From Limosilactobacillus reuteri (lineage in GTDB: Bacteria > Bacillota > Bacilli > Lactobacillales > Lactobacillaceae), in contig NZ_CP027805.1 of assembly GCF_003072625.1 (NCBI RefSeq), forward strand, positions 1,176,001-1,240,000: a stretch of DNA of 64,000 nucleotides. The letters run 5' to 3'. Within the stretch, counting starts at the first letter, position 1; every line of letters begins with the position of its first letter. Shown here piece after piece: positions 1-64,000 of the stretch. The position numbers and the translations under genes are program-made. Below the pieces are notes generated by a model that was not told where the DNA came from, ran no database searches, and saw nothing but the letters and a program-made list of their open reading frames with translations.

Positions 1-116
1 TAGACTTCCTTCAGATTCCACCTCACGGTGGACACCCTTGTCCTCAGCTCATGGTTCCGACTACTACGGCCCATAGCGGACTTTCACCACCTAGCTAATA
101 CCCATGCCGGGCGCAC
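1..116 (-). mobile_element. Group IIC intron, 5' end (runs off the window)
   Basis: Read on the minus strand, the segment starts with GTGCGCCCGGCATGGGT and continues through AAGGGTGTCC and GGAATCTGAAGGAAG. These blocks match the start of domain I of group IIC introns such as the Oceanobacillus iheyensis ribozyme (recalled, not searched). The intron 5' end falls 3 nt after the menA terminator, the known target preference of class C introns. Only domain I is inside the window; the reverse transcriptase and domains V-VI would lie to the left. Confidence 0.85.
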
Positions 117-118
117 TA

Positions 119-156
119 GAAAAATCGGGTCTGAAAAATTCAGAACCCGATTTTTT
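119..156 (-). terminator. menA rho-independent terminator and intron insertion target
   Basis: On the minus strand the sequence forms a stem AAATCGGGTTCTGA / TCAGACCCGATTT with a short AT loop and a T tract, starting at the menA stop codon. The intron begins immediately after the T tract (then CTA), so the hairpin serves both as terminator and as the intron homing site. Confidence 0.85.
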
Positions 157-1054
157 AAATCAACCCAATCGCAAACGTTACGACTTGAACCAATGAGCCA
201 ATTAATAGTATCTTAACTGCACATGGGAATGTCTCTTTCTTAACTTGCTTAGCAAATAACATCCGTGTTTGCTTAACCACAAACGGGATAATCAATAAGG
301 TTAACAAGACTGTCCATGGCGTGAAACGAAGAACCGCAGCGAAAATAATAGCTAAAAACGCTAAAACGTTCTTAATAGCAAACGCATATAGACCATTTTT
401 CTGCCCAATAAAGTGAATAACTGTATGACGGCGATTGTCTTCATCTTCACCCGCATCACAAATATTATTTGCTAATAATAGGTTGGAAATCCATAATTCA
501 TCTGGTAAAGCAACGAGAAAGACGACCCCGATATTTGCCCAGGACCATGTAAATTGTGGGCCAACATTAATGAAGACAGAAATAAGGGTAATCATGAACC
601 CCATTGTAAATCCCGAGGCAAATTCACCAACTGGCAACCCTGACAAAGGAAATGGACCAGAAGAGTAAAGAATGCCGATCGCAAAACAAAAGATTCCCAT
701 CCATAGTAATGGAAGGCCAACACGGGTAACTAAATAGATTCCGATTAAGCCGGCTACTATACTAAAGGCAAGCAAGAGGCCGAGAACTAAACGCGGTGAA
801 ATATTTTCCCGCCCAATAATATTTGTATTTTTCTTATAATCAACGGTGTCAATGGCATGGTTATAATCATTATAATTATCCATCATATCAACCGCCATAT
901 TGAATAATAGCATTGCAATGAAAAACAGAAATGAATTCATTAGGTTTAGTGAATGATAATAATAGACACTAAGGCAAATCCCGAGGAACATTGGTAAAAT
1001 ACTGGCAGTTTTCGCCTTAATTTCTACTAATTCTAAAAAAATATTTAACGACAT
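155..1054 (-). CDS. menA: 1,4-dihydroxy-2-naphthoate polyprenyltransferase
   Basis: Integral membrane UbiA-family prenyltransferase that joins a polyprenyl diphosphate to 1,4-dihydroxy-2-naphthoate, giving demethylmenaquinone. At 299 aa it has the family length. The first Asp-rich motif DMMDNYND lies at about residues 56-63 and the second, CDAGEDEDNRR, near residue 200; eight or nine hydrophobic segments are visible. It is divergent from a polyprenyl synthase gene 80 bp away, which plausibly supplies the side chain. No other menaquinone genes are seen, so the naphthoate may come from outside the cell (inference). Confidence 0.9.
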   Translation of the reverse strand: MSLNIFLELVEIKAKTASILPMFLGICLSVYYYHSLNLMNSFLFFIAMLLFNMAVDMMDNYNDYNHAIDTVDYKKNTNIIGRENISPRLVLGLLLAFSIVAGLIGIYLVTRVGLPLLWMGIFCFAIGILYSSGPFPLSGLPVGEFASGFTMGFMITLISVFINVGPQFTWSWANIGVVFLVALPDELWISNLLLANNICDAGEDEDNRRHTVIHFIGQKNGLYAFAIKNVLAFLAIIFAAVLRFTPWTVLLTLLIIPFVVKQTRMLFAKQVKKETFPCAVKILLIGSLVQVVTFAIGLI

Positions 1055-1134
1055 TTAGTAAATTTTCCTTTCATAATTCCTTAGTTGTTCGGTACAATAT
1101 AGATGGTACACCATAACAAAGGAATTATCGATTA

Positions 1135-2115
1135 ATGAAACAACATTTTTTCCATACCTATCCGGCGATTAATAACGCTCTGGGTAAAGTAAATCAAACA
1201 ATTAATGACCGGATTGCAATTAAAAATCCCCAACTGCGCGATGCCCTACAACAAATGGCTTCAAATGGTGGTAAATACCTTCGTCCAGCATTCTTCCTTT
1301 TATTTGCAAATATCAATCATCAAACTGCAACTGAACAAGAAAAACTAATTAAAATTGCCTCTTCACTTGAGGTTTTACACATGGCTACTTTGATTCATGA
1401 CGATATTATTGATGATTCACCTAAACGTCGTGGAGCCGTCAGTGTTCAAGCTGCCTTTGGTAAAGATACGGCTGTCTATACGGGGGACTTCCTTTTTACT
1501 ATCTTTTTTGACCTCCTCGTGGAAACGATGACTGGTTCTCCCTATCTGACACGAAACGCCCAGACAATGCGCAAAATTCTTACTGGAGAACTAGGACAAA
1601 TGGATAATCGCTTTGATCTTGATCAATCATTACTCGATTATTATCGCAATGTAAACGGCAAAACGGCTGCCATTTTTAGTCTTGCCGCTGAAGAAGGAGC
1701 CTATTTTGGTCATGCCGATCATCGGACCATCAATTTAGCAAAACGGATTGGCCAAAACATTGGGATTAGCTTCCAGATATTAGATGATATCCTTGATTAT
1801 TCAGGGGATGAACGTCTTAACAAGCCCGTTTTGGAGGATTTAGCAACCGGTGTTTACTCCCTCCCACTTCTTTTAACCTTACAAAATAATCGTCATGAAT
1901 TAGAACCGTTACTTGCCAAGAAACGCCAAATGACGATTGAAGATATGGAAAAAGTCCAAAAGATTGTTGTCACTCATGGTGGTGTTAAACAGGCACAAGA
2001 GATTGCTACTAAGTTTACACAAAAAGCGCAAATCGAAATCGATGAATTAGCAGATCAGCATACCCGAAAGATGTTAAAGTTGGTAGCAAATAAGTTATTG
2101 ACGAGGGTAAATTAA
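1135..2115 (+). CDS. Long-chain polyprenyl diphosphate synthase (heptaprenyl/solanesyl type, catalytic subunit)
   Basis: Soluble trans-prenyltransferase that extends farnesyl diphosphate with isopentenyl diphosphate. The 326-aa protein has the GGKYLRP block at about residues 45-51, the first aspartate motif DDIIDD at 89-94 and the second, DDILDYSGDE, near 216. It differs from the short-chain IspA at 51.3 kb. Facing menA head to head, it most likely makes the demethylmenaquinone side chain. Chain length cannot be read from the sequence. Confidence 0.87.
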   Translation: MKQHFFHTYPAINNALGKVNQTINDRIAIKNPQLRDALQQMASNGGKYLRPAFFLLFANINHQTATEQEKLIKIASSLEVLHMATLIHDDIIDDSPKRRGAVSVQAAFGKDTAVYTGDFLFTIFFDLLVETMTGSPYLTRNAQTMRKILTGELGQMDNRFDLDQSLLDYYRNVNGKTAAIFSLAAEEGAYFGHADHRTINLAKRIGQNIGISFQILDDILDYSGDERLNKPVLEDLATGVYSLPLLLTLQNNRHELEPLLAKKRQMTIEDMEKVQKIVVTHGGVKQAQEIATKFTQKAQIEIDELADQHTRKMLKLVANKLLTRVN

Positions 2116-2162
2116 AACAGATAAGACTAAGAAAATTCCAGTTCTCAGTCTTATCTGTTTTT
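2116..2162. terminator. Shared bidirectional terminator
   Basis: A near-perfect inverted repeat (AACAGATAAGACT...AGTCTTATCTGTT), with T-rich tail on the plus strand and A-rich start, lies between the convergent polyprenyl synthase and beta-galactosidase genes. It can end transcription in both directions. Confidence 0.85.
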
Positions 2163-4180
2163 TATTCTTGAACCAAGATCTCAACATCCCACGAATCAAG
2201 CATCGTTTCAGGTGAAGTGTCAGTCAAAAGATCTCGATAACCCTTTTGAAATTCTACTGGCAATCGTTGCTTCCCTTTTCCCATATTAAGGACAAAGTAA
2301 ATATCCTGGCCTGCTGAATTTTGGCGTTTTGTTATCTCAAGTTCTGTTGGCTCTTTGGCTAACGCGGAAAGGTGCATATCATCAACAATATGCATAATGA
2401 TCTTACGGAGACTAGCATGGTCAAGGTGACTACCGACATACCATGCTTTTCCCTTTGAATAGGTATTCTCGGTTACCGCGGGAGTCCCAGCATAAAATTC
2501 ACTAGCGTATTTAGCTAGAATATGGGCTCCATTAAGGCGAATTAAGTCCGCTATCAAATGTCCCGTTAATTCATCCCCGGTCGTCATTGCTAATTTAACA
2601 TCTTTATCAGGAAGGATTGCATCACTTTCTTCAACCAACAGCCCCATTACATCTTTTAATGGTCCAGGATAACCGCCCGGATAGATATTATCGGATTCAT
2701 TCACCATTCCGGACATAAAACTAGTAATAAAATTACCACCGTTAGCAACATAATCCGTAATCTTCTTGCCTAAGCCATCCTTAACCATGTAAAGGACCGG
2801 AGCAACTACGAGATCATATTGGCTAAAATCATCATCAACAGAAATGACATCAGTCGGAATATTTAGTTCATAAAACTGGCGATAGTAGTCAAGAATAATA
2901 GGTACATATTTTAGGTCCTGGGTAATCCCATCGACGTACTCAAAGGACCAGAAATTACTCCAGTCAAAAATAAGGGCTACCCGCGCTTTAGTCTGAGAAT
3001 TCTTAATAACCGGGCCCACTTTTTTCAAATCTTGACCTAAGTTCGCCACTTCCTTAAATGCCCGAGTATCAGTCCGATTGGCATGACTAATCACGGCACC
3101 ATGAAACTTTTCTGATCCGCCCAGCGCCTGCTTCAACTGGAAAAATTGAACGGTATCCGCGCCATGCGCAACTGCCTGTAATTCAGTGGCCGCCATCTGT
3201 CCTGGACGTTTTAACGGGCTATATGGTTGCCAGTTAACTTGTGATGGCGTTGATTCCATCAGCATAAACGGCTGGTGTTTCAGGGAACGCATCAAATCAT
3301 ATAAGAATGCTGGCTGATAAACCGGTGCATCATAAGCCGGATAACTATCATATGATATGATGTCTTGCGCACTCGCCCACTGCTGATAATCAATCATTTT
3401 ATTTGGCAGACTATGAAAGTTAGTAGTGACTAAGGTTGTTGGATCATATTTTTCGATGATTTGCTTTTCCATCTTAAATAAATCAAGCATTTGGGTCGAT
3501 TGGAACCGCAAATAATCAACTGAAAGTCCGGCGAAAATTGTTTCCGATCCTTCTGGTCCCCATGCATCACCAAGATCATTAGGCACAACAATCTCATCCC
3601 AGTCATAAATTTTATGACTCCACACATTCATATTCCATGCATGATTAAGATTATCTAAGGTTTGATAGCGCGCCTTCAACCATTGCTGAAATTCTATTTG
3701 GCATTCTTCACAATAACAATTGCCACCATATTCATTGTTAACATGCCAAGCAACAATATGCGGATTATCGCCATACCTTTTAGCAAGCTGTTCAACAAGA
3801 TTTTTCGCTAAGCGCCAGTAATTTTTACTACTTGGGCAAAAGTTATGCCGGGCACCAAATACATGGCGGCGTCCTTGGTAGTCGACCCGCGCAACACCTG
3901 GATATTTTTTGAACATCCAAGCAGGCATCGCTGCAGTTGAGGTAGCAAGAACAATGTCAAAATCAGCCGCCGTTAATTCTTTGATAATCTTATCAAGCTT
4001 GGTAAAATCGTATTTTTTCTCCTGCGGTTCAAGCAAGGCCCATGAAAAAACATTGATCGTGGCGGAATTTATATCTGCCTGTTTAAATACTTTAATATCT
4101 TCAGCCCACGTTTCTTCTGGCCACTGTTCTGGATTATAGTCGCCACCATATAAGAAATGAGGTAATTCTCTCTTTATCAT
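2162..4180 (-). CDS. Beta-galactosidase, glycoside hydrolase family 42
   Basis: Cytoplasmic retaining beta-galactosidase of 672 aa, the usual GH42 length. The acid/base glutamate is E150 in HVNNEYG and the nucleophile is E309 in MLMESTPSQ. A Cys cluster NCYCEEC just after E150 resembles the zinc site of thermophilic GH42 enzymes. The gene lies 9 bp downstream of lacS, with AAGGTGAG before the ATG, so it is probably co-transcribed. It would hydrolyse lactose or short beta-galactosides imported by LacS; the upstream permease is broken here. Confidence 0.93.
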   Translation of the reverse strand: MIKRELPHFLYGGDYNPEQWPEETWAEDIKVFKQADINSATINVFSWALLEPQEKKYDFTKLDKIIKELTAADFDIVLATSTAAMPAWMFKKYPGVARVDYQGRRHVFGARHNFCPSSKNYWRLAKNLVEQLAKRYGDNPHIVAWHVNNEYGGNCYCEECQIEFQQWLKARYQTLDNLNHAWNMNVWSHKIYDWDEIVVPNDLGDAWGPEGSETIFAGLSVDYLRFQSTQMLDLFKMEKQIIEKYDPTTLVTTNFHSLPNKMIDYQQWASAQDIISYDSYPAYDAPVYQPAFLYDLMRSLKHQPFMLMESTPSQVNWQPYSPLKRPGQMAATELQAVAHGADTVQFFQLKQALGGSEKFHGAVISHANRTDTRAFKEVANLGQDLKKVGPVIKNSQTKARVALIFDWSNFWSFEYVDGITQDLKYVPIILDYYRQFYELNIPTDVISVDDDFSQYDLVVAPVLYMVKDGLGKKITDYVANGGNFITSFMSGMVNESDNIYPGGYPGPLKDVMGLLVEESDAILPDKDVKLAMTTGDELTGHLIADLIRLNGAHILAKYASEFYAGTPAVTENTYSKGKAWYVGSHLDHASLRKIIMHIVDDMHLSALAKEPTELEITKRQNSAGQDIYFVLNMGKGKQRLPVEFQKGYRDLLTDTSPETMLDSWDVEILVQE

Positions 4181-4189
4181 TTTCTCACC

Positions 4190-6111
4190 TTATTTAAATT
4201 CTACTGTTACTACCTTATCACCATGTTTAACGGTCTTTCCGGGAGTAAAGCCATTAGCTGCTTCAATATTATGCGGTTGCGCAAAGAAAGTAATTACCCA
4301 ATCTTCATACCCGCTTTGTTTAATCAATTCACGATCAAAATCAAAGAGTAGCTGCCCCTTTTTAACGATTTGACCGTCATTATAATGGGCATTGAAGCCT
4401 TCACCACACATGTTCACAGTCCCGACACCAATATGAACAATTATTTCTAACCCCTTATCAGAAGTAATACCAAACGCATGACGGGTGCCAAATGTAAAGT
4501 TAATCTTACCGTCAAATGGGGCGTACAATTTATCGCTAGTTGGCTTAATCGCAAAGCCCTTGCCGGGGAACGGTTGACCATCACGATCGACAACTGCTTT
4601 CATGGCGACTAATTCTCCATCTGTTGGCGCATAAATCGTTTCTTCTTTAAGACTAGTCGATGATGGCGACGCTTCACTTGTCAGTTCTCCTTGTGCTAAT
4701 TTATCCTTTAATTCTTCAACTACTTCCGCATGAGCTTCTTCACTCAATTTCACCTTAAAAAGGAAGACAAAAATTGACAAAACAGCTAATACCAGCGGAA
4801 TATAAAAGGCCATACTATCAAAAGTCCGAATATCATGACCTGTCATGTCAGCAGCAGTTGCGCTCCCCGTCATTCCGGCCGCGATTGCGATATAACCGAC
4901 AAGTCCATTTGAGATCGCCCCTGTTAATTATCAATCATTGGTCGCATAGCAAGAACAACCGCTTCATTTCGTTGACCAGACTTTAATTGGCCATATTCAA
5001 TTGCATCCGTTAATGTTAAAACTGTTACCAATTGGGCAAAATTAATGTTAAACAAGACTAATCCAAAGTCCATCATTAAAACATTAGAGCGGGCAAAAAT
5101 AAAGATTAAATATGCTAAACTCATGCAGACTTGGCCACCAATGAATAACCATTTCCGTGGAATAAATTTATTCAAAATAGGATAAAGAGGACTCGTACAG
5201 AAACCAATAATCGTAGCGATGACCCCAACGATCCAGAATTCACCAGGTTTACCAATAACAAACTTGTAAAGGTAGAAAAGGACACCATTAGTTACAACAT
5301 AGGCACATGAATAAAGTAAATATGCTAAGCTCGGCCATAAGATTTGGTCATTATGAAAAATTGCCGAAAAGACTTCGCGAATAGTTGTCTTATCTTGAGC
5401 AGACTTACGGATCACATTGTAATTTTCTTTCGTCCCAACACAAACAACCAGAGCACAGATAACAGCTAATGCCGAAATGATGGCAGCAAAAGCAAACCAA
5501 CCAGCAGGCCCTTGGCGATGTTGACCAGTAGCTAAATAAGTAAAGGTCGTTACAATCGGGACCACGATAATCGTTAATCCATTCCAGCCAAGGGTTCCCG
5601 CAAAGGCACCGAGAGCGGTATAAACACCCCGCTCTTCAGAATCTTCACTTAAAGCGGGCACCATTCCCCAATATGAAACATCAGAAAATGAGTAGAAAAT
5701 ATCAAACGTAATGAAAATAATAACAAATAGAATGGCAAAAAGAACCCAATTATATTTTGCTAAGCCAAAGATTCCGGTAAAAAGGATTAACAACAGAATC
5801 GCACTAACGATATTTCCCATTAAAATCCACGGCTTAAATTTTCCCCACCGAGTCTTCGTATTATCAACAATATTTCCTAATAGCGGATCAATTAATAATT
5901 CCAAAATCCGGACAGAAACAATCAAACCAGTAATCAACCCAATTAGTTTATTAGCAACCGTTTTGCTTAGTCCCGCGAACATTCCGCTTGTTACAAAGAT
6001 AATAAAGTAAGTACTCATTACCCCATAAAATGCAGAGTGTCCTAGGTTACCAAAGCAAAACGAAGCACGAGAAATAAGTTGCTTCCCCGTGAGCTTATGG
6101 CTATGTGTCAT
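4190..6111 (-). pseudogene. lacS: Lactose/galactoside permease (LacS, GPH family with fused EIIA domain), frameshifted
   Basis: The N-terminal part (6111-4924) is a 12-TM glycoside-pentoside-hexuronide cation symporter. The C-terminal part (to 4190) is the regulatory EIIA-Glc-like domain with phosphorylatable histidine in IIVHIGVGT. The frame is lost at about 4927, where GAT AAT TAA ends the ORF. One more A (GAT AAA TTA ACA) restores MIDKLTGAISNGLVGYIAIA and joins both halves without gap. The ATG at 6111 is chosen because an earlier ATG lies inside the GGAGG ribosome binding site. The truncated product would lack the last one or two helices and the EIIA domain. Confidence 0.9.
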
Positions 6112-6137
6112 ATTTACAACCTCCAAACTACAGCTTT

Positions 6138-6153
6138 CTGTAATCGCTTACAA
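6138..6153. promoter_or_regulatory. Palindromic operator / cre-like site upstream of lacS
   Basis: TGTAATCGCTTACA is an almost perfect 14-bp palindrome centred on CG, about 30 bp before the lacS start. It fits the consensus of LacI-family operators and of catabolite responsive elements bound by CcpA. It could be the target of the neighbouring LacI-type regulator, of CcpA, or of both. Confidence 0.7.
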
Positions 6154-6224
6154 ATACATTGTGATTCTTTAGTCGATTTTAGTAAACATTTATTTAAAAA
6201 GTAAATTCATCACTAGCAGAGATA

Positions 6225-6277
6225 TAAAAAGTAGCTAATCCGTGAATCGCTGATACGAATACTGATTAGCTACTTAT
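6225..6277 (-). terminator. Terminator after the LacI-type regulator
   Basis: AAGTAGCTAATC and GATTAGCTACTT form a 12-bp stem separated by a 22-nt loop, followed on the minus strand by TTTTTATAT. The stem overlaps the regulator's stop codon, separating it from lacS, which must have its own promoter. Confidence 0.75.
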
Positions 6278-7292
6278 TTTCTTTAGGAAAGCTTTTACGA
6301 AAAACAATATCGGTATTTACTGTCAGATGAACGTGCGGACGCTGGGGATGAGTTATTAAATCTTGGAGAAGGCTAATTGCCATCCGGCTAAGCGTCTCTT
6401 GGTTGATATTGTAGGACGTTAACGGCGGTGAGACATACTTAGCAACTTCACTGTTATTGATGCTAATCACAACAGTATCACGTGGCACAATTACCCCTGC
6501 TTCATTAAAAGCCTGGAGAACACCAACACTTAACGTATCAGAGGCAATAATAAAGGCTTCCGGTAAGTTATCACCGCTTTGTTCAAGAACCCGTTTACCA
6601 AGTTGATAACCGTTTTTTACATTAAATGGTCCATCCACATATAATGGCGCTTCTTTTATCCCTTGCATCCCTGTAAATTCACGAAAGGCGATTTCACGGG
6701 CATCAGCTTGTTGGACATTATTGAGATTAAGACCTTTTCCGCCAATGAAACCGATTCGTTCATAACCTGCTTTGGTGAGGCGATGAAGAGCATCCTGAAT
6801 CGTTAATTCAAGGTTAGGTTGGACAGAATCAAATAATTGCGGCATCGGATTAATATCGACAAAAACGCCATGCGGTAAGTATTGATGGAGTTCGATAAGC
6901 TGGTCTTGTGTTACCCGGTCCGCCCCTACACCAATAAATCCTTGGAACTGATCAGCCACCGCAATTAAATCTTTGATATTACTAAAGATCTCAACCTGTG
7001 CTCCCGCCTCATCGACTTCTTTAATAATTGCATTTCGCAAAAACGTAAAATATTCATCTTGCAGTTGTTCTTTACCGCTTACCCGATACAATAAAGCAAG
7101 ATTAGGACGAATTGGTTGCTGCTGAGAATTCTTTTTATGATCATTCCAATAGCCAAGCTCGTTAGCCACCGTCATTATCTTATTACGGGTACTTGGACTG
7201 ATCGATAAATTTTGGTCATTATTCAAAAGACGCGAAACCGTTGCTGGTGAGTACCCTGATTTTTCCGCAATTTCTTTAATTGTCGCCATCAT
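6270..7292 (-). CDS. LacI/GalR-family transcriptional regulator of the lactose genes
   Basis: DNA-binding repressor of 340 aa. The N-terminal helix-turn-helix IKEIAEKSGYSPATVSRLLN (residues 5-24) and hinge are followed by a periplasmic-binding-protein-like effector domain. It lies directly upstream of lacS and the GH42 gene in the same direction, with a LacI-type palindrome in front of lacS, so it likely controls them in response to a galactoside. The start is ATG ATG behind AGAGGTG; either ATG may be used. Confidence 0.88.
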   Translation of the reverse strand: MMATIKEIAEKSGYSPATVSRLLNNDQNLSISPSTRNKIMTVANELGYWNDHKKNSQQQPIRPNLALLYRVSGKEQLQDEYFTFLRNAIIKEVDEAGAQVEIFSNIKDLIAVADQFQGFIGVGADRVTQDQLIELHQYLPHGVFVDINPMPQLFDSVQPNLELTIQDALHRLTKAGYERIGFIGGKGLNLNNVQQADAREIAFREFTGMQGIKEAPLYVDGPFNVKNGYQLGKRVLEQSGDNLPEAFIIASDTLSVGVLQAFNEAGVIVPRDTVVISINNSEVAKYVSPPLTSYNINQETLSRMAISLLQDLITHPQRPHVHLTVNTDIVFRKSFPKENK

Positions 7293-7352
7293 TTTTCACC
7301 TCTTTTAGTAATGGGTTTAGTAAATATTATACACTAGTTTGAAAAGAAAATG

Positions 7353-7378
7353 AAAAAGCCCCGCTGAAGTTGGCGGGG
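7353..7378 (-). terminator. Terminator at the trailer end of the CRISPR array
   Basis: CCCCGC and GCGGGG form a short GC-rich stem, followed on the minus strand by CTTTTTCATTTT. It lies about 50 bp beyond the last CRISPR repeat and would stop leftward array transcription before lacR. Confidence 0.75.
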
Positions 7379-7430
7379 AAATTTGAAGCATATTTAAGAT
7401 TTTTCTCAGCCGTGAGTTCGACTAATATTT

Positions 7431-7591
7431 ATTCTAATCATCATTGATTTGAAGTACATCTAAAACACTCGAGGTGTATTTATGTTTGAAAAATTAGTTC
7501 TAAACATTATTGATTTGAAGTACATCTAAAACTGATGATCTGCAAACACAAACAGCTTAGGAGTTCTAAACATTATTGATTTGAAGTACAT
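7431..7591 (-). CRISPR. Remnant type II-A CRISPR array (two full repeats and a cut third, two spacers)
   Basis: Repeats of 36 nt start at 7431, 7497 and 7563, separated by two 30-nt spacers (7467-7496, 7533-7562). In crRNA orientation (minus strand) the repeat begins GTTTTAGATGTACTTC, a type II-A form known from lactobacilli. The 7431-7466 copy differs at the outer end (ATTCTAATCATC), typical of the terminal repeat. The third repeat is cut after 29 nt by the IS30 element, so the leader and all leader-proximal spacers are lost. Confidence 0.93.
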
Positions 7592-8646
7592 GGCAGATTG
7601 TAAAATTTGAGTTGAACATTTAAGTGGACAGAAAAACCCATCAAGGTCTTTAATGGTGTTACCACAACATTCCATTAGAAAGAAGGACCTTAATGGGCAC
7701 CACTATTTTATCATTCCAGAACCGCATTGTCATTGAAACGCTTCATAATGAAGGACGTTCCTTACGATACATCGCTAATTACTTAGGCTTTAGTAAAACC
7801 ACAGTCTTTAACGAACTTCACCGGCTCAACGGTGAGTATCAAGCTGAACTAGCGCAAACTGACTTTGAACGCAAGGTTAGTCAACGGGGGCGGAAGTCTT
7901 CACTCACTAAAAGCCTTAAGCACTTGATTGAGGAAAAGATTCAAGTCCAGAAGTGGTCCCCTGAACAAGTTGCCCATGTAGTTGGGATTGCCTACAAGAT
8001 GGTCTATAACTGGATTGATCAAGGATGGCTTGATGTACAGTTACCCGATTTGCCTGATCATGGAATTCGTCGTCATCGTGCTAAAGAAAAGCGTGGTACG
8101 TTCAGTCACGGCCGCTCCATTGAGGAGCGTCCTCATAAAGTCGAAACTCGCCAAGAATTCGGCCACTTTGAAGCTGATACCGTACTTTCTGGCAAACGTA
8201 AAGGTCAAGCTATGGTGACTTTTGTGGAGCGTAAGAGTCGCCTGACAATTGTTAAACGGCTCCATGGTCGCGATAGTCAGTCCATGACTCAAGCCGTACT
8301 TGAACTAGCTAGTCAACTTCAGGACAAGCTCAAGACGCTTACCGTGGATCATGGGAAAGAATTCGCTAACTATCAGGCAATTGAACAGCTAACGGGTACT
8401 CAGGTTTACTTTGCCCATGCCTATTCACCGCACGAACGCGGTAGTAATGAGAACCGTAATCGAGTTTTGCGACGGTTTATTCCCAAGGGACAAGCCATTG
8501 AAGAGCTGAGCGATCGCCAGCTGGTTCAAATCAATTGGTATCTGAATTCCCGACCACTTAAATGTCTTAACTGGCACACACCAATCGAGATCTTCTTGCT
8601 TAATCTACGTCACTAAATTCATTCAAGTTATTTCTTGCAATCTGCC
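7592..8646 (+). mobile_element. IS30-family insertion sequence
   Basis: About 1055 bp, bounded by imperfect inverted repeats beginning GGCAGATTG (7592 on plus, 8646 on minus). The left end cuts a CRISPR repeat and the right end lies inside cas9. No direct target duplication is visible, as expected if the element took part in an adjacent deletion or recombination rather than a simple insertion. Confidence 0.85.
7693..8616 (+). CDS. IS30-family transposase
   Basis: DDE transposase of 307 aa that cuts and joins the ends of its own element. N-terminal helix-turn-helix segments (ALHNEGRSLRYIA-like region, residues 10-40) are followed by the catalytic core: D in FEADTVLSG, D in LTVDHGKEF and E in GSNENRNRVLRRF. 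Length is normal and the frame is intact, so it may be active. Ribosome binding site AGAAAGAAGGACC precedes the ATG. Confidence 0.92.
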   Translation: MGTTILSFQNRIVIETLHNEGRSLRYIANYLGFSKTTVFNELHRLNGEYQAELAQTDFERKVSQRGRKSSLTKSLKHLIEEKIQVQKWSPEQVAHVVGIAYKMVYNWIDQGWLDVQLPDLPDHGIRRHRAKEKRGTFSHGRSIEERPHKVETRQEFGHFEADTVLSGKRKGQAMVTFVERKSRLTIVKRLHGRDSQSMTQAVLELASQLQDKLKTLTVDHGKEFANYQAIEQLTGTQVYFAHAYSPHERGSNENRNRVLRRFIPKGQAIEELSDRQLVQINWYLNSRPLKCLNWHTPIEIFLLNLRH

Positions 8647-11600
8647 TTTCAATAAAATTCTTAGATAAAGTTACTAATGATTCTGAATCTAGCACTAACT
8701 GACGTGCATTATATTGATAAGTAGAACTACCCAACGTAAATTTCTGGTCACCATCAACTATTAACTGACGATACATAACTTCAGGGATAATCACATCAAA
8801 CTCTTGTGGTACAAGAACCCTTTGACCAGTCTTTCGATCCTTCTTTGTCTTAGCAATTTGTGGCTCAATGACTGCCTTTAATTCTGCAAGGTACTTTTCA
8901 TTACTCTTTTTCTTTGCTTGATTTAATTTGTTAACTGCTCTTACTGGGATTCCAACGATACGGTAAGTTTCACCTTTTTTATTTCGTAACCTAATGATAG
9001 ACATATACGCTGCTTTACTTCCACTATATCCACCATAAATTGCTGTGGTTTTATTTTGCTTCAGCGGAATTAATTTCTTACCTGAATTAGCTGGGTAAAT
9101 TGTTTGATCAAACAATGCACCACTTCGCGTATATACTTCTTGTGAAATTAACATGTACTTAAAATTATAACCACGGTTCAATTTGGCAACTAATTCATCA
9201 CGATCACCAATAATTTCACCAGTTTCCTTGTTTATAATCTTAGTTGGTTTCCTTATTTTTACATTTTTGCCCTCGGGCTCAAGATCATACAAAAAATTAA
9301 AGTGGTTAGTTTTCATCCCAATCCGAGTACTTTGTTTATCAAATTTTTTAAACTGACCATAAACAAAATATGGCTGCAATTTAGGATAACGATTATATAG
9401 GTATTGCCCTATAAATGCACTTAAATACGCATCAACAGCATGATGATAGTCATTAACATCCCGATTCTTAATTAGGTTAAATGATTCACGCATTTGATGA
9501 GTTAAACTTGCTTTAACTTCAATAATCTTAGAATCAGGATAACGACTTGCTAAAATATTTGCAGCTAATTTTATAACTTGGCGTGTTTCAACTAACTGAC
9601 GGTTCACAAAACCAACTGCTTTAAACTTATCGATACTTTCGGGATTAGTTTGCAAGTTATTAAGTTTACGTTTACTAATCAAGCCGTGCTTTTGTAATTT
9701 GTTCCAAAATGGTTTCATCTTTCCAAATTTTAAAGCCGGAACAGTGTCAGACTTAGCGTTATTATCCTTTCGTCTTACAAGTATCCGGTTATCTAATGAA
9801 TCATCCTTAAGAAACGCCTGCGGAAGGATATGGTCAATGTCATACATAGTCGAAATTTCATCAATATTAATTGGCTTCCCTGTATACATATCGCGACCAA
9901 GCTGGGTAAAGTATAAGTATAACCGATCTGATAAATCTGAAACACTACCTAACTCTTTAATTAACTGATCATCTTTCAGTAATTCTTTAGCGGTAGTTTC
10001 ATAAATTTTTTGGATTTGTGTTTTCCTTGACTTTGTACGATCTGACCGTTCATCCGAGCGAGCAAACTCTAACGAAATAAACTTTGGTACTTTTCCAGCT
10101 GCCTTAACAATATCATCGACAACTTTAATTACCTGGCGAATTGCCTTTTTATTTTGTGGTGAAGTATAGGCATTGGCCAGTACGTCTTCGTAATTATCCT
10201 CAGTTAATTTATCTTGGTTCTCGTTAGTAATCTGTTCAGCAAACTCTGGACGACTTTGAATCTCCATAAATGTTCGCTGTGAGTTCCACAATATATCAAG
10301 AATTGATCTCCCATTCTTATCTTTTAGTTCGACTAGTAATTTTCTTGATAATCGTCCCCAGCCTTGATAGCGATGGCTTACTAACTCATTCTTTTGCTTT
10401 TCAGTGAGCCACCCAATTTCTTGTAACTTAACCTTATAGATCCGTGAATCTTCAAAAACAGTTGACCATTCAATAATCTTTTCTAAATCATCCTGCTTAT
10501 TAGGATCATCAACAATTTCACTTCCTAGTATTTTTGTAAATCAATATATGAGCTTAATTGTGAATTAAATTTTTCAGGATCAGAGAGACCTGTAATTTGA
10601 GGTCGTTCAGGGATACCAAGATTTGCTTGAAGATAATTAGCTAACTTCTTCCTATTAATTTTCTTTTGGTGCTTAAATAGGTCATTATAAAGATTTTGTT
10701 TAACCGAAACAGAGAGTTTTTTACCATTTACTCTAATCATATTTAGCTCATTCAATACCTTAAAACGTTCGTAAATAAGGCTATGGGCAGGTAATACATC
10801 TTCGCCGATTAAATACGTATCCTTAGTAATCATCCGCTTAATAAAGTTATTTGCAGACGAAATTCTATCTACTTTTTTATCAAAATTCCATGGCGTTATT
10901 TGACCATTTTCTTTACGAACCATCCACGCAAATGAAGCATTTTTATTTCCTTGTTCTGTTTGAGGAGTTGTTTTAGGATCAATTAACGGTCCAACATAAT
11001 ACGGTACCCGGAAAGCAATTAATTCATCTAGCTTATACTTTGCATCTTTATGCTCCTTAACTGGATTTAATTCTGCTAACCATGGATAATATTGAGATTG
11101 GTTTACTATAATCTGATCAAGTTCTTTTTGGTGAAGCTGATATGGAATGACCCCATTTTGATTGGTCCGTTGCTTAGGCATAAACTTTTCTTCACTAATT
11201 AAGCCAAGAATTTTTTGAGTTGTTTCGGACTTATCAAGATTCTTCTTTACTGCTTTATAAAATTCTTCTTGAGAAATATGTCCGCTTTTCTTCAAAGAAT
11301 TTCCAACATACTGGGCGTAGGTTTCAGCAATCTCTTTCCGATTTTTTATAGGAAGGATCTTTACATATTTCTTTAATAAATCAAGGTGTTCCTTATGAGT
11401 ATCATACTTATCAATCATTGCTTCGGAAAGACTCATTCCACTTGGAACAATTCCATTTAAAGTCAATCGTGAGTACAAACTTAAAATAATATTCAAAATT
11501 GATTCTTGACTTTCATCAAGTTCGGAAATCAAGTTGGGTAACTTATCATCAATGTCGGCGCTACTAAAGTTTAGTTTCCATTTGCTTTTATCATCTGCTT

Positions 11601-12448
11601 CAATTTTCAAAATTTCATTTAGTGAAAAGTTATAGCCAAGAATTGCTTTACTTATCTGAGTAGCAATTTGCTTATTTATTTATCCAGTTCCTTATTATCC
11701 TGAGACGTAAGTAAAAGTTTAGCAATTTGCTTATTTATTTATCCAGTTCCTTATTATCCTGAGACGTAAGTAAAAGTTTAGCAACTTGCTTTTGCTTATC
11801 AAACTTCTTAATACTATGATCCAGTAAAATATCACTTATTTCTTTTACATTTTGTAAATTAATTTCAAAAATATTATTAGGATCTTCATTTAAGCAAAGA
11901 TTATTCAGCTCATTGAAATCACCTGCAAAATCAATCTTACTCGTATCAAAATGTGCTACAGGTGTGGAATTCAAGAAATTTCCCCGGTACTTGATCATAT
12001 GGTGAATTGCTAAGAAGATAGCCCGAAGATCAAATTTTTTATTTTCAGTCATCAATGCATATCGCAAATGATAAATTGTCGGATATTCCTCAGAAAATTT
12101 TTGATCTGTAATATCAGGAAAAAGTAATGATCCACTAAAATTTTTGTTATTATCTTTTGGTGAAAGATTTGATTCCTTCAAACGTGCAAAGAATGTGGGA
12201 TCAACAGGCGTAATATATGGGTCAAAAAACTCTTCTAATAATGATAAGCGCCATTTACGCCGGTTCAATCGCTGACGGGTAGTGCGAAAGCCACGCCGAT
12301 CTGCCGCTGTTTGCCCTTCTTCAAATAGGTTAACCCCCACTACTGTTTTTCCTTTTAACTTAATTGGGTCATACTGTTCATCAATACCAGCGAAGCCGAC
12401 CGAGGTTGCCCCAATATCAAGTCCAAGATTATAGTCTTTCTTTATCAT
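8600..12448 (-). pseudogene. cas9: Type II-A cas9, inactivated by duplication, frameshift and IS truncation
   Basis: Pieces of one Cas9 lie in three frames. RuvC-I (LGLDIGATSVGF) and the Arg-rich bridge helix are in 12448-11735; RuvC-II (ISLEFARSDE), HNH (DIDHILPQAFLKDD) and RuvC-III (HHAVDAYLSAF) are in the last piece. Catalytic residues look intact. Lesions: a 59-bp tandem duplication (11662-11779) with a TAA; loss of one A near 10530 (CAAAAATAC, where one more A restores LQKILGSEIVDD); and a right-end IS30 junction at 8646 that removes about 100-130 C-terminal residues of the PAM-interacting domain and adds about 15 codons from the IS. The start is the ATG behind AGGAGGAGAAGG. The normal length is about 1370 aa. 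Confidence 0.93.
11662..11779. repeat. 59-bp perfect tandem duplication inside cas9
   Basis: The 59-nt unit starting AGCAATTTGCTTATTTATTT occurs at 11662-11720 and again at 11721-11779. Because 59 is not a multiple of three it shifts the cas9 frame. Both copies are identical, suggesting a recent slippage or unequal recombination event, or an assembly artefact. Confidence 0.93.
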
Positions 12449-12525
12449 CCTTCTCCTCCTAGATAAGTCATTCATATATAGCATAGCAGAATTTTTAACC
12501 TAAATCATTAGTATCTATTGCATTT

Positions 12526-12541
12526 TCGAAATCGCTTACAA
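12526..12541 (-). promoter_or_regulatory. Possible cre-like site between cas9 and the secreted-protein remnant
   Basis: On the minus strand TTGTAAGCGATTTCGA fits the catabolite responsive element consensus WTGNAANCGNWNNCWW at all but one position. It is only half palindromic, so it may be chance. Confidence 0.3.
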
Positions 12542-13054
12542 TGAATGATGAATTTCTTAATTATTTTTCCTTGTTTATTTCCCTTAAAAGGGCCTTATCC
12601 TTGCTCTTGCTGGTATTACTGTTGGAACTAGTACTGTGGACTTAGCACTACCTTTTTTCAATCAACCAGTGTTGCCTATGCTGCTGAGATGACAAAGGAA
12701 AAGAATGATTTAGCCAACCGTTATATCGCTGATTATTTAGGCAACTGTCAACAATATGAACAGAATGACAAAACATTCAAAGGCTTTTCTTCAATCAAAG
12801 ATATTACCTATTCGCGGGACAACAAGATTAAAATTGATGTTAATAATGATATCTATCAATTATCTAAAGCTCATCGTTCACTTTTGATTCAAGATTTGCA
12901 AAATGGTGTGTATGGCACATTAGCAGACAACGACCTTAAGAAGTTATCTGAAAAAGATATTCAAAAGGGTTGCCCAACTACTGTTTACTTGAATGGAAAA
13001 GTAATTGGCCACACTGCCAAGAATGATAACCACCATATTATTTGGAATAAATAA
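12541..13054 (+). pseudogene. Small secreted protein of unknown function with decayed signal peptide
   Basis: An open frame from ATG 12689 encodes 121 aa of a soluble domain with no motif I recognise. Upstream, the other two frames give signal-peptide-like pieces (LALAGITVGTSTV, then FFQSTSVAYAAE) that run into the mature part, so the N-terminal signal region probably suffered at least two frameshifts. The intact ancestor would be a secreted protein of about 160 aa cleaved after AYA. The remaining ORF alone would stay in the cytoplasm. A terminator follows. Confidence 0.6.
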
Positions 13055-13058
13055 CAAA

Positions 13059-13103
13059 ATAAGAGATTTGGGACAAAGTCGGTGCTCCAAATCTCTTGTT
13101 TTC
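13059..13103. terminator. Bidirectional terminator between secreted-protein remnant and exoA
   Basis: AAGAGATTTGG and CCAAATCTCTT form an 11-bp stem around a loop, followed by GTTTTC on the plus strand and A/T-rich sequence on the other side. It serves the two convergent genes. Confidence 0.8.
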
Positions 13104-13105
13104 AG

Positions 13106-13933
13106 TTAAAGATCAATTTCTAAAATAATCGGCGTATGATCGCGACGTTCTCCACTATCGATCATCCCCGCTTCTGTAATCTTATCAGCAAGCCGGTCAC
13201 TGACTAACCAGTAATCAATTCTCCAGCCAGAGTTATTTTGTTTACTAGTAATTACCCGTTGTGCCCACCAAGAATAAACTCCCTTTTCGTCGGGATGAAG
13301 GTGCCGGAAACTATCGGTAAAGCCAGCAGCTAATAGTTTTGAGAAATGCGTACGTTCTTCATCAGTAAAGCCAGCTGAATGATGGTTGGTCGCTGGATGA
13401 GCTAAATCAATCTCCTCATGAGCCACATTAAAATCACCACTAGCAATTACCGGTTTTTGCTGGTCAAGTTCATGCAGGTAGTCTCGGTAACAATCATCCC
13501 ATGTTTGCCGCTCATCTAACCGCTTAAGCCCATTACCGGAATTTGGTGTATATACTTCTGTAACATAGAAGTCTGGAAATTCAAGGGTAATGATTCTTCC
13601 TTCATCATCCATTGGTTCTGGCGCATTAATTTTAGGATAAGTTACTTTTGGCTCATATTGGGCTAAATAAAGGTACATGGTTCCAGCATACCCTTTCCGT
13701 GCTGGTTCAACGGAACTTCGCCATGCCACTTCATAATTGGGGAATAATTCTTGTAAAACCGTCAAATGCTTCTTAGTTGGCCCATTCTTTGACAGCTTGG
13801 TCTCTTGAATGGCGATGACATCTGGCTTCATCGCTGCAATCTTTTGTAATACTTCCCGCGTTTCTCCAGCCCGTACGGAGGTTCCAGTTAGTGCCGCATT
13901 AATTGAATCAATGTTCCACGAAATAAATTTCAC
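13106..13933 (-). CDS. exoA: Exodeoxyribonuclease III / AP endonuclease
   Basis: Base-excision repair nuclease of the ExoIII/APE1 family (275 aa) that cuts 5' of abasic sites and removes 3' blocks. Visible motifs are FISWNIDSINA at the N-terminus, metal ligand E in QETKLS, the DFN motif in SGDFNVAHEE, DYWLVSD and the C-terminal catalytic RRDHTPII. Start ATG with a weak GAGGAGAAAT site. It stands alone between accessory segments; gene and context suggest an island of insertion around it. Confidence 0.94.
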   Translation of the reverse strand: MKFISWNIDSINAALTGTSVRAGETREVLQKIAAMKPDVIAIQETKLSKNGPTKKHLTVLQELFPNYEVAWRSSVEPARKGYAGTMYLYLAQYEPKVTYPKINAPEPMDDEGRIITLEFPDFYVTEVYTPNSGNGLKRLDERQTWDDCYRDYLHELDQQKPVIASGDFNVAHEEIDLAHPATNHHSAGFTDEERTHFSKLLAAGFTDSFRHLHPDEKGVYSWWAQRVITSKQNNSGWRIDYWLVSDRLADKITEAGMIDSGERRDHTPIILEIDL

Positions 13934-14044
13934 AGCTATTTCTCCTCGTATTCTATAAATATATCCTTACGGATTTTGTTACATTACAACTTGTTTTCTG
14001 GTCACCGCATGATAACCTCTAATTATCATTGGCTTTGGTCAGCT
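13934..14044. other. Intergenic stretch left of the IS110 element
   Basis: AT-rich sequence between exoA and the proposed left end of the IS110-family element. It contains short inverted repeats (GATAACC...) but no ORF or clear RNA gene. It probably holds the exoA promoter on the minus strand. Confidence 0.4.
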
Positions 14045-14085
14045 GGTATAGGTTATTTTCTCCTGTAGTTTTAACTACTTAAAAA

Positions 14086-14270
14086 GTCTGCCGCCCAGAC
14101 AATCAACTGATTTTCGAACTCACATGCTGTATCGATTAGAAAGTTTGCTAATTCAGAGTAGGATTAGGTGCAGCTTTGACTCTCTAACCAATGAATACTG
14201 ATACTTGCGAGGATGTTTTTAGTGATTGTAATTAAGGGCTATCATGCAGTGATCAGATTAAGACCAGTAA
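14086..14270 (+). ncRNA. Predicted bridge RNA of the IS110 element
   Basis: IS110 recombinases use a bridge RNA encoded in the non-coding end to pair with both target and donor DNA. Here the leader shows an opening hairpin GTCTG-CCGCC-CAGAC (14086-14100), a stem AGAGT/ACTCT (14155-14183) closing a 19-nt loop, and a stem CTGAT/ATCAG (14198-14256) closing a larger loop. CAGCT in the first loop equals the five bases left of the core at 14040-14044; GTAATT in the second equals the bases before the right core. These matches are short, and the boundaries are guesses. Confidence 0.5.
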
Positions 14271-14295
14271 ATTTTAATGAAAGGAGGCCATTCCA

Positions 14296-15528
14296 ATGAA
14301 ACTTTTTGTCGGTATTGACGTTAGCTCAAAAGATTTAGTCACTTCAATGATTTCTGAAGAAACATGTGATGTTGTTTTTCAAGGTAACTTTGTTAATGAT
14401 TTGAAAGGCGCAACCGAATTAAAAGCCATTATTATTAACACGGCGAATTCAAATCATCTCGACCAAGTTGTGATTGGCATGGAAGCTACTTCCATTTACA
14501 GTTTTCACCCCGCAATGTTTTTTCAAGAAGACGCTGACCTCAAAAAACTTAATACGCAATCAGTAGTCATCGATCCCAAGAAAACTAAGCGGTATCATGA
14601 TGTCTTCGCTGAAGATAAAAATGACCAAATTGATGCTTTTTATATTGCGGACTTCTTACGTGTTGGACGTTATTCAACAGGGATTGTTCGCCAAGAAAAC
14701 TATATTGCCCTGCAACGATTAACGCGTTCCCGGTATGAGCTTGTTCAAAGCTTAGTTCGCGCCAAGCAACACTTTATTGAGAATTTATATTATAAGCTCA
14801 ATAAACTAGTGATTTCTGATGAACTTAATACCTCAGTCTTTGGTTCGACGATGATGAGTCTGTTAACCGAAGATATGACCACTGATGACTTACTTAACAT
14901 TTCAATTAATGATTTAGCTGATTACCTGAATGAACACGGTCGGGGTCGCTTCGCGAACCCTGAAGCCTTGGCAAAAACGATTCAAAAAGCAGTTCGCACT
15001 TCTTATCGTTTAGACAAGGTAATTGCTAATTCGGTTGATACTGTTCTCTCAGTTTATGCCGAGGAAATTAAAGCTTTTCAGAAAATGATTAAAGACCTCG
15101 ACAAGGCAATTGAAGAAGTAACGAAAGTCATCGGTAAGGAGGAAGAAGTTCTGCGTTCAATTCCCGGAATTGGACCAGTATACGCTGCTGGTATCTTAGC
15201 CGAAATTGGTCAAATTGACCGATTTGATAATGAAGCTAAGCTAGCTAAGTACGCTGGGCTTTCCTGGCGAGAAAAGCAGTCCGGAGGTTACGCTAGTGAC
15301 AACACTCCACTCAAAAGAACTGGCAATGCTTATCTTAGATACTATCTGGTTGAAGCTGCCAACCGCGTTAGAATTCAGGATCCAGTTTTGGGCGAGTATT
15401 ATCAGCGTAAATATAAAGAAGTGAAGCATACACCATCAAAACGCGCCCTCGTTCTTACCGCACGTAAACTTATCAGGGTGATTTTCTTCCTACTCAAAAA
15501 TCATCAAATCTATCAGGAGAAGAGGTAA
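14296..15528 (+). CDS. IS110-family transposase (DEDD recombinase)
   Basis: Recombinase of 410 aa. The N-terminal RuvC-like DEDD domain shows VGIDVSSKD (D8), GMEATSIY and DKNDQIDAFYIADF; a coiled middle follows; the C-terminal Transposase_20 domain shows LRSIPGIGPVYAAGILAEIG and the serine-bearing SGGYASDNTPLKRTGNAY. Intact, with ribosome binding site GAAAGGAGG 8 bp before the ATG, so the element may be mobile. It works with the RNA predicted in its leader. Confidence 0.92.
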   Translation: MKLFVGIDVSSKDLVTSMISEETCDVVFQGNFVNDLKGATELKAIIINTANSNHLDQVVIGMEATSIYSFHPAMFFQEDADLKKLNTQSVVIDPKKTKRYHDVFAEDKNDQIDAFYIADFLRVGRYSTGIVRQENYIALQRLTRSRYELVQSLVRAKQHFIENLYYKLNKLVISDELNTSVFGSTMMSLLTEDMTTDDLLNISINDLADYLNEHGRGRFANPEALAKTIQKAVRTSYRLDKVIANSVDTVLSVYAEEIKAFQKMIKDLDKAIEEVTKVIGKEEEVLRSIPGIGPVYAAGILAEIGQIDRFDNEAKLAKYAGLSWREKQSGGYASDNTPLKRTGNAYLRYYLVEAANRVRIQDPVLGEYYQRKYKEVKHTPSKRALVLTARKLIRVIFFLLKNHQIYQEKR

Positions 15529-15641
15529 TTGGTATAGGAAGATAACTTGATTCTCGACGCTTAATTTTTAAAACACCTTGGTATCAAGGCTTATTTAAGT
15601 GCGTCAAAAATCTGGTCAAAACAAGTTCGTCAGTGATAATT

Positions 15642-15992
15642 TCATCTTGACTTATTACCACATGACTTTTTATTTCTTGATTTAAGGTCGCTTTCTTTGA
15701 TGAATACCCCATCAGTAGTTGTCTTACCCGTTCGCTTTGCAATTTCTTGATAAGCTGCGGCAAGCGCTTGTTGATGGTCAACGCCCACTAATTTACAAAA
15801 GATTAGCAGTGCAATCTGTAAGTCACCGATGCTGTCGATAAGCTTAGTCTGATTTTCCTTATTATACGCACTAGAAAGTTCGCCAAGCTCTTCTGCCATC
15901 TTCATAAATTCGACACGTGGATCCGCGTGGTCAATCCCGCGTTCATGCGCCCACTCATCAATTTTTTGAAACAGATCCTCGTAATTCATCAC
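15642..15992 (-). CDS. MazG-like nucleotide pyrophosphohydrolase
   Basis: All-alpha NTP pyrophosphatase of 116 aa, single-domain phage-type MazG. The metal-binding pattern is KMAEELGELSSAY (E-x-x-E) and, one helix on, LIDSIGDLQIALL (D). Such enzymes hydrolyse non-canonical or excess (d)NTPs. The tail after VFIKESDL is Lys/Ser-rich and ends near the IS110 right flank; another frame is also open there, so the C-terminus may have been altered. Start ATG ATG behind a weak site. Confidence 0.8.
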   Translation of the reverse strand: MMNYEDLFQKIDEWAHERGIDHADPRVEFMKMAEELGELSSAYNKENQTKLIDSIGDLQIALLIFCKLVGVDHQQALAAAYQEIAKRTGKTTTDGVFIKESDLKSRNKKSCGNKSR

Positions 15993-16138
15993 ATGTCACC
16001 TCATCAAGTGATAATTCTAGTCTTAACTATAAAATAAAAGAACTAGCTACGCAATAAGAAAATTTCACGCAAGCCTTCTTAACAGTATTTATCAATCACC
16101 GCTGTTATAATTATTGCTAGAGAAGGGAAGTGAAACAA

Positions 16139-16363
16139 GTGGACTTAACCAAGTATCGAATCGATCCTGCTAAGTTTGCTTCAGCTTGTGTTTAAAGTTC
16201 ACCTGATCTTACCACTGAAGATAAATTAAGGATTTACAAGGAAGCATACGAAGAAGCGCTTACTTTCTATCACCAAATTCAAACAGCCGTTATTAATAAA
16301 GGTCGTTCAAAAGAAGATCGCAGTCTTAAGGAAATGGGAGACTTTTTCGATTTAAAGAACTAA
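16139..16363 (+). pseudogene. Small conserved-looking gene with one internal stop codon
   Basis: From GTG 16139 (after AGAAGGGAAG) a 75-codon frame runs to TAA 16361. It has one stop, TAA at 16193-16195, codon 19. The rest is open and helical, ending LKEMGDFFDLKN. A terminator follows. One substitution would restore a 74-aa protein. I do not recognise the family. An alternative start downstream of the stop is not obvious. Confidence 0.55.
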
Positions 16364-16443
16364 ATTAATCACCGAACTCACTACCTATCAAAATCTCCCA
16401 TCCCAATTGATGAAAAATGTTTTTAAAATTAATTTACTTTGAC

Positions 16444-16480
16444 TACTCACTGCAATCATGATTGTGGTGAGTTTTTTAAT
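16444..16480 (+). terminator. Terminator of the small interrupted gene
   Basis: ACTCAC and GTGAGT form the stem, with the inner CAATCATGATTG palindrome, followed by TTTTTTAATTT on the plus strand. It is placed 80 bp behind the 16139-16363 gene. Confidence 0.75.
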
Positions 16481-16484
16481 TTAA

Positions 16485-16511
16485 AATAAAAAAGGATGCC
16501 GATTAAGGCAC
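16485..16511 (-). terminator. Terminator of the antitoxin RNA
   Basis: On the minus strand GGTGCC TTAATC GGCATCC forms a stem with one bulged T, followed by TTTTTTATTTT. Confidence 0.75.
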
Positions 16512-16578
16512 CCTGTTTACCGGTACGGATTAAGTAACGAACTGAATCCATTTTGCACACCGGCATCTTTATCATTAT
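16490..16578 (-). ncRNA. Predicted antitoxin small RNA of a type I toxin-antitoxin locus
   Basis: A strong minus-strand promoter (TTGTAT, 16 bp, TATAAT at 16585-16590) would start an RNA of about 89 nt near 16578, ending at the hairpin GGTGCC-TTAATC-GGCATCC with TTTTTTATTTT (16483-16511). Its 5' end is complementary to the start region of the divergent peptide mRNA, because the 16-mer GCATCTTTATCATTAT is present at both 16563-16578 and 16686-16701. A second shared 9-mer, GTAACGAAC (16534-16542, 16634-16642), gives another pairing site. This is the two-repeat logic of the Fst/par systems. Confidence 0.65.
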
Positions 16579-16584
16579 GCTTTA

Positions 16585-16613
16585 ATTATAACACAGTAAT
16601 TCTGTGATACAAT
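16585..16613. promoter_or_regulatory. Back-to-back promoters of the toxin-antitoxin locus
   Basis: TATAAT on the minus strand (16585-16590, with TTGTAT 16 bp upstream) drives the small RNA; TGATACAAT on the plus strand (TACAAT at 16608-16613, extended by TG) drives the peptide mRNA. The two overlap and diverge, with the inverted ACAGTAATTCTGT between them. Confidence 0.6.
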
Positions 16614-16659
16614 AGTCAAGCACGCTGTTAGGCGTAACGAACCTACAAATATATGCAAG

Positions 16660-16795
16660 TTGGGAGGTGTCCCAATTGCATTGGTGCATCTTTATCATTA
16701 TCGTGCCGAACGGGCTCGTTAAGCAACTGTTACACTTTGTAAAGGTTGCAATCAAAAAGGCTCTCAAACGCCTAATTGAGGAATTACTTGGTTAA
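16660..16795 (+). CDS. Predicted small membrane-active toxin (type I, Fst-like) with SD-sequestering hairpin
   Basis: TTGGGA-GGTG-TCCCAA (16660-16675) is a perfect 6-bp hairpin with the Shine-Dalgarno sequence inside, as in Fst-type toxin mRNAs where it delays translation. TTG at 16676 opens a 39-codon frame to TAA 16793-16795. The peptide has a hydrophobic N-terminus (CIFIIIVPNGLV) and a basic amphipathic tail (KVAIKKALKRLIEELLG). Other starts are possible; a slightly longer ancestral frame beginning VHLYHF-like cannot be excluded. No homology search was possible; the call rests on layout. Confidence 0.55.
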
Positions 16796-16838
16796 AACTC
16801 CATTTAATTCCAAGAGGAGGTGGGCGAGATGTTATTTC

Positions 16839-16875
16839 AGCGGTAGCGTTTATTTGCTATCGCTGTTTTATTATC
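16839..16875 (+). terminator. Terminator of the toxin mRNA
   Basis: AGCGGTAGCG and CTATCGCTG form a stem around TTTATTTG and are followed by TTTTATTAT. A second ribosome-binding-like GAGGAGGTGGGCGAG ATG with a 5-codon frame lies just before it. Confidence 0.75.
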
Positions 16876-16885
16876 CCGAAATGTC

Positions 16886-17948
16886 AATTTAAGTTAGAAA
16901 GAAAATAGTTGCTCATCAGTGACGTAAGACATGAATACTTCATATGGAGTTCGATAGCCTAGTGATTTACGGGGCAGGTTATTTCGCTTACTCATCAGTT
17001 GGGTTACCAATTCATCAGGAAGATTGCGGAAATCTAGCTGTTTCGTTAAGCCATCCCGGCGTAAAAGACCGTTGTTGTTTTCGTTCAGCCCTCGTTGATT
17101 GGGAGCACCAACCTCGGCAAAGTAAGTGTGAAGGTCAAATTGATTGGCAATCTCGCGCTAGCCGGCGAATTCTTTTCCGTTGTCAAAGGTAATCGATTTG
17201 AAGAAGTACCGCGGGAATTTCCGAAGCCACTGACTTAAGTGTTGGTTAATCGCATCAGCCGTCTTTTCGTGCACATTGAGTATAATTTCGACCTTCGATT
17301 GGCGTTCGGTCAGGGTCATTACCGCCCCTTGGTGCTTTTTGCCTTGGACGGTATCAGCTTCAAGGTGCCCAAATTCAGTGGCATAGTGCGGAAAGTCCTT
17401 GGCACGCTCGTGAATACTTCGCCCCAATTGGCCAGCCTTCCCGCGGCGCTCGACATAGCAATTCGGGTGCCGCTTACCTCGCATCGGCAAGGAACGGACA
17501 TCGAAGCCGAACTGGCCACGTTCAAACATCCGGTAAAGAGTTCGCCGGTTACAACTAATTGGGCGCTCAGCGCGCCCAATAATGGTATCAGGCGTCCACC
17601 CCTGGGCAATTTTGTCGTTGATATAAGTGAGTTCAGCCAGTGACAACTGAGTACGTTTTCGGCCACAACGTTGCTTATTGCGCATATAGTGATCTTGATA
17701 ATCAGCAATTGAGGCACCGGTTTCCAGGTAACGATAAACGCGATAAACGGTTTCGGCGCAACGGTTGATCATTTGGGCCACTCGGTACGCTTTAAGCTTT
17801 TGCACGAAAGAATGGGCGATGATTGTCAGCTCGTTTGTGGTAAGATGGGTGTAAGTCATTTGTGGTTTCCTTTCTTTTGTTTAGGGGTATTCAAAAGTCT
17901 ACCACAAATGGCTTTTCTATTTTTCTAACTTATTTTCTAACTTAATTT
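16886..17948 (-). mobile_element. IS30-family insertion sequence, second type
   Basis: About 1.06 kb between imperfect inverted repeats sharing TTAAGTTAGAAA (16889-16900 and, on minus, 17934-17945). The right end has a second, internal copy of the TTAGAAA block. It lies between the toxin-antitoxin locus and rplS. Sequence differs strongly from the element at 7.6 kb. Confidence 0.75.
16915..17859 (-). pseudogene. IS30-family transposase with amber mutation
   Basis: From ATG 17859 the frame gives an N-terminal helix-turn-helix, the FEXDT-like D in GHLEADTVQGKK and D in ITFDNGKEFAG, then TAG at 17159-17161. Reading on in the same frame gives REIANQFDLHTYF and the NENNNGLLRR catalytic glutamate motif to a stop near 16915. 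A single substitution (probably from TGG or CAG) thus inactivated a normal transposase of about 310 aa. GC content is higher than in the neighbouring genes. Confidence 0.85.
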
Positions 17949-18019
17949 TACAAACGGCGTATACTTAAAAAGCCTGAGCAGCAATTGCAGTTCAAAGCTT
18001 TTCTTAAAAATAATTTTAA

Positions 18020-18054
18020 AACAAAAAAAGAACCCTTGATACACAAGGGTTCTG
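18020..18054 (-). terminator. rplS terminator
   Basis: AGAACCCTTGTG/TATCAAGGGTTCT stem followed by TTTTTTTG on the minus strand, just after the rplS stop codon. Confidence 0.9.
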
Positions 18055-18059
18055 CACTA

Positions 18060-18419
18060 CTAGTTGTCACGACGACGTTCAGCGATACGAGTAGCCTTAC
18101 CAGTACGTTCACGTAAGTAGTAAAGCTTAGCACGACGTACACGACCGTAACGAAGAACATCAATCTTGTCAACACGTGGTGAGTGAACTGGGAAAGTACG
18201 TTCAACACCTACACCGTTACTGATCTTACGTACAGTGTAAGTAGCACTGATACCAGCACCGTGGCGCTTGATAACAACACCTTCGAACATTTGGATACGT
18301 TCACGTGAACCTTCAACGATCCGAGCGTGAACACGAACAGTATCACCGGCACGGAATTCTGGAATATCATCCCGTAATTGACTAGCAGTAATCTTTTCGA
18401 TTAACTTATTTTGACGCAT
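18060..18419 (-). CDS. rplS: 50S ribosomal protein L19
   Basis: Structural protein at the 30S-50S interface (119 aa). The block [20 protein letters not shown] and the basic C-terminal tail [20 protein letters not shown] are diagnostic. The start chosen is [10 protein letters not shown] at 18419, behind GGAAAG; an in-frame start nine codons upstream lacks conservation. In Bacillus rplS follows trmD; here an amino-acid permease gene sits between. Confidence 0.96.
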
Positions 18420-18424
18420 AATGT

Positions 18425-18520
18425 ATTTCTTTCCTTTCGCCGACATTCATGTCCTGTATGACGGGCAGCGGAATACCGTTATTCACAGCTAAACAGCCAA
18501 TAACTACTATACATTGTTTT
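18425..18520 (-). promoter_or_regulatory. Possible L19 leader region
   Basis: The 90 nt before rplS contain paired segments (GCTGTGAATAACGG..., CTGCCCGTCATACAGGACATG) compatible with the structured L19 leader known in Firmicutes that mediates autogenous control. Assignment is from context; a covariance model would decide. Confidence 0.4.
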
Positions 18521-18541
18521 CGACTGTCTTTCAAGGGTAAA

Positions 18542-19972
18542 TTAGTGGGTTTCTTTATTAATGATTGAATGACGAATCCCATAGATAAAGTAAATTAACA
18601 AACCAATCACAAACCAACCAACCATTAAAATTTTCGCATCAGTATTTAGGCCCCAGAAGATCACAGCTGAAAAGATCGCCGAAATCGCTGGAAGTACTGG
18701 ATATAACGGCATCTTAAACTGAGCTTCGGGTAAATCTACCCCTTCCCGCGGACGCAAGGCATAGATTCCCAGAGAAATAAAGATAAATGCGACCAGGGTT
18801 CCCGCAGAAACAAGGGTTGCCAAGAACGTAAATGGGAAAACAGAACCCAAGATCATAGCCAAGAAAGTAATCATCCATAATGCATGATTAGGGACGTGTT
18901 TATCATCGATTTGTCCGAGTGATTTTGGTAATAACCTATCCCGTCCAAAAGCATAGATTAGTCGAGAGGAAGCTAAGAGAATTGCGATTAATGCCGAGAA
19001 AATACCAACAATCGCAACAACAGAAAGCAAGTTCGCCGTAATATAGTGTCCAGACTGCCTTAAAGCCCAGGCTGCTGGTTCCGCATTATTTGCATAACGG
19101 CTATATTTAAACATCCCCACTAATACGAGCGAAACTGCAATAAAGAAGCCTGTTCCTAGTAAGAGTGTCCCGATCAATCCTCGTGGCATTGTCTTTTCCG
19201 GGTTAATCGTTTCAGCTGTATTAGCCGCAATCGCATCAAAGCCGACATAGGCAATAAAGATTTGCGCAGTCCCAGCTAATATCCCCTGCCAGCCTCCAAA
19301 AGTGGTACCTGGTTGATGAGCGGGGAGAAATGGGACATAGTTTTGGGGATGAATTGCAGTTGCGCCCACAACGATAAACATTAAAATAACCAATAACTTT
19401 ACACTAACAATAATATTTTCAATCCGGCTAACCTGATGGACACCGCGGGAAATTAAGATTCCAACGATTAGAATTGCAAAGGCGGCCAGAATATCAATAT
19501 AAGACCCTGTATGTGGATCAAAGCCACCAGTTAAAGCATGGGGCAATTTAATCCCAAAGCTGCCGAGAAAGCCTTGCATATAAGCTGACCACCCAGACGC
19601 AACAAAGGCGACTGAAATAAAATACTCAGCTAAAAGGGCCCAGCCAGCAATCCAGCCAAAGAATTCACCAAACAAAACATTGATCCAGGAAAAAGCAGAA
19701 CCAGCAAAAGGCAGTACCGAAGACGTTTCCGCATAAGCTAATGCCGATAATCCTGCACCAATTGCGGCTACAATGAAGGCCAATGGAACTGCAGGACCGG
19801 TATGCTCAGCGGCAACAATCCCTGGCAAAGTAAATATAGCCGTGCCCACTACCATCCCAGTTCCTAGTCCAATTAAGTCTCTTGTTCGTAAACTAGGAGT
19901 TAATTGCGCATCCTTTTCTTCATAAACGCGCGGATTTTGCTTAAGAAATAATCGTTTAATTAATTTTTTCAT
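18542..19972 (-). CDS. APC-superfamily amino acid permease (cationic amino acid transporter type)
   Basis: Membrane transporter of 476 aa with 12 predicted helices and the family motif GLGTGMVVGTAIFTLPG at about residues 35-51, plus FIAYVGFDAIAANTAET in the middle. Resembles YfnA/CAT proteins; substrate cannot be read. It starts 10 bp after trmD with an AAGGTGA site and precedes rplS by 120 bp, so it was inserted into the rpsP-rimM-trmD-rplS gene string and is probably transcribed with it. Confidence 0.88.
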   Translation of the reverse strand: MKKLIKRLFLKQNPRVYEEKDAQLTPSLRTRDLIGLGTGMVVGTAIFTLPGIVAAEHTGPAVPLAFIVAAIGAGLSALAYAETSSVLPFAGSAFSWINVLFGEFFGWIAGWALLAEYFISVAFVASGWSAYMQGFLGSFGIKLPHALTGGFDPHTGSYIDILAAFAILIVGILISRGVHQVSRIENIIVSVKLLVILMFIVVGATAIHPQNYVPFLPAHQPGTTFGGWQGILAGTAQIFIAYVGFDAIAANTAETINPEKTMPRGLIGTLLLGTGFFIAVSLVLVGMFKYSRYANNAEPAAWALRQSGHYITANLLSVVAIVGIFSALIAILLASSRLIYAFGRDRLLPKSLGQIDDKHVPNHALWMITFLAMILGSVFPFTFLATLVSAGTLVAFIFISLGIYALRPREGVDLPEAQFKMPLYPVLPAISAIFSAVIFWGLNTDAKILMVGWFVIGLLIYFIYGIRHSIINKETH

Positions 19973-19982
19973 TCACGTCACC

Positions 19983-20741
19983 TTAGTCTGGAACAGTTGG
20001 ATCTTCATCCAGCTTAATATCTTCTAACATTAGTTGTTGTTCCCGACTGAGCTTAGCGGTTTTTAAAAGGTCTGGTCGACGGTGAAGAGTCCGTCGTAGC
20101 GATTCACGCATCCGCCATTCTTTAATTTTTTGATGATTTCCACTCGTAAGAACTTCCGGTACCTTCATTCCCCGAAAATCTGCCGGACGTGTATATTGCG
20201 GATATTCTAGCAAACCGTTACTAAATGAGTCTCCCATTGGTGAAGACATATTGCCGAGCACACCAGGAACAAAGCGGACGGTTGCATCAATCATCACCAT
20301 CGCAGCTAATTCTCCACCTGTTAATACATAGTCACCAAGAGATGCTTCATCGGTAACTAAATTACGAATTCGTTCATCATATCCCTCATAATGACCGCAG
20401 ATAAATGTTAAGTGATCTTCTTGGGCTAACTCTTTGGCATAGGCTTGATCAAATTTTCGACCAGCGGGATCCATTAAAATAACGCGCCCTTTTGAATACT
20501 GATCTTTCGTTTGTTCATGAATTGCATCCATAGCGTCAAAAATCGGTTGCGCTTGAAGAAGCATCCCCGCTCCCCCACCAAATGGCGCATCGTCAACATG
20601 GTTATGCTTATCGGTAGTATATTGACGAAAATCGGTCACATTAATATCAACAAATCCATTATCTTGTGCTTTACCGATAATGGATTCCCCCATTGTTGCT
20701 TGAAACATATTGGGGAACAAGCTTAAAATATCAATCCTCAT
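19983..20741 (-). CDS. trmD: tRNA (guanine-N1)-methyltransferase
   Basis: Dimeric SPOUT methyltransferase that makes m1G37 in tRNAs reading CNN codons, preventing +1 frameshifts. The 252-aa protein shows [11 protein letters not shown], the [11 protein letters not shown] block and the trefoil-knot SAM site [13 protein letters not shown] and GVLGN. The start overlaps the rimM stop at 20741, indicating translational coupling. Confidence 0.96.
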
Positions 20742-21247
20742 TATTCAAGTCCTTCCATTAATTCGACTGTTACAAGATTTTTATCAAGATCAACGTTTTT
20801 AACAACATCATCAATCACTGGTAATAATAAATCCCGTTTTTCTGGACGTTCAACAACCCATACATCATTCGCACCAGGGGATAGAATTTCCTTAATTTTA
20901 CCCAGATGACGGCCATCTGTTGTTTCAACGTCTAATCCAATAATCTGGTGGTAGTAATATTGACCATCGTCTAAGGGCTGTTGATCATCAGCACTGACCA
21001 TTAATTTGTGGTCACGGAATTGTTCAACATCATTGATATTATCGTAGCCGACAAACTTAACAAGAACGAAGCCCTTATGTTGTCGAGCACTTTCGATTGT
21101 CAATGGTAAAGGTTCTCCTGATTGTTGTAAGTACAAGATATTTCCCTTGGCAAATCGTTCATCAATAAAATCAGTAGTTGCTAATACACGCACTTCTCCA
21201 CGAACACCATGAGTATTTACAATTTTACCAACATTATAATATTCCAT
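20741..21247 (-). CDS. rimM: 16S rRNA processing protein RimM
   Basis: Ribosome maturation factor that binds S19 during 30S head assembly. N-terminal RimM domain ([17 protein letters not shown]) and C-terminal PRC barrel ([18 protein letters not shown]...GANDVWVV). The start is MEYYNVG at 21247, because AGGAGGAATTT lies directly before it and the upstream in-frame ATG is in front of that site. A stable hairpin separates it from khpA. Confidence 0.94.
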
Positions 21248-21266
21248 AAATTCCTCCTGAAAAGAC

Positions 21267-21297
21267 AAAAACTCCCACAGATTAGTGTGGGAGTTTT
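21267..21297 (-). terminator. Terminator/attenuator between khpA and rimM
   Basis: AAAACTCCCACA-CTAATC-TGTGGGAGTTTT is a perfect 12-bp stem followed by TGTCTTTT on the minus strand. It ends only about 20 nt before the rimM start, leaving no space for a new promoter, so partial read-through (attenuation) is likely. Confidence 0.75.
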
Positions 21298-21301
21298 AAA
21301 T

Positions 21302-21562
21302 TTAGTGACGATGGTCATTAATTAATAGCCGGACTCGCTTAGAGTTAGCCCGCCGAGATTGAGTACCCTCGACTATTATTCGCAATGCTGCGGCAACATG
21401 TCCCTGTCGGCCAATTAGACGGCCAACATCATTGGGAGCAACATCAATTATATAACGATGGTAACGTCCATCATCTTTTTGGGTAATTGACAATGCCTGT
21501 GGCTGCTTCAATAGCGGAATAACTAAACTACGAATTAACGACTCAATATCTGTCTCAGCCAT
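21302..21562 (-). CDS. khpA: KH-domain RNA-binding protein KhpA
   Basis: Small single KH-domain protein (86 aa) with the GXXG loop as LIGRQGHVAAALR near residue 50. KhpA partners with KhpB/Jag and affects cell division and small-RNA networks in Firmicutes. It lies 12 bp after rpsP, its usual place. Confidence 0.93.
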   Translation of the reverse strand: MAETDIESLIRSLVIPLLKQPQALSITQKDDGRYHRYIIDVAPNDVGRLIGRQGHVAAALRIIVEGTQSRRANSKRVRLLINDHRH

Positions 21563-21574
21563 GACTGATTATCA

Positions 21575-21850
21575 CTACTTCTTAGCGTACTTTGCTTCGT
21601 GGTACTTCTTCATAACACCAGCTGCTTGAAGCATGTTACGAACAGTATCTGAAGGTTGAGCACCCTTTTGTAACCATTCCATAACAGCGTCTTCATCAAA
21701 CTTGACTTCCTTAGGAGTAGTCAATGGGTTGTAAGTACCTACTGAAGTAATAAAACGACCATCACGTGGGGCACGTGAGTCAGCTACAACGATCCGGTAG
21801 AATGGACGCTTCTTTGAACCCATGCGCTTTAAACGAATTTTAACAGACAT
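21575..21850 (-). CDS. rpsP: 30S ribosomal protein S16
   Basis: Ribosomal protein of 91 aa with [20 protein letters not shown] and the [11 protein letters not shown] block. The start at 21850 is used because the upstream GTG is part of the GGAGGTG ribosome binding site. Confidence 0.96.
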
Positions 21851-21948
21851 TCTTTGCACCTCCCTAATTTCTTTTAACAGGTAATAATATACCAGTGTTC
21901 AAATAGAATGTAAAGTATTTTTTCTTGACAGGCTTAAATTTTTTGAAA

Positions 21949-23394
21949 TTATTTTTTCTTTCGTAATTTACGAAGCTTTTTAATACGTTTTTGCTTATCT
22001 TTTTTCATTTTTCGTGCCAAGCGGTTCATGGCCATTTGTCCCATCTTACCACCTGGCATTTGGCCACCAAACATATTTTGCATTCCATTGAAGTTACCGT
22101 TTGTAACCTGCTTCATCATCTTACGCATTTGATTAAATTGCTTAATCATCCGGTTAACTTCAACAATTGGTCGTCCCGCCCCTGCTGCTAAACGACGACG
22201 ACGACTAGGATTCATTAAATCAGGATTTTCACGTTCTTCTGGTGTCATTGAAAGAACAATGGCCCGGATATGAGCAAATTGCTTAGGATCCAAATTAAGA
22301 TTCTTCAAGGCCGGGTTATTAGCCATCCCTGGCATCATCTTAATAATGTTTTCCAACGGTCCCATCTTGGTAACCTGGTCCATTTGTGCCAAGAAATCAT
22401 TATAGTCAAATGTGTTTTCACGCATTTTATCCATTGTTTCTTGTGCTTGTTCTTCATCAAAATTCTTTTGGGCCTTTTCAATCAGGGTCATCATGTCCCC
22501 CATACCCAAAATCCGTGAAGCCATTCGGTCAGGGTGGAAGACATCAAGATCCTCCATCTTTTCACCCTCACCGACAAACTTGATCGGCTTACCTGTAACT
22601 GCTCGAATTGACATGGCAGCACCACCACGGGTATCACCATCTAACTTGGTTAAGATAACCCCAGTGATATCAAGTTTATCATCGAACCCTTGAGCAGTAT
22701 TTACTGCATTTTGACCAGTCATCGAATCAATGACAAGCAAAATTTCATTTGGATTTACTAGCTCTTTAATGTTTGCAAGCTCATCCATTAATTGTTCATC
22801 AATTTGGAGTCGACCAGCAGTATCAATAATGACATAATCATTATGATTTTTCTTGGCTACTTCCATCCCTTCACGAACAATTTCAACAGGGTCAACGTCT
22901 GTCCCCTTTTCAAAGACAGGAACATCGATCTGATCAGCGACTTGTTGTAACTGAGTAATAGCAGCGGGCCGGTAAACGTCAGCAGCAATAAACATTGGCC
23001 GGGCGTGATTTTCATTCTTTAACCGTAATGCTAATTTACCGGCAGTGGTCGTCTTACCTGCCCCTTGAAGACCAACCATCATGATAACAGTTGGAATGTG
23101 CGGTGCTTTGTTAAGAGGGACTGCCTCTTCCCCCATTAGTTTTGTCAATTCATCATTAACAATTTTAACGATTTGTTGAGCTGGATTTAACCCTTTCAAT
23201 ACTTCCGCCCCGGCTGCTTTTTCCCGGACAGTCTTTACAAAATCTTTTACAACTTTAAAGTTAACATCGGCTTCTAAAAGGGCGAGCCGAATCTCACGCA
23301 TCGTTTCCCGCAGATCAGCTTCCGTAACTTTGGGTTTGCGTCGTAATTTTTCCATCGCCTTTTGCAGACGATCTGTTAAACCTTCAAATGCCAT
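21949..23394 (-). CDS. ffh: Signal recognition particle protein Ffh
   Basis: SRP54 GTPase (481 aa) that binds signal peptides and 4.5S RNA and docks with FtsY. N domain, then G1 GLQGAGKTTTAGKLA near residue 107, DTAGRLQ, TKLDGDTRGGAAMS, and the Met-rich M domain ending in a very basic tail rich in KK and RK pairs. It overlaps ylxM by spacing of one base, forming one operon with ylxM-ftsY-smc-rnc. Confidence 0.97.
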   Translation of the reverse strand: MAFEGLTDRLQKAMEKLRRKPKVTEADLRETMREIRLALLEADVNFKVVKDFVKTVREKAAGAEVLKGLNPAQQIVKIVNDELTKLMGEEAVPLNKAPHIPTVIMMVGLQGAGKTTTAGKLALRLKNENHARPMFIAADVYRPAAITQLQQVADQIDVPVFEKGTDVDPVEIVREGMEVAKKNHNDYVIIDTAGRLQIDEQLMDELANIKELVNPNEILLVIDSMTGQNAVNTAQGFDDKLDITGVILTKLDGDTRGGAAMSIRAVTGKPIKFVGEGEKMEDLDVFHPDRMASRILGMGDMMTLIEKAQKNFDEEQAQETMDKMRENTFDYNDFLAQMDQVTKMGPLENIIKMMPGMANNPALKNLNLDPKQFAHIRAIVLSMTPEERENPDLMNPSRRRRLAAGAGRPIVEVNRMIKQFNQMRKMMKQVTNGNFNGMQNMFGGQMPGGKMGQMAMNRLARKMKKDKQKRIKKLRKLRKKK

Positions 23395-23395
23395 T

Positions 23396-23737
23396 TTATT
23401 CTTCCTCCAAGCTTTCCAAATGATTTACTAAATGATTAAGCGTTGCATCATCTGGATAGTTTTCCCGGACGTATCGTTGAATTCGATCCGCCTGTTGATT
23501 ACGAACTTGAAATTCAGCATATAAATGCAATTTGGCCTCGTAATCTTCTAATATGCTTTCTGTGCGCTTTATATTATCATATACGGCTTGACGACTAACA
23601 TGGAAATTCTCGGCAATTTCGCCTAATGAGTAGTCATCCCCGTAATAAAGCTCTAAATAATCATTTTGTTTTTTGGTTAATAAGGGTTGGTAAAACTCAA
23701 ATAATGAATTTATCCGATAATTCTTTTCAATTTCCAT
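23396..23737 (-). CDS. ylxM: YlxM-type helix-turn-helix protein (SRP-associated)
   Basis: A 113-aa sigma-70 region-4-like DNA/RNA binding protein ([22 protein letters not shown] at about residues 30-50). YlxM is always found next to ffh in Firmicutes and modulates SRP function. Ends one base before ffh. Confidence 0.93.
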
Positions 23738-23751
23738 TTCGTCACACCTGC

Positions 23752-25272
23752 CTAGTCAACTTCGACTAATCCCTTGAACAGGCCATAAACAAAGTCGCCA
23801 GCATCAAATTTCTGGAGGTCGTCTACCTTTTCACCAAGCCCTACATACTTAACTGGTAGGTGGAGTTCATTACGGATAGCAAGGACAATTCCCCCCCGAG
23901 CAGTTCCGTCTAGTTTTGTTAAAACAATCCCTGTTACATCGGTACTTTCCTTAAACAGTTTAGCCTGGTTAAGAGCGTTTTGCCCAGTCGTTGCATCTAA
24001 GACTAACAGTACTTCATGAGGAGCATCTGGGATTTCACGAGTAAGGATTCGTTTCATCTTAGCTAACTCCTTCATCAAGTTAACCTTATTTTGGAGCCGA
24101 CCAGCAGTATCGACAAACAAGATGTCATAGTTTTCATCTTTTGCCCGTTTTACTGCATCAAAAACAACAGCCGCTGGATCACCGTTTTCCGGTCCAGTAA
24201 CGATGTCCACACCGTCACGCTTTGCCCACACATCTAATTGTTCAGTGGCCCCAGCCCGGAATGTATCAGCGGCAGCCAGAAGAACTTTCTTACCTTGATT
24301 CTTAAAGAGGGCGGCCATCTTACCAATCGTTGTTGTTTTTCCGGCACCGTTAACACCGACAAACATAATAACAGTTGGGCCTTCCTTTGCCATGGTTAAG
24401 TCAGGATTTTCATCTTGACCAGCTTCATCGTAAAGTTCAACCATTTTTTCAATAATGACATTGGAAACATCCTGCTTGCTCTTAGCATTTTGCAGTTTTA
24501 CTTCTTCCCGCAATTCATCACTGAGTTTCATTGCCATATCATAACCGACATCAGATTCAATCAACATGTCTTCAAGGTCATCAAAGAAATCTTCGTCAAC
24601 ATGCCGGAAATTAGCCAAGAACTTATTTAATCGTGCTCCAAAGCCTGTTCGGGACTTCTCAAGCCCACGATCATATTTCTTAACCGTCTCAGTTTCTTGA
24701 TCCTCTTCTGGTTCAGGAGAAGGTTGTTGCTCCTCATCACCATCATTTTCTTCAGAATTATCAGTCTCATTTGATTCTTCAGCAGCCGAAGAATCTTCTG
24801 CCGGTTTCTCTTCGGTTGTTATTACTGGTTCTTCAACTGTTTTTTCTTCTTCTGCAACAGGTTCAGTCGGTTCAACCGCCTCTTTAGTTTCAGAAGTACT
24901 AGACGAGGCCGACTCTTCTGCAGAAATAGTCTCATTAGGAGTACTAGATGATGGTACTTCTTCTTCAGAAACACTTGAATCTGCTACCTCTTCTGAGTGA
25001 CTCTCCTCATTAGTTCCCTCTTCTTTTTCCTCTTTAACCCCGTTATGAAACGTTTCGCGAGTTCCATCCGGGTTAATCTTTTCCTCATAGCTATCGGCAG
25101 GAGGAATATTTATCGGTTCCGGATGAATTGGTGCAGAAGCTGGCGCCGCACTTGTCGTATCTGCTGATTCATCTTCATGCGCGGTTTCAGATTGAACAGC
25201 CGCATTTGAACTATCAGGCTTTTTTTCCTCTTCTTTTTTCTTATGACGACGGAAAATATCAAATAATCCCAT
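23752..25272 (-). CDS. ftsY: SRP receptor FtsY with long acidic N-terminal region
   Basis: SRP receptor GTPase of 506 aa. Residues 1-17 are basic ([12 protein letters not shown]), then about 190 residues of low-complexity Glu/Ser/Thr/Pro sequence, then the NG domain: [15 protein letters not shown] near 305, [10 protein letters not shown] and [10 protein letters not shown]. The acidic region probably helps membrane association, as in E. coli FtsY; it is longer than in Bacillus. Cotranscribed with smc (21 bp). Confidence 0.96.
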
Positions 25273-25293
25273 ACTTGAAGCCTCCTAAATTAG

Positions 25294-28200
25294 TTAATTA
25301 TCACTCTCTTGTAAAGTATCAACAACATCCACTGATACCATCTTTGAAACTCCTGATTCTTGCATTGTAACCCCGTACAACACATCGGCATCCATCATCG
25401 TTCCCTTCCGGTGGGTAATGACGATAAATTGTGGACCTTCAGCACCAAATTTGCTGAGATAATGGGCAAAACGTTGTACATTAACCTCATCCAAGGCAGC
25501 CTCTGGTTCATCAAGAATTGAAAATGGAACTGGGCGAACCTTTAAAATAGCGAATAATAAGGTGATCGCCGTTAATGCTCGTTCCCCACCTGATAACAAT
25601 GAAAGGTGCTGATTTTTCTTTCCTGGTGGCTGGGCCATAATATCGACCCCGGTTGTTAATAGGTCATGAGGGTCGGTTAAGACAAGTTTAGCATGACCAC
25701 CAGAGAAAATTTGCTGGAACGTCTCGTCAAACATCTGTGAAACCTGATTAAAGGTTGTAATAAACCGTTTCTTTACTTGGGCATCCATCTCACCCATCGT
25801 CTGATTAAGCTGAGCTCGTGAGGCAAGCAAGTCATCTTGTTGACCCTTTAAGAAATCGTACCGTTCACGAACGCGCTCATATTCTTCAATCGCTCCCACA
25901 TTAACCTGACCAAGATCATCCAATCCCCGCTTTAATAGTTTCAACCGGGTCGCCAAGTTCGCTTCGTCCAAGTCACTCATCTGTTGGCGAGCCTCATCAA
26001 TGGTCATGGCATATTGCTCAGATAATCGATTAAGAGCTTGATCAACCATTGATTCATATTTCACGCGCTCTTCATTTAAGTTATTACGATCATCAAGGGC
26101 TGCCCGCTGAAGTTCCTGCAGACGGTTATAATGTGCTTCGGCTTGTGACAGCTTTTGTTCAAGTTCTTCAAGCGCAACTATATTATCTTCCAGTTGTACT
26201 TTAGCTTTTGCTTGTTCTTCTTTAGCATCTTTTAAGGCCGTCTGTGTTGATTTCTCACTGGTTGATTGACTAGCTGATTGAGTCGTTAACTCAGCGATTG
26301 CAATCGTGACCTTTTCTAAACTCTCTTCAACTTCTCGCCGTTGCCGGTTATACTCTTGACTTTGGCGTTGATATTGTTGAAGTCGTTCTTCGGCCACTGC
26401 AATTTTTTGTTGCATTTGTGCTAATTGTCGTGCCTGAGTCGACTCATCATTCTGTAATTCATCGATCTGGGTAAGAATTTGCCTAATCTTTGCAACAACT
26501 TGCGTCAATTCCCAGTTTACTTTATCAGCTTGTTCATTATTTTGTTGAACTTGTGATTCGTAATCCTGATGTTGAGTGTCTTGCTGTTTATTTTGGGTTT
26601 CTAAAATTTGTACCCGATTAATAAGCGTCTCACGCTTACTTGAGATTAACTGGCAATTACTTTCTTGCTCATGAAATTTATCCTGTAAAGTCTGAACTTG
26701 TTGCTGATAATCAGCTACTACTTGTTCGTTCGCTTTTTGTGCTTGTTGGAGTTTAGCAATTTCTTGCTCTAAGTTTGCTGCAAGCTGTTCCTGTTTTTTT
26801 AGCTCTTCTTCTAGTTGCTTAGCCATTTGCTTTTGACTTAAAAGTCCTGTTCGTTGACTACGGGTGGCTCCCCCCGTCATCGCTCCACTAGCATTGATCA
26901 ACTGACCATCAAGAGTTACTACCCGTACCATATGACGACCTACGCGAGCAATCTCAGTGGCATGATCAAGGTTGTCAGCAATAACCGTTGTTCCTAGTAA
27001 GTGGTCAGCAATAATCTGAAACTTTTGATCAAACTTAATAAGTTCTGTTGCTCGCCCCAAAAAGCCAGGGAGGCCAGTTAGTTGTGACCAAATGTTTAAT
27101 GGTCGCCGGTGGCTAAGCGTATCAAGCGGCAAAATAGTTACCCGGCCAGCGCGCGTCTTAATCAAGAAGTTAATAATTGCTTTGGCAGTAGCTTGCCGAT
27201 CAACAACCAATTGCTGAAGCTGACTTCCTAATACTGTTTCAACCGCTTGCGTGTACTTGGCAGGAACATCAAATAATTCACTGACTGCTCCAGCTAATCC
27301 AGGAAATTGTTGCCGTTGCCGAAGAACCTCTTGAACTCCTCGGTAATAGCCACTATATTCATCAGCCATTGCCTGGTAAGCGTTAATTCGTGACTTAAGC
27401 GAACGCACATCCCCCAATGCTTCATACCAATCACGTTGTTTGGTTTGATACGCGTAATTAAGTTTTTCACGGTGATCTTGAGCCGCGTTTAATTTTTCGC
27501 TGACCGTCTGCAGATATTTCTTAGTATTGGCAGCTTCTTGTTGGTAGCGGTTAAATTTTTGATTAATCTCTGCAAGCTGGTTCTTAGTAGCGTCAAGTTC
27601 CTCGACATTTTGTCGTTGAAGACTCATCGCCTGTTCATGATTACGGGACAAGAAAGATTGCTGATTGTGAATCGTTGTTCTTTCCTGCATCAAACTAACT
27701 TGTTGGTTACGTAAATCCTCCACTTGCTGTTTCAGGGCAGCGATCCGTTCACCACTACTCATCTTTCTGGCCGCTTCAAACTCAGCTTGCTGACTATTAA
27801 TCAGCGCTTTTTGCTTAGTCAATTGCTGGTCATTTGCCTGTTGGCTTGTCTTAACCTCTTTTAAACGTGCATTGAGTTCAGCCTGTTGGGCAGTTAACCG
27901 TCGCTGTTCATTTTCACGCTGCTCGCGACGAACGCTGGAAACCGATTGCTGATTTTCATACTTAGCAATTGCCTCCGTTTGATTTAAGATGATTGCTTGG
28001 AGCCGATCCTTAGTTGCGTTTAGTTGTTGGCGTTTTTGCTTTAAGTTATCAAGTTGCTGCTGATCATGACCAGCTTGTCCTTGATAGTCTTTTACCATCG
28101 CACCCGCTTGATCGAGCTTGATACTCAATTTGGTTAACTTTTCATAGTACTCATCATAATGACGAACTGTTTGTGTCCGGTCAAGCACATCAAATTGTTT

Positions 28201-28857
28201 CTTTTGTTCCAAGTAATCTTGAGCAATCGCACTTTGTTCTTCCAGGGGTTCAATCTGCTTTTCTAGCTCACTAATAATGTCATTTACCCGGTTGAGGTTT
28301 TCCATCGTCGTAGTAAGCCGCTTTTCGGCCGTTTCTTTGTTCTTTTTATACTTAGCAACTCCCGCGACAGTTTCAATAATTCCCCGCCGATCAATTGGTT
28401 TACCATTAAAAATTTCTTCAATCCGTCCCTGGGAAATAATAGAAAAGGATTCTCGGCCTAATCCAGAATCAATGAATAAATCTGTAATGTCCTTTAGGCG
28501 GACGTTTTGATCATTGATTAAGTACTCACTATTACCATTGCGGTATATTTTACGAGTAATAGTGAGTTCCGTAAATTCACTAGCTAAATAATGGTCACTA
28601 TTATCTAGCGTAATCGAAACTAGGGCTCGGTTTAAGGGTTTACGATCTGATGACCCATTAAAGATAACATCAGCCATCCGATCTCCCCGTAAATGATGAG
28701 CCGACTGTTCACCCATTACCCATTGAATAGCTTCGATAATATTACTCTTTCCACTACCATTTGGACCAACAATCCCTGTCATCCCGGGCTCAAATTTAAT
28801 TGTTGTTTTTTGGGCAAAGGACTTAAAGCCGTCCAAAGTTAAAGACAATAATTGCAT
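25294..28857 (-). CDS. smc: Chromosome condensation protein SMC
   Basis: ATPase of 1187 aa that, with ScpA and ScpB, organises the chromosome. Walker A GPNGSGKSNIIEAI near residue 32, long Gln/Glu-rich coiled coils, hinge around residues 515-640 (GLAGAVSELFDV...), then signature LSGGERALTAI and Walker B FSILDEPEAALDE at the C-terminal end. It lies between rnc and ftsY, as in other Firmicutes. Confidence 0.97.
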   Translation of the reverse strand: MQLLSLTLDGFKSFAQKTTIKFEPGMTGIVGPNGSGKSNIIEAIQWVMGEQSAHHLRGDRMADVIFNGSSDRKPLNRALVSITLDNSDHYLASEFTELTITRKIYRNGNSEYLINDQNVRLKDITDLFIDSGLGRESFSIISQGRIEEIFNGKPIDRRGIIETVAGVAKYKKNKETAEKRLTTTMENLNRVNDIISELEKQIEPLEEQSAIAQDYLEQKKQFDVLDRTQTVRHYDEYYEKLTKLSIKLDQAGAMVKDYQGQAGHDQQQLDNLKQKRQQLNATKDRLQAIILNQTEAIAKYENQQSVSSVRREQRENEQRRLTAQQAELNARLKEVKTSQQANDQQLTKQKALINSQQAEFEAARKMSSGERIAALKQQVEDLRNQQVSLMQERTTIHNQQSFLSRNHEQAMSLQRQNVEELDATKNQLAEINQKFNRYQQEAANTKKYLQTVSEKLNAAQDHREKLNYAYQTKQRDWYEALGDVRSLKSRINAYQAMADEYSGYYRGVQEVLRQRQQFPGLAGAVSELFDVPAKYTQAVETVLGSQLQQLVVDRQATAKAIINFLIKTRAGRVTILPLDTLSHRRPLNIWSQLTGLPGFLGRATELIKFDQKFQIIADHLLGTTVIADNLDHATEIARVGRHMVRVVTLDGQLINASGAMTGGATRSQRTGLLSQKQMAKQLEEELKKQEQLAANLEQEIAKLQQAQKANEQVVADYQQQVQTLQDKFHEQESNCQLISSKRETLINRVQILETQNKQQDTQHQDYESQVQQNNEQADKVNWELTQVVAKIRQILTQIDELQNDESTQARQLAQMQQKIAVAEERLQQYQRQSQEYNRQRREVEESLEKVTIAIAELTTQSASQSTSEKSTQTALKDAKEEQAKAKVQLEDNIVALEELEQKLSQAEAHYNRLQELQRAALDDRNNLNEERVKYESMVDQALNRLSEQYAMTIDEARQQMSDLDEANLATRLKLLKRGLDDLGQVNVGAIEEYERVRERYDFLKGQQDDLLASRAQLNQTMGEMDAQVKKRFITTFNQVSQMFDETFQQIFSGGHAKLVLTDPHDLLTTGVDIMAQPPGKKNQHLSLLSGGERALTAITLLFAILKVRPVPFSILDEPEAALDEVNVQRFAHYLSKFGAEGPQFIVITHRKGTMMDADVLYGVTMQESGVSKMVSVDVVDTLQESDN

Positions 28858-28873
28858 CAGTTATTCCTACTTG

Positions 28874-29575
28874 CTATTTATTTTTATTTCTCATATTATC
28901 AAGTGCCTGTTGTGCTGCTTGCATTTCAGCATGCTTCTTCGATGAACCCTTTCCTTCACCGATAACGTCACCGTTAGCAGTAACGTTTACTTTAAATTCA
29001 GGGTCATTTTCTGTTCCGCTTTCCTCTACTAAATGATATTCAATGGTAATATCACCGTCGCGTTGGAGAAATTCTTGAAGACTAGTCTTAGCATCAACCG
29101 CATGATCAAACCAGCCCATATCAAGCTTAGGAAAGATAACCCGCTGGACAAATTTTTCAACTGCTGGCCGACCTTGATCTAAATAGAGAGCGCCAATGAA
29201 TGATTCAAAAATATCACATAGCAGGCCTGGACGTTCTCTTGCGCCGGCCATTTCCTCACCATGCCCCAAACGAATGTATTGATCAAAGTGACATTCCTTG
29301 GCAAATTTAGAAAAACTATCCTCGCATACCATTGCCGCTCTTAAGCGGGTAAGTTTTCCCTGCGGCAATTCAGGGAAACGTTTATAAATATATTCTGAAA
29401 CGATCAGTTCCAACACAGCATCGCCAAGAAATTCAATCCGTTCGTAATATTTTAATCCTTGGTTAGGATGTTCATTTACATATGAAGCTTGAGTAAAAGC
29501 TTCTGCTAATAAAGCAGGATTATCAAAATGAATATTAAATTCCTTGGCCAGGTAGTCTTGTAATTCTTCGATCAT
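28874..29575 (-). CDS. rnc: Ribonuclease III
   Basis: Double-strand-specific endonuclease (233 aa) processing rRNA precursors and sense-antisense duplexes; also the usual crRNA/tracrRNA nuclease of type II CRISPR systems. Catalytic motif ERIEFLGDAVLEL near residue 44, second metal site DIFESFIGALYLD and a C-terminal double-stranded RNA-binding domain (GEGKGSSKKHAEMQAAQQAL). Confidence 0.96.
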   Translation of the reverse strand: MIEELQDYLAKEFNIHFDNPALLAEAFTQASYVNEHPNQGLKYYERIEFLGDAVLELIVSEYIYKRFPELPQGKLTRLRAAMVCEDSFSKFAKECHFDQYIRLGHGEEMAGARERPGLLCDIFESFIGALYLDQGRPAVEKFVQRVIFPKLDMGWFDHAVDAKTSLQEFLQRDGDITIEYHLVEESGTENDPEFKVNVTANGDVIGEGKGSSKKHAEMQAAQQALDNMRNKNK

Positions 29576-29673
29576 AAAAAATTCCTTTCGTTTTTGACTT
29601 AAAATTATAAAAAATGTCTAAGGCCTATTATACTAAACAACCCGCTATTCCGCAGGTAATTTTAATAATATTC

Positions 29674-29720
29674 GAAAAAATTAAAGGCTGTGAAAAAACT
29701 TTCGCCTTTTCTCAGCCCCT
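29674..29720 (-). terminator. acpP terminator
   Basis: GGCTGAGAAAA and TTTTTTCACAGCC form a stem (with GGCGAAAG loop), followed by TTTAATTTTTT on the minus strand, between acpP and rnc. Confidence 0.8.
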
Positions 29721-29752
29721 TACTTTTCTACCTTAATAATTAAACAGTTCAA

Positions 29753-30007
29753 TTAGTTAGCAGTATGTTCTGCAATATAATCAACAACTTCACCGATCGT
29801 ACTTAACTTTTCAGCATCTTCATCATTAATTTCTTCGCCAAACGTATCCTCTAATTCGAGAACAAATTCAACAAAATCAATTGAATCAGCATCCAAATCT
29901 GTCTTTAAGTTCAAATCATCAGTAATTTTAGCCCGATCAACACCAAAATGGTCAGCAACAATCTCTGAAACCTTATTAAAGATTTCTGTTTTCTTATTAT
30001 CAGCCAT
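29753..30007 (-). CDS. acpP: Acyl carrier protein
   Basis: 84-aa carrier of fatty-acyl chains. The phosphopantetheine serine is S42 in DLDADSIDFVEFV. Directly downstream of plsX as in Bacillus, linking acyl transfer to phospholipid synthesis. Ile replaces the more usual Leu after the attachment serine. Confidence 0.94.
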   Translation of the reverse strand: MADNKKTEIFNKVSEIVADHFGVDRAKITDDLNLKTDLDADSIDFVEFVLELEDTFGEEINDEDAEKLSTIGEVVDYIAEHTAN

Positions 30008-30043
30008 TATTATTAACCTCTCTTTACTAGTTCGCTACTTATT

Positions 30044-31075
30044 CTATTCGTTTTTCTTAGAATTGTCTAGATTTTCGGTGTTATCGAAAAATTCAACTGT
30101 TTTTTCAATCACACCCGTTTTGAGCATCGTTCTAATTTGACTAATTGTATTTTTCACTGCTAAAGCATCAGAAGATCCATGAGTTTTAACAACTGGTGCC
30201 TTAAGTCCTAATAAGACCGCCCCACCATAAGTTGAAGCATTCATTTTTTGTCCAATTTGATGGAAAACTGGCTTTAGCATGAGGTAGCCTAACTTAGCAC
30301 GAAGACCACCATGTAAGATTCCATCTTTAATTAACGTCATCATCATCTTGGCGGTTCCTTCAGTAGCTTTCAAGGCTGCATTTGCCGTCCATCCATCACT
30401 TACAACAACATCAGCTTTGCCAAAAAGAAGGTCACCGGATTCAATGTTACCAACAAAATTCAGATCAGCTTTGCTATTGAGAATTTGCCACACTTCTTTA
30501 TGCAATTTGTCACCCTTATCTTCTTCCGCACCATTATTTAATAATGCAATCCGGGGATTAGCAACTCCCAACACATTTTCGGCATAGAATTTACCAAGGT
30601 AGGCATATTGTTCCAAATTTTTCTCTTTACTTTCCGCATTTGCACCAGTATCAAGGTAGACAAAATTACGTCGACTAGCACCCGGCTTGGCGATTGGCAA
30701 AATACTAGTGAGGCCAGGACGGTCAATTCCTTTAATACGGCCAACAATAAAGAGGCCGGCCACTAAAATTGCCCCGGTGTTTCCCGCAGAAAAGAAGGCA
30801 TCAGCTTTGCCTTCTTTAACTGCTGTTGCCGCACGAACAATTGTCGAATCTTTTTTCCGCCGAATTGCCCGGACTGGTTCTTCACCCATTGAAATTTCTT
30901 CACTGGTAGCGACAATATTAAGCCGCTCATTATTTTTTATTAAGGGCTTAACCTTATCTGGATTTCCATAAAGGTCAAATTCTAAGTCAGGGTATAGATC
31001 CCGTGCCTCTTCTACCCCTTTAATAATTACTTGGGGAGCGTTATCTCCACCCATTGCATCAACAGCAATTTTCAT
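30044..31075 (-). CDS. plsX: Phosphate acyltransferase PlsX
   Basis: Makes acyl-phosphate from acyl-ACP, the first step of glycerol-3-phosphate acylation with PlsY. 343 aa with the MKIAVDAMGGDNAPQ N-terminus, GNTGAILVAGLF and AFFSAGNTGA-type core. Start behind GAGGAGGAAATTTT. Between recG and acpP; no fapR is present here. Confidence 0.95.
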   Translation of the reverse strand: MKIAVDAMGGDNAPQVIIKGVEEARDLYPDLEFDLYGNPDKVKPLIKNNERLNIVATSEEISMGEEPVRAIRRKKDSTIVRAATAVKEGKADAFFSAGNTGAILVAGLFIVGRIKGIDRPGLTSILPIAKPGASRRNFVYLDTGANAESKEKNLEQYAYLGKFYAENVLGVANPRIALLNNGAEEDKGDKLHKEVWQILNSKADLNFVGNIESGDLLFGKADVVVSDGWTANAALKATEGTAKMMMTLIKDGILHGGLRAKLGYLMLKPVFHQIGQKMNASTYGGAVLLGLKAPVVKTHGSSDALAVKNTISQIRTMLKTGVIEKTVEFFDNTENLDNSKKNE

Positions 31076-31092
31076 AAAATTTCCTCCTCATA

Positions 31093-33129
31093 TTAGTCAA
31101 AGTGTGTCTCCAATTCATGACGCTTTAAATATAAAACAAGTGGCTGGTTTTCATCGACTTGATCCCAATTGGGCATTCCTAACAGGTTTCCGGCATCGGC
31201 ACGGGCAATTTGCAACATCTTTAAATCAGCAACCGGATCACCTACCTTAAATTCTGGCATCCCCGATTGTTTCTTTCCTAAGACGTCTCCAGATCCGCGT
31301 AGTTTCAAGTCTTGCTCAGCAATCTTAAATCCATCATCAGTAGCAACCATCGTTTTCATCCGAGCTTTTCCTTCATCAGTTTTCGGATCTGCAATCAATA
31401 AACAATAGCTCTGCCGATCGCCACGACCAACACGACCACGTAATTGATGAAGCTGTGCGAGACCAAAGCGATCAGCATCATATATAACCATTACCGTTGC
31501 ATTGGGGTTATCAACACCAACTTCAATAACCGTGGTTGCAACCAAAACTTGAAGCTCACCAGATTTAAACTGATGCATTGCCTCATCTTTTTCTTCCGTC
31601 CCCATTCGTCCATGAAGTAATCCTACTTTATAAGTTGGTTCAAGATCGGCTGACAGCTGATTATAAAGATCTGTCGCGTTTTGTACATCTAAAGCTGCGG
31701 ATTCTTCAATCAGAGGACTCACAACATATGCCTGTGCCCCCTGTTTTAATTGTTCACGCAAAAAATGGATTGCTGCAGCATGTTGGTTAGACTGCAACCA
31801 TTTTGTTTGAATTGGTTTTCGGCCAGCTGGCAGTTGATCAATTATCGAAACATCCATTTCACCATAATTAGTGATCGCTAGTGTCCGAGGAATTGGGGTT
31901 GCTGTCATGGCTAATACATCAGGATGTTCGCCTTTTTCACGAAGTTGCTGACGTTGGTTGACCCCAAAACGGTGTTGTTCATCGGTAATTACTAGACCAA
32001 GATTAGCATACTCGACACCATCTTGAATTAGCGCGTGGGTTCCGACAATGAGATTGACATCTCCCCGCTTCATCGCCGTCAGTAATTCTCGATGTTGCTT
32101 AGCAGTCAATGAACCAGTAAGGAGAGCAACTCGGACATGTGTTCCTTCAAAAATTTTCGCTAATTTCTCAGCATGCTGGCCTGCCAGAATTTCTGTCGGC
32201 GCCATTAAAGCTGCTTGGTAGCCTGCAGTAATAGCTGCATAAACAGCAATGGCCGCCACAATTGTCTTTCCAGAACCAACATCTCCCTGCAACAATCGAT
32301 TCATTTGGTATGGTTGACGTATATCACGGCAAATTTCATTGACAACCCGTTTTTGAGCATCAGTTAGTTCGAATGGAAGTCCACCAATAAATTCTTTCAG
32401 CTCATCATTATGATATAAGATCCGCTCGCCATCTTCTTGACGGTGGGCACGACGAATTGCCTGCAACCGTAACTGAAACAGGAAAAATTCTTCGTAAGCT
32501 GCTGTTCGGCGAGCGGCTTTTGCAGTTGCTTGAGTTTGTGGAAAGTGAATCTCCCTAATCATTTGTCGGCGATCCATTAACCGGTATCGTTGACGAATCG
32601 TCTCCGGTAAATACGTTGGAATGATATTAGCATATTCCTCATAGGCTTGACGAATAAAGCTTTGGAGGACACTTTGGCGAATATGCTTATTTACTGCATA
32701 GACAGCACCATATTCATTGCGATCATCAGCCTTTTCCTTAAGAAGCTTATTTCCCGTTACTTGACGGCGGGGTGCATCCCACTTGCCCATTACAGTTACT
32801 TGTTGATTTAATTCAATTTGTTTTTTGATATAGGGCTGATTAAAAAAGGTCGCGATTACTACCTCATTACCTACCTGCATTCGAAAAGTAAGCCGGTTTC
32901 GCCGATAGCCATAGCGGACCAAGAGTGGTTCCGACACCACTACTCCTTGAAGAGTAATTTTCTGTTTATCCTTGGCACTTTCAATATCTGTAGGCGTGAA
33001 ATCGTTATAACGGGTGGGATAATATGTCAATAAATCTTCAATAGTATCTATTCCAAGTGTGGCTAGATCTGCTACCCGCTTAGGACCAACCCCTTTTAAA
33101 TTGGCGACTGAATCCGTTAAACTCCGCAT
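31093..33129 (-). CDS. recG: ATP-dependent DNA helicase RecG
   Basis: Fork-reversal helicase (678 aa from MRSLTDSV). Wedge/OB domain first, then Walker A QGDVGSGKTIVA near residue 285, DEQH box as TDEQHRFG, MTATPIPRT and the TRG-like C-terminal helicase lobe. The ATG at 33129 is chosen since the upstream GTG belongs to the AGAGGTG site. Confidence 0.96.
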   Translation of the reverse strand: MRSLTDSVANLKGVGPKRVADLATLGIDTIEDLLTYYPTRYNDFTPTDIESAKDKQKITLQGVVVSEPLLVRYGYRRNRLTFRMQVGNEVVIATFFNQPYIKKQIELNQQVTVMGKWDAPRRQVTGNKLLKEKADDRNEYGAVYAVNKHIRQSVLQSFIRQAYEEYANIIPTYLPETIRQRYRLMDRRQMIREIHFPQTQATAKAARRTAAYEEFFLFQLRLQAIRRAHRQEDGERILYHNDELKEFIGGLPFELTDAQKRVVNEICRDIRQPYQMNRLLQGDVGSGKTIVAAIAVYAAITAGYQAALMAPTEILAGQHAEKLAKIFEGTHVRVALLTGSLTAKQHRELLTAMKRGDVNLIVGTHALIQDGVEYANLGLVITDEQHRFGVNQRQQLREKGEHPDVLAMTATPIPRTLAITNYGEMDVSIIDQLPAGRKPIQTKWLQSNQHAAAIHFLREQLKQGAQAYVVSPLIEESAALDVQNATDLYNQLSADLEPTYKVGLLHGRMGTEEKDEAMHQFKSGELQVLVATTVIEVGVDNPNATVMVIYDADRFGLAQLHQLRGRVGRGDRQSYCLLIADPKTDEGKARMKTMVATDDGFKIAEQDLKLRGSGDVLGKKQSGMPEFKVGDPVADLKMLQIARADAGNLLGMPNWDQVDENQPLVLYLKRHELETHFD

Positions 33130-33160
33130 ATCTTTCACCTCTTTTTAACACAACCAGTAA

Positions 33161-33210
33161 TCAAAATAGGAGTGGGAATAAAAGTAATCCTTTATTAACC
33201 CACCCCTATA
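33161..33210 (-). terminator. Hairpin between fakA and recG
   Basis: ATAGGGGTGGG and CCCACTCCTAT form an 11-bp stem with a 22-nt loop, followed by TTTTGATT on the minus strand. It may partly terminate the yloU-fakA transcript. Confidence 0.65.
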
Positions 33211-33230
33211 GAAATTAATTTAATGTAACT

Positions 33231-34940
33231 CTATTCAACCGAAATCAGGTATGGATAAACTGGTTGGCCACCATCGTAAATCTGAATATCTAATTCATCA
33301 TCTACTTCTTCAACTGCTGCTTTAATCTCTTCAGCAGTTTTTTGATCACCACCAGCTCCATATAGGATTGTTACAATTTCACTATCCTCATCAAGCATGG
33401 CTTTTACCATCTTAATAGCGGCTTCTTTAAGCTCCGGATCAGTGGTGACGATTTTACCATCAACAATTCCCATGTAATCATCTTTCTTGATTTCACGACC
33501 GTCAATTGTTGTATCCCGAACAGCATTAGTAACTGCTCCACTGGCAACCATCCCTGTATTAGCTTCCATATTCGCTTGATTTTCGTCTAAAGATGCTTCT
33601 GGATTATATTCAAGCAAAGCACTCATCGCTTGAGCAATCGTCTTACTGTGAACAACCTTTGTTGGGATGTCAGCAACCTCGGCAGCTTGATCAGCAGTCA
33701 TAAAGATGTTGCCGTTATTTGGCAAAACAAGAGCTTGCTTAGCACCACTATTGTTAATGGCATCGAGGATATCTTGAGTACTTGGGTTCATTGTTTGACC
33801 ACCTGTAATGATGTGGGTAACACCCAAACTCTTTAATAATTTTGCAATTCCTTCTCCTGATGCTACAGCAATAACAGCTGTCTGGAGGTCCTTTTTAGCT
33901 TCTGCAGCTGCTTTTGCCTTCTCAATTGGCGACTCACTGTCAGTGTCTTCTTCATCCTTTTCCATGATTTCTTCTTGTTGCCAAACCATGTTATGAATTT
34001 CAATTGTCTGTAAATCACCGAATTGCTGACCCCAAGTTAATACTTTACCAGGGTGTTCAGTGTGAACATGAACCCGCACAACTTGATCATCATTTAGAAC
34101 AAGTAAACTATCACCTAAGTCCGCTAGATAATTATAGAACGTATCATAGTCAAACTTTTGAGTCACTTGTTTACCCTTACCAAGGCGTACCAACATTTGA
34201 GTACAGTAAGTATACTTGATATCTTCAGGATTAAGCTTTCCTTGAACGCTTTGGTGATCCATGGCGTGAACCATCTCGTCAATTTCAGCATTGTCAGGTT
34301 TATAGTCATCACTTTTATCTACGCGGCCACTCAAGGCTTCGTCAAAGGCTTGAAGTACAAAGACGAGTCCTTGCCCACCAGAATCTACCACGCCAACTTC
34401 TTTCAGTACTGGCAATAAATCCGGCGTCTTTTTAAGCGCTTCTTCACCTGCTTCATAAATAGTATGCATAATCTCAACAAGATCATCAGTCTCGTTAATC
34501 TTATTGAGGCCTGCTTGAGCTGATTCACGAACAACAGTTAAAATGGTACCTTCTGTTGGCTTCATCACAGCCTTATAAGCTGTCTTTGCACCATTAGCAT
34601 AAGCATTAACAAAGTCAGCAGTAGATAAAACATCCATGCCTTCTGTTGCCTTTGCAAAGCCACGGAAAATCTGCGATAAAATAACCCCAGAATTTCCGCG
34701 TGCTCCCATTAAAAGGCCCTTTGCTAACGCTGCACTCAGGTCGCCAACCTTCTTACTGGTTTCGTTGCGTTCGTACTTGGCACCACTTGCCATTGAAGAA
34801 GTCATGTTTGTCCCGGTGTCTCCATCTGGAACTGGAAAAACATTTAATGAATTAATAAATTCAGCGTTCTTACCAAGTTTATCGGCGGCCGCCTGGACCA
34901 TTTTACCGAATTCAAGGTTTGTAATTTTTGTTACAGCCAA
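33231..34940 (-). CDS. fakA: Fatty acid kinase catalytic subunit (FakA/YloV, DAK domain)
   Basis: Phosphorylates exogenous fatty acids held by FakB proteins, giving acyl-phosphate for PlsX-linked lipid synthesis. N-terminal DhaL-like ATP domain with NVFPVPDGDTGTNM and GARGNSGVILSQIFRG; C-terminal DegV-like part. About 569 aa. TTG at 34940 (MAVTKITN) behind GGGGAGG is the likely start; the upstream ATG overlaps that site. Neighbour of yloU, recG and plsX, a lipid-linked set. Confidence 0.92.
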   Translation of the reverse strand: MAVTKITNLEFGKMVQAAADKLGKNAEFINSLNVFPVPDGDTGTNMTSSMASGAKYERNETSKKVGDLSAALAKGLLMGARGNSGVILSQIFRGFAKATEGMDVLSTADFVNAYANGAKTAYKAVMKPTEGTILTVVRESAQAGLNKINETDDLVEIMHTIYEAGEEALKKTPDLLPVLKEVGVVDSGGQGLVFVLQAFDEALSGRVDKSDDYKPDNAEIDEMVHAMDHQSVQGKLNPEDIKYTYCTQMLVRLGKGKQVTQKFDYDTFYNYLADLGDSLLVLNDDQVVRVHVHTEHPGKVLTWGQQFGDLQTIEIHNMVWQQEEIMEKDEEDTDSESPIEKAKAAAEAKKDLQTAVIAVASGEGIAKLLKSLGVTHIITGGQTMNPSTQDILDAINNSGAKQALVLPNNGNIFMTADQAAEVADIPTKVVHSKTIAQAMSALLEYNPEASLDENQANMEANTGMVASGAVTNAVRDTTIDGREIKKDDYMGIVDGKIVTTDPELKEAAIKMVKAMLDEDSEIVTILYGAGGDQKTAEEIKAAVEEVDDELDIQIYDGGQPVYPYLISVE

Positions 34941-34965
34941 TTCGAAATTCCTCCCCAATGCTCGC

Positions 34966-35328
34966 TTAATCTTCTAGTGTCCGTACACCTTGGACACATA
35001 CATTAACTGAATTTGCCGTAATGCCGAGCATTGTTTCAAGATTATACTTTACCTTTGCTTGGACACTTTTTGATACTTCTGAGATCTTTGTGCCATAGCC
35101 TACAATAATATTTACGTCAACAGCTACACCATTATCTTGCTGCCGAACAACAACGCCGCGCGCAAAATTTTCACGACGAAGAATTTGGTTAACCCCATCA
35201 CGGATGGGGTTTCGGCTTGCCATTCCAACAACACCGTAGTTATCAGTAGCAGCCCCACCAACAACTGATGAAATCACATCATTATCAATGTCAATTGTAC
35301 CTGACTTAGTTTTGATTTTTACTGCCAT
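34966..35328 (-). CDS. yloU: Asp23/YloU family protein
   Basis: 120-aa Asp23-domain protein (DUF322) of unknown biochemical role, linked to cell-envelope stress. Core GVVGMASRN and VNIIVGYGTKISEVSKSVQ. Always upstream of fakA. Start at the second ATG, behind AAGGAGGCC. A second Asp23 protein is encoded at 55.3 kb. Confidence 0.92.
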   Translation of the reverse strand: MAVKIKTKSGTIDIDNDVISSVVGGAATDNYGVVGMASRNPIRDGVNQILRRENFARGVVVRQQDNGVAVDVNIIVGYGTKISEVSKSVQAKVKYNLETMLGITANSVNVCVQGVRTLED

Positions 35329-35334
35329 CGTCAT

Positions 35335-35522
35335 GGCCTCCTTATAAAATTACCAATTGATTTTAGAATCCTATGATACTAAAATTCACAATTAAATCAA
35401 TACCATCATACCATAGCATATTTCACTAAAAAAGTAACTGATGGATATTTTTGCAATCAATCAATGGGGTTAATCAATTAGTGTAAAAAATAAGCCGCCC
35501 AAATTGGACGGCATCATTTTAA
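35335..35522. other. Intergenic region yloU-rpmB with rpmB terminator
   Basis: AT-rich. On the minus strand GCCGTCCAATTTGGGCGGC followed by TTATTTTTT (35486-35515) is the rpmB terminator. The remainder likely contains the yloU promoter. Confidence 0.7.
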
Positions 35523-35708
35523 TTAAACCCGAGTCACTTTACTTGACTTCAGTGTACGTGCTGAAACGTATACCTTCTTAGGCTTACCATTAACTAAAAT
35601 GGTTACCTTTTGCAAGTTAGGCTTCCAGCTACGCCGACTTGAGTTAAGGGCGTGAGAACGCTTGTTACCAAATTGCGTCCGTTTACCGTTGATAAAATCT
35701 TTAGCCAT
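35523..35708 (-). CDS. rpmB: 50S ribosomal protein L28
   Basis: 61-aa ribosomal protein with [20 protein letters not shown]. The start at 35708, behind AGAGGAGGG, gives the family length; the upstream 21 in-frame codons are not conserved. No Zn-binding cysteines, i.e. the C-minus form of L28. Confidence 0.95.
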
Positions 35709-35857
35709 TGGTGATACCCTCCTCTTTGCTTCATAATTTTTTCGTTTACGCAAAACTGCGATGTAACTCACCTAATTAATCTACCATAGGCATCGTAACA
35801 ATGCAATAGTTTTCTTTCAAGTAATTTTCCTTGACAGGGTATTTTCCCCTCAAAAAC

Positions 35858-36508
35858 CTATTTTAATTGGTCGCTACACTGAATTACAGAAACAATTCCA
35901 CTTTCAAATGAAAAATGATTTTCTTCAGCTGTAAATTCATTGCTTGTCCACGAAAATGGAATTTGACTACTCCAGTTTTGCAGTGGATATTTTTCGTCTT
36001 TCAACGTAAGGCCTCGAACAGGAGTAAGATTGACAAAGGCCAGATACTTCTTATGCGGCAGGCGAGAAATAGTGTAATCCCCTGGCAAGTAATAAGAGAC
36101 AACATTTTGACAGTCAATAATCTTAATCCGGGTTAAGTATGGTTTAAATTCACTCTGCAGCGGAAGAAAGAGGTTAGCTAATAAATGGTCTAAGCGCCCT
36201 CCCGTTGCACCAAAAATTTCAATTTCATCAGCCTGTTCCTGAATTGCAAATTTCACGCCCAATTGCGTATCGGTATAATCTTTTTCAGGAGGATACGTTT
36301 CTATACGAGTAATTTCACCTTCTAAACCTTGCAATTCATCCCCGGTAACGGAATCAAAGTCACCAATTGCTAATACCGGCTTAATTCCCCACTTTAATAA
36401 TCTTAAAGCGCCCCGGTCAACCCCAATCCATTTTTCATCTTTACGTTGCAAAATCAACTCGGTTGGAACCATTTCAAGCGGACCGCCAACTAGTACATTT
36501 ACTCTCAT
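35858..36508 (-). CDS. thiN: Thiamine pyrophosphokinase
   Basis: Transfers pyrophosphate from ATP to thiamine to give thiamine diphosphate (216 aa). Substrate motif GVDRGALRLLKWGI, AIGDFDSV and the PPEKDYTDTQLG block. Lies downstream of rpe as in Bacillus yloS, separated by a hairpin. Confidence 0.92.
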   Translation of the reverse strand: MRVNVLVGGPLEMVPTELILQRKDEKWIGVDRGALRLLKWGIKPVLAIGDFDSVTGDELQGLEGEITRIETYPPEKDYTDTQLGVKFAIQEQADEIEIFGATGGRLDHLLANLFLPLQSEFKPYLTRIKIIDCQNVVSYYLPGDYTISRLPHKKYLAFVNLTPVRGLTLKDEKYPLQNWSSQIPFSWTSNEFTAEENHFSFESGIVSVIQCSDQLK

Positions 36509-36522
36509 TTTTCACTCCTAAA

Positions 36523-36572
36523 AAAATAGATCTTCAATATTCAGATAAACCCGAACTAGAAGATCCATTTTA
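36523..36572 (-). terminator. Hairpin between rpe and thiN
   Basis: GGATCTTC and GAAGATCT pair with a long loop, followed by ATTTTTTTAGG on the minus strand. Probable terminator of the rpe transcript. Confidence 0.6.
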
Positions 36573-36591
36573 TTTTTCTTAATATGACTAA

Positions 36592-37245
36592 TTACTTAGT
36601 AGCATCTTCAAGAGCCTTGATTCGTTCAGCAGGATCTTCAGCGTTAAAGACATATGAACCAGCAACTGCTACCGTAGCACCAGCTTTATAGCAATCTACA
36701 ACCGTCTTGTCGTTAACTCCACCGTCTACTTCAATATCGAAATTGTAGCCCTTTTCTTCCTTAATTGCGTTTAATTGGGCAATCTTGTCAACTGTTTCTG
36801 GCAAGAACTTTTGACCACCAAAACCAGGGTTAACCGTCATTACTAAGACTTGATCAACCATGTGTAGTACCGGTTCAATCATTGCAACTGGAGTACCCGG
36901 GTTAATAACAACTTCGGCTTTTACGCCACCGTTTTTGATAATTTGAAGAGCACGGTGAATGTGTTGAGTAGCTTCTACTTGAACACCAATAATATCAGCG
37001 CCAGCATCAATGAACATTGGCAAAATATGTTCTGGACTTTCAACCATCAAGTGCACATCCAATACCATGTTTGTAATTGGACGAATAGCCTTAACAAAAC
37101 CTGGTCCGTAAGAAATACTTGGAACAAAGGTACCATCCATAACATCAATGTGTAAGTATGGTGCATCGGCCTTTTCTACCTTTTCAATATCCTTTTGTAA
37201 ATTTACATAATCTGCACTTAAAATCGATGGTGCAACTTTAATCAT
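36592..37245 (-). CDS. rpe: Ribulose-phosphate 3-epimerase
   Basis: TIM-barrel enzyme of the pentose phosphate / phosphoketolase route (217 aa). Motifs: IKVAPSILSADY, HIDVMDGTFVPSISYGP, MTVNPGFGGQKF and DGGVND. Start at 37245 gives the family N-terminus. Central for heterofermentative sugar use. Confidence 0.96.
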   Translation of the reverse strand: MIKVAPSILSADYVNLQKDIEKVEKADAPYLHIDVMDGTFVPSISYGPGFVKAIRPITNMVLDVHLMVESPEHILPMFIDAGADIIGVQVEATQHIHRALQIIKNGGVKAEVVINPGTPVAMIEPVLHMVDQVLVMTVNPGFGGQKFLPETVDKIAQLNAIKEEKGYNFDIEVDGGVNDKTVVDCYKAGATVAVAGSYVFNAEDPAERIKALEDATK

Positions 37246-37255
37246 CCTAATTCCC

Positions 37256-38146
37256 TCATTTCTTATAATTTGGTTTTTGATTAGCAATCAATTCATGGAA
37301 CTGAAGATAATCATCATATCGACTCTTCATGATTATACCATTGTTTACTGCTTCCTTCACAGCACATTGTGGCTCTTTTATGTGAAGGCACCCCCGAAAC
37401 TTACAAGCGGCTGAAATCTTAGCCATTTCAAGGAACAAATGCGGCAAATCATTCACTGTCATATCAAATGTTTCATACGATGAAAAGCCAGGGGTGTCGG
37501 CTATCAGAGCGCCGTTAACATCTAGTAAGCTTACTTTTCGCGTTGTATGCCGTCCCCGTTGAAGTGCTTGGGAAATTTCGCCCGTCGCTAATTTTAATTG
37601 GGGGGCCATATGGTTAAGCAAAGTTGACTTCCCTGCTCCTGTCTGACCCATCATTGTTACAATATTTCCCTTTAATTCTTCCATCAAATTTGCTAATTGA
37701 TCAGGATTGAAAGGCTCACGAGCCGCATAAACCTGGTAGCCAATTTTACGATAGCCTTCAATTGTCGGCAGAAGGTGTTGGTATTCCTCGTCTGTCAGTA
37801 AGTCAGTCTTTGAGAAATAAATTAAAGGAGTAACATCCTGTGCTTCTAAAGCAATCAATTGCCGGTCTAAAAGATTAGCGGAAAATGCTGGTTCTTTAGC
37901 TGAGGTTACAACAACTGCCATATCAACATTAGCAACAGGTGGCCGCACCAACTGATTGCGGCGGGGTAAGATTTTTAATAAATACCCTTCCTGCTGATTT
38001 TCAGCGCTAAATTCAACGTGATCGCCAACTACTGGCTTAATCTTTCGTTGACGGAAGTTTCCCCGTGCTCTTGTCCGATAAATCTTTTCATCTGCAATTA
38101 CATCATAAAAGCCACTTAATGATTGTTGGATTATTCCTGTTTTCAA
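37256..38146 (-). CDS. rsgA: Ribosome small subunit GTPase RsgA
   Basis: Circularly permuted GTPase acting late in 30S assembly (296 aa). OB fold, then G4 YFSKTDL before G1 [12 protein letters not shown] and G3 ADTPGFSS, and a zinc knuckle [16 protein letters not shown]. The start is TTG behind GGAGGTGCAG. Coupled with prkC upstream (12 bp). Confidence 0.96.
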
Positions 38147-38158
38147 ACTGCACCTCCA

Positions 38159-40063
38159 TTATCCAGTAATATTTGTTGCACTCATAATCGTTCGGCCATT
38201 GCGAACAACGCGATATGCACCTGTTTGTCCTTGTTTAAGGGTAAACGGTACATTAATTGTTGTCTCTTGGTTAATTGTAATATCTTGATACTCCATCGTT
38301 AAATTATGATTAGCATCTCTAATATATACCTGCACCCGGTTTTCACGTTGTCCACCATTTCCATCAAACGGAATGTTAATCTGAATATTTGTCGTCTTCG
38401 TTTGGTTACCAGAATTAGCAATGGAAACCGTTAATGTATCACCATGATTTAATGTCGAACCAGATCGTGGCGTCTGATTAATCACATGGTTAGTCGCAAT
38501 TGTTTTTGATTTTTTCTCTTGAGTTGTCAATTGTAAATTATTTTTATTTGCAAACTGTTGAACAGCACTAATATCCTGATTCTTAAAGTTTGGAATCTTG
38601 ATCGGTTCTTTCCCTGCACTTACCCGAAAAATAATTGTGTTAGTAGCAGGCTTAACAAGCGTACCTTTTTTGTGGTTTTGTTTGATAATCTGTCCCTTAT
38701 CAATATCATCCGAATACACTGGTTCTTGATGAACTTGAAATCCCTTGCGACGAAGGTTAGTGGCTACTGAAGAATAGTCTTCACCGACATAATCAGCCAT
38801 TTGCAATTGCTTAACTCCTGTACTAACCGTTAGATTAATCGGGGTGCTGACACGGGTCTTATGGCTGACATCTGGATTGGTTGAAACAATTCGGTTTTTA
38901 TCAACCGCCTGGCTATTTACCCGAGTAATCTTACCAATCCGTAAGTTTTGCTGGTGCAATCGTTGTTCTGCCTTTAGTACCGTCATTCCTTCTACATCGG
39001 GGATGATTACTTGACGGATCAAGAACCACCAGCTACAGACTGCAATCAGTGCAATTATACCAAGCGTACCGCTAATAATCCCATATTTTTTCCACTTTTG
39101 CGGCTTGGCTGATGAATCAACGGTTTGCGAATCAGTTGACTTCTTTGGTTGGTAATCATCAGCTTTTAGGTGTTTAATATCTAACACCTTAGTTTCTCCA
39201 TTATCATCTTGTTGGATCTTTAACCGCGGCTCATTAGCTCTTTGTGGATCAAGGACAGTTTTTAAATCAGTCGCCATTTCATTAACTGAATTATACCGCT
39301 CGGCTGGTTCCTTTGCCGTTGCTTTAATTATTACGTTTTCGAGTGCTTGAGGAATTTCTTTATTCTGTTCACGGACAGAAGGAATTTCTTCACGGAAATG
39401 CTTTAATGCAATTGAGACAGCTGTTTCTCCTTCAAATGGAATCTTTCCTGTTAAAAGTTCAAATAAGATAATTCCTAGTGAATAGATGTCTGATTGTTTA
39501 GTAGCAATGCTTCCTCGCGCTTGTTCTGGAGATAGGTAGTGGACTGAACCCATCAAGGTATTAGTTTGCGTTAATGAGTCTTGCGATACAGCAATCGCAA
39601 TTCCAAAATCAGTAATTTTAACATTTTTATTTTCATCAATTAAGATATTTTGTGGTTTTAAGTCCCGATGGATAATCCCATGAGCATGGGCGGTCGCAAC
39701 TGCCGAAAGCACCTGTTCCATAACATCAATAACTTGTGGAAGTGGAATTGGATAGTGCTTTTTTATATATGCTTTAAGGTCTGTTCCCTTCACATATTGC
39801 ATTACCATATATTGCAGACCATGATCCTCGCCAACATCATAAATACCAACAATGTGAGGATCATTTAACTGCGTCGCGGCCATTGCTTCCCGATGAAATC
39901 GTCGTTTAGTACTTGGATCGTCCCGCAAGTCAAGACGCAAGAGTTTAACAGAAACGTCCCGATCAAGAACCATATCATGTGCCAAGTAGACATTAGCCAT
40001 TCCACCTTCACCAAGTGACCGAATTATCCGATATCGGTGACCAATTTCATATCCAGGATTCAT
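38159..40063 (-). CDS. prkC: Ser/Thr protein kinase with PASTA domains
   Basis: Membrane kinase sensing cell-wall muropeptides (634 aa). Kinase domain: LGEGGMANVYLAHD, HRDLKPQNILID, DFGIAIA. One TM helix near residues 325-350 (IIALIAVCSWWFLI) and three external PASTA repeats (PDVEGMTVLKAEQRL, then two more), plus a C-terminal beta-rich extension. Its phosphatase gene lies 3 bp upstream. Confidence 0.96.
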   Translation of the reverse strand: MNPGYEIGHRYRIIRSLGEGGMANVYLAHDMVLDRDVSVKLLRLDLRDDPSTKRRFHREAMAATQLNDPHIVGIYDVGEDHGLQYMVMQYVKGTDLKAYIKKHYPIPLPQVIDVMEQVLSAVATAHAHGIIHRDLKPQNILIDENKNVKITDFGIAIAVSQDSLTQTNTLMGSVHYLSPEQARGSIATKQSDIYSLGIILFELLTGKIPFEGETAVSIALKHFREEIPSVREQNKEIPQALENVIIKATAKEPAERYNSVNEMATDLKTVLDPQRANEPRLKIQQDDNGETKVLDIKHLKADDYQPKKSTDSQTVDSSAKPQKWKKYGIISGTLGIIALIAVCSWWFLIRQVIIPDVEGMTVLKAEQRLHQQNLRIGKITRVNSQAVDKNRIVSTNPDVSHKTRVSTPINLTVSTGVKQLQMADYVGEDYSSVATNLRRKGFQVHQEPVYSDDIDKGQIIKQNHKKGTLVKPATNTIIFRVSAGKEPIKIPNFKNQDISAVQQFANKNNLQLTTQEKKSKTIATNHVINQTPRSGSTLNHGDTLTVSIANSGNQTKTTNIQINIPFDGNGGQRENRVQVYIRDANHNLTMEYQDITINQETTINVPFTLKQGQTGAYRVVRNGRTIMSATNITG

Positions 40064-40066
40064 TTC

Positions 40067-40807
40067 CTATCCCTCCTGGTTACTATTAATCCCAATTAAA
40101 ACGGTAATATTATCTGGTCCGCCGGCATCATTTGCCATTTTTATAAGTTGAGCACATTTCTCTTCAAGCGGTATCAGCAATTCAAGCACCTTGATGATCC
40201 GCTCCTTAGAAACAGTCTTAAACAAGCCATCAGAACACATTAACAGTTGATCACCTTCATTTAATTCAAAGCGATTTACATCAACTTGTGCATCCGGTGA
40301 GATTCCAATTGCTCTTGTAATTATATTGCTCTGGGGTAACTTCAGTGCTTCATCTTCTGATATATCTCCGGTTTTGACCAATTCATTAACTAATGAATGG
40401 TCTACTGTAATCTGTGTTAACAGGTTTTGATGAAGGATATATCCTCGACTATCGCCAATATTAGCAACCACAACTGCATCTTTAAATGTAATAGCAGCGA
40501 CCATTGTTGTTCCCATCCCCTGCAAGCGAAGATTACGTTTGGATTGCGCTAAGATTTTATTATTGATTAATTGAGTTTCACGAGCAAACCAGCGGATTCC
40601 TTCCATCAAAGTTTGTGGGGGCCTTTTTTTAAACTGGCTCCCCAAAGTAGCAACAGTTTGCTCTGCAGCGATATCTCCACTACGATTGCCACCAATTCCA
40701 TCAGCAATCACCATTAATTGATTACCGAGGTTATTAGTAAAAACAGCAACCCGGTCTTGGTTTTGCTTTCGCTGGTGGCCGATATCTGTTTGATAAGCAA
40801 CTTTCAT
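40067..40807 (-). CDS. pppL: PP2C-type protein phosphatase (PrpC/Stp)
   Basis: Metal-dependent Ser/Thr phosphatase opposing PrkC (246 aa). Motifs: QNQDRVAVF, ADGIGGNRSGDIAAE, VVANIGDSRGYI, CSDGLFKTV and GGPDNITVLI. The start MKVAYQTDIG is at 40807; the upstream in-frame codons overlap rsmB. Confidence 0.95.
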   Translation of the reverse strand: MKVAYQTDIGHQRKQNQDRVAVFTNNLGNQLMVIADGIGGNRSGDIAAEQTVATLGSQFKKRPPQTLMEGIRWFARETQLINNKILAQSKRNLRLQGMGTTMVAAITFKDAVVVANIGDSRGYILHQNLLTQITVDHSLVNELVKTGDISEDEALKLPQSNIITRAIGISPDAQVDVNRFELNEGDQLLMCSDGLFKTVSKERIIKVLELLIPLEEKCAQLIKMANDAGGPDNITVLIGINSNQEG

Positions 40808-40814
40808 TAATTTA

Positions 40815-42164
40815 CTATATTCCCTTCTTAAGGCTACTGATGAAGAAGCCATCAGAATCAAAGTCACTCGGTAAGATAGTTAAGGTTGGTGAGTGACGAC
40901 TATCCTTAATTTTTCGTGCAGTTGTTGTTTTTACTAACTCAAACTCCGGATGTTCAGCTAGAAATGCTTGAACAGTATCATCATTTTCTTGTCGTAAAAT
41001 TGTGCACGTGCTGTATGTGATTATACCGCCTTTTTTTACTTTTGCGGCAACCACATTTAAAATTGCTAATTGAATCTTATGTAATTGTTTGCTATCACTT
41101 AGCGTCTTTGTATAACGAATCTCTGGTTTCCGGCGTAAAAGCCCGATTCCACTACAAGGTGCGTCAACTAAAATCTTGTCAAAACTTTCATCATCAAAAA
41201 GTTGATCAACTTCCCGTGCATCAAGGGCATGAGCAGTAACGCGCTTTTCAACTCCTAGTCGATGAGCGTTTCTTTCAATCAGCTTAACCTTGTGTTGGTG
41301 AATATCAAGTGCATCAACATGGCCGTCTTCATTAGTGAAGGCTTCTGCTATTTGAACAGTCTTCCCACCCGGAGCTGCGCAAGCGTCAAGTACTTTATCG
41401 CCCGGCTCAATATGCATGCTTTCCACGGCTAACATGGCACTTTCGTCTTGAATAGTAATTTCGCCTTTTTTGAAGAGATCGGAACTGATAATTTCACCTT
41501 TAGTAATTACTAAGGCATTTTGAGCAACACGGCTTTCTAGATATTCAATTCCAATAGCATCCAAAGTTTGTTTGACGGTCAGAAGGTCAGTTTTAGCAGT
41601 GTTGACCCGAATCACCTGATGAGCCGGCTCATTAATTGATTGAAGTATTTTTTCAGTATCTCCTTCGCCATATTCGGCAGCCAGCTCATTGACCAGCCAC
41701 CGTGGCACACTGTTTTCGATACTCAACCGTAAATCACGTTCATTTATTTGATGCAGGTCAGGTAATCCTTTCCGCAAAACGGCATGTAAAACACCAGTAA
41801 CAAACTTTCGAATACCTGGATTTCCCCGGCGTTTAGCTATTTCAATACTTTCATCAGTTACAGCCCAATCTGGAACTCGTTCTAAATAATGATACTGGTA
41901 AAGTGCAGATAGGAGAAGCGTCTTTACCCAAGGATCAAGCCGTTTCCCCTGCACAAACGAATTTAACCAATACTCAAGGGTAAGTTTATGCTGCAAAACA
42001 CCATAAATAATATTAGTTGCCAACCGGCGATCTTTATCTGCCAACGGGTACTTTTTTAATAACTGGTCAACCTGCAAGTTTGAGTATGCACCATTTTCGA
42101 CAACCCCTTCAAGCGCCACTAAAGCTAATTCACGTGCATTTCGCGGTTGAAATTTAGTCTTCAC
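40815..42164 (-). CDS. rsmB: 16S rRNA m5C967 methyltransferase
   Basis: SAM-dependent RNA methylase of 449 aa with an N-terminal NusB-like domain and a Rossmann fold: DACAAPGGKTVQIAEA, catalytic cysteines in DAPCSGIGLLRRKP and TYSTCTI. Overlaps fmt by 11 bp, indicating coupling. Confidence 0.95.
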   Translation of the reverse strand: MKTKFQPRNARELALVALEGVVENGAYSNLQVDQLLKKYPLADKDRRLATNIIYGVLQHKLTLEYWLNSFVQGKRLDPWVKTLLLSALYQYHYLERVPDWAVTDESIEIAKRRGNPGIRKFVTGVLHAVLRKGLPDLHQINERDLRLSIENSVPRWLVNELAAEYGEGDTEKILQSINEPAHQVIRVNTAKTDLLTVKQTLDAIGIEYLESRVAQNALVITKGEIISSDLFKKGEITIQDESAMLAVESMHIEPGDKVLDACAAPGGKTVQIAEAFTNEDGHVDALDIHQHKVKLIERNAHRLGVEKRVTAHALDAREVDQLFDDESFDKILVDAPCSGIGLLRRKPEIRYTKTLSDSKQLHKIQLAILNVVAAKVKKGGIITYSTCTILRQENDDTVQAFLAEHPEFELVKTTTARKIKDSRHSPTLTILPSDFDSDGFFISSLKKGI

Positions 42165-43107
42165 TTACAACTTGGCCTCCCTCTGTAATATTTTTATGTC
42201 CATTAAGGTAAGAAGTAATATCCATTGCCTTTTTCCCTGCCGGCTTTAACTTATTAATCTGGTATGTTGTTCCATCTCCAGCAGCAATTACTAATTGATG
42301 CTTTGTAACCCGTACTACTTTTCCTGGTTCAAGGGCTGTTTTTTCTTCTAATGGGGTCACATCATAAATTTTTGTCCGTAATCCATCAATAATCATGTTA
42401 CCAAGAGGAGCTGGCCGCAATCCGCGCACTTTCGCATCAATTAAACGTGCTGGAAGGCGGAAATCAATCTGTTCTTGTTCACTAGTAATATTGGGAGAAA
42501 AGACTACTTTATCAGGATCTTGAGCAACTGGATTAACATCCCCGCTAATAAGCTTAGGCAACGTTTCTAAAAGTAAGTCTCTTCCTAACAAACTAAGCTT
42601 TTTAAACATAGTGCCACTATCATCAGTATCTTCAATCGGAATAGACCTTTGTGAAATAATATCTCCCGCATCCATTTTCTTAACCATGTACATAATGGAG
42701 ACCCCGGTTTCTTTGTCACCATTAATAATGGAATATTGAATTGGAGCCCCTCCACGATACTTTGGCAGTAATGAACCGTGGACATTGATTGCTGCAATCT
42801 TAGCAGCTGCCAATAACTTTGTTGGAAGGAATTGCCCATAGGCAGCAGTAATCATTAAGTCAGGCTGTAAACTAATAATTTTCTCCATTTCAGGACTTTT
42901 GCTGAGTTTAGCTGGTTGTAAGACTTCAATGTTGTATTGTTCAGCTAACTCTTTAACTGGCGATTTATGAAGAGTACGCTTTCGGCCGATATGATGGTCT
43001 GGCTGGGTAAGAACTGCTTGAACATCGTATCCTGGATTATCAATTAAACTTTGTAAAATCGGAACAGCAAATTCCGGTGTTCCCATAAAAACGACTGATG
43101 TTGACAT
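42154..43107 (-). CDS. fmt: Methionyl-tRNA formyltransferase
   Basis: Formylates initiator Met-tRNA using 10-formyl-THF. Motifs: VVFMGTPEFAVPIL, HGSLLPKYRGGAPIQ with catalytic His, and GVSIMYMVKKMDAGDI. 317 aa. Start at 43107 (MSTSVVFMG) behind AAAGGATG. Confidence 0.95.
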   Translation of the reverse strand: MSTSVVFMGTPEFAVPILQSLIDNPGYDVQAVLTQPDHHIGRKRTLHKSPVKELAEQYNIEVLQPAKLSKSPEMEKIISLQPDLMITAAYGQFLPTKLLAAAKIAAINVHGSLLPKYRGGAPIQYSIINGDKETGVSIMYMVKKMDAGDIISQRSIPIEDTDDSGTMFKKLSLLGRDLLLETLPKLISGDVNPVAQDPDKVVFSPNITSEQEQIDFRLPARLIDAKVRGLRPAPLGNMIIDGLRTKIYDVTPLEEKTALEPGKVVRVTKHQLVIAAGDGTTYQINKLKPAGKKAMDITSYLNGHKNITEGGQVVSED

Positions 43108-43124
43108 TAATAACATCCTTTCTT

Positions 43125-45554
43125 TTACATGAAATACTGTGGATCAGGATCAATACTGACTTGGACATCCTTAAAACCGCGGCTTTGCGTATCTTGAAGA
43201 ATATCAAACAACAACTGACGTAAGTACGGATCCTTTTTATATTTGATTACAATTTGGTAATAGTAACGCCGCTTCATCCGTGCAATTGCGCGGGGAGTGG
43301 GGCCAAGAATGACTGTTGAAGATAATAACCCCTGTTTTAGGCGACCATAGATATCTGCCATTGCCCAGGCTGCTTTGGCTTCTTCAGGGTGGCTAGCCAT
43401 CAAACGAACCGTGTAATAGTATGGCGGATAACTGGCTTGCCTTCGCAACATCATTTCTTGGTTAAAGAATTTTTCATAATCATGCGTTTTTACATCTTGA
43501 ATAGCATAATGGTCAGGGTTATATGTCTGGATAATAACTTTTCCCTGCTTATTTGCCCGACCAGCCCGACCGCTAACTTGACTTAGCAAATCAAAGGTCC
43601 GTTCACTAGCACGAAAATCTGGTAAGCCCAGCCCAGTATCAGCATTTAACACTCCTACTAAGGTAACATTTGGAAAATCAAGCCCCTTTGCGATCATCTG
43701 GGTCCCCAATAAGATATCCGCTTGGTGTTGACCAAACTGTCGTAATAGCTTTGCATGCATTCCCTTCCGTCGGGTTGTATCAACGTCCATGCGAATGATT
43801 CGGGCTTGGGGCAATAATTGATGTAATTCCTGTTCAACTTTCTCCGTTCCAGTTCCATAATAACGAATCTGATGACTATGGCAATTTGGACATTCACGGG
43901 GGATTGGTTCTTCATGACCACAATAGTGACATTTCATCGTCCGTGTATCCATATGGAGCGTCAAGGAAATATCACAATTAGGACATTTTAAAACATTTCC
44001 ACAATCACGGCACATCATAAATGATGAAAATCCCCGTCGATTTAGCATTAAAATACTTTGTTCGCTCTTTTGTAGGCGATCGTTTAATTCGGTTAATAGT
44101 TTCTGGGAAAAGTTACTCTCCCCGTACTTTTTAATTTCGTCCCGCATATCAACCACCTCAATTGGTGGCAGTTCCTGTTTGTTTACCCGGTGGGGAAGAC
44201 GCAACAAGTGATAAACGTTTTTTACTGCTCGTGCACGACTCTCCAGACTAGGAGTAGCTGATCCGAGGACTACCGGTGCTTGATTATATTTCCCTCGCCA
44301 TTTAGCTACTTCCCGCGCTTGATAACGGGGTGATTCATCTTGTTTATAACTAGATTCATGTTCTTCATCAAGAATGATTAACCCTAAATTAGTCAACGGA
44401 GCAAAGATTGCTGAACGAGCGCCCACAACTACTTGCGCTTCTCCACGTTCGATCCGTCGCCATTCATCATATCGTTCCCCATTCGATAAGCTACTATGTA
44501 AAACAGCAACCTTGGAGCCAAATCGACGCCGAACACGGTTAACAATCTGAGGCGTTAATGAAATCTCAGGTACAAGCATTAATGCTGTCTTTCCCTGGTG
44601 AAGAGCATTAGCAATCGATTGCAGGTATACTTCTGTCTTGCCACTTCCTGTAACTCCTTGCAAGAGAAAAACTTTAGGGTCATGATTGTCGATTGCTTGA
44701 TTAATCTGATTAACGGCATTTTGTTGATCAGCATTGAGCTGCAGGGGGGCTGCTAAATGAGCATCATCAGGAGTGCCCTGCATAGCTAAGGGTTGTCGAT
44801 ATACTTCAACAGGTGTTTTTTCTAGCCATCCCTTCTGTTGTCCCTGATTGAAGGTGGCTGCTTTTAAACCAGTTTTATGTTCAGCATCCTTTTGCTTAAC
44901 AACTTGACTGCCAATTGATTGTAAATATGAAAGAAGACGGTTTTGAGCATGAGCATTAGCATGAAGGGATGCGCGCTCATCTTCTAGTTGTTCAAAATTA
45001 AGTAAGGCACGAATACCAGTCACAGTTTTAGCTTTAGCTCGATCCTCCACTTGGTATTCAATTGTTATCTTTCCTTCCTTTTGCAGTTTGAACAATTCAC
45101 TTAAGATTGCAGGTTTATCTTGTACCTCCGCCATCTCTAATTCGTCTCGACCATGAAAAATATCAAAGGCAACATGCTCATCTACTTCATCCACAATTCG
45201 AATAATTCTGGTGGTTTTAGCCTTTAATAAGTTAGGTAACATCGTATATAAGCAAGAAATCCAAAAAGAATAAGTAGTATCAGCCAACCATTTGCTAAGA
45301 TTCATTAATTCAGGATTAATTACCGGTTGAAGATCCATTATCGCCTGAATCGGTTTGAGTTCTCCCTCATATTGGGATGCATTGTCAAGGGCAACAACGA
45401 ATCCTTGAACAGTCCGTTTTCCCTTTCCAAAAGGCACAATCACCCTTACCCCGACCTGGATTTGTTTTTCAAGCTTTGGCGGAATCTGATAAGTATATGG
45501 TTGATTTGTTTGCATTGTTGGAACATCAACAACTACCTGTGCCAACTCTGGCAT
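43125..45554 (-). CDS. priA: Primosomal protein N' (replication restart helicase)
   Basis: DEXH helicase reloading the replisome at collapsed forks (809 aa). Walker A LQGVTGSGKTEVYL, LDEEHESSYKQ, zinc sites CRDCGNVLKCPNCD and CHYCGHEEPIPRECPNCHS, and helicase C with LLGTQMIAKGLDFPNV. Starts one base before the coaBC stop. Confidence 0.96.
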   Translation of the reverse strand: MPELAQVVVDVPTMQTNQPYTYQIPPKLEKQIQVGVRVIVPFGKGKRTVQGFVVALDNASQYEGELKPIQAIMDLQPVINPELMNLSKWLADTTYSFWISCLYTMLPNLLKAKTTRIIRIVDEVDEHVAFDIFHGRDELEMAEVQDKPAILSELFKLQKEGKITIEYQVEDRAKAKTVTGIRALLNFEQLEDERASLHANAHAQNRLLSYLQSIGSQVVKQKDAEHKTGLKAATFNQGQQKGWLEKTPVEVYRQPLAMQGTPDDAHLAAPLQLNADQQNAVNQINQAIDNHDPKVFLLQGVTGSGKTEVYLQSIANALHQGKTALMLVPEISLTPQIVNRVRRRFGSKVAVLHSSLSNGERYDEWRRIERGEAQVVVGARSAIFAPLTNLGLIILDEEHESSYKQDESPRYQAREVAKWRGKYNQAPVVLGSATPSLESRARAVKNVYHLLRLPHRVNKQELPPIEVVDMRDEIKKYGESNFSQKLLTELNDRLQKSEQSILMLNRRGFSSFMMCRDCGNVLKCPNCDISLTLHMDTRTMKCHYCGHEEPIPRECPNCHSHQIRYYGTGTEKVEQELHQLLPQARIIRMDVDTTRRKGMHAKLLRQFGQHQADILLGTQMIAKGLDFPNVTLVGVLNADTGLGLPDFRASERTFDLLSQVSGRAGRANKQGKVIIQTYNPDHYAIQDVKTHDYEKFFNQEMMLRRQASYPPYYYTVRLMASHPEEAKAAWAMADIYGRLKQGLLSSTVILGPTPRAIARMKRRYYYQIVIKYKKDPYLRQLLFDILQDTQSRGFKDVQVSIDPDPQYFM

Positions 45555-46760
45555 TTAATCACCTGACTTTAATTTTGCACCAACTAGCTCAATAATCTCG
45601 TTTGCAATTTTAGCTTTAGATTGCCGGGCTAATTTAATTGGCGTTTGATTTTTTTGTAAGATGGTCACTTGATTCTGGTCACTGCCAAATGCCCCTGCAT
45701 CCCCTGCCACGCTGTTTGCAATAATCATATCCGCATTTTTGCTAGCAAGTTTACGATTAGCATTTTCCAAGAGATCATTTGTCTCCGCTGCAAACCCGAC
45801 GACGTATTGACCGGTTTGCTTCATCTTCGCAATATTCTTTAAAATATCAATCGTTTCAGTAAGTGTAATGGTAAGATGCGGGTCACCATCTTTTTTCTTA
45901 ATCTTATGACCAACTGTTTCAACTGGTCGATAATCAGCAACCGCGGCCGCCATGATTAAAATGTCTGCTTGCGGAAATCGTTCTTTTAAACTGATGTATA
46001 AATCTTCAGTTGTGGTTACGCGCACAACTTCAATCGCTGGTATTTGTGGAAGCGGGACGGTAACTTGACCGGCAATCAAGGTTACCTTAGCTCCTGCTTG
46101 AACCGCGGCGTTGGCAAGTGCAATCCCCATTTTACCAGAGGACCGGTTACCAATAAAACGAACAGGATCAATATTTTCACGTGTTCCGCCAGCAGTAACA
46201 ATCAGGTGCTTGCCCTTTAAAGCTTGACTGCTAGTTAAAAAGTCCTCTATATATCGGCAAATTGCTGCTGGTTCTGGTAAACGCCCGCGGCCAGCATATC
46301 CTTCAGCTAATCTTCCGCTAACTGGCGGCATAATATTGACCCCGTCTTGTTTAAGTTGAGTAATGTTTCGTTGAGTTGCGGGGGCCAACCACATATGGCT
46401 ATTCATTGCCGGAACTACAATTTTAGGGGCACTAGTTGCTAATAGGGTGGTAGAAACAGCATCATCAGCCAGTCCCGTTGCCATTTTAGCGATGATATTT
46501 GCTGATGCTGGTACCACCACTGCTAGTTCTGACCAATCAGCTAGCTCAATATGAGGAATAGGTGTTGAATGCTCATCCCATAAGTCAGTAAGAACTGGTG
46601 CTTTCGTCAAGGCAAAAGGAGTAGCAGGAGTGACTAACTTAGTAGCGGCGTCAGTCATTCCTACGCGAACCTCATGTCCCATTTTTTGCAGGCCACGCAC
46701 TACTTCGATCCCTTTGTACGCAGCGATACTGCCTGTAAGATACACTGCAATTCGTGTCAT
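45555..46760 (-). CDS. coaBC: Phosphopantothenoylcysteine decarboxylase/synthetase
   Basis: Bifunctional coenzyme A synthesis enzyme (401 aa). CoaC flavoprotein domain first (IAVYLTGSIAAYKG, PASANIIAKMATGLADD, VPAMNSHMW), then the CoaB synthetase (VTAGGTRENIDPVRFIGNRS). Confidence 0.96.
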   Translation of the reverse strand: MTRIAVYLTGSIAAYKGIEVVRGLQKMGHEVRVGMTDAATKLVTPATPFALTKAPVLTDLWDEHSTPIPHIELADWSELAVVVPASANIIAKMATGLADDAVSTTLLATSAPKIVVPAMNSHMWLAPATQRNITQLKQDGVNIMPPVSGRLAEGYAGRGRLPEPAAICRYIEDFLTSSQALKGKHLIVTAGGTRENIDPVRFIGNRSSGKMGIALANAAVQAGAKVTLIAGQVTVPLPQIPAIEVVRVTTTEDLYISLKERFPQADILIMAAAVADYRPVETVGHKIKKKDGDPHLTITLTETIDILKNIAKMKQTGQYVVGFAAETNDLLENANRKLASKNADMIIANSVAGDAGAFGSDQNQVTILQKNQTPIKLARQSKAKIANEIIELVGAKLKSGD

Positions 46761-46810
46761 TATGTCACCTCAACTTATTTTTTCTTAATTGATTATAGCA
46801 TTTTTAGAAG

Positions 46811-46852
46811 CAAAAAAGGGGGCCAGTGACAATCTTGCCCTAGTCCCTTACT
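46811..46852 (-). terminator. Possible terminator after rpoZ
   Basis: AAGGGACTAGGGCAAG/...CACTGGCCCCCTT imperfect stem followed by TTTTTTG on the minus strand, in the 110 bp between rpoZ and coaBC. Confidence 0.5.
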
Positions 46853-46871
46853 TTTGTTTATCCAGCTTATT

Positions 46872-47090
46872 TTAATCCTGTAAGTCTTCAGTATGATCAG
46901 GATCGATCGTAACTTTTCCAGCCAAAATCTCTTCAAAGGCCTTCCCAACTGACTTGCTTGAATCATAATGTTCAAGCAATGGGGCAGCTCCTGCATCTAA
47001 TTCGTTGGCACGCTTACTAGCAAGCATAACTAATGAATAACGAGAATCAATATGTTTTAATAATTCATCAACTGATGGAAAAAGGATCAT
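46872..47090 (-). CDS. rpoZ: RNA polymerase omega subunit
   Basis: 72-aa omega subunit assisting beta-prime folding. Motif [20 protein letters not shown] and KRANEL. Overlaps the gmk stop by 4 bp. The tail [10 protein letters not shown] is acidic. Confidence 0.92.
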
Positions 47091-47707
47091 TTTTTGGCAT
47101 CTCCTAACATTTCAAGATAACGTGGCATTACACGGGTAACACGAAGCCGTTCAGTACGAATAATATCTTTAATCTTCTCAACTGCATTTGGTACTTCGTC
47201 ATTAACCACTGCATAATCATAGTTTTGCATCATTTGAATTTCGCCAAATGCTTTATGAATTCGCTTATTAATGACTTCCATACTATCAGTTCCCCGGTGA
47301 ATCAACCGTTGTTTTAATTCATCCAAATCAGGAGGGGTTAAGAAAATAAACACACCATCTGGGCACTTAGACCGTACTTGCATTGCTCCGTTAACTTCAA
47401 TCTCAAGGAAAACATCTTTCCCTGAATCCAAGGTCTCATTAACATATTTTAATGGGGTACCGTAATAGTTGTCAACATACTTAGCATATTCCAACATCCC
47501 ACCGGTTTGAATTTGGTGTTCAAACTCTTCTTTGCTTACAAAGAAATAATCAACACCATTAACTTCTCCAGGACGGGACTTTCGAGTCGTCATCGAAATT
47601 GAATATTGAAAATCATTATCATTTGAATCAAAGATAGCTTTTCGAACGGTTCCCTTCCCAACCCCGGAAGGACCTGAAAGAACAATTAACATTCCACGAT
47701 TTGCCAT
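47087..47707 (-). CDS. gmk: Guanylate kinase
   Basis: Converts GMP to GDP (206 aa). P-loop [15 protein letters not shown] at residues 10-24, [17 protein letters not shown] and [12 protein letters not shown]. First gene of the gmk-rpoZ-coaBC-priA string. Confidence 0.96.
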
Positions 47708-47806
47708 TATAACGCTCCTATTTATTTAATCGTATTAATACTATAATGCACTAGATTAGTACTGAAATCAAGCACCTGAATAACAAAAAATTATTGAGCT
47801 TTTTGC

Positions 47807-47835
47807 TTGCATTTCTGAATGTATGTTCGTATGCT
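47807..47835 (+). promoter_or_regulatory. Promoter of the YolD-like gene
   Basis: TTGCAT (47807-47812), 17-bp spacer and TATGCT (47830-47835). The spacer contains GAATGTATGTTCG, an imperfect LexA box. Confidence 0.6.
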
Positions 47836-47840
47836 GTAAT

Positions 47841-47854
47841 CAAACGAATGTTCG
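47841..47854. promoter_or_regulatory. LexA (SOS) box
   Basis: CAAACGAATGTTCG reads CGAACATTCGTTTG on the other strand and matches the Gram-positive LexA consensus CGAAC-N4-GTTYG. It lies 5 bp after the -10 element, over the expected transcription start, with a weaker box just upstream (47817-47829). Confidence 0.8.
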
Positions 47855-47864
47855 GAGGAGCAAT

Positions 47865-48197
47865 TATGCAAATTGAACAAAAGTCTATTTTTAAATTTAC
47901 GCCACAAATTATTAGTAAGAAGCTTCGCTATATTTTTGAAGAAACATCTGCTGACGATCAACAAGCAGGGTTGCTTACTCCCCAACCTGCTAAACAACGA
48001 CAATTATTTTTAAAACGAGCTATTAAAGATAAGATTAAAGCAACGTTTCAGCTAATGCCGATCAACAACGACGGCTATCCCGTAAATGTTACTGGTAACA
48101 TTGCTCAGTTAGCGAATAGCAATCGATACCTTATTACGAATCAAAATGTGAGTTACGTTGTTAACTTTAATCAAATTAGGTACATTGCAAATTTGTA
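47865..48197 (+). CDS. YolD-like protein under SOS control
   Basis: 110-aa protein from ATG 47865 behind TTCGGAGGAG. The C-terminal part (VTGNIAQLANSNRYLI...VNFNQIRYIANL) has the beta-rich layout of YolD-like proteins, which usually accompany Y-family polymerase (UmuC/ImuB) genes in SOS operons. Here it stands alone between gmk and recN. Family call is by resemblance only; the LexA box supports a DNA-damage role. Confidence 0.6.
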
Positions 48198-48211
48198 ATA
48201 TTAGATTCGAT

Positions 48212-48264
48212 TTAAAGAGAGGGTGAGAAAAAAACGTTTGTTTTTTTCTCACCCTCTCTTTATT
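48212..48264. terminator. Strong bidirectional terminator
   Basis: AAAGAGAGGGTGAGAAAAAAAC...GTTTTTTTCTCACCCTCTCTTT is a very long perfect stem between the YolD-like gene and the end of the recN operon, functional in both directions. Confidence 0.9.
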
Positions 48265-48338
48265 TACCGAATAATAGCAAGATAACGTGGAACTAGCTTC
48301 GCGTCGTTACAAGGCTCTTTCCCACTTCCCTTTCCTTT

Positions 48339-50018
48339 TTATTTTGCCATATTAAGTAATTCCTGCGCATGCTCTTTTGTCAATTGGGTAATCTTTTCAC
48401 CCGATAGCATTCGCGCAAGTTCTTCAACCCGGTCGTTTTCTTTCAATGGCATAACTCGAGTAGTTGTCCGGTCATCATGGACAGATTTCTTAATAAGAAA
48501 ATGGTGTTGCGCAACCGCTGCTACTTGTGGCAGGTGCGTGATACATAATACCTGCGAATGCTGAGCAATCAAGCGAATCTTATCAGCAATTGCTTGAGCA
48601 ACCCGTCCGCTCACCCCAGTATCAACTTCATCAAAAATGATACTAGTAACGCTTTCCTTTTGCGCAAAGATTGTCTTTAGGGCCAACATTACCCGTGATA
48701 ATTCACCACCAGAAGCAATCTTTGCTAATGGTCCCATCGATTCCCCCGGATTAGTCCGGATATAAAATTCAACCTGGTCAATTCCCGTCGGTGTAAACTG
48801 TTCCCGACTTTGATTGGCAAAGTGAACTTCAAATTCTGCTTTTTCCATATAAAGCTCTTTAAGCTGCTGGTGAACTTTTTTACCGAGTTCATGAGCAGCT
48901 TTTTGCCTTACCTGACTCAATTTACGACCGGTTTCTCGAATCCTATTTTCGGCTTCTGCTAACCGTTGCTCTAGATCACTGCTAGAATCAGCCGCAGCTT
49001 CCATCGAATCGAGCTCTTTTTTGATCTTATCATAATACTTTAAAACGTCTGCCAATGTATCGCCATACTTATGTTCAAGATCGCCGATAGTAGTTAACCG
49101 TTGTTCAATCTGAGCTAACCGTTCATCATCAAATTCAAGCATGTCTAATTGCTGACTAGCTTCATTCGCCACATCTTGAAGCGCATAATAAGCATCATTA
49201 AGAGCCTTGCTAAGGTTATCGTAAGCATCATCAAATTCAGCAATTGCATTAATCGAGTCCATCACCGTGGCAACTTGATCTAAAACTGGCGCCTGCTCAC
49301 CTTCATTAAAGGTCGTTACAGCTAGTTGAAGAGCATTATTAATTTGTTGAAAGTGTTCCAATCGATCACGTTCACTAATTAATTCATCTTCTTCATTTTC
49401 TTTCAGATTAGCTTCTGCAATTTCATTAACTTGGTACCGAAGCATGTCCAATCGCTGCGCCCATTGTTGCTCATTCGCTTGCTTCTTATTTACCGCAGCT
49501 TTTAGTTTAGAATAGGCTTGATATTCTTCCTGGTATTTTTGAAGTAACGGCTGAACTTCTTTAGCCGCAAATTGGTCAAGCATCCCTAAATGAGTCTCAG
49601 GTTGCATTAATTGTTGATGCTCATTTTGTCCTTGAATATCAACTAATCCTGCACCAATTTTACGAAGAGTTGCCGTATTAATTAGTTGGCCATTGACACG
49701 AATAATATTGCGACCATTACGATGAATTTCACGGGAGACGATTAAAATACCATCTTCATGATCAATTCCTAGTGATTCAAGTAGTTTATCAAATTCAAGA
49801 TCATCAGGAATCGCAAATTGCCCCTGAAGGCTTAATTTTTCTTCTCCACGACGAATAAATTCCTGAGAACCACGACCACCGGCTAATAAGCCAACTGCAT
49901 CAATAATAATTGACTTTCCGGCACCAGTTTCCCCCGTTAGAACAGTCATTTGATCAGCAAAAGTTAAGGTTAAGTGCTTAATAATTGCTAAATTATCAAT
50001 TGTCAATTCTTGTAACAA
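48339..50018 (-). CDS. recN: DNA repair protein RecN
   Basis: SMC-like ATPase for double-strand-break repair (559 aa). Walker A TGETGAGKSIIIDAV, long coiled coil, ASGGELSRVMLALK and IIFDEVDTGVSG. The start is TTG behind GAGGTGAAAA. Follows argR, as in Bacillus. Confidence 0.96.
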   Translation of the reverse strand: MLQELTIDNLAIIKHLTLTFADQMTVLTGETGAGKSIIIDAVGLLAGGRGSQEFIRRGEEKLSLQGQFAIPDDLEFDKLLESLGIDHEDGILIVSREIHRNGRNIIRVNGQLINTATLRKIGAGLVDIQGQNEHQQLMQPETHLGMLDQFAAKEVQPLLQKYQEEYQAYSKLKAAVNKKQANEQQWAQRLDMLRYQVNEIAEANLKENEEDELISERDRLEHFQQINNALQLAVTTFNEGEQAPVLDQVATVMDSINAIAEFDDAYDNLSKALNDAYYALQDVANEASQQLDMLEFDDERLAQIEQRLTTIGDLEHKYGDTLADVLKYYDKIKKELDSMEAAADSSSDLEQRLAEAENRIRETGRKLSQVRQKAAHELGKKVHQQLKELYMEKAEFEVHFANQSREQFTPTGIDQVEFYIRTNPGESMGPLAKIASGGELSRVMLALKTIFAQKESVTSIIFDEVDTGVSGRVAQAIADKIRLIAQHSQVLCITHLPQVAAVAQHHFLIKKSVHDDRTTTRVMPLKENDRVEELARMLSGEKITQLTKEHAQELLNMAK

Positions 50019-50033
50019 AAATTTTCACCTCGC

Positions 50034-50486
50034 CTAGTCGAGCATTGTATTAAGCTTTTCTTCTAATTTAATTGCCGCTTCTGGAGACATACAGACTACA
50101 AGAACATTCCCATCATCACCAATTGTCGTGAAAACCGTTGGAAAATCCATCTTGCGAATTAAAGTAGCTACTACCGGACCATTCCCGGGATGAACTGTTA
50201 ATGCTAAGAAACAGTCATTGCGTTTTAATTGTTCCAAGCTATCTTGAAGGGTCTGGGCTAATTGATTTTCATGTCCTTGATGATGATATGCCGGCAAGCC
50301 ATAACGATAGCCTCCATTATCAGCAGGAATCTTTATCAGTTTCATTTCTTTAATGTCTCGCGAAATAGTCGCTTGAGTAACTGTCAATCCCATTTCACGC
50401 AGGCGCTCAACAAGATCTTCCTGCCGCTCAATGCTCTCATTAGTAATGATTTCCCGAATTTTTTGTTGTCGTTCTGCTTTTTTCAT
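50034..50486 (-). CDS. argR: Arginine repressor ArgR/AhrC
   Basis: 150-aa hexameric regulator; N-terminal winged helix (RQEDLVERLREMGLTVTQATISRDIKEM) and C-terminal arginine-binding domain with GDDGNVLVVC. Conserved between tlyA-type methylase and recN. Confidence 0.94.
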   Translation of the reverse strand: MKKAERQQKIREIITNESIERQEDLVERLREMGLTVTQATISRDIKEMKLIKIPADNGGYRYGLPAYHHQGHENQLAQTLQDSLEQLKRNDCFLALTVHPGNGPVVATLIRKMDFPTVFTTIGDDGNVLVVCMSPEAAIKLEEKLNTMLD

Positions 50487-50504
50487 GGATTAAGTCACCT
50501 TTAT

Positions 50505-51326
50505 TTATTCCTTATGATTTAAATCACTATCGGCGGCTGCAATAACCTTATCGATATCTACTTCTTTAGCAAGAGTACCAGGATTTTCACTTAAGCGCAG
50601 GTGAACCAAGAATTCCATATTTCCTTGTCCCCCTTTGATTGGTGAGTAGTCTAATCCAAGGATGTCAAAATGATCTTCCTGGGCAAACGCTAGTACTTCT
50701 TCCAAAACTGCCCGATGGACTTTGTGGTCATGGATTATTCCATTTTTGCCAACATGTTCTTTCCCAGCTTCGAATTGTGGCTTAATTAGAGCTACTACTT
50801 CACCACCCATTTTCAATATCTGGGCCAATGGCGGCAAGATTAAACGAAGGGAAATAAATGAAACATCAATCGAAGCAAATTCTGGTTGACCACTGGTAAA
50901 GTCTGCTAACTTACTATAACGGAAATTAGTTTGCTCCATAACAACTACCCGGGGATCTTCCCGTAATTGCCAAACTAATTGATTAGTTCCCACATCAAGC
51001 GCATAGCTTAACTTCGCTCCATTTTGTAACATTACATCAGTAAAGCCACCAGTTGATGATCCAATATCTAAAACCGTTTTATCCTTAACTGAAATATCAA
51101 AAACCTTTAATGCTTTCGCTAGTTTCAAACCACCGCGACTAACGTATGGCATTTTATGACCTTTCATGTGAAGGGTTGTGGTAATCGGAATTTTTTGTCC
51201 CGGTTTATCTAATCGTTCATTATTTTTGCCAAGAATTTCTCCTGCCATCACTGCCCGCTTTGCTTGTTCGCGAGAGTCAAACAGCCCTTGTTGAACTAAT
51301 AATACATCTACACGTTCTTTTTTCAT
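50505..51326 (-). CDS. TlyA-family rRNA 2'-O-methyltransferase / hemolysin-like protein
   Basis: 273 aa with N-terminal S4 RNA-binding domain (RVDVLLVQQGLFDSREQAKR) and a FtsJ-like methylase fold (LDIGSSTGGFTDVMLQNGA, SIDVSFISL). Orthologues (YqxC/TlyA) methylate ribosomal RNA. Between ispA and argR as usual. Confidence 0.92.
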   Translation of the reverse strand: MKKERVDVLLVQQGLFDSREQAKRAVMAGEILGKNNERLDKPGQKIPITTTLHMKGHKMPYVSRGGLKLAKALKVFDISVKDKTVLDIGSSTGGFTDVMLQNGAKLSYALDVGTNQLVWQLREDPRVVVMEQTNFRYSKLADFTSGQPEFASIDVSFISLRLILPPLAQILKMGGEVVALIKPQFEAGKEHVGKNGIIHDHKVHRAVLEEVLAFAQEDHFDILGLDYSPIKGGQGNMEFLVHLRLSENPGTLAKEVDIDKVIAAADSDLNHKE

Positions 51327-51337
51327 AAGCTCTTTCC

Positions 51338-52210
51338 TTATTTAAAATATGCTAAAAGGTCATCATAGCCAGCAAATGACTTACCAGTAAGTTTTTCAAG
51401 ATTCTTTTGATTTTGACCAGCAGCTGTTAAAGCTATCTGTAACTGCTCCTTTGCGCCATCTACACCAAGTAATCCTGGATAAGTATTCTTCTGCTCATCA
51501 GCATCTTTATGGACAGCTTTCCCCATCTCTTCAGTAGTACTGAGGACATCCATTAAGTCATCATAGATCTGAAATGCTAACCCATAATTTTCACCAAATG
51601 TTGCTAGTTCTTGTTTAATTTCAGCAGATTGATCCATCATAATCCCACCTGCCAAAACAGCATAGCGAATTAATGCCCCCGTTTTTTGGCGATGTAAATA
51701 CCTTAACTGGTTTAAATTCAAATGTTGGTGTTCACCTTCAATATCCCGTGCTTGGCCGGCAACCATTCCAGAGGGTCCCGCAGCTTTTGCAAGTTCAAGG
51801 GTCAACTGGCTCCGAACATTAGCTGGAAGGCGGTTATCGGTAACCCACTGAAAGGCCAACGTCAATAATCCATCTCCTGCTAAAGTTGCCATGCCCGCTC
51901 CAAATTTACAGTGATTAGTTGGCTTTCCGCGGCGTAGATCATCATTGTCCATTGCTGGAAGGTCATCGTGAATTAATGAATATGTATGAAGCAATTCCAA
52001 CGCAGATGCTGCGCGAAGCAGATCATCATTAAGCGTGCCCCCTAGCATCTCAATCGTTGCAAGCGTCAATGCCGGACGCAGCCGTTTGCCCCCAGCCATT
52101 AGGGAATAATTCATGGCATCCCTTAAAGTTGCCTGATCAACATCTGCGGCCAGTGACTTGCTGAGATAGTTTTCAATCTGTTCTTTTAAAATCGGCAATG
52201 GTGTACTCAT
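51338..52210 (-). CDS. ispA: Geranyl/farnesyl diphosphate synthase
   Basis: Short-chain prenyl synthase (290 aa): GGKRLRPAL, first Asp motif HDDLPAMDND and second DDLMDVLS near residue 225. Supplies farnesyl diphosphate for undecaprenyl carriers and for the polyprenyl synthase at 1.1 kb. Confidence 0.95.
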   Translation of the reverse strand: MSTPLPILKEQIENYLSKSLAADVDQATLRDAMNYSLMAGGKRLRPALTLATIEMLGGTLNDDLLRAASALELLHTYSLIHDDLPAMDNDDLRRGKPTNHCKFGAGMATLAGDGLLTLAFQWVTDNRLPANVRSQLTLELAKAAGPSGMVAGQARDIEGEHQHLNLNQLRYLHRQKTGALIRYAVLAGGIMMDQSAEIKQELATFGENYGLAFQIYDDLMDVLSTTEEMGKAVHKDADEQKNTYPGLLGVDGAKEQLQIALTAAGQNQKNLEKLTGKSFAGYDDLLAYFK

Positions 52211-52228
52211 CTTTTTCTGCTCCGTTGC

Positions 52229-52510
52229 TTATTGTTCATCAGTGCTACCAAATCCACGGTTACCGCCGCCATTATTGCTTGGGTCATCGGTTTGCTTTTC
52301 GTAGACTTTTTCATCACCATTATCGTCAATTAAGTGGCCAAGCGTTTTTTCAGCATTTGTTAGCTTCGTTTGTAATTCCTTAGAAAGCTTGATTCCTTCT
52401 TGAAACTGTTGGAGGGCTTCTTCTAGTGGCACATTCCCCTGTTCAAGGTGATTAACGATCTGTTGTAATTGTGCTAATTGTTCTTCAAATGTTGGTTTTG
52501 CTGTTGCCAT
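52229..52510 (-). CDS. xseB: Exodeoxyribonuclease VII small subunit
   Basis: 93-aa helical subunit (TFEEQLAQLQQIVNHLEQGN, LEEALQQFQEGIKL) with a Gly/Asn-rich C-terminal tail. Adjacent to xseA (1 bp). Confidence 0.95.
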   Translation of the reverse strand: MATAKPTFEEQLAQLQQIVNHLEQGNVPLEEALQQFQEGIKLSKELQTKLTNAEKTLGHLIDDNGDEKVYEKQTDDPSNNGGGNRGFGSTDEQ

Positions 52511-52511
52511 C

Positions 52512-53849
52512 TTAGTGCTCCTTTACCTTTTTTATTTCTGCTTGAACTTCCCCGTCATCAAAATGCAGGTGAACATTTTGCCCAACCGTTAATTGACTGG
52601 CATGATTAACAACCCTTTCATCACTCGTTACATACGTATATCCCCGACTCATAATTTTAAGGGGACTCAGTGAATCTAATTGTTTAATAAGAGTCGTCAC
52701 TTGTTGCTTCTTTTCATTTTGATTGGCAAGGGAGGCTGTAACTAATTGTTTTTGTAACTGATTAACTAACTGTTCTTGTTGTTGAACCTCGTGCAGTGGA
52801 GAAATAGCCGTTAGACGCCCGCTTAATCTTTCCACATTTATCCGCATGTCTTGCATTTTATTTTGCGTTGCTTGACTTAACTGTTGAGTTAGTTGGTCAA
52901 CCTTTTGCGCATAATTTTCATACAATCTTTCCGGTTGCTGAAAAATATAGCTTTGCAGCTGTTTATTCAATTGTTGGCGGTCAAAATTAATTTTGGTTTG
53001 CATCGTATTTAACAAACGATTCTGGTCTTCTTTAAGTGTCAGTAACACATCGTTTAATTTTACCGGTGTTGCTAACTCAGCAGCGGCAGTGGGGGTGGCA
53101 GCGCGTTGATCGGCTACAAGGTCAGCGATTGTTGTATCTGTTTCGTGACCAACAGATGAAATGACCGGAATTTTGCTATTAGCAATTGCACGGGCAACCA
53201 CTTCTTCATTAAAAGGCCATAAGTCTTCCATTGATCCCCCACCACGACCTATAATAAGGGTGTCAAAATCCCCACGGTCATTGGCACGGTTAATTTGCCT
53301 AGCAATATCCGCTGCTGCCTTATCCCCCTGAACAACAGTGGGGTATAAAACAACTTGGGCAATTGGATAACGTCGTCGAACAGTCGTATTAATATCCCGG
53401 ATAACTGCCCCATCAATACTAGTAACAACTGCAATTCGTTTCGGAAACATTGGAATCTGTTTTTTAGGTAAATTAAATAAGCCTTCAGCGCTCAATTTCT
53501 TTTTTAGTTGCTCAAAAGCTAAGTATAAAGATCCCAGACCATCTGGCTCCATCCGGTCAATATAAATCTGGTAGCGACCACTTTTTTCATATAAGCTTAC
53601 ATGACCGACTACACAAACCTTCATCCCCTGTTCGGGAGTAAATTTAATTTTCCGGAATTGATGTTCAAACATTACAGCATCAATCACGGCATTATCGTCT
53701 TTTAAACTAAAATACTGATGCTTTTGCCGTAAACGAAAATTAGAAAGCTCACCGGTTAAATAAACCGTATGTAAGTAGGGATCCCGGTCAAATTTCATTT
53801 TCAAATACTTAGTTAATTCACTAACTGTTAAATACTGGCTTCTATCCAT
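52512..53849 (-). CDS. xseA: Exodeoxyribonuclease VII large subunit
   Basis: 445-aa catalytic subunit: N-terminal OB fold, core with [27 protein letters not shown] and [21 protein letters not shown], then Gln-rich coiled coil. Overlaps folD by 8 bp. Confidence 0.96.
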
Positions 53850-54702
53850 GATGCCTCCACTCCGCTAAATCAACTGTTTGTTCCATCAACGTTGCAATTG
53901 TCATCGGTCCTACGCCACCGGGAACAGGAGTGATTGCCTGAGCTTTTGCCCTTACCGCTTCAAAGTCAACATCCCCCGTCAGTTTACCATCGCTTAAACG
54001 ATTAATCCCCACATCGATTACTACTGCTCCTGGTTTTACATCTGTCGCCTTGATAAGGTGAGGCACACCAGTAGCCACAATTAAAATATCTGCTGTTTTC
54101 GTTAAAGCAGAGAGATCACGAGTATTTCTGCCAGCCATCGTCACAGTTGCGTTAGCATTATTTAAAAGAGCTAAAAGAGGCTTACCAACTAAAATACTCC
54201 GGCCAACAATCACCGCATTTTTCCCGTGTAAATCAATATTATATTCCGCTAATATCCGCATGATTCCACGGGGTGTACAAGCTACGGGATAATTACCATG
54301 CTGATTAGCAAATAATTTTCCTAAGTTTAAAGGATTAAGACCATCAACATCCTTCACTGGTAAGATAGCATTAGTAATTACTTCTGGATCCAATTGAGGA
54401 GGAAGAGGTTGTTGAACAAGGATGGCATCAATTGTGTCATCATTATTCAACTTTTCAATTTCAGCAAGCAGCTCATCTTGGCTAACATCAGCAGGAAATT
54501 TTTTTAAAATTGAATTGATTCCTAACTTAATAGCCTTATTATGTTTATTTCGGGTATAGATTAAACTTGCTGCATCATCACCAGCAATTACGACTGCAAT
54601 TCCCGGGATTATATTTTGTTTTTCTTTTAACTGTGCTACCAGTTCTTGGGTCTGGGCATTGATTCTTTTAGCAAGGGCCTTACCATCAATAATTGTTGTC
54701 AC
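53842..54702 (-). CDS. folD: Bifunctional methylenetetrahydrofolate dehydrogenase/cyclohydrolase
   Basis: 286-aa one-carbon enzyme: catalytic Lys in [25 protein letters not shown] and [12 protein letters not shown]. Start GTG behind GAGGAGGAATC. Confidence 0.96.
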
Positions 54703-54761
54703 AATGATTCCTCCTCGTTAAATTTCCATTTTATATTCTACCATAATAATATTGCGCCTAA

Positions 54762-54815
54762 GCAAAAAAGGAGTGGAATCAGAAGTTTATCGCTTCATCT
54801 TTTCCACCCCAGAAT
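54762..54815 (-). terminator. Terminator between nusB and folD
   Basis: GGGGTGGAA and TTCCACTCC form a 9-bp stem with a 22-nt loop, followed by TTTTTTGC on the minus strand. folD-xseAB-ispA therefore likely has its own promoter within 54.70-54.76 kb or depends on read-through. Confidence 0.75.
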
Positions 54816-54832
54816 TATTGTTAACAGTAAGA

Positions 54833-55249
54833 TTAATTATTTTCGTTGACTTGTTTTTCAAATTTACCAAGAGCTCCATTGATAAATTTACGTGACTTAT
54901 CGCTGCTGAATGTTTTCGTAATTTCCAATGCTTCGTTAATCGCTACTACTGTTGGAACATTTTCAGCGTATTGAATTTCAAATAAAGCAAGCCGCAAAAT
55001 CACTAGATCTGGTTTTGCTAAACGGTTGATGGTCCATCCGCTTGCCAAAAGATCATTGATTTGTTCATCGAGCTGATCTTGATGTTCCCGCACCCCATTT
55101 ACCAAAGTCAGTAAATAAGGAGGAATTTGCTTTTCGTCATGATGAGGAATTGCCTCATACACGGTTTGAATATCAGCTTCAGGATCTGATTGCAAAGCAA
55201 AGAGAACTTGGAAAGCCTCCTCACGAATCATGTGTCGGTTCAAACTCAT
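54833..55249 (-). CDS. nusB: Transcription antitermination protein NusB
   Basis: 138-aa helical protein binding BoxA RNA with S10 for rRNA transcription. Block MIREEAFQVLFAL, LTLVNGVREHQ and AINEALEITKTFSSDKSRKFINGALG. Start at 55249 overlaps the yqhY stop region. Confidence 0.94.
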   Translation of the reverse strand: MSLNRHMIREEAFQVLFALQSDPEADIQTVYEAIPHHDEKQIPPYLLTLVNGVREHQDQLDEQINDLLASGWTINRLAKPDLVILRLALFEIQYAENVPTVVAINEALEITKTFSSDKSRKFINGALGKFEKQVNENN

Positions 55250-55250
55250 T

Positions 55251-55688
55251 TTATTCACCAGCCTCGTCATTAAGATGTTCGCCAAACAAGTCATCAGGGT
55301 CTACTTGTTGGTCTTCTTTAGATGTTACGATTCCCTTAATATGAACATTGACCTCTTTTACTTTTAGGTCAGTCATTAATGTAATTTGTTGTTTAACTTT
55401 ATCTTGAATCATTGCCGCTACTTTAGGAACGGAGACACCGTATTCAACATAAACATCCACATCAAGTGATAATTTTTCATCATTGCTGGAAAGCTTTACC
55501 CCACGCCGGCGATCAGAGCGTCCCAAAAGTTCACTTACGCTATTTGCAAATGAACCATACATCTTTGAAACACCATCGATTTCACTTGCGGCAATCCCCG
55601 CAATAATTTCTAAAACTCGTGGCGAAATTTGAATTGTCCCGAGTGACTTGTCTTCACTACTTAAAACAATCTTTGATTCTTCAGCCAT
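55251..55688 (-). CDS. yqhY: Asp23 family protein YqhY
   Basis: 145-aa Asp23-domain protein. In Bacillus YqhY influences acetyl-CoA carboxylase. Core VLEIIAGIAASEIDGVSKM and DVDVYVEYGVSVPKVAAMIQ. Directly upstream of nusB. Paralogue of the protein at 35 kb. Confidence 0.92.
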   Translation of the reverse strand: MAEESKIVLSSEDKSLGTIQISPRVLEIIAGIAASEIDGVSKMYGSFANSVSELLGRSDRRRGVKLSSNDEKLSLDVDVYVEYGVSVPKVAAMIQDKVKQQITLMTDLKVKEVNVHIKGIVTSKEDQQVDPDDLFGEHLNDEAGE

Positions 55689-55777
55689 CGTCAGCCCTCC
55701 AATTTATTTCTTCTCTTAATTATAGTAATCATTTCTATTCTGCACTATGTTCGAACAAATTGCAACAACTTGGTCAA

Positions 55778-56452
55778 TTAGGAACGTAGCGACAATTTAG
55801 AAATTAACTGCGAATTATGATTATACCAATCATGAACAACTAAATCGAGACTAGATGTGGTAAATTGTCCGAAATTAATTGATTTAAATCCTTCTAACGT
55901 CTCCAAAAAGCAATCTGCTTGTTGAAGAGGCCTAGTATACCGTGCAACTGTCACATGACCTGAAATTGTTGGATAGCGTTCTTTTAGCAACAAATTATGT
56001 AATGGCAGCTCTTGCCGAAGTTGATTCCGTAACGTTGATAATTCTGCAGAATAATATCCTTTTACAAGAAGTGCCCCCGAACTAGTGATCATCCCTGCTA
56101 AATGCCAGTGAATCGGTCCAATTTGTGAAATAATCTGCCCTACTACGTTTTTATATTTTTTCTCTTCGAATGTTGAGAGCGAAAAATCAGAACTGGCTGC
56201 AATTAGGTCAATAATTGTAATATGCAAGTCAGCAGGAGGATAGAAGTATTGGTTAGGTTCAATTGCAGCCAATTTTTGCAGGCAAAACATAATATCACGG
56301 CTAACATGCGCAGGAAGTGAAGCAGTAAGCGTCAGTCCTCGCCGCATATCTTTATCAGGATTTAGTAAGTTACTATCTAGCTGTTCTTGATGATTTCTAA
56401 TTGCCGACATTCCCTGTTGATTAATATTATTATACAGAGTCGCTAGTTGCAT
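55778..56452 (-). CDS. 2H phosphoesterase superfamily protein
   Basis: 224-aa protein with the two HxT motifs of the 2H fold, LHITIID (near residue 95) and SGHVTVARY (near 175), 80 residues apart. Such enzymes act on cyclic phosphodiesters or as 2'-5' RNA ligases. The start at 56452 follows the pepP stop with GGAGAA as ribosome binding site. It occupies the place where Bacillus carries efp between pepP and yqhY. Substrate is unknown. Confidence 0.75.
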   Translation of the reverse strand: MQLATLYNNINQQGMSAIRNHQEQLDSNLLNPDKDMRRGLTLTASLPAHVSRDIMFCLQKLAAIEPNQYFYPPADLHITIIDLIAASSDFSLSTFEEKKYKNVVGQIISQIGPIHWHLAGMITSSGALLVKGYYSAELSTLRNQLRQELPLHNLLLKERYPTISGHVTVARYTRPLQQADCFLETLEGFKSINFGQFTTSSLDLVVHDWYNHNSQLISKLSLRS

Positions 56453-56453
56453 C

Positions 56454-57530
56454 TTATTCTCCAACAATTATTAGGTCAGTGGGCGCCTTCGTCAATACCT
56501 CGACTCCACCGTGAGTAATCAAGATATCATCTTCTATCCGGACTCCGCCAATTTCAGGAATATAGATACCAGGTTCAACAGTGATAACTTCATTATTTCG
56601 TAATTTAACATTTTTAGTATTAGGACCATAGCTAGCAGGCAATTCATGAACCGATAAGCCTATTCCATGCCCCATTCCATGATTGAATTCATCGCCATAA
56701 CCTGCTGTTTCGATTATTTGTCGTCCTGCAAAGTCAAGTTGATCTCCTCGTTGACCAACATGAGCAGCTTGAATTACAGCTTCACGAGCCTCATTGACGA
56801 TCTGATAAACATCACGTAATTCTGGATCAATCGAACCAACTGCAAAGGTTCTGGTCATGTCAGCCGTATAGCCATTAACATAGTAACCAAAATCTACAGT
56901 AACAACATTGCCGTCTTCAATCACTTTTTTTGAAACTGTAGCATGCGGTTTGGCTGCATTTTTACCACTAGCAATAATTGTTGGAAAAGAGGCCCCGATT
57001 GCTCCATGCTCCTTCATCCAAAAATCAAGCAAGTTCGCAACATGGCGCTCTGTCATCCCGGCATGAACACTTTCTAAAAGATACTGGTATCCTGCTGAAT
57101 GGAGGTCCGCAGAAGCACGCAAGGCATTTACTTCATCACTATCTTTAATCATTCGCATCCGTTCAATTTGCTGGTGAAAAGGAACAAGATCTGTCGTCAT
57201 CTGCTCATCAAGCACATCAAATAAGGCGTAAGTAACTGTATCTTCATATCCAAGAACAGTCATTTTCATCCCCTGACATATTTTATTGAGCGAACCGTAA
57301 TAGTCACGGGTAATCATTCCCACAACCTCATCGTTTTCAAATTCTTCTAATGCAAGTTGGTACCGGTCATCAGTAATAATAATCGCATTATCTTTTGTTA
57401 TTAAGAGGCATCCATCACCTTCCATAAGATTAAAGCCAGTAAGGTAATAAATATTTTTCTCATTCGTTACCAAAAATGCATCGATATACAATTTTTCAAA
57501 TTTTTTCTGTAGACGTTTAATTCTAGACAT
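56454..57530 (-). CDS. pepP: Xaa-Pro aminopeptidase family protein
   Basis: M24 metallopeptidase (358 aa). Metal ligands in DFGYYVNGYTADMTRTF, GHGIGLSVHE, EPGIYIPEIGG and VRIEDD. Creatinase N-domain first. Named pepQ/yqhT in relatives; cleaves N-terminal residues before proline or Xaa-Pro dipeptides. Confidence 0.93.
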   Translation of the reverse strand: MSRIKRLQKKFEKLYIDAFLVTNEKNIYYLTGFNLMEGDGCLLITKDNAIIITDDRYQLALEEFENDEVVGMITRDYYGSLNKICQGMKMTVLGYEDTVTYALFDVLDEQMTTDLVPFHQQIERMRMIKDSDEVNALRASADLHSAGYQYLLESVHAGMTERHVANLLDFWMKEHGAIGASFPTIIASGKNAAKPHATVSKKVIEDGNVVTVDFGYYVNGYTADMTRTFAVGSIDPELRDVYQIVNEAREAVIQAAHVGQRGDQLDFAGRQIIETAGYGDEFNHGMGHGIGLSVHELPASYGPNTKNVKLRNNEVITVEPGIYIPEIGGVRIEDDILITHGGVEVLTKAPTDLIIVGE

Positions 57531-57542
57531 AGCACATTCCCT

Positions 57543-58250
57543 TTAATACTGGCGGTTAGAGTAATCACGAGGACAAAAGATAGCTGTCCCAACTCGCACA
57601 CAGGTTGAGCCTTCTTCTACCGCTATCTCATAATCATGGGTCATCCCCATGCTAAGGACATCTAACTTTAATTGATCATTTTGCTTATTCATCTTATCTC
57701 GCAATTCACGTAATCGGCGAAAAATCGGCCGTGTTTTTTCTGGATCATCATAATAAGGTGCACTAGTCATCAATCCCCGTAACTTTACATGCGGTAATTG
57801 AAGACTTGCCTCAGCTAATTCCATGCAATCTTGCAAAGTTGGCTTAACCCCAAATTTACTCTCTTCTTCTCCAACATTAACTTCAATTAAAATCGGGATT
57901 ATTCGATCGTGCTTTTTTCCTTCTTTTTCGATTGTATTCATTAATTTAAGGGAGTCAACCGATTGAATCATTGTAACGTAATTAGCAATGTATTTAACCT
58001 TATTACGTTGAAGATGGCCAATCATATACCAGTTAATGTCTGCTGGTAATTCACCATGCTTTTTATCCAATTCTTGAACATAATTCTCACCAAAATTGTC
58101 TCATCCTGCTTTATAAAGCTCTGCAATATCTGCTGCTGAATGATTTTTGCTAACTGGTAACAATTGAACGTCTTGAGGGGCTCGACCGCTTCGCTTGCAT
58201 GCAGCAATAATTTTTTCTTGGACTTCTTTAGCTTTATCAACAATCGTCAT
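57543..58250 (-). pseudogene. yggS: PLP homeostasis protein YggS, interrupted by TGA
   Basis: The frame from ATG 58250 gives a YggS-like barrel, 235 aa. The lysine binding PLP is in LLPVSKNHS. TGA at 58101-58103, codon 50, interrupts YKAG*DNFGENYVQEL. The rest (GHLQRNKVKYI, LIEVNVGEEESKFGV, GLMTSAPYYDDPEKTR, SMGMTHDYEIAVEEGSTCVRVG) is intact. One substitution (e.g. TGG) would restore it. It is a usually conserved gene, so the base should be checked in reads. Confidence 0.85.
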
Positions 58251-58345
58251 TAAACGTTATACTCCCTTCAATATATCAGTTAATTATATTCTTATATTAT
58301 AGATTAACATACAATGAAGCACGAAAAATTATTTTAAAAAATAAA

Positions 58346-59856
58346 GGCTCTACAATATCTGGTGTTGATATAGAAATATCACTTTCTATACCAATATCAG
58401 ATTTTTGTTTTTAAACTAAAAAGAGGCTCGCCCTCTGATACAATGAAATCGCCAAATCACATAGTAAAGAAGGTAACCTCCATGGATAATGATACAAGAA
58501 CTCTTCTCAATTTAACAGACCCTCATTTAAATTTTCCTCATCATTGGCTTAAATATAAAACAATTAAAAAAGTTCGGGTGGCACAAATATCCTGTACCCT
58601 TTCTTATACACCACGGGCTTGTCCAAATTGTGGAGTCATTAATCGTGGTCAAATCTTAAAATATGGCTTTTATCAAGCTAAACACAAATATGGACAATTT
58701 AGAGCTCAACCATTAATGTTGCTTGTTAAGATTCAACGTTTTCAATGTCCTGATTGTCATACAACATTTAACGCAACTAGTTATCTCTTTGAGCATCAAC
58801 GGACAATTAGTCGAGATTTAAAGCATGAAATCATTCTTCGATTAACGCGGATTCAAACAATTAAAGATATTGCCCATGACTTATTCATCAGTGAAGCTTC
58901 AGTCCAGCGGGTCCTTTTGGACCTCGCCGATCAATATAAACCAAATTTAAATTATCTACCGGAAACATTATGTATTGATGAATTTAAATCAATGCGGAGC
59001 GCTAAAGGCAAGATGAGTTTTATCGCCGTTGATGGTGATCGAAGTTGCTTATTTGAGCTCCTTGAAGATCGCCGATTACGTAGCTTATTTAAACATTATC
59101 AACAGTTTACGCGTCGTGCTCGTTGCCGAGTGAAATATCTGGTGATGGATATGAACGCTACTTATGACCAACTAGTTAAACAGTTTTTCCTTGTGCTCAA
59201 ATTATTTATGATCGCTTTCACATTACCAAACACCTTAATGACACGATGAATCATGTGCGAATTCATGTCTTTAACCGTTTGCGAAAAGGTGATTCAGCGG
59301 AGCAGAAACAAGCTCGTCGTCTTAAACATTATTGGCGGCTATTTCTTCAAGATCGAGAAAAATTAAGTACAAAATTGTATTACGAAGGACGTTATTTTAA
59401 TCGCGTTGTTAATTCCATGATAATCTTAGACTTAATGTTAGGGTATGACCAAGAGTTAAGAGCCACCTATAATTTTATCCAATCCTTGAAGCATGCTTAT
59501 AATCAACGTGATTTTACAACTTTCTTTCAATTACTTAAACTTCGGCCAGACAGTGTTAGCCATTATACAATCCACCGTTGCCAGGTTTTAGCGCGTTATA
59601 AAGAGGGGATTAAGTGTGGCTTTGAGACTAAGTTCTCAAATGGTCGAACCGAAGGGATTAATAATCGAATTAAGACTATCAAACGAGTTGCCTGTGGTTA
59701 TCGTTACTTTACGGCATTTAAAACTCGGATTTATTTAATTATTGGCCACCAAATTCAAACTAACTAAAAAGAACCGTCACGAATGACAGTTCTAACTAGA
59801 CCAATTTAATTGGCGATGATTCATATCTGCGTATCAACACTACTTGACGAAGAGCC
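58346..59856 (+). mobile_element. ISL3-family insertion sequence
   Basis: 1511 bp between inverted repeats starting GGCTCT (left GGCTCTACAATATCTGGTGTTG; right, minus strand, GGCTCTTCGTCAAGTAGTGTTG). Flanked by the 7-bp duplication AAATAAA on both sides (ISL3 elements make about 8 bp), which proves a simple insertion. It lies just beyond the rpmA terminator. Confidence 0.9.
58443..59767 (+). pseudogene. ISL3-family transposase, frameshifted
   Basis: An N-terminal zinc ribbon (CPNCG, CPDC), helix-turn-helix (IKDIAHDLFISEASVQRVL) and DDE core (IDEFKS; RTEGINNRIKTIKR at the end) are spread over two frames. The break is at CAGTTTTTCC near 59182; one more T gives FFPCAQIIYDRFHITKH and joins both parts. 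The element would be immobile unless another transposase acts in trans. Confidence 0.88.
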
Positions 59857-59865
59857 AAATAAAAA

Positions 59866-59902
59866 GACTACTATTTCATGTAGAAAAGCAGTCTTTTTAT
59901 TA
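59866..59902 (-). terminator. rpmA operon terminator
   Basis: AAAAAGACTGCTTTTC/...GTAGTCTTTTTATTT: stem AAAAGACT-AGTCTTTT with a long loop and T tract on the minus strand, between the rpmA stop and the IS end. Confidence 0.8.
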
Positions 59903-60184
59903 CTATTCAGCGATTGGGTAAACTGATACCTTACGCTTACTGCGACCCATGCGTTCAAATTTAACAACACCGGCTACCTTAGCGTATAATGTATCGTCTC
60001 CACCACGACCCACGTTTTCACCTGGGTTGATGTGAGTACCACGTTGACGGTAGATGATTGATCCAGCAGTTACGATTGAACCATCAGCAGCCTTAGTACC
60101 AAGACGACGACCAGCCGAGTTCCGACCGTTAGCAGTGGAACCACCCCCCTTGTGGTGGGAGAAGAATTGCAAATTCATAATCAT
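59903..60184 (-). CDS. rpmA: 50S ribosomal protein L27 (precursor)
   Basis: 93-aa ribosomal protein. The N-terminal [14 protein letters not shown] carries the QFFS-type extension that Firmicutes remove with the protease Prp before assembly. Start ATG or the ATG two codons later, behind GGAGGTGAAC. Confidence 0.95.
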
Positions 60185-60209
60185 AGTTGTTCACCTCCAA
60201 CAATGAACT

Positions 60210-60533
60210 TTAATCAAACATTTTTACTTCAATGTTTTGTGGATAGCTTTCTTGAATATCACATAATCCATTTAAAAAGGTTTTAAGAAGGATCTGACTA
60301 TCATGACCAAGGTCTAATCCTGTAACTTCAAGAAAGCCACCATTATCATTATCTTGTTTAAGGTGAGGCTTTGTATGAACAACTTGTTCAAGGCCGTTCA
60401 CCGTTGAAATAGATAATGCAGAAACTGCGGCACAAACAATATCCTGCCCATATGGACCAGAATCAGCGTGCCCAATCATTTTAAAAGAAGTGATCCGCTG
60501 ATTCGAATCTAAATTAAACTGTACTCGAATCAT
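60210..60533 (-). CDS. prp: Ribosomal-processing cysteine protease Prp
   Basis: 107-aa protease (YsxB family) cleaving the L27 N-terminal peptide. The active site His is in GHADSGPYGQDIVCAAVSAL and the Cys is in IVCAAVS. Encoded between rplU and rpmA as usual. Confidence 0.94.
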   Translation of the reverse strand: MIRVQFNLDSNQRITSFKMIGHADSGPYGQDIVCAAVSALSISTVNGLEQVVHTKPHLKQDNDNGGFLEVTGLDLGHDSQILLKTFLNGLCDIQESYPQNIEVKMFD

Positions 60534-60548
60534 GATCTCACCTCCGCA

Positions 60549-60857
60549 TTAAGCGTTGATCTTGTTGATAGTAACCTTAGTGTAAGGTTGACGGTGACCT
60601 TGCTTAGTGTGAGTATGCTTCTTAGGCTTGTACTTAAAGGTAACAACCTTCTTTTCCTTACCTTGCTTGTCAACAGTACCTTCAACAGAAGCACCGTCAA
60701 CTACAGGAGTACCGATCTTAGTGTCGTCTCCACCGACAAAGATAACTTGATCAAAAGTTACCTTGTCACCTTCCTTAGCATCAAGCTTTTCAACATAGAT
60801 AGAAGTACCTTCTTCTACCTTGTATTGCTTACCACCAGTAACGATAATTGCGTACAT
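60549..60857 (-). CDS. rplU: 50S ribosomal protein L21
   Basis: 102-aa ribosomal protein: [17 protein letters not shown] and [20 protein letters not shown]. First gene of rplU-prp-rpmA. Confidence 0.96.
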
Positions 60858-60869
60858 ACTTTGTGCACC

Positions 60870-60985
60870 TCCTTAATATCTCAGACTCGCCGTACTAAGC
60901 AGCTAAATAAGCTTTAGACTTAATAACGTGCGGTTGTAGTTGTTGGTTCACAAATACAACGTTTGTATAATATCAAATATTATTC
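60870..60985 (-). promoter_or_regulatory. Likely L21 leader region
   Basis: The 120 nt upstream of rplU include short inverted repeats (GTATTTGTGAACC, CAACAACTACAACC, GCTGCTTAGTACGGCGAG), compatible with the structured L21 leader of Firmicutes. A covariance scan is needed to confirm. Confidence 0.4.
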
Positions 60986-61017
60986 TCTTCGTCAACCATA
61001 GTCTCCACTTTTATAGT

Positions 61018-61066
61018 GAAAAAGAGACTCTGAAAAGATATTTTTTCAAAGCCTCTTTATCTTGTA
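61018..61066 (-). terminator. Terminator after the TetR-family gene
   Basis: AAAGAGGCTTTGAAAAAATATC/...TTTTCAGAGTCTCTTTTTCAC forms an imperfect stem followed by TTTTTC on the minus strand. Confidence 0.65.
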
Positions 61067-61073
61067 GTAGCTA

Positions 61074-61706
61074 TTAAATCTTTTCTAAAGTTCCTTCTAA
61101 TTCACCATCAAAAAAATTAACCAAAGAAACATTCTCGCTACTAAACTGATCCAACATTTTTGCCACGCTTTGCGTCATGTAACGTGGAGTATAAATCATG
61201 CCATCTTCTAGCCATCGACTTACCAAGCCTAAAAATGCTGAATCAATAAAGGAAATCTGCAAATTAAGTGGGACCTTCAACTGTTGGTTCTTATTCACTT
61301 GCTCATTAAAGTGTGTCATTTCATTTGCTAACCGATTGTAAAGTTGTTCATAAAAGAAGTTATTCTTTTCATTATTTAATAGAACATCAAAAATATCGGC
61401 GTTATTTTCGATATACTGAAACGCTTTGCGGAGTGAAAACACCTTTACCGTCCGTTCTTTCGAAAAATTACTATCGATCATTACTTGGTTGAAAAAATCG
61501 TCAATAATCTCTTGGATTGCTGACTGAATAAAATCTTGTTTATCCTTATAGTGAAGATAGAAAGTTCCCCGGGTGATGTTGGCAGTTTCAGTAATCTTTT
61601 GGACGCTAATATCTTCGAGCTTTTCACGTCTCATCAGATATACAAGAGCTTTGCACAGACTATTACGTGTTTTAATTACACGTGGGTCTGTCTTATTAGC
61701 AGCCAT
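61074..61706 (-). CDS. TetR-family transcriptional regulator
   Basis: 210-aa repressor; helix-turn-helix ISVQKITETANITRGTFYLHYKDKQD at about residues 35-60, followed by a variable ligand domain. It is alone, with its own promoter. Target genes and ligand are unknown. Confidence 0.85.
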   Translation of the reverse strand: MAANKTDPRVIKTRNSLCKALVYLMRREKLEDISVQKITETANITRGTFYLHYKDKQDFIQSAIQEIIDDFFNQVMIDSNFSKERTVKVFSLRKAFQYIENNADIFDVLLNNEKNNFFYEQLYNRLANEMTHFNEQVNKNQQLKVPLNLQISFIDSAFLGLVSRWLEDGMIYTPRYMTQSVAKMLDQFSSENVSLVNFFDGELEGTLEKI

Positions 61707-61749
61707 TTAATCATCATCCTTCCATCATACAGCTTAAGTTCTTTCTACT

Positions 61750-61802
61750 TTCGTACTTCTACTATTTTAAAGTATAGTTGTCACGAAAGCGGTTTGTCAA
61801 TG
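61750..61802 (-). promoter_or_regulatory. Promoter and possible operator of the TetR gene
   Basis: On the minus strand TTGACA (61797-61802) and TATACT (61773-61778) are 18 bp apart. CTTTCGT (61750-61757) and ACGAAAG (61784-61790) form a long inverted pair around the -10 that may be the autoregulatory operator. Confidence 0.5.
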
Positions 61803-61850
61803 AAAGTGCAGATTTTATCTTAACAAAATAATTATATTAGATTATTACCA

Positions 61851-61880
61851 TTGACAACTTTGTAGTGAAAATTATATACT
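61851..61880 (+). promoter_or_regulatory. tRNA-Arg promoter
   Basis: TTGACA (61851-61856), 18-bp spacer and TATACT (61875-61880), ending 11 bp before the tRNA. Confidence 0.85.
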
Positions 61881-61891
61881 TAAATCTGTTT

Positions 61892-61965
61892 GGAGCGGTA
61901 GCTCAACTGGATAGAGCATCGGTCTTCTAAACCGAGGGTTGCGAGTTCAAGTCTCGCTCGCTCCA
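61892..61965 (+). tRNA. tRNA-Arg (anticodon UCU)
   Basis: Full cloverleaf: acceptor GGAGCGG/TCGCTCC with discriminator A, D arm GCTC/GAGC, anticodon arm CGGT-CTTCTAA-ACCG with anticodon TCT, and T arm GCGAG-TTCAAGT-CTCGC. CCA is not encoded. Reads AGA/AGG codons. A terminator follows. Confidence 0.97.
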
Positions 61966-61981
61966 TATAAACGCTATTTAC

Positions 61982-62024
61982 AAAAAGAGGATAGAGAAAC
62001 GTTTTTGTTTCCTATCCTCTTTTT
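61982..62024 (+). terminator. Terminator of tRNA-Arg
   Basis: AAAAAGAGGATAG and CTATCCTCTTTTT form a 13-bp stem with T tract. Confidence 0.85.
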
Positions 62025-62180
62025 CAGTTACTCTCATCTAAACTTACAAATAATTCGCTAATCTTTCACTTTCATTTTTTAAGTATTTCTTAAATGCACT
62101 CTCATATGTTACAATTTCGTTGCAAAAATAAACATTTTTAATAATAATGAATATAGAGATTGCTTTTTGAGGTGATTATT

Positions 62181-62315
62181 ATGCTACCATTTCTTATTAT
62201 TGTTTTAATTTTGGCTGCGTCGGTAATTGGTGAATTTATGTTTGGCAGTCTTAGTAACCAAGAAACTGGTAAACATAGTGCAACTACCAATCGCTTACGA
62301 GATCGAAAAGCTTAA
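62181..62315 (+). CDS. 44-aa single-TM membrane peptide
   Basis: ATG 62181 has a TGAGGTGATTATT site. The peptide begins with a hydrophobic helix (MLPFLIIVLILAASVIGEF) and ends with a basic hydrophilic tail (TTNRLRDRKA). A clear terminator follows at 62333, so a monocistronic gene is likely. No family recognised; it may be an uncharacterised small membrane protein. Confidence 0.6.
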   Translation: MLPFLIIVLILAASVIGEFMFGSLSNQETGKHSATTNRLRDRKA

Positions 62316-62330
62316 TCTTATATTCCGTTC

Positions 62331-62375
62331 AACACGAGAGGCCGGGGAAAAATTCCTCGACCTCTCGCTTTTTTA
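62331..62375. terminator. Terminator between the small peptide and the 168-aa gene
   Basis: CGAGAGGCCGGGG and CCTCGACCTCTCG pair, followed by CTTTTTTATT on the plus strand and A-rich on the other. Confidence 0.85.
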
Positions 62376-62377
62376 TT

Positions 62378-62884
62378 CTAATATTGATTAATCATTGCTT
62401 GATAAGCACTAGAAATCTGGTCAGGCGTTAATTGCCAATCGCTAATTCCCGTTTTCAGCAAAAGATGCCAAGCATGCCGAAAGCTTTCTTGTTGATGATT
62501 GAAATAGGCATCACTCAAGAAGTGTTTAATTGCCAGATACGATTTATTAAGGTCTGCTAACTTTGTAGAGATTTTTGCATTCGTAATCCGTTGCCAGGCT
62601 TGATCATCGAGTACAACCAGGTGTGTCCATTGCATCTTTGCACTATACAATAAAAGTAGCGCTACCGATTGAACATACGATTTTAGCAAATCTTCTTTGT
62701 CTGCTTCTCTAGGATTAACTACCTTATACCACCCTGCTGCTTCAGCCATATTTGATAAAGAAATATCAAGGTCAACAAAAATTGTTTGCTTTCTTGTTTC
62801 TGGCCCAATCATTAATTCCTTTTCATCATCAATCTTTAATTCTAAATCGATAATTTGGTGAAGCATTTTAGTAATATCTAACAT
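62378..62884 (-). CDS. Unknown protein, resembling all-alpha dUTPase-like NTP pyrophosphatase
   Basis: 168-aa helical protein. VDLDISLSNMAEAAGWYKVV and DLLKSYVQSVALLLL recall the helix pair of dimeric dUTPases (ELxEL...W...; DGLHFLL), but the expected catalytic Glu/Asp residues appear changed (D/S, Q/S). The resemblance is weak. It follows a 342-aa gene with 30 bp spacing. Confidence 0.45.
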   Translation of the reverse strand: MLDITKMLHQIIDLELKIDDEKELMIGPETRKQTIFVDLDISLSNMAEAAGWYKVVNPREADKEDLLKSYVQSVALLLLYSAKMQWTHLVVLDDQAWQRITNAKISTKLADLNKSYLAIKHFLSDAYFNHQQESFRHAWHLLLKTGISDWQLTPDQISSAYQAMINQY

Positions 62885-62913
62885 TGCTGTGCCTCCACAA
62901 TAAAATCTGCTGC

Positions 62914-63942
62914 TTATTCTTCCTCATTGGGAGCTGGATCTTCTGATGGTTCAGCAGAAGATGGTTCATCTGAAGATTCATCTTCTACTACCTCTGTCAT
63001 TGCTGATGGTTCTTCATCAACGATCTCCATATGATCCGTTCTCACGGCCAGGGCAGAGCGGTTTGTCAAATACCACTCGCGAACCAGGTCGTAATGAAGC
63101 AATACATCAAAGAATGAAATTTGCTCATCAGAATCTTTCACCAAGAAGGCCCATTCTTGACTATAATCGTCTGGATCAAAAGCAATGTCAAGTTTTGTAC
63201 CTTGATCTAATAGTAACTCAGCCCCATTGTTCCGTGGCAAATTCATCAACATATAATCTTCATCAGCAGTCGCAACAAATAAATGATCAATTACTGTCAG
63301 TGGAAGTTCAGGCTTATTCAACATAAAGCGGCGATCATTTGCAGTTGCTAAAATGCCTAGATCAATCGTGAAATCAAGATCTTTTTGCAAGTATTTAGCA
63401 AAATCAATCAGAGGTTTAACCGCATCACGTAATTCAAGGTTAGTATGCTGTTTAAGCGCATAAACGATAAAATAATTTACTAATGCGCGGTTATTAAATT
63501 GCATTAATTTATCTTCTAAACTCAGGTAGAAAAGTGGTTCGTGCTGACTTTGCTCTGTAAAAGCCGCTTCTCCTCGACTATCAACTTCAAATTTAAAAAC
63601 AGCTTCACTGCCAATAGCAGCAACAGTCGCTTCAAATTCATGCTTTAATTCATTTTCTGCAACATTAACAGCTGTATCACCACGCATTTTTAATAGGCGA
63701 TCCATAAAAATCAGATAATAGTCAGCTACTTTATAATGTGGTGGAAAATCAATAAATGCATTCGCCAAGTCCAATTTTGCTAGTTTATTAGTAGCTGATA
63801 ATAAATTCTTAGCATCCTTAGTCTGGGCTAACTGGTCTAAGAGGTCAACATACCTTTGTCCAAGACTTAAAACATCCTTAAATGAATCAGAAAGAGCTTG
63901 GACCCGTTCACTAGGAGAAGTCACGATTCGATTATTGCTCAT
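62914..63942 (-). CDS. Hypothetical protein with acidic C-terminal tail
   Basis: 342 aa from ATG 63942 (behind GCAGGTGGACG). No recognised motif. The first 300 residues look like a soluble alpha/beta domain (YLIFMDRLLKMRGDTAV, IDFAKYLQKDLDFTIDLG); the last 40 are Glu/Ser/Asp/Pro-rich. It overlaps the stop of the gene to its right, suggesting an operon with the 168-aa gene. Confidence 0.6.
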   Translation of the reverse strand: MSNNRIVTSPSERVQALSDSFKDVLSLGQRYVDLLDQLAQTKDAKNLLSATNKLAKLDLANAFIDFPPHYKVADYYLIFMDRLLKMRGDTAVNVAENELKHEFEATVAAIGSEAVFKFEVDSRGEAAFTEQSQHEPLFYLSLEDKLMQFNNRALVNYFIVYALKQHTNLELRDAVKPLIDFAKYLQKDLDFTIDLGILATANDRRFMLNKPELPLTVIDHLFVATADEDYMLMNLPRNNGAELLLDQGTKLDIAFDPDDYSQEWAFLVKDSDEQISFFDVLLHYDLVREWYLTNRSALAVRTDHMEIVDEEPSAMTEVVEDESSDEPSSAEPSEDPAPNEEE

Positions 63943-64000
63943 CGTCGTCCACCTGCTTTCCTTCTGATCCATTTAAACTAGATAAATAATTAGCATATAA
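63932..64000 (-). CDS. C-terminal end of a gene cut by the window edge
   Basis: An open frame entering from the right encodes 22 residues ending in GSEGKQVDDDEQ and stops at TAA 63932-63934, overlapping the start of the next gene by 11 bp. Family unknown. Confidence 0.4.
   Translation of the reverse strand, partial: LYANYLSSLNGSEGKQVDDDEQ

What the first reader, a model, noticed from the sequence alone, without database searches (positions are those of the whole stretch)
16483..16875. Compact type I toxin-antitoxin-like locus with SD hairpin and two shared repeats
In 390 bp I see: overlapping divergent promoters; a leftward RNA of about 89 nt with its own terminator; a rightward mRNA with TTGGGA-GGTG-TCCCAA hiding the Shine-Dalgarno; a 39-codon hydrophobic/basic ORF; a terminator. 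The 16-mer GCATCTTTATCATTAT and the 9-mer GTAACGAAC occur once in each RNA region in direct orientation, so the small RNA is antisense to the mRNA at two places, one at the translation start. This is the logic of Fst/par type I modules, but the genes diverge here whereas in known par loci they converge.
Basis: partly seen in the sequence, partly recalled or inferred. Interest (0 to 1): 0.82.

Follow-up and report, generated by a model that had tools for sequence, protein, structure and literature searches.

The report
Divergent antisense-RNA toxin-antitoxin family in lactobacilli
A very small gene pair, a short membrane-type peptide and a small RNA able to pair with the start of its message, is one of dozens of related copies in lactobacilli, each with its own matching pairing sequence, which is what an RNA-silenced toxin module would look like, although toxicity itself has not been tested.

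Summary
The locus belongs to an unannotated family: an RNA model of the leftward transcript hits 39 of 50 genomes of the genus (Limosilactobacillus), and the peptide profile finds the same layout in a second genus. I compared 56 complete modules with 50 different 16-nt seeds. In 52 of 56 the small RNA's 5' seed matches its own toxin gene at least as well as any other (mean score 14.1 of 16, against 6.3 for non-cognate pairs). The seed ends 6 nt from the small RNA's -10 box and lies in the hydrophobic codons just after the toxin start. Two further contacts co-vary more weakly. A stem over the Shine-Dalgarno exists in 44 of 45 leaders.

All 49 intact toxin genes I classified in the genus have a matching small RNA beside them; 24 of 53 other cassettes keep a -10 box without an intact toxin of their own; 13 loci are collapsed-repeat scars. 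On six L. reuteri plasmids the module lies near parM.

Best reading: a new type I toxin-antitoxin family, par-like in logic, tisB/istR-1-like in gene order, a member of neither. Transcription and toxicity are inferred.

The parts
16488..16578 (-). predicted small RNA (antitoxin), about 91 nt, 5' end at the seed
   Evidence: covariance model R1 from 31 cassettes, two hairpins with double-sided changes in 10 of 12 pairs; terminator-like site 16514-16493; transcript itself not shown
16563..16578 (-). seed: 5' end of the small RNA, copy 1 of the 16-nt repeat
   Evidence: ends 6 nt from the -10 box in 42 of 45 modules
16534..16542 (-). small-RNA loop, copy 1 of the 9-nt repeat
16585..16590 (-). leftward -10 box (TATAAT on the minus strand)
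16605..16613 (+). rightward extended -10 (TGATACAAT)
16620..16870 (+). predicted toxin mRNA, about 250 nt; start and end inferred from promoter geometry and terminator
   Evidence: transcript not shown
16620..16628 (+). mRNA 5' end, third shared stretch (GCAC-type)
   Evidence: co-varies with the small RNA, 0 of 20000 permutations reach the observed mean
16634..16642 (+). leader loop, copy 2 of the 9-nt repeat
16660..16675 (+). hairpin over the Shine-Dalgarno
   Evidence: stem of 4 bp or more in 44 of 45 leaders, 21.5% of shuffles
16676..16795 (+). toxin-like peptide ORF, 39 aa, TTG start
   Evidence: pN/pS 0.31 in the C-terminal part of 11 relatives
16686..16701 (+). seed target in codons 4-9, copy 2 of the 16-nt repeat
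16838..16865 (+). terminator of the toxin mRNA

Best explanation
A type I (RNA-antitoxin) toxin-antitoxin module of a family for which I found no description. Two divergent, overlapping promoters make a small RNA of about 91 nt and an mRNA of about 250 nt for a 39-aa hydrophobic, basic peptide that probably harms the cell's own membrane. The mRNA leader carries a hairpin over its Shine-Dalgarno. The small RNA probably first meets the mRNA through complementary loops and a short match at the mRNA 5' end; its 5' seed then pairs with codons 4-9, within the ribosome's initiation footprint (recalled), blocks translation and probably exposes the duplex to RNase III. Loss of the locus would deplete the RNA before the message or peptide. 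Shown here: anatomy, conservation, coding constraint, matched co-variation. Inferred: transcription, pairing in the cell, RNase III, toxicity, membrane target, post-segregational killing.
For: 56 modules with 50 seeds: cognate mean 14.05, non-cognate 6.32, cognate best (ties allowed) in 52 of 56, highest of 20000 permutation means 7.57 (the first 45 alone: 42 of 45). Predicted seed duplex -23.8 against -12.0 kcal/mol, cognate strongest in 40 of 45. 229 of 230 seed-encoded residues are I, L, V, F, M, W or C. Fixed geometry. Loop and 5'-end contacts beyond all 20000 permutations. SD stems in 44 of 45 against 21.5% of shuffles, 6 bp or more in 21 of 45 against 1.2%. Small RNA with covarying hairpins. 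pN/pS 0.31. 49 intact toxin genes in the genus, each with a matching small RNA, among 61 profile hits (loci read); 24 of 53 other cassettes keep a perfect -10. Position 0.1-0.7 kb after the gene behind parM on six plasmids.
Against: No transcript and no toxicity evidence. The promoter scan did not list either promoter. Only 31 of 56 modules share 6 or more loop letters, against 19% of non-cognate pairs; 15 have AGCT in both loops, several have neither. Predicted mean SD pairing is hardly above shuffles (0.67 against 0.63; 32 of 45 above). Permutations do not correct for relatedness of modules, which matters most for the two weaker contacts. Gene conversion between the repeats could help to keep them alike without selection. 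Four of 56 modules match a foreign toxin better than their own. The classification of the 61 hits was by eye.
Confidence: 0.86

Rival explanations
1. A rearranged member of the Fst/par (Lpt) family whose small-RNA gene has moved to the other side.
For: Same logic: loop contact, repeat contact at translation start, SD hairpin (PMC7472228, passages).
Against: No Fst/Ldr hit among 44 toxins at E up to 10 in Pfam; PXXXG motif in 0 of 45 toxins; separate terminators and divergent genes in every complete module read.
Confidence: 0.05
2. A non-toxic small peptide (signal, regulator or bacteriocin-like) kept under tight antisense control.
For: Toxicity is untested; conserved short basic peptides can have other roles.
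Against: Asymmetry: 49 of 49 intact peptide genes in the genus have the RNA, RNA cassettes without an intact peptide are common, and broken peptide genes occur; position near parM. No transporter, immunity or export gene was seen in the plasmid tables, which cover only short flanks.
Confidence: 0.07
3. Repeats left by mobile-element activity, with no function.
For: Multi-copy, often near mobile elements, many decayed copies.
Against: 50 different seeds at one fixed register, 229 of 230 seed residues hydrophobic, constrained coding and covarying hairpins.
Confidence: 0.02

Closest known systems
par of pAD1 (Fst, RNA I/RNA II) and Lpt of Lactobacillus plasmids
   Same: Short hydrophobic peptide with charged tail, loop contact followed by repeat contact near translation start, SD in a hairpin, plasmid and chromosomal copies (PMC7472228, PMC5608710, passages).
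   Different: par and Lpt are convergent, par with a shared bidirectional terminator; toxin without PXXXG and without a Pfam hit here; genes diverge with separate terminators; main contact lies in codons 4-9 and is hypervariable between loci.
Divergent enterobacterial type I loci: tisB/istR-1, shoB/ohsC, zor/orz, dinQ/agrB, and timP/timR
   Same: Divergent neighbouring genes with a stretch of complementarity away from the shared promoter region; small membrane peptides; timP relatives keep matched complementary stretches (PMC4147584, PMC7667032, passages).
   Different: There the pairing is described in the 5' UTR, away from start site and coding sequence; here the longest contact is inside the coding sequence, with loop and 5'-end contacts besides; lactobacilli instead of enterobacteria.

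Membership tests
type I toxin-antitoxin (general) | RNA antitoxin complementary to the toxin mRNA | tested here: met
   matched co-variation in 52 of 56 modules; complementarity by sequence only
type I toxin-antitoxin (general) | peptide toxic when over-expressed, relieved by the RNA | not testable with these tools
   needs expression experiments
type I toxin-antitoxin (general) | both RNAs transcribed | not testable with these tools
   no transcript data; promoter and terminator patterns only
Fst/par (Fst/Ldr) | convergent promoters and a shared bidirectional terminator | tested here: not met
   divergent with two terminators; same in the modules read
Fst/par (Fst/Ldr) | toxin signature, PXXXG in the majority of members | tested here: not met
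   P...G in 0 of 45; no Fst or Ldr model among Pfam hits of 44 toxins
Fst/par (Fst/Ldr) | direct repeats giving contact at translation initiation, SD in a stem-loop | tested here: met
divergent tisB/istR-1-type loci | divergent toxin and antitoxin genes | tested here: met
divergent tisB/istR-1-type loci | pairing in the 5' UTR, not at start site or coding sequence | tested here: not met
   longest contact at codons 4-9
divergent tisB/istR-1-type loci | mRNA processing needed for translation (tisB) | not testable with these tools
   needs RNA experiments

The most novel reading that the evidence does not exclude
The family is a naturally diversifying set of mutually orthogonal RNA antitoxin specificities. 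Recombination swaps the seed-promoter-leader segment between otherwise alike modules and so makes new specificities, while tandem toxin-less antitoxin RNAs on plasmids and chromosomes act as anti-addiction or immunity against toxins of rival plasmids and prophages: an RNA-level arms race in lactobacilli.
Probability: 0.33. Interest if true: 0.82.

Novelty: new variant of a known kind. Interest (0 to 1): 0.7.

Why it matters
It would add a type I toxin-antitoxin family with a new layout, common in Limosilactobacillus, for which my searches of the open-access library gave no paper. The seed has to encode a hydrophobic peptide and set antisense specificity at once, and 50 versions were seen. That makes it a ready set for testing how antitoxin specificity changes and whether orphan antitoxins protect against foreign toxins. 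It also bears on plasmid stability in L. reuteri.

Tried and rejected
Rejected: Fst/Ldr membership. Family searches with 44 toxins gave only weak, scattered hits: Pfam 5 families (best E 0.082), NCBIfam 2 (best 0.064), PHROGs 13 (best phrog_4166, E 0.0011, 2 members, of unknown function, not followed up), PDB 2 chains at E 2.9 and 3.4. Toxin-profile hits outside the family: L148-L151, all outside the family, showed no module on reading, but L148 and L150 are minus-strand hits that I read on the stored strand only, so they are not excluded; L153 (same family, other genus) showed none; L152 and L154-L158 were not read. RNA model R1 hit 2 of 295 genomes of the order, both of the window's genus (by genus 1 of 74), under strict filters with few candidates scored; since the toxin profile found modules in a second genus, that absence is weak. 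R1 at E 0.001 also missed seven modules inside the genus (L145, L184-L187, L189, a second module in L095). Some of its weakest hits (about 33-39 bits, such as L135, L137, L138, L140, L141) are probably chance; they are included in the 39 of 50 genomes and in the 53 non-module rows. Rfam: nothing at the locus. RNAalifold on the sequence-based leader alignment gave no structure; I then used per-sequence stems. tblastn with three short peptides in plasmids (two) and phages (one) found nothing, although such modules are on plasmids, so this test is insensitive. The pN/pS of the short toxins returned no data because of my length filter and was not repeated. Two of 15 stretches of the genome contigs pattern scan (Verrucomicrobia L162, Undibacterium L173) look like chance.

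Rows dropped before counts: 108 cassette hits became 102 after removing identical stretches (51 with a toxin, 51 without); two of the 51 pairings were wrong and removed (L036:1380, L095:494), and duplicates with the same seed and leader collapsed to 45; 11 modules were added by hand for the 56. Leader alignment: 40 of 43 printed references; toxin alignment: 44 of 45; third contact: the modules with a leader over 45 nt only.

Full report
WHAT IS AT THE LOCUS. A 16-nt direct repeat (16563-16578, 16686-16701) and a 9-nt direct repeat (16534-16542, 16634-16642) each occur once in the leftward and once in the rightward transcript region. In 2000 shuffles of the 393 bp no direct repeat exceeded 14 nt. 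Both terminators are found by the scan; the scan lists neither promoter, so the promoters rest on family conservation. The 39-codon ORF 16676-16795 starts with TTG right after the SD hairpin. The first copy of the repeat ends 6 nt from a perfect leftward -10 box, so by promoter geometry it is the 5' end of the leftward RNA; the second copy is codons 4-9 of the ORF.

IT IS A FAMILY. The window's genome has one copy. BLAST of the locus finds matches in 28 of 95 genomes, own included, all but one in the same genus, in 7 plasmid records (6 L. reuteri, 1 L. gastricus) and in Lactobacillus phage LR2. From 31 small-RNA cassettes I built covariance model R1; 10 of its 12 pairs have changes on both sides that keep the pair. 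R1 matches 39 of 50 genomes of the genus at 85 places; the weakest matches are probably chance. It hit 2 of 295 genomes of the order, both of this genus. Named hosts in a pattern scan include L. panis, agrestis, balticus, caecicola, rudii, gastricus, secaliphilus and equigenerosi; four IMG/VR contigs carry a module, one with a frameshifted toxin gene (L176). The toxin profile (44 peptides) hits 5 of 61 genomes of a second genus of the same family; four of those loci, in three genomes, have the same layout with repeats of 8-15 nt of their own, two others look like scars. I did not resolve the name of that genus or of the window's species.

THE KEY TEST: MATCHED CO-VARIATION. If the repeats mediate pairing, their sequence may change between loci but must stay matched inside each locus. 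For 45 automatically collected distinct modules (40 seeds) the own-seed score is 14.2 against 6.4 for other toxins, and the own toxin is best in 42 of 45. With 11 more modules found by the toxin profile: 56 modules, 50 seeds, 14.05 against 6.32, best (ties allowed) in 52 of 56, highest of 20000 permutation means 7.57. Predicted duplex energies agree: -23.8 against -12.0 kcal/mol, cognate strongest in 40 of 45. Of 230 seed-encoded residues 229 are I, L, V, F, M, W or C: the seed is a hydrophobic coding sequence and an antisense target together. Gene conversion between the repeats might help to keep them alike, but it does not explain the fixed register.

OTHER CONTACTS. The small-RNA loop and the leader loop share variable, matched motifs (GTAACGAAC, TAATCA, TAACCA, TAGCAA, TAGGAA, GATTGAC and others). 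The cognate mean (5.79 letters against 4.71) exceeds all 20000 permutations, but only 31 of 56 modules share 6 or more letters, against 19% of non-cognate pairs; 15 have the self-complementary AGCT in both loops, and several have neither. A third stretch, between small RNA and mRNA 5' end, scores 7.21 against 5.43, again beyond all 20000 permutations. These permutations do not correct for relatedness, so the two weaker contacts are less certain than the seed. A stem of at least 4 bp over the SD exists in 44 of 45 leaders in 21 sequence versions, against 21.5% of shuffles; at least 6 bp in 21 of 45 against 1.2%. Predicted mean SD pairing is hardly above shuffles (0.67 against 0.63), so how firmly the SD is hidden is open.

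THE PEPTIDE. Toxins have 24-44 aa and net charge +3 to +9; 43 of 45 contain a proline, after a hydrophobic N-terminal run and before a basic tail. A second subfamily reads LLPFLSKKQLKK where most have VP(N/S)KHVK. The C-terminal coding part of 11 relatives has pooled pN/pS 0.31. No Pfam, NCBIfam, PHROGs or PDB family fits convincingly.

ASYMMETRY. Of 61 toxin-profile hits in the genus, in 36 of 50 genomes, I classified by eye 49 complete modules, 10 fusions (9 at the seed, 1 at the 5'-end stretch), 1 stop-broken copy and 1 relic without small RNA or a recognisable SD. So each of the 49 intact toxin genes had its RNA. The reverse is common: 24 of 53 other cassette rows keep a perfect -10 box although no intact toxin gene of their own follows (some are the same cassette on sister plasmids), for example L111 with a premature stop in the toxin gene, and tandem cassettes on plasmids L031-L034 and L036. 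Some orphan seeds match a toxin elsewhere (L080 and L075, 16 of 16; L086 and L082, 14; L105 and L113 with L106, 14), but module seeds also reach 13 or more with a foreign toxin in 8 of 45, so this is suggestive only.

SCARS. Thirteen distinct loci in the genus and phage LR2 have the small-RNA body, one repeat and then directly the toxin codons: promoters, leader and start codon are gone, as recombination between the direct repeats would leave them. Ten have a readable in-frame toxin C-terminus, three are recognisable at DNA level only (L038 and L077 are the same scar and counted once).

SPECIFICITY EXCHANGE. The window module and L091 are 94% identical in the small-RNA body and 98% in the toxin C-terminal part, but 64-75% in seed, promoters, leader and N-terminus; L071 and L082 show the same pattern. 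This suggests recombinational exchange of the specificity segment, from a few pairs only.

CONTEXT. In six L. reuteri plasmids the module lies 0.1-0.7 kb behind the small gene that follows parM, as expected of a plasmid-stability element. In the window it lies between transposase ORFs that I take, from recall, for IS110-type (14296-15528) and IS30-type (17158-17859), near an ORF I take for rplS (18060-18446).

MECHANISM. Most likely: loop and 5'-end contacts, then seed pairing over codons 4-9, blocking initiation and inviting RNase III. The face-to-face promoters may also exclude each other. Toxicity, membrane action and post-segregational killing are inferred from peptide character, asymmetry and plasmid position.

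COMPARISON. par has the same logic but convergent genes, a shared terminator and another toxin (PMC7472228, passages). Lpt of Lactobacillus plasmids is convergent (PMC5608710, abstract and passages). Divergent type I loci are known in enterobacteria, with pairing described in the 5' UTR (PMC4147584, passages; PMC7667032, passages). I found no paper on this family in searches for type I toxin-antitoxin with reuteri, with Lactobacillus and antisense RNA, with divergent transcription, for type I toxin with Limosilactobacillus, and for peptide motifs (listings only); most subscription journals are not held. Hence: a new variant of a known kind.

Noticed in passing
16811-16846 (+): Between toxin stop and terminator a second strong SD-like stretch (AGGAGGTGGG) precedes a 5-codon ORF (ATG TTA TTT CAG CGG TAG), also present in close relatives such as L002, L031 and L032; role unknown.
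   Followed up: partly
L038 301-470; L077: Lactobacillus phage LR2 carries a collapsed-repeat scar of this family near its lysin gene; the same sequence lies in genome G039, next to a complete module.
   Followed up: partly
L031 1246-1599, L032 923-1715, L036 1380-1593: Tandem small-RNA cassettes with different 5' seeds on L. reuteri plasmids, most without a toxin gene: possible anti-addiction arrays.
   Followed up: partly
window 8600-12484 (-): The ORF 11735-12484 begins like a Cas9 (recalled) and is followed on the same strand by separate ORFs 10525-11610 and 8600-10291: perhaps an interrupted cas9.
   Followed up: no
window 16136-16363 (+): A small reading frame just left of the module is interrupted by an in-frame TAA near 16193: perhaps a decayed gene.
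   Followed up: no
L099, L102, L107 and L105, L108: Toxin-less small-RNA cassettes with an intact -10 box share flanking sequence between genomes of three and two species respectively, so they may be retained orphans.
   Followed up: partly
L179, L180, L182, L183, L147, L181: Modules and scar-like loci of the same layout in another genus of the family, with strongly diverged small RNAs that still hold a TGCACG-type core; genus not named.
   Followed up: partly
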